A stretch of 7,009 bases of DNA from Candidatus Eiseniibacteriota bacterium (GTDB lineage Bacteria > JAFGKV01), in the NCBI GenBank assembly GCA_025453925.1, contig JALOPK010000178.1, forward strand, positions 1-7,009, read 5' to 3'. Below, piece by piece: positions 1 to 7,009 of the stretch; positions within the stretch are counted from its first letter, which is position 1; each line of letters starts with the position of its first letter. The translations under genes and the position numbers were made by a program. The notes beneath the pieces are model-generated. The model did not search any database. It saw nothing but the letters and a program-made list of their open reading frames with translations, and was not told where the DNA came from.

Positions 1-678
1 GTTCTCCTTCCCGGCGATCCTCTTCGCGCACGGCACATCGCCGAACGCTTTCTCCCGGATGCGATCTGCTACAACGAGATCCGCGGCATGTATGGATTCA
101 CCGGCACCTACAAGGGTTCAAGGGTGTCGGTCCAGGGTACGGGCATGGGCATGCCATCGATTTCCATCTATGTTCACGAACTGATCGCCTCTTACGGGGT
201 AGAACGGCTGATCCGCGTCGGGAGCTGCGGCGCAATGCAGCCCAGCCTGGCGCTGCGGGATGTGGTGATCGCGATGTCGGCCTCGTCGGATTCGAATCTC
301 AACCGGCTCTTCCTCCTCAACCGGCTTTTCCTCCATGGCCTCTCCTTCGCGCCGACGGCTGATTTCGGCCTCCTGCTGCGGGCGCACGAGGCGGCGCGGT
401 CACGGGGGATGTCGCCCCATGTGGGAGCAGTCCTCTCCAGCGACCTGTTCTATCATGATGATCCCGACTCCTGGAAGCTGTGGGCCCGTCACGGCGTGCT
501 GGCGGTGGAAATGGAGACCGCTGCGCTCTATACGCTCGCGGCGCGACACGGCGTGCAGGCGCTCTCGCTGCTGACCGTGAGCGATCAGATCGTGCGGGGT
601 GAGACCGTGCCCCCCATCGAGCGGCAGACTACCTTCGACGCCATGGTGGAGATCGCCCTTGAGGCGATAGTGGGATAG
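1..678 (+). CDS. deoD: Purine nucleoside phosphorylase, DeoD type (5'-truncated by window edge)
   Basis: The frame is open from base 1 to the TAG at 676-678, giving 225 residues. By comparison with E. coli DeoD as remembered, about 16 N-terminal residues lie outside the window. The family cleaves purine (deoxy)ribonucleosides with phosphate to give free base and (deoxy)ribose-1-phosphate, in cytosolic purine salvage, usually as a hexamer. Landmarks in window numbering are: PGDPLR at 4-9, whose Arg belongs to the phosphate site; [12 protein letters not shown] at 28-39; IRVGSCGA at 71-78, with the phosphate-binding Arg at 72; VEME near 169-172, the ribose-contacting segment; SDQ with the catalytic Asp at 195; and ERQTTF with the catalytic Arg at 208. 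All key residues are present, so the enzyme is probably active. One oddity is a six-residue tandem duplication ([12 protein letters not shown]) encoded at 301-336. The gene converges on the minus-strand QueG-like gene. The identification is strong; substrate preference cannot be read from the sequence. Confidence 0.95.
301..336 (+). repeat. In-frame 18-bp imperfect tandem duplication inside deoD
   Basis: Two adjacent 18-bp units lie at 301-318 and 319-336 and match at 15 of 18 positions. They encode NRLFLL and NRLFLH. Removing one copy makes the segment between the SDS motif and ADF the same length as in E. coli DeoD as remembered, which supports a lineage-specific duplication. The frame is kept, so it is a small insertion in a loop region and not a disruption. 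Confidence 0.8.
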
Positions 679-724
679 GCTCTCGTACATCTCGATCCCA
701 TGCTCCGCATGGGAGCCGAGAGCC
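678..724. repeat. Nested inverted repeat (REP-like unit 1) just after deoD
   Basis: An outer 8-bp stem pairs GGCTCTCG (678-685) with CGAGAGCC (717-724). It encloses a perfect 7-bp inner stem, CCCATGC (697-703) with GCATGGG (707-713), around a TCC loop. The outer stem begins at the last base of the deoD stop codon. No T-run follows, so it is not a textbook intrinsic terminator. It could still act as a transcription barrier or as a 3' end stabiliser between the convergent genes. The style matches REP-type palindromes found between genes in many bacteria. Confidence 0.65.
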
Positions 725-726
725 AC

Positions 727-755
727 CGCTCCGCGATGATGGGGGGCGCGGAGCG
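727..755. repeat. Perfect 9-bp inverted repeat (REP-like unit 2)
   Basis: CGCTCCGCG at 727-735 is the exact reverse complement of CGCGGAGCG at 747-755, with an 11-nt G-rich spacer that includes six consecutive G. It sits three bases after the first hairpin, so the two would form adjacent stem-loops in RNA from either strand. Confidence 0.65.
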
Positions 756-765
756 CCCGAGGTTA

Positions 766-790
766 CGCTCCCACGGGGACCATGGGAGCG
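766..790. repeat. Perfect 8-bp inverted repeat (REP-like unit 3)
   Basis: CGCTCCCA at 766-773 pairs with TGGGAGCG at 783-790 across a 9-nt loop. Its right arm shares CATGGGAGC (781-789) with the right arm of the first unit (708-716). Units 1 and 3 therefore look like related copies of one mobile palindrome family, arranged as a cluster. Confidence 0.6.
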
Positions 791-824
791 AGGGGGGAAC
801 AGAGGGATACGCGACGGTTGCAGT

Positions 825-869
825 TGTCGCCCCGGCGCTTAGCTGTCGCCCCGGCGCTCTCGCGCCGGG
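825..869. repeat. Direct repeat pair with a strong GC hairpin
   Basis: The 15-mer TGTCGCCCCGGCGCT occurs at 825-839 and again at 844-858, a 19-bp period. The second copy runs into a perfect 8-bp stem, CCCGGCGC (850-857) and GCGCCGGG (862-869), with a TCTC tetraloop. The hairpin lies just beyond the 3' end of the minus-strand gene that stops at 874. It is a candidate terminator or 3' stabiliser for that transcript, although neither strand shows a T-tract after it. Confidence 0.55.
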
Positions 870-873
870 TGGG

Positions 874-1740
874 CTATGCAGTCGCAGAGGGGGGTGGCGA
901 CAGAGGGAGGCGTGGCGTCTGTGCAGCCCCGGCGTCACGACCGTGGGGGCACACGTACAGGCATAATCCGCACACGGCGGTCGCCGGATCGCGCCGTCGC
1001 ATCCACTGGAAGTACCGATCGCACTTCCCGGCGTCGTAGCGCGCCTCGCGCGGTTCGTCCGGCCGGAATGCCCGGCCGGTGAAGGCGCGGACGGGGCAGA
1101 TGTCCACGCAGGCCCGGCAGTCGCCGCAACGATCCAAAACTGTCGTGGCGGCAGGAGCGAGCGGCGCATCGGTCAACACGGTGGTCCACCGGACCCTGGG
1201 ACCGGCCTCGGGCGTCACGAGCAGACAGCTCTTGCCGATCCACCCCAGACCCGCAAGACGGGCCGCAAGCTTGTGGGAGAAGGCGCCGCAGATCCTGACG
1301 CCGTCGGTTCGCTGCGAGGCGGGCACGGCCTTCGCACGGTGGCCCTGCGCGGCAAGCCATTCCGCGACCACGCCCGACAACCGGTCGAGCCGCACGTTGA
1401 CCAGTTCATACGCATCCCGGCGATAGGCAACCGCCACAGCGGGATCGGCACGACCAGGGAGCGGGTCGACCAGCTCGTGTCGTAGGGCGACGCCGAGGGA
1501 CACCGCCCTGGGGAACATCGCGATTGCTTCGCCCCCCTGAGACCGGATGTGGGCATGGGCCGGCCGCAAGTCCGCGATGCCGACGAAGTCGGCCCCGCAG
1601 CGAACGGCGTACTCCAGACATGGGCGATGCAGATCCGCTGACGCAACGATGGATAATCCCGCGCCGCCAGGAGCCAAGACGGGCAGGAGATCGCCGGGCG
1701 CATGGCTCTCCGGCCCCGGGCGTCGATGCGGGCGCGCCAT
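874..1740 (-). CDS. QueG-like 4Fe-4S double-cluster protein (epoxyqueuosine reductase family, function uncertain)
   Basis: The product has 288 residues if it starts at the ATG at 1738-1740. That start is preceded by the purine-rich site GGAAAGGAAA; an in-frame GTG 42 bp upstream (1780-1782) lacks a clear ribosome binding site. The C-terminal half has the QueG-family core: AGLGWIGKSCLL at 163-174, then CxxCxxCxxxCP (Cys 205, 208, 211, 215), Cys 240, and CxxCxxxCP (Cys 257, 260, 264). Eight cysteines suit two [4Fe-4S] clusters. True QueG reduces epoxyqueuosine to queuosine in tRNA using cobalamin. This protein is much shorter than E. coli QueG (about 380 residues), has no room for the C-terminal HEAT-like tRNA-binding repeats, and ends in a low-complexity Pro/Ala tail. 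It more likely belongs to the uncharacterised QueG-like paralogs. It lies 73 bp downstream of the kinase-like gene on the same strand, so cotranscription is plausible. The fold is confident; the substrate is unknown. Confidence 0.85.
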   Translation of the reverse strand: MARPHRRPGPESHAPGDLLPVLAPGGAGLSIVASADLHRPCLEYAVRCGADFVGIADLRPAHAHIRSQGGEAIAMFPRAVSLGVALRHELVDPLPGRADPAVAVAYRRDAYELVNVRLDRLSGVVAEWLAAQGHRAKAVPASQRTDGVRICGAFSHKLAARLAGLGWIGKSCLLVTPEAGPRVRWTTVLTDAPLAPAATTVLDRCGDCRACVDICPVRAFTGRAFRPDEPREARYDAGKCDRYFQWMRRRDPATAVCGLCLYVCPHGRDAGAAQTPRLPLSPPPSATA

Positions 1741-1741
1741 G

Positions 1742-1751
1742 TTTCCTTTCC
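1742..1751 (-). promoter_or_regulatory. Ribosome binding site deciding the start of the QueG-like gene
   Basis: Read on the minus strand, GGAAAGGAAA ends one base before the ATG at 1740, with its AAGGAA core at 1743-1748. The upstream GTG alternative at 1780-1782 has no comparable site, so the ATG at 1740 is preferred. Confidence 0.55.
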
Positions 1752-1759
1752 GCGTCAGG

Positions 1760-1777
1760 GCCTTCGCCCCGGAAGGC
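1760..1777. other. Short hairpin between the kinase-like and QueG-like genes
   Basis: GCCTTC (1760-1765) and GAAGGC (1772-1777) form a 6-bp stem with a 6-nt loop, about 20 bases upstream of the QueG-like start. No T-run follows on the minus strand. It could affect processing or translation of a shared transcript, but a chance palindrome is possible in GC-rich DNA. Confidence 0.3.
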
Positions 1778-1813
1778 GCCACCCGTTGCCGCCCCGCGGG
1801 AAGGAACCGGCCG

Positions 1814-2479
1814 TCACACCGGCTCGGGCAACGGCCTGGCCGGCGACGCCCAGGGCATCGAAAGCGTGAAGCTCTCGTCGGCGCTCAGCATCAGCCCATC
1901 GGTCGCCGTCAGGGTTGCCAGGTGCGCAGCCTCAGGAGGAAGGGGCAGGCCTGATGCCGTCATGCCCTCAGCGGCGATCGAGACATGCACCCGGTCGCCC
2001 TGCACGCCGGCCGCGATGCGCAGTGGCGCGGGATCCCGTGCCGCTCCGCAGAGCGTCAGCAGCACCTCGACAAGGCTCAGCTTCAAGTCCACGGGCCGCA
2101 CCAGCACGGGTGGAATCGTCGGCGGCATGTCGATGTGGAGCTGCAGGCCGCGGCGCGCCATGTGCCGGCCCATGAGCTGGGTAATCTCCGCTACATGATC
2201 GGACAGCACCGTCGGCACAGGCGGATCTTCCCCCAGGGCCTCCCTCGCCAACGTGCCCAGCGTCTGCACCTTGTCGCTCACGATCAGCGCCTGTTCGTAC
2301 ATGTCGTCGAGGCCGCCCGGCCCGCGGGGCATGCCTGCCGACCCTCTTGCCATGTAGAGCTGAATCCGGACCAGAAGCGCGGCCAACGGGTTATTAATGT
2401 CATGGGTCACCGGCGCCAACAGCCGCCCGACTACCGCCAGCCTGACAACCGCTCCCGACGGGGAGTCTCGGGTACTCAT
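1814..2479 (-). CDS. Small histidine-kinase-like protein with H-box and degenerate ATPase domain
   Basis: The product has 221 residues with no signal peptide, membrane segment or sensor domain, so it is predicted to be cytosolic. Residues 15-45 match the HisKA dimerisation/phosphoacceptor helix, with the H-box HDINNPLAAL (phosphoacceptor His26). Residues 55-82 would supply the second helix. Residues 132-147 correspond to the N-box helix, but the usual paired Asn positions appear to be Glu138 and Thr142. The G1 motif (DxGxG) is reduced to AEGMT around 170-174. The end, ESFTLSMP (202-209), resembles the last strand of a HATPase domain without its glycine-rich G2 box. ATP binding is therefore probably lost. 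The size and layout recall ChpT/Spo0B-type histidine phosphotransferases, which relay phosphate between response regulators; this comparison is by architecture only. No response regulator is in the window. The start at 2479 has a strong Shine-Dalgarno. It could alternatively be a decayed kinase. Confidence is high for the DHp domain and moderate for the relay role. Confidence 0.8.
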   Translation of the reverse strand: MSTRDSPSGAVVRLAVVGRLLAPVTHDINNPLAALLVRIQLYMARGSAGMPRGPGGLDDMYEQALIVSDKVQTLGTLAREALGEDPPVPTVLSDHVAEITQLMGRHMARRGLQLHIDMPPTIPPVLVRPVDLKLSLVEVLLTLCGAARDPAPLRIAAGVQGDRVHVSIAAEGMTASGLPLPPEAAHLATLTATDGLMLSADESFTLSMPWASPARPLPEPV

Positions 2480-2484
2480 GCATG

Positions 2485-2493
2485 CCTCCTTCC
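2485..2493 (-). promoter_or_regulatory. Strong Shine-Dalgarno of the kinase-like gene
   Basis: The minus strand reads GGAAGGAGG and is followed by five bases before the ATG at 2479. Another ATG at 2483-2481 is out of frame and too close to the site. This fixes the start and indicates efficient translation, which argues against a dead gene. Confidence 0.6.
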
Positions 2494-2537
2494 TGATCCG
2501 TCACAGCTCGCCACTAGAAGCCATCAACGCGCCTCAA

Positions 2538-2591
2538 GTGCAAGTGCCGTCGCGCCGTAGAGTTGCACCCGCCTCGCGAAGGCCGTTTATT
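2538..2591. promoter_or_regulatory. Candidate divergent promoter region between the kinase-like gene and ileS
   Basis: GTGCAA (2538-2543) and TTGCAC (2563-2568) form a 6-bp inverted repeat, so each arm reads TTGCAC outward towards one of the divergent genes. On the plus strand TTGCAC is followed after 17 bp by TTTATT (2586-2591), an acceptable sigma-70-like spacing with weak hexamers (3 of 6 and 4 of 6 to consensus). On the minus strand a weak TCTAGT-like element lies about 19 bp beyond the other arm. The inverted repeat might also be an operator. All of this is weak evidence. Nothing resembling a T-box leader was seen ahead of ileS. Confidence 0.25.
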
Positions 2592-2671
2592 CGCTCTGCT
2601 CTTGCGCCATGCGCACGGCGGCGTTTCGAGTCCCCGTCACCACCGCCCCGCACTACTTTGCCGAGGCCACC

Positions 2672-5600
2672 ATGTTCAAGCCCGTGTCGCCCACTCTCTC
2701 TTTGGTGCCCCTGGAGCACCGTATCCTCGAGTTCTGGGATCGCGACCGCACGTTCGACAAGCGGCGCGCCATGAACGCCGGGGGAACCCCATGGTCGTTC
2801 CTCGACGGACCGATTACCGCCAACAATCCCATGGGAGTCCACCACGCGTGGGGGAGAACGTACAAGGACGTGTTCCAGCGCTACAGAGCCATGCGCGGCC
2901 ACCGGCTCCGGTACCAGAACGGGTATGACTGCCAGGGACTCTGGGTGGAGGTCGAGGTAGAGAAGGAACTGGGCTTCACGTCCAAAAGGGATATCGAAGC
3001 GTACGGGATGGGGCGCTTCGTGGAGCGGTGCAAGGAGCGTGTCTTCAAGTTTTCCAGGATCCAGACACAACAGTCGATTCGCCTGGGATACTGGATGGAC
3101 TGGTCCGACTCCTACTACACCATGAGCGACGAGAACAACTACACCATCTGGCTGTTCCTCCGCCGGTGTCACGATCATGGCTGGATCTATCAGGGTCACG
3201 ACGTCATGCCATGGTGCCCCCGGTGCAGTTGCGCCCTCTCCGAGCATGAGATCGCCACCGAGGGCTACCGGGAACTCACCCATGCATCGGTGTATCTGCT
3301 GTTTCCGCTGATCGACCGTGACGATGAGCACCTCCTGGTGTGGACCACCACCCCGTGGACCTTGAGCTCCAATGTGGCGGCGGCGGTACATCCCGAACTG
3401 ACCTACCTCAAGGTCCGGCAGCACGGGAAGACCCTGTACCTCTCGGCCGGCGCGGAGCGCGTGCTGGGGGACGGGTATGAAGTGCTTGACCGGGTCACCG
3501 GTGCCGACATGGCCGGCTGGCGCTATCGCGGTCCTTTTGACGACCTGCCCGCGCAGCAGGGCGTCGCCCACCGGGTGATTCTGTGGGACGCGGTGTCCGA
3601 CACCGAGGGCACCGGCATCGTCCACATCGCTCCCGGCTGCGGCAAGGAAGACTTCATGCTGTCCACGGAGTGGGACCTGCGGCCGATCGCCCCCCTGGAT
3701 GAGTACGGCGTGTTCATCCCCGGGTTCGAACCTCTCACGGGGGGCACCGCGGCCGGCGTCGCGCCGTTAGTGTTCGACTGGCTGCGGGATCACGGCATCC
3801 TCTACCGAATCGAAGACTACACCCATCGCTACCCTGTCTGCTGGCGGTGCGGCTCCGAGCTTGTGTTCCGGCTGGTGGACGAGTGGTTCATCTCCATGGA
3901 GGAGTTGCGGCCGCGCATCATGGCCGTGGCGGAGCGCATCACGTGGATGCCTTCGTTCGGCCTTGAACGCGAGCTGGACTGGCTCCGGAATATGCACGAC
4001 TGGTGCATCTCCAAGAAGCGATTCTGGGGTCTCGCCCTCCCGATCTTCGTGTGTCCGGAAGGCCACTTTCACGTGGTCGGCAGCGAGGAAGAGCTGAGGG
4101 AGCGCGCGGTCGAAGGCTGGGAGGAGTTCCGGGGGCATTCGCCGCACCGCCCGTGGGTCGATGCCGTGAAGATCGCCTGCCCATCCTGCGGCGCGCGCGC
4201 CGCGCGCATTCCTGACGTCGGGAACCCGTGGCTCGATGCCGGCATCGTCCCGTATTCGACTCTGGGCTACCGGAAGGGCGCGAGCACCTGGGCGGAGTGG
4301 TTTCCCCCCGCGTTCATCACCGAGTGCTTTCCCGGCCAATTCCGGAACTGGTTCTACAGCCTGCTGGCCATGAGCACGGTGATGGAGAACCGGGAGCCCT
4401 TCAAGGTCGTGCTGGGGCACGCATCGGTCCGAGACGAGCACGGCGAGGAGATGCACAAGTCCAAGGGCAATGCCATCTGGTTCGACGATGCGGCCGAGAC
4501 CATCGGAGTCGAAGCCATGCGGTGGATTTTCAGCAGGCAGAACCCCTATGTGAACCTCAACTTCGGCATGGGGCAAAGCACGGAGGTCGTCCGCCGGCTT
4601 TCCACCTTGTGGAATTCCTATGCGTTCTTCGTGACCTATGCCAACGTCGATGGCGTCGATCACTCGAACCTGCCGCAGGCTCCGCCCGCGCCATCTCTCC
4701 TGGACCGGTGGATGCTGGCGAGGCTGGCCCAACTCGCCCGGGATGGCCGCGCCGCCATGGAGGGGTATGAGCTCGCCGCTTTCATCAAGGGGGCCGAAGC
4801 CTTCATCGACGACCTGTCCAACTGGTACATCCGGCGCAGCCGGCGCCGGTTCTGGAAGAGCCAATCCGATATGGACAAGCAGTCGGCCTATGCGACGCTC
4901 TATCATACGCTGCTCGGCGCCTGCCGGATTCTCGCACCGGTGATTCCCTTCCTGACCGAAGAGATCTATCAGAATCTGGCACCGTTGGGCTCCCCATACT
5001 CCCGAGGCAGCGTGCACCTGGAGGATTACCCCACCCTGGAACCCACGGAGCAGGAGAACGAGCTGGTGCGGACCATGGCGCTCGCCCACGAGATCGTCAC
5101 CATCGGCCATGCGGCGCGCAACAAGGCGGGAATCAAGGTGCGGCAGCCTCTGGAGGAGATCGTGATCCGCGGCTGGCCCGCGGCGCACGAGGAGGCCTGG
5201 CCGCTGGTGGAACCCATCGTCCGCGACGAGCTGAACGTGAAACGAATCCGGCTCGCCGAGGAAGGAGAGCAGCTGGCGACACCGGTGGTGAAGCTCGACT
5301 TTGCCAAGCTCGGCCCGCGGCTGGGCGCCAGGGTCAAGGTGCTGGCACAGCGGGTGCAGGCGGAACCGTCGGCTGTCGCGCGATGCCTCGGCGCCGGCGC
5401 CGTGTGGACGACCGATCTGGAGGGCGCGCCCGTGGACGTCAACCCGGACGAAGTCACCATCCAGTACGTGTCGCCGCAGGGATGGGTGTTCCAGAGTGAA
5501 GGCGCTTTTGAGGCACTCCTCAACGTGACGGTGAGCGAGGCCCTTGCCAGGGAAGGCGCGGCGAGGGATCTCGTGCGGCATATCCAGAGCCTGCGCAAGG

Positions 5601-5812
5601 ATGCCGGCCTGGAGGTCAGCGACCGGATTGCCGTCACTCTCTCTTCGATCCCGGGCATCGAGGCGGTTCTGGCCGAGCAGGGCGACTATGTCGCACAAGA
5701 GGTGCTGGCCGTCAGCATCGTAGTGGGCGACCCGGGCGACGCAGCGGCTACAACCCAGTTCACACTCGGTGACGCCACCGTGACCATCGGCCTGCATCGT
5801 GCCGGCAGCTAG
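2672..5812 (+). CDS. ileS: Isoleucine--tRNA ligase, type 2 (IleRS2), with altered HIGH (GVHH) and KMSKS (EMHKS) motifs
   Basis: The product has 1046 residues, the usual full length, and charges tRNA-Ile with isoleucine in the cytosol using ATP. The ATG at 2672 is chosen because GAGG sits five bases upstream and the protein then begins with the usual LVPLEHRILEFW helix. An upstream in-frame ATG at 2609 lacks a binding site. Order of parts: Rossmann first half (about 35-185) with DGPITANNPMGVHHAWG at 45-61; Zn-type CPRC at 182-185; CP1 editing domain with WTTTPWT at 224-230 and GTGIVHIAPGCGKEDF at 313-328; CWRC at 390-393; DWCISKKRFWG at 443-453; the EMHKSKGN loop at 593-600; an anticodon-binding helical domain (about 675-790); and a C-terminal domain with AGIKVRQPL at 819-827, typical of IleRS2. 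The IleRS1-type C-terminal zinc domain is absent. HIGH is GVHH (55-58), and DCHGLP is DCQGLW (86-91). IleRS2 enzymes are naturally mupirocin-resistant as a class; resistance here is inferred. Confidence 0.96.
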   Translation: MFKPVSPTLSLVPLEHRILEFWDRDRTFDKRRAMNAGGTPWSFLDGPITANNPMGVHHAWGRTYKDVFQRYRAMRGHRLRYQNGYDCQGLWVEVEVEKELGFTSKRDIEAYGMGRFVERCKERVFKFSRIQTQQSIRLGYWMDWSDSYYTMSDENNYTIWLFLRRCHDHGWIYQGHDVMPWCPRCSCALSEHEIATEGYRELTHASVYLLFPLIDRDDEHLLVWTTTPWTLSSNVAAAVHPELTYLKVRQHGKTLYLSAGAERVLGDGYEVLDRVTGADMAGWRYRGPFDDLPAQQGVAHRVILWDAVSDTEGTGIVHIAPGCGKEDFMLSTEWDLRPIAPLDEYGVFIPGFEPLTGGTAAGVAPLVFDWLRDHGILYRIEDYTHRYPVCWRCGSELVFRLVDEWFISMEELRPRIMAVAERITWMPSFGLERELDWLRNMHDWCISKKRFWGLALPIFVCPEGHFHVVGSEEELRERAVEGWEEFRGHSPHRPWVDAVKIACPSCGARAARIPDVGNPWLDAGIVPYSTLGYRKGASTWAEWFPPAFITECFPGQFRNWFYSLLAMSTVMENREPFKVVLGHASVRDEHGEEMHKSKGNAIWFDDAAETIGVEAMRWIFSRQNPYVNLNFGMGQSTEVVRRLSTLWNSYAFFVTYANVDGVDHSNLPQAPPAPSLLDRWMLARLAQLARDGRAAMEGYELAAFIKGAEAFIDDLSNWYIRRSRRRFWKSQSDMDKQSAYATLYHTLLGACRILAPVIPFLTEEIYQNLAPLGSPYSRGSVHLEDYPTLEPTEQENELVRTMALAHEIVTIGHAARNKAGIKVRQPLEEIVIRGWPAAHEEAWPLVEPIVRDELNVKRIRLAEEGEQLATPVVKLDFAKLGPRLGARVKVLAQRVQAEPSAVARCLGAGAVWTTDLEGAPVDVNPDEVTIQYVSPQGWVFQSEGAFEALLNVTVSEALAREGAARDLVRHIQSLRKDAGLEVSDRIAVTLSSIPGIEAVLAEQGDYVAQEVLAVSIVVGDPGDAAATTQFTLGDATVTIGLHRAGS

Positions 5813-5876
5813 GTGAGTGAGCGCCGTCTTGGAGTGCACCATCGGCGCGAGACTTACCGGAGCAGGTTTCCTGGTG

Positions 5877-5906
5877 CTGCCGGCGGACGCCATCGCGCGC
5901 CGGCGG
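5877..5906 (+). other. GC hairpin overlapping the ribosome binding region of the downstream gene
   Basis: GCCGGCG (5879-5885) and CGCCGGC (5898-5904) form a perfect 7-bp stem around a 12-nt loop, extendable by a T-G and a C-G pair to 5877-5906. Its right flank overlaps the GGGG run (5905-5908) that is the only Shine-Dalgarno-like sequence before the ATG at 5917. It might limit translation or pause transcription after ileS. There is no T-tract, so it is not a convincing terminator. Confidence 0.35.
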
Positions 5907-5916
5907 GGATGACGCC

Positions 5917-7009
5917 ATGCGTGCCGCGACTCCACTGGACCGGGCGTATCGCGCACTGATCCTCGGCGATGCGGTGATCGGGCTCGTCGCCTGGGTCGCC
6001 GCCTGGGGCATTCGTCGCTTTCTGGACGACGCGCTGGCCCGGCCGGTGAGCCCGCTCCCAAACCACCTGGCGTTGCTTCCGATCCTCCTGCCTCTGTGGC
6101 TGGCGGTGAATGCGTCGAGGGGTCTCTACCGGCGTCCGACCGCGCTGGGCCGCTTGCGGGAGTTCCAACTCCTGCTCCAATCGGCCATTGCCGTGCTGGC
6201 GGCCTCCATGATGTTGTCCTTCGTGGTCAAGGAACTGGAGGTAGCGCGGATGGTCGTATTCCTCGCCGCCGCGATCACGTTGATGCTGGTTACCGTTGAA
6301 CGATCGCTGGTGCGGCGGTGGGCGATTCGCCGGGTGCGGAGCGGTGGGCCCTTCGTGCGCACGGCCATCGTCGGACACGGGGAGCTGGCGCGCACCATCG
6401 CCGGTCGCCTCGGCGGCCGCCCGGGCTGGCAGGCGGTCATCGGCTATGTAGGCCCCCCGGGGACCGAACGGCCCATGCAGCCGCTGGCGCGGCTGGGCGA
6501 CCTGCCCGATCTCCCCGCGATTCTCGACGGCCACGGCGTGCACGAAGCGTACATCTCGATGCCCGACCTGCCACACCGGGACCTTCTTGATCTGGTCGCC
6601 CGATGCCACGGATTGCAGGTCACGTTCAAGATCGCGACCGACCTGTTCGAGGTCGTCGCGCTACGGGGTTCCGTGGATGAAGCATCAGGATTGCCGGTGG
6701 TGGAACTGGGCCCGGGCGCCCTGTCGCCGGGCGAGTCCCTGGCGAAACGGATCCTCGACATCGGGCTCTCATTGGCCGTAGGCGTTCTGGGCATCCCGCT
6801 GACGGCGGCCGTGGCGCTGGCCATCCGCCTGAACTCCAAAGGGCCGATCCTGTTCCGCCACACCCGCGTCGGCAAGGACGGCCGCACCTTCACCATGTTC
6901 AAGTTCCGCACCATGTACGAGGAAAGCGATCCGTTCCAGGAGGCGCCCCGGGACCAGCACGATCCCCGGATCACCCCCGTCGGGCGCTGGCTGCGGCGGA
7001 CCAGCCTGG
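5917..7009 (+). CDS. Polyprenyl glycosylphosphotransferase (exopolysaccharide initiating sugar transferase), 3'-truncated
   Basis: The frame is open from the ATG at 5917 to the window edge, giving 364 residues; family members of this architecture usually have about 450-480. Such integral inner-membrane enzymes move a sugar-1-phosphate from a nucleotide sugar to undecaprenyl phosphate, the first step of exopolysaccharide, capsule or O-antigen repeat synthesis. Hydrophobic segments lie near residues 12-31, 51-65, 86-104 and 111-128. A nucleotide-binding-like CoA_binding_3 region begins with RTAIVGHGELA at 148-158. A further membrane helix at 279-304 follows KRILDIGLS and contains Pro294, as in the re-entrant helix of these enzymes. 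The catalytic bacterial sugar transferase domain begins with SKGPILFRHTRVGKDG (307-322) and MFKFRTM (327-333), followed by DPRITPVGRWLRRTSL (349-364). The final catalytic segment is beyond the edge. There is no other in-frame start between the TGA at 5818-5820 and 5917. The gene is 104 bp downstream of ileS on the same strand and may open a polysaccharide cluster. The sugar donor cannot be told. Confidence 0.93.
   Translation, partial: MRAATPLDRAYRALILGDAVIGLVAWVAAWGIRRFLDDALARPVSPLPNHLALLPILLPLWLAVNASRGLYRRPTALGRLREFQLLLQSAIAVLAASMMLSFVVKELEVARMVVFLAAAITLMLVTVERSLVRRWAIRRVRSGGPFVRTAIVGHGELARTIAGRLGGRPGWQAVIGYVGPPGTERPMQPLARLGDLPDLPAILDGHGVHEAYISMPDLPHRDLLDLVARCHGLQVTFKIATDLFEVVALRGSVDEASGLPVVELGPGALSPGESLAKRILDIGLSLAVGVLGIPLTAAVALAIRLNSKGPILFRHTRVGKDGRTFTMFKFRTMYEESDPFQEAPRDQHDPRITPVGRWLRRTSL

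Follow-up and report, generated by a model that had tools for sequence, protein, structure and literature searches.

The ileS gene in the window (the whole stretch of 7,009 nucleotides that was analysed) probably encodes an active housekeeping type 2 isoleucyl-tRNA synthetase (IleRS) of a deep G/AXHH branch, predicted to be intrinsically hyper-resistant to mupirocin and inherited as the sole copy. As a housekeeping function the gene is ordinary, and the exchange in its HIGH signature is already published and not new. That the two class I signatures change jointly, however, is described in no text found in the literature searched. The lineage in which they do so spans records of many bacterial phyla, some archaeal MAGs and cultured Chloroflexota, and in it GXHH never occurs without an altered KMSKS loop.

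The window encodes a type 2 IleRS with GVHH in place of HIGH

The list of open reading frames holds one long frame, 2609-5812. Its extension to 2609 is mechanical only, and alignment with the N-termini of relatives (MFTPVSS.. in L006, MFRQVQT.. in L007) favours the ATG at 2672. The protein scores 685-686 bits against TIGR00392 (ileS), over the curated cut-off of 621, and has Pfam matches to tRNA-synt_1 (the class I core), Anticodon_1 and DUF5915. Its nearest solved relatives by phmmer are P. megaterium IleRS2 (8c8w, 8c9d, 8c8v, 8c8u) and T. thermophilus IleRS (1ile). A structure nearer than P. megaterium IleRS2 did not turn up; the match to that enzyme covers residues 13-1015 with E-values down to 5e-202. 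This alignment extends to residue 1004 of the 1032 in the solved chain, which together with DUF5915 indicates that the type 2 C-terminal region is present. In a tree calculated after removal of the motif columns, the protein falls with IleRS2, split from seven IleRS1 at 100% SH-aLRT. Both profile score and tree position thus bear out the type 2 identity given in the initial annotation.

The codons GGA GTC CAC CAC at 2834-2845, in the frame from 2672, encode G55, V56, H57 and H58, so that glycine stands at the first HIGH position and histidine at the third, as in G/AXHH enzymes. In an unbroken phmmer alignment GVHH lies opposite HVGH in 1ile, 8c9d, 8c8v and 8c8u and opposite GVHH in 8c8w, and the alignment with solved IleRS places no normal HxGH elsewhere in the protein. 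The exchange and its position had therefore been read correctly from the sequence. GVHH is also found in a genome of the same genus (81% identity), and AVHH in one of the same family (71%).

Table 1. Coordinates of ileS and its motifs in the window and, in the last line, of divergent IleRS1 loci in other genomes
Feature	Position	Strand	Basis or remark
ileS, type 2 isoleucyl-tRNA synthetase, 1046 aa	2672..5812	+	TIGR00392, Pfam domains, solved relatives, start by alignment
GPITANN, aa 46-52, in place of GPPTANG ahead of the HIGH motif	2807..2827	+	clade counts
GVHH, non-canonical HIGH signature, aa 55-58	2834..2845	+	translation, alignment to solved IleRS, relatives
GYDCQGLWVE, aa 84-93, in place of GWDTHGLPVE; Asp86 retained	2921..2950	+	alignments, clade counts
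VWTTTPWTLSSN, threonine-rich editing motif, aa 223-234, intact	3338..3373	+	alignments
VHIAPGCGKED, editing-site segment, aa 317-327; His318 and Asp327 retained	3620..3652	+	alignments
PGQFRNWF, aa 554-561, in place of DQTRGWF; Gln556 and Trp560 retained	4331..4354	+	alignments
EMHKS, aa 593-597, in place of KMSKS; K596 retained, first Lys lost, Ser replaced by His595	4448..4462	+	clade counts
DUF5915 C-terminal domain, aa 848-1043	5213..5800	+	PF19302, E 3.7e-38
HLGT IleRS1 loci	L029 1108-3936	-	also L149, L150, L151

Further core motifs are changed together in one clade

The architecture around GVHH had been described as otherwise intact. This did not hold: three further core motifs, KMSKS among them, are altered together in a clade of enzymes to which the window IleRS belongs. 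Relatives were collected by a profile scan of GTDB genome contigs with a six-member alignment, which gave more than 570 among the matches listed, of which 80 were kept; a second whole-genome search added others. The clade members are 45-81% identical to the window IleRS across ~1000 residues. They share a motif set in which GXHH is accompanied by xMHKS for KMSKS, GFDxQGLWxE for GWDTHGLPxE and GPITANN for GPPTANG.

All 101 sampled members have both G/AXHH and MHK, the latter partly by definition, since the clade was delimited by MHK. Because of this delimitation, the informative points are that every MHK enzyme is also G/AXHH and that these enzymes form a single clade without the motif columns. 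Lysine is found at the first KMSKS position in none of the 101 (Glu593 in the window IleRS) and K596 is invariant; H595 is present in 101/101, as against serine in 32/32 other IleRS. The comparison set of 25 other IleRS2 (17 GXHH, 8 HXGH) shows W85 and P91 throughout, whereas clade members have F/Y85 (101/101) and W91 (100/101). Likewise I48 occurs in 96 and N52 in 100 of the 101, against P48 in 25/25 and G52 in 24/25 of the other IleRS2. One seed in the contig scan was of the GPITANN type, so that this motif was partly selected for there, while GXHH and MHKS were not seeds; the same pattern is seen in the clade members among L006-L010 and L118-L135, which came from seed-free BLAST-based genome searches.

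Residues at the substrate sites are retained. P47, D86, Q556 and W560, the equivalents of the isoleucine-binding Pro46, Asp85, Gln554 and Trp558 of T. thermophilus, are invariant in the six-member alignment. Also conserved there are T225-T227, N234, H318 and D327, positions with an established role in editing; for His318 and Asp327 it is known from His333 and Asp342 of E. coli IleRS. Since the editing residues are kept, proofreading is probably normal.

Records in the clade are labelled Chloroflexota, Planctomycetota, Latescibacterota, Neomarinimicrobiota, Poribacteria, Armatimonadota, Actinomycetota (Rubrobacter), Spirochaetota and archaeal MAGs, uncultured records being given as labelled. 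The archaeal ones come from Bathyarchaeota, Brockarchaeota and Thorarchaeota (L070, L079, L095, L098, L110, L111), which would suggest transfer of a bacterial-type enzyme unless the records are contaminated. One member, L123 (G182:C188:17939-21115), is listed with a single in-frame TGA in the matched stretch, which could reflect an error, a pseudogene or recoding.

In a quick tree of 57 sequences, with motif columns removed and SH-aLRT support, the MHKS clade forms one branch (100%), sister to all other IleRS2 sampled. The MHK state changes once on this tree and the GXHH/HXGH state four times, and a tree with a single GXHH group is rejected (AU p 0.00065). By this phylogeny GXHH arose more than once or reverted, in agreement with the multiple origins or reversals of Brkic et al. 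2023, whose set of 163 IleRS2 includes 86 with G/AXHH and who inferred two or more origins of GXHH, one of them in a minor clade (PMC10485003). The ancestor of that minor or early clade (node 747) is GXHH, and for the early IleRS2 branch the legend names few sequences, of Planctomycetota and Chloroflexi (PMC10485003). The clade of the window IleRS is probably the same: both are GXHH throughout, rich in Chloroflexota with some Planctomycetota, and deep sisters of other IleRS2. Changes in KMSKS and in GWDTHGLP go unmentioned in the text of the paper, and no assayed member of its minor clade was identified (PMC10485003). Our literature search returned no description of an MHKS or KMSKS-variant IleRS; the change may nevertheless be visible in the alignment figure of the published work.

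What drove these changes has two possible answers. The loops of an active IleRS may have been shaped by another inhibitor, by temperature or by drift in an old ancestor, leaving mupirocin resistance as a by-product. We give this a substantial chance, somewhat short of even. The depth of the clade, its spread over many phyla including archaeal MAGs, its fixed motif set and the repeated origin or reversal of GXHH would all fit. Antibiotic selection, on the other hand, is favoured by Brkic et al. (PMC10485003), and the present data cannot separate the two. A by-product origin is compatible with an intrinsically resistant housekeeping enzyme, because the two readings differ solely in what caused the change.

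Predicted catalysis and mupirocin resistance

The initial annotation presented GXHH as a natural IleRS2 variant tied to extreme mupirocin resistance with catalysis preserved, and this is published, with a Ki in the millimolar range (PMC10485003). For the ALHH IleRS2 of D. radiodurans the mupirocin Ki is 6.6 mM, motif exchange in either direction shifts the Ki ~200- to 800-fold, and engineered GVHH enzymes stay active (PMC10485003). Crystals of GVHH-PmIleRS2 show the third histidine in the place of the first and an adenylate analogue bound as in the wild type, with a clash with mupirocin in a model (PMC10485003).

We propose that the window IleRS charges tRNA-Ile by the usual class I chemistry. 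With Gly55 in the first place, His57 would act on the transition state in place of the absent first histidine, a role proposed because the third histidine replaces the first in the GVHH-PmIleRS2 structures. In the remodelled KMSKS loop K596 would be the sole remaining lysine, and His595 could plausibly compensate at the ATP phosphates for the lost first one. The bulky His57 would clash with mupirocin, for which reason the enzyme should be intrinsically hyper-resistant, a trait inherited with the only ileS copy and not with an acquired resistance determinant. By analogy with the published enzymes hyper-resistance is likely; no mupirocin Ki or assay for any clade member was found in the literature searched.

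The naturally occurring G/AXHH enzymes assayed in the published work, those of D. radiodurans (ALHH) and S. griseus, are taken as examples of the major clade (PMC10485003), whose members resemble the window IleRS in being type 2, in the exchange of HIGH positions 1 and 3 and in domain order. They differ elsewhere in the core: the 17 sampled major-clade GXHH enzymes, a comparison that leaves out S. griseus and D. radiodurans, all retain KMSK (as KMSKS or KMSKH), GWDT(H/Q)GLPVE and DQTRGW, whereas the corresponding motifs of the window enzyme read EMHKS, GYDCQGLWVE and PGQFRNW. Since xMHKS departs from the KMSKS of these 17, carrying over the role of His57 and the Ki is an extrapolation. Conversely, other GXHH enzymes work with KMSKS, so the KMSKS change is not a general requirement for GXHH. 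The natural P. megaterium enzyme, unlike the window's GVHH and EMHKS, combines HVGH with KMSKS.

Both class I signatures are rewritten together, along with GWDxHGLPxE and GPPxANG. There is a fair chance, though less than even, that the lineage works with a changed set of ATP-binding groups, in which one lysine and two relocated histidines, H57 and H595, stand in for the usual histidine and two lysines. This would be a second, naturally evolved solution to class I amino acid activation, mupirocin-resistant by design. How far class I hallmark motifs can be rewritten with function kept, and whether the changes depend on one another, is testable in this clade. Intrinsic mupirocin resistance would be predicted for many uncultured environmental bacteria.

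ileS is the only IleRS gene found in the source genome and its relatives

The source genome, a MAG, is 82% complete and comprises 3.9 Mb on 502 contigs. No second IleRS was found in it; the other matches are ValRS and further class I enzymes. The C19 fragment, which scores 92 bits to TIGR00392, was considered as a second IleRS and proved to be the N-terminus of a ValRS (PPPNITGALHMGH, GTDHAGIATQ). Given the completeness and fragmentation of the MAG, a second ileS could be absent from the assembly; the genomes of the same genus (94% complete) and the same family (98% complete) also have one IleRS each. The initial annotation had left open whether the gene was the only IleRS or a second copy, and the search it called for supports the former in the MAG and its two nearest relatives and gives no sign of the latter. 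The order deoD - kinase-like gene - ileS - polyprenyl glycosylphosphotransferase is kept in the same-genus genome, which fits vertical inheritance of ileS.

In S. aureus, as in certain Bacillaceae, IleRS2 serves as a resistance copy (PMC10485003), and Ktedonobacter-type genomes hold two IleRS2. It is nevertheless very improbable that ileS in the window is a dispensable extra copy that confers resistance, in the manner of plasmid ileS2/MupA, or the self-resistance gene of a producer of a mupirocin-like compound. The single IleRS in all three genomes largely refutes this, and the shared neighbours in the sister genome argue against it, as does the lack of mobile-element genes among the window genes scanned. 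The search for mupirocin-like biosynthesis genes gave only two stand-alone ketosynthases in the source genome and no modular polyketide synthase, so that the enzyme is unlikely to protect a producer of mupirocin from its own product. MupA and MupB are likewise IleRS, and their models match the window enzyme at 571 and 558 bits, far under the curated NCBIfam cut-off of 1900, which rejects membership; they are acquired resistance enzymes, whereas the window enzyme is the sole ileS found in its genome.

Clade members elsewhere occur alone or paired

In Thermogemmatispora carboxidivorans PM5, a named strain with a 5.6 Mb record, no IleRS but the clade type exceeds the cut-off, and the same is true of chromosome records of a Dehalococcoidia (OY282441.1) and a Thorarchaeota (CP070761.1). 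Because it is the sole IleRS in T. carboxidivorans, the clade-type enzyme must, judging from the genome sequence, charge tRNA-Ile. Hence an impaired or repurposed paralogue that lost tRNA-Ile charging through its HIGH and KMSKS changes is hardly credible, even though the first histidine and first lysine are missing and the KMSKS serine is now histidine. It would have to be the only IleRS found in T. carboxidivorans and in the source, same-genus and same-family genomes; it retains its anticodon-binding domain and editing residues along with Asp86, Gln556, Trp560 and K596; and the identity of clade members to the window IleRS over ~1000 residues implies strong constraint. A sequencing, binning or assembly error deserves virtually no weight, for although the source is a fragmented MAG, an artefact is refuted by two independent sister genomes, which have the same motif or its A-variant, and by ~100 others, isolates included.

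Three Ktedonobacter/Ktedonospora genomes carry two GVHH IleRS2 each, of which one has KMSKS and the other PMHKS (L154-L156 with L160-L162). Because of this second IleRS2, some enzymes of the clade may not be the principal IleRS of their cell, and the GVHH/KMSKS enzyme and its clade-type partner form a natural pair for comparison.

A separate observation concerns IleRS1. In 3/3 genomes searched of one order, IleRS1 has HLGT for HIGH, with threonine for the fourth histidine, together with KMSKK; no other IleRS copy in these genomes matched at the cut-off used. By contrast, Brkic et al. found HXGH in all IleRS1 that they sampled (PMC10485003).

Genes and signals near ileS

No T-box, other RNA leader or tRNA was found, and one promoter-like and one terminator-like match are at chance level. 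The gene at 874-1782 (-) encodes a double 4Fe-4S protein related to QueG and reductive dehalogenases, far below both cut-offs, with no match beside ileS in the sister-genome stretches read. Between it and ileS, 1814-2479 (-) encodes a small protein that has an H-box resembling that of histidine kinases (HDINNPLAAL) but no N-box asparagine recognisable by eye; its matches adjoin ileS in both sister genomes (61% and 37% identity).
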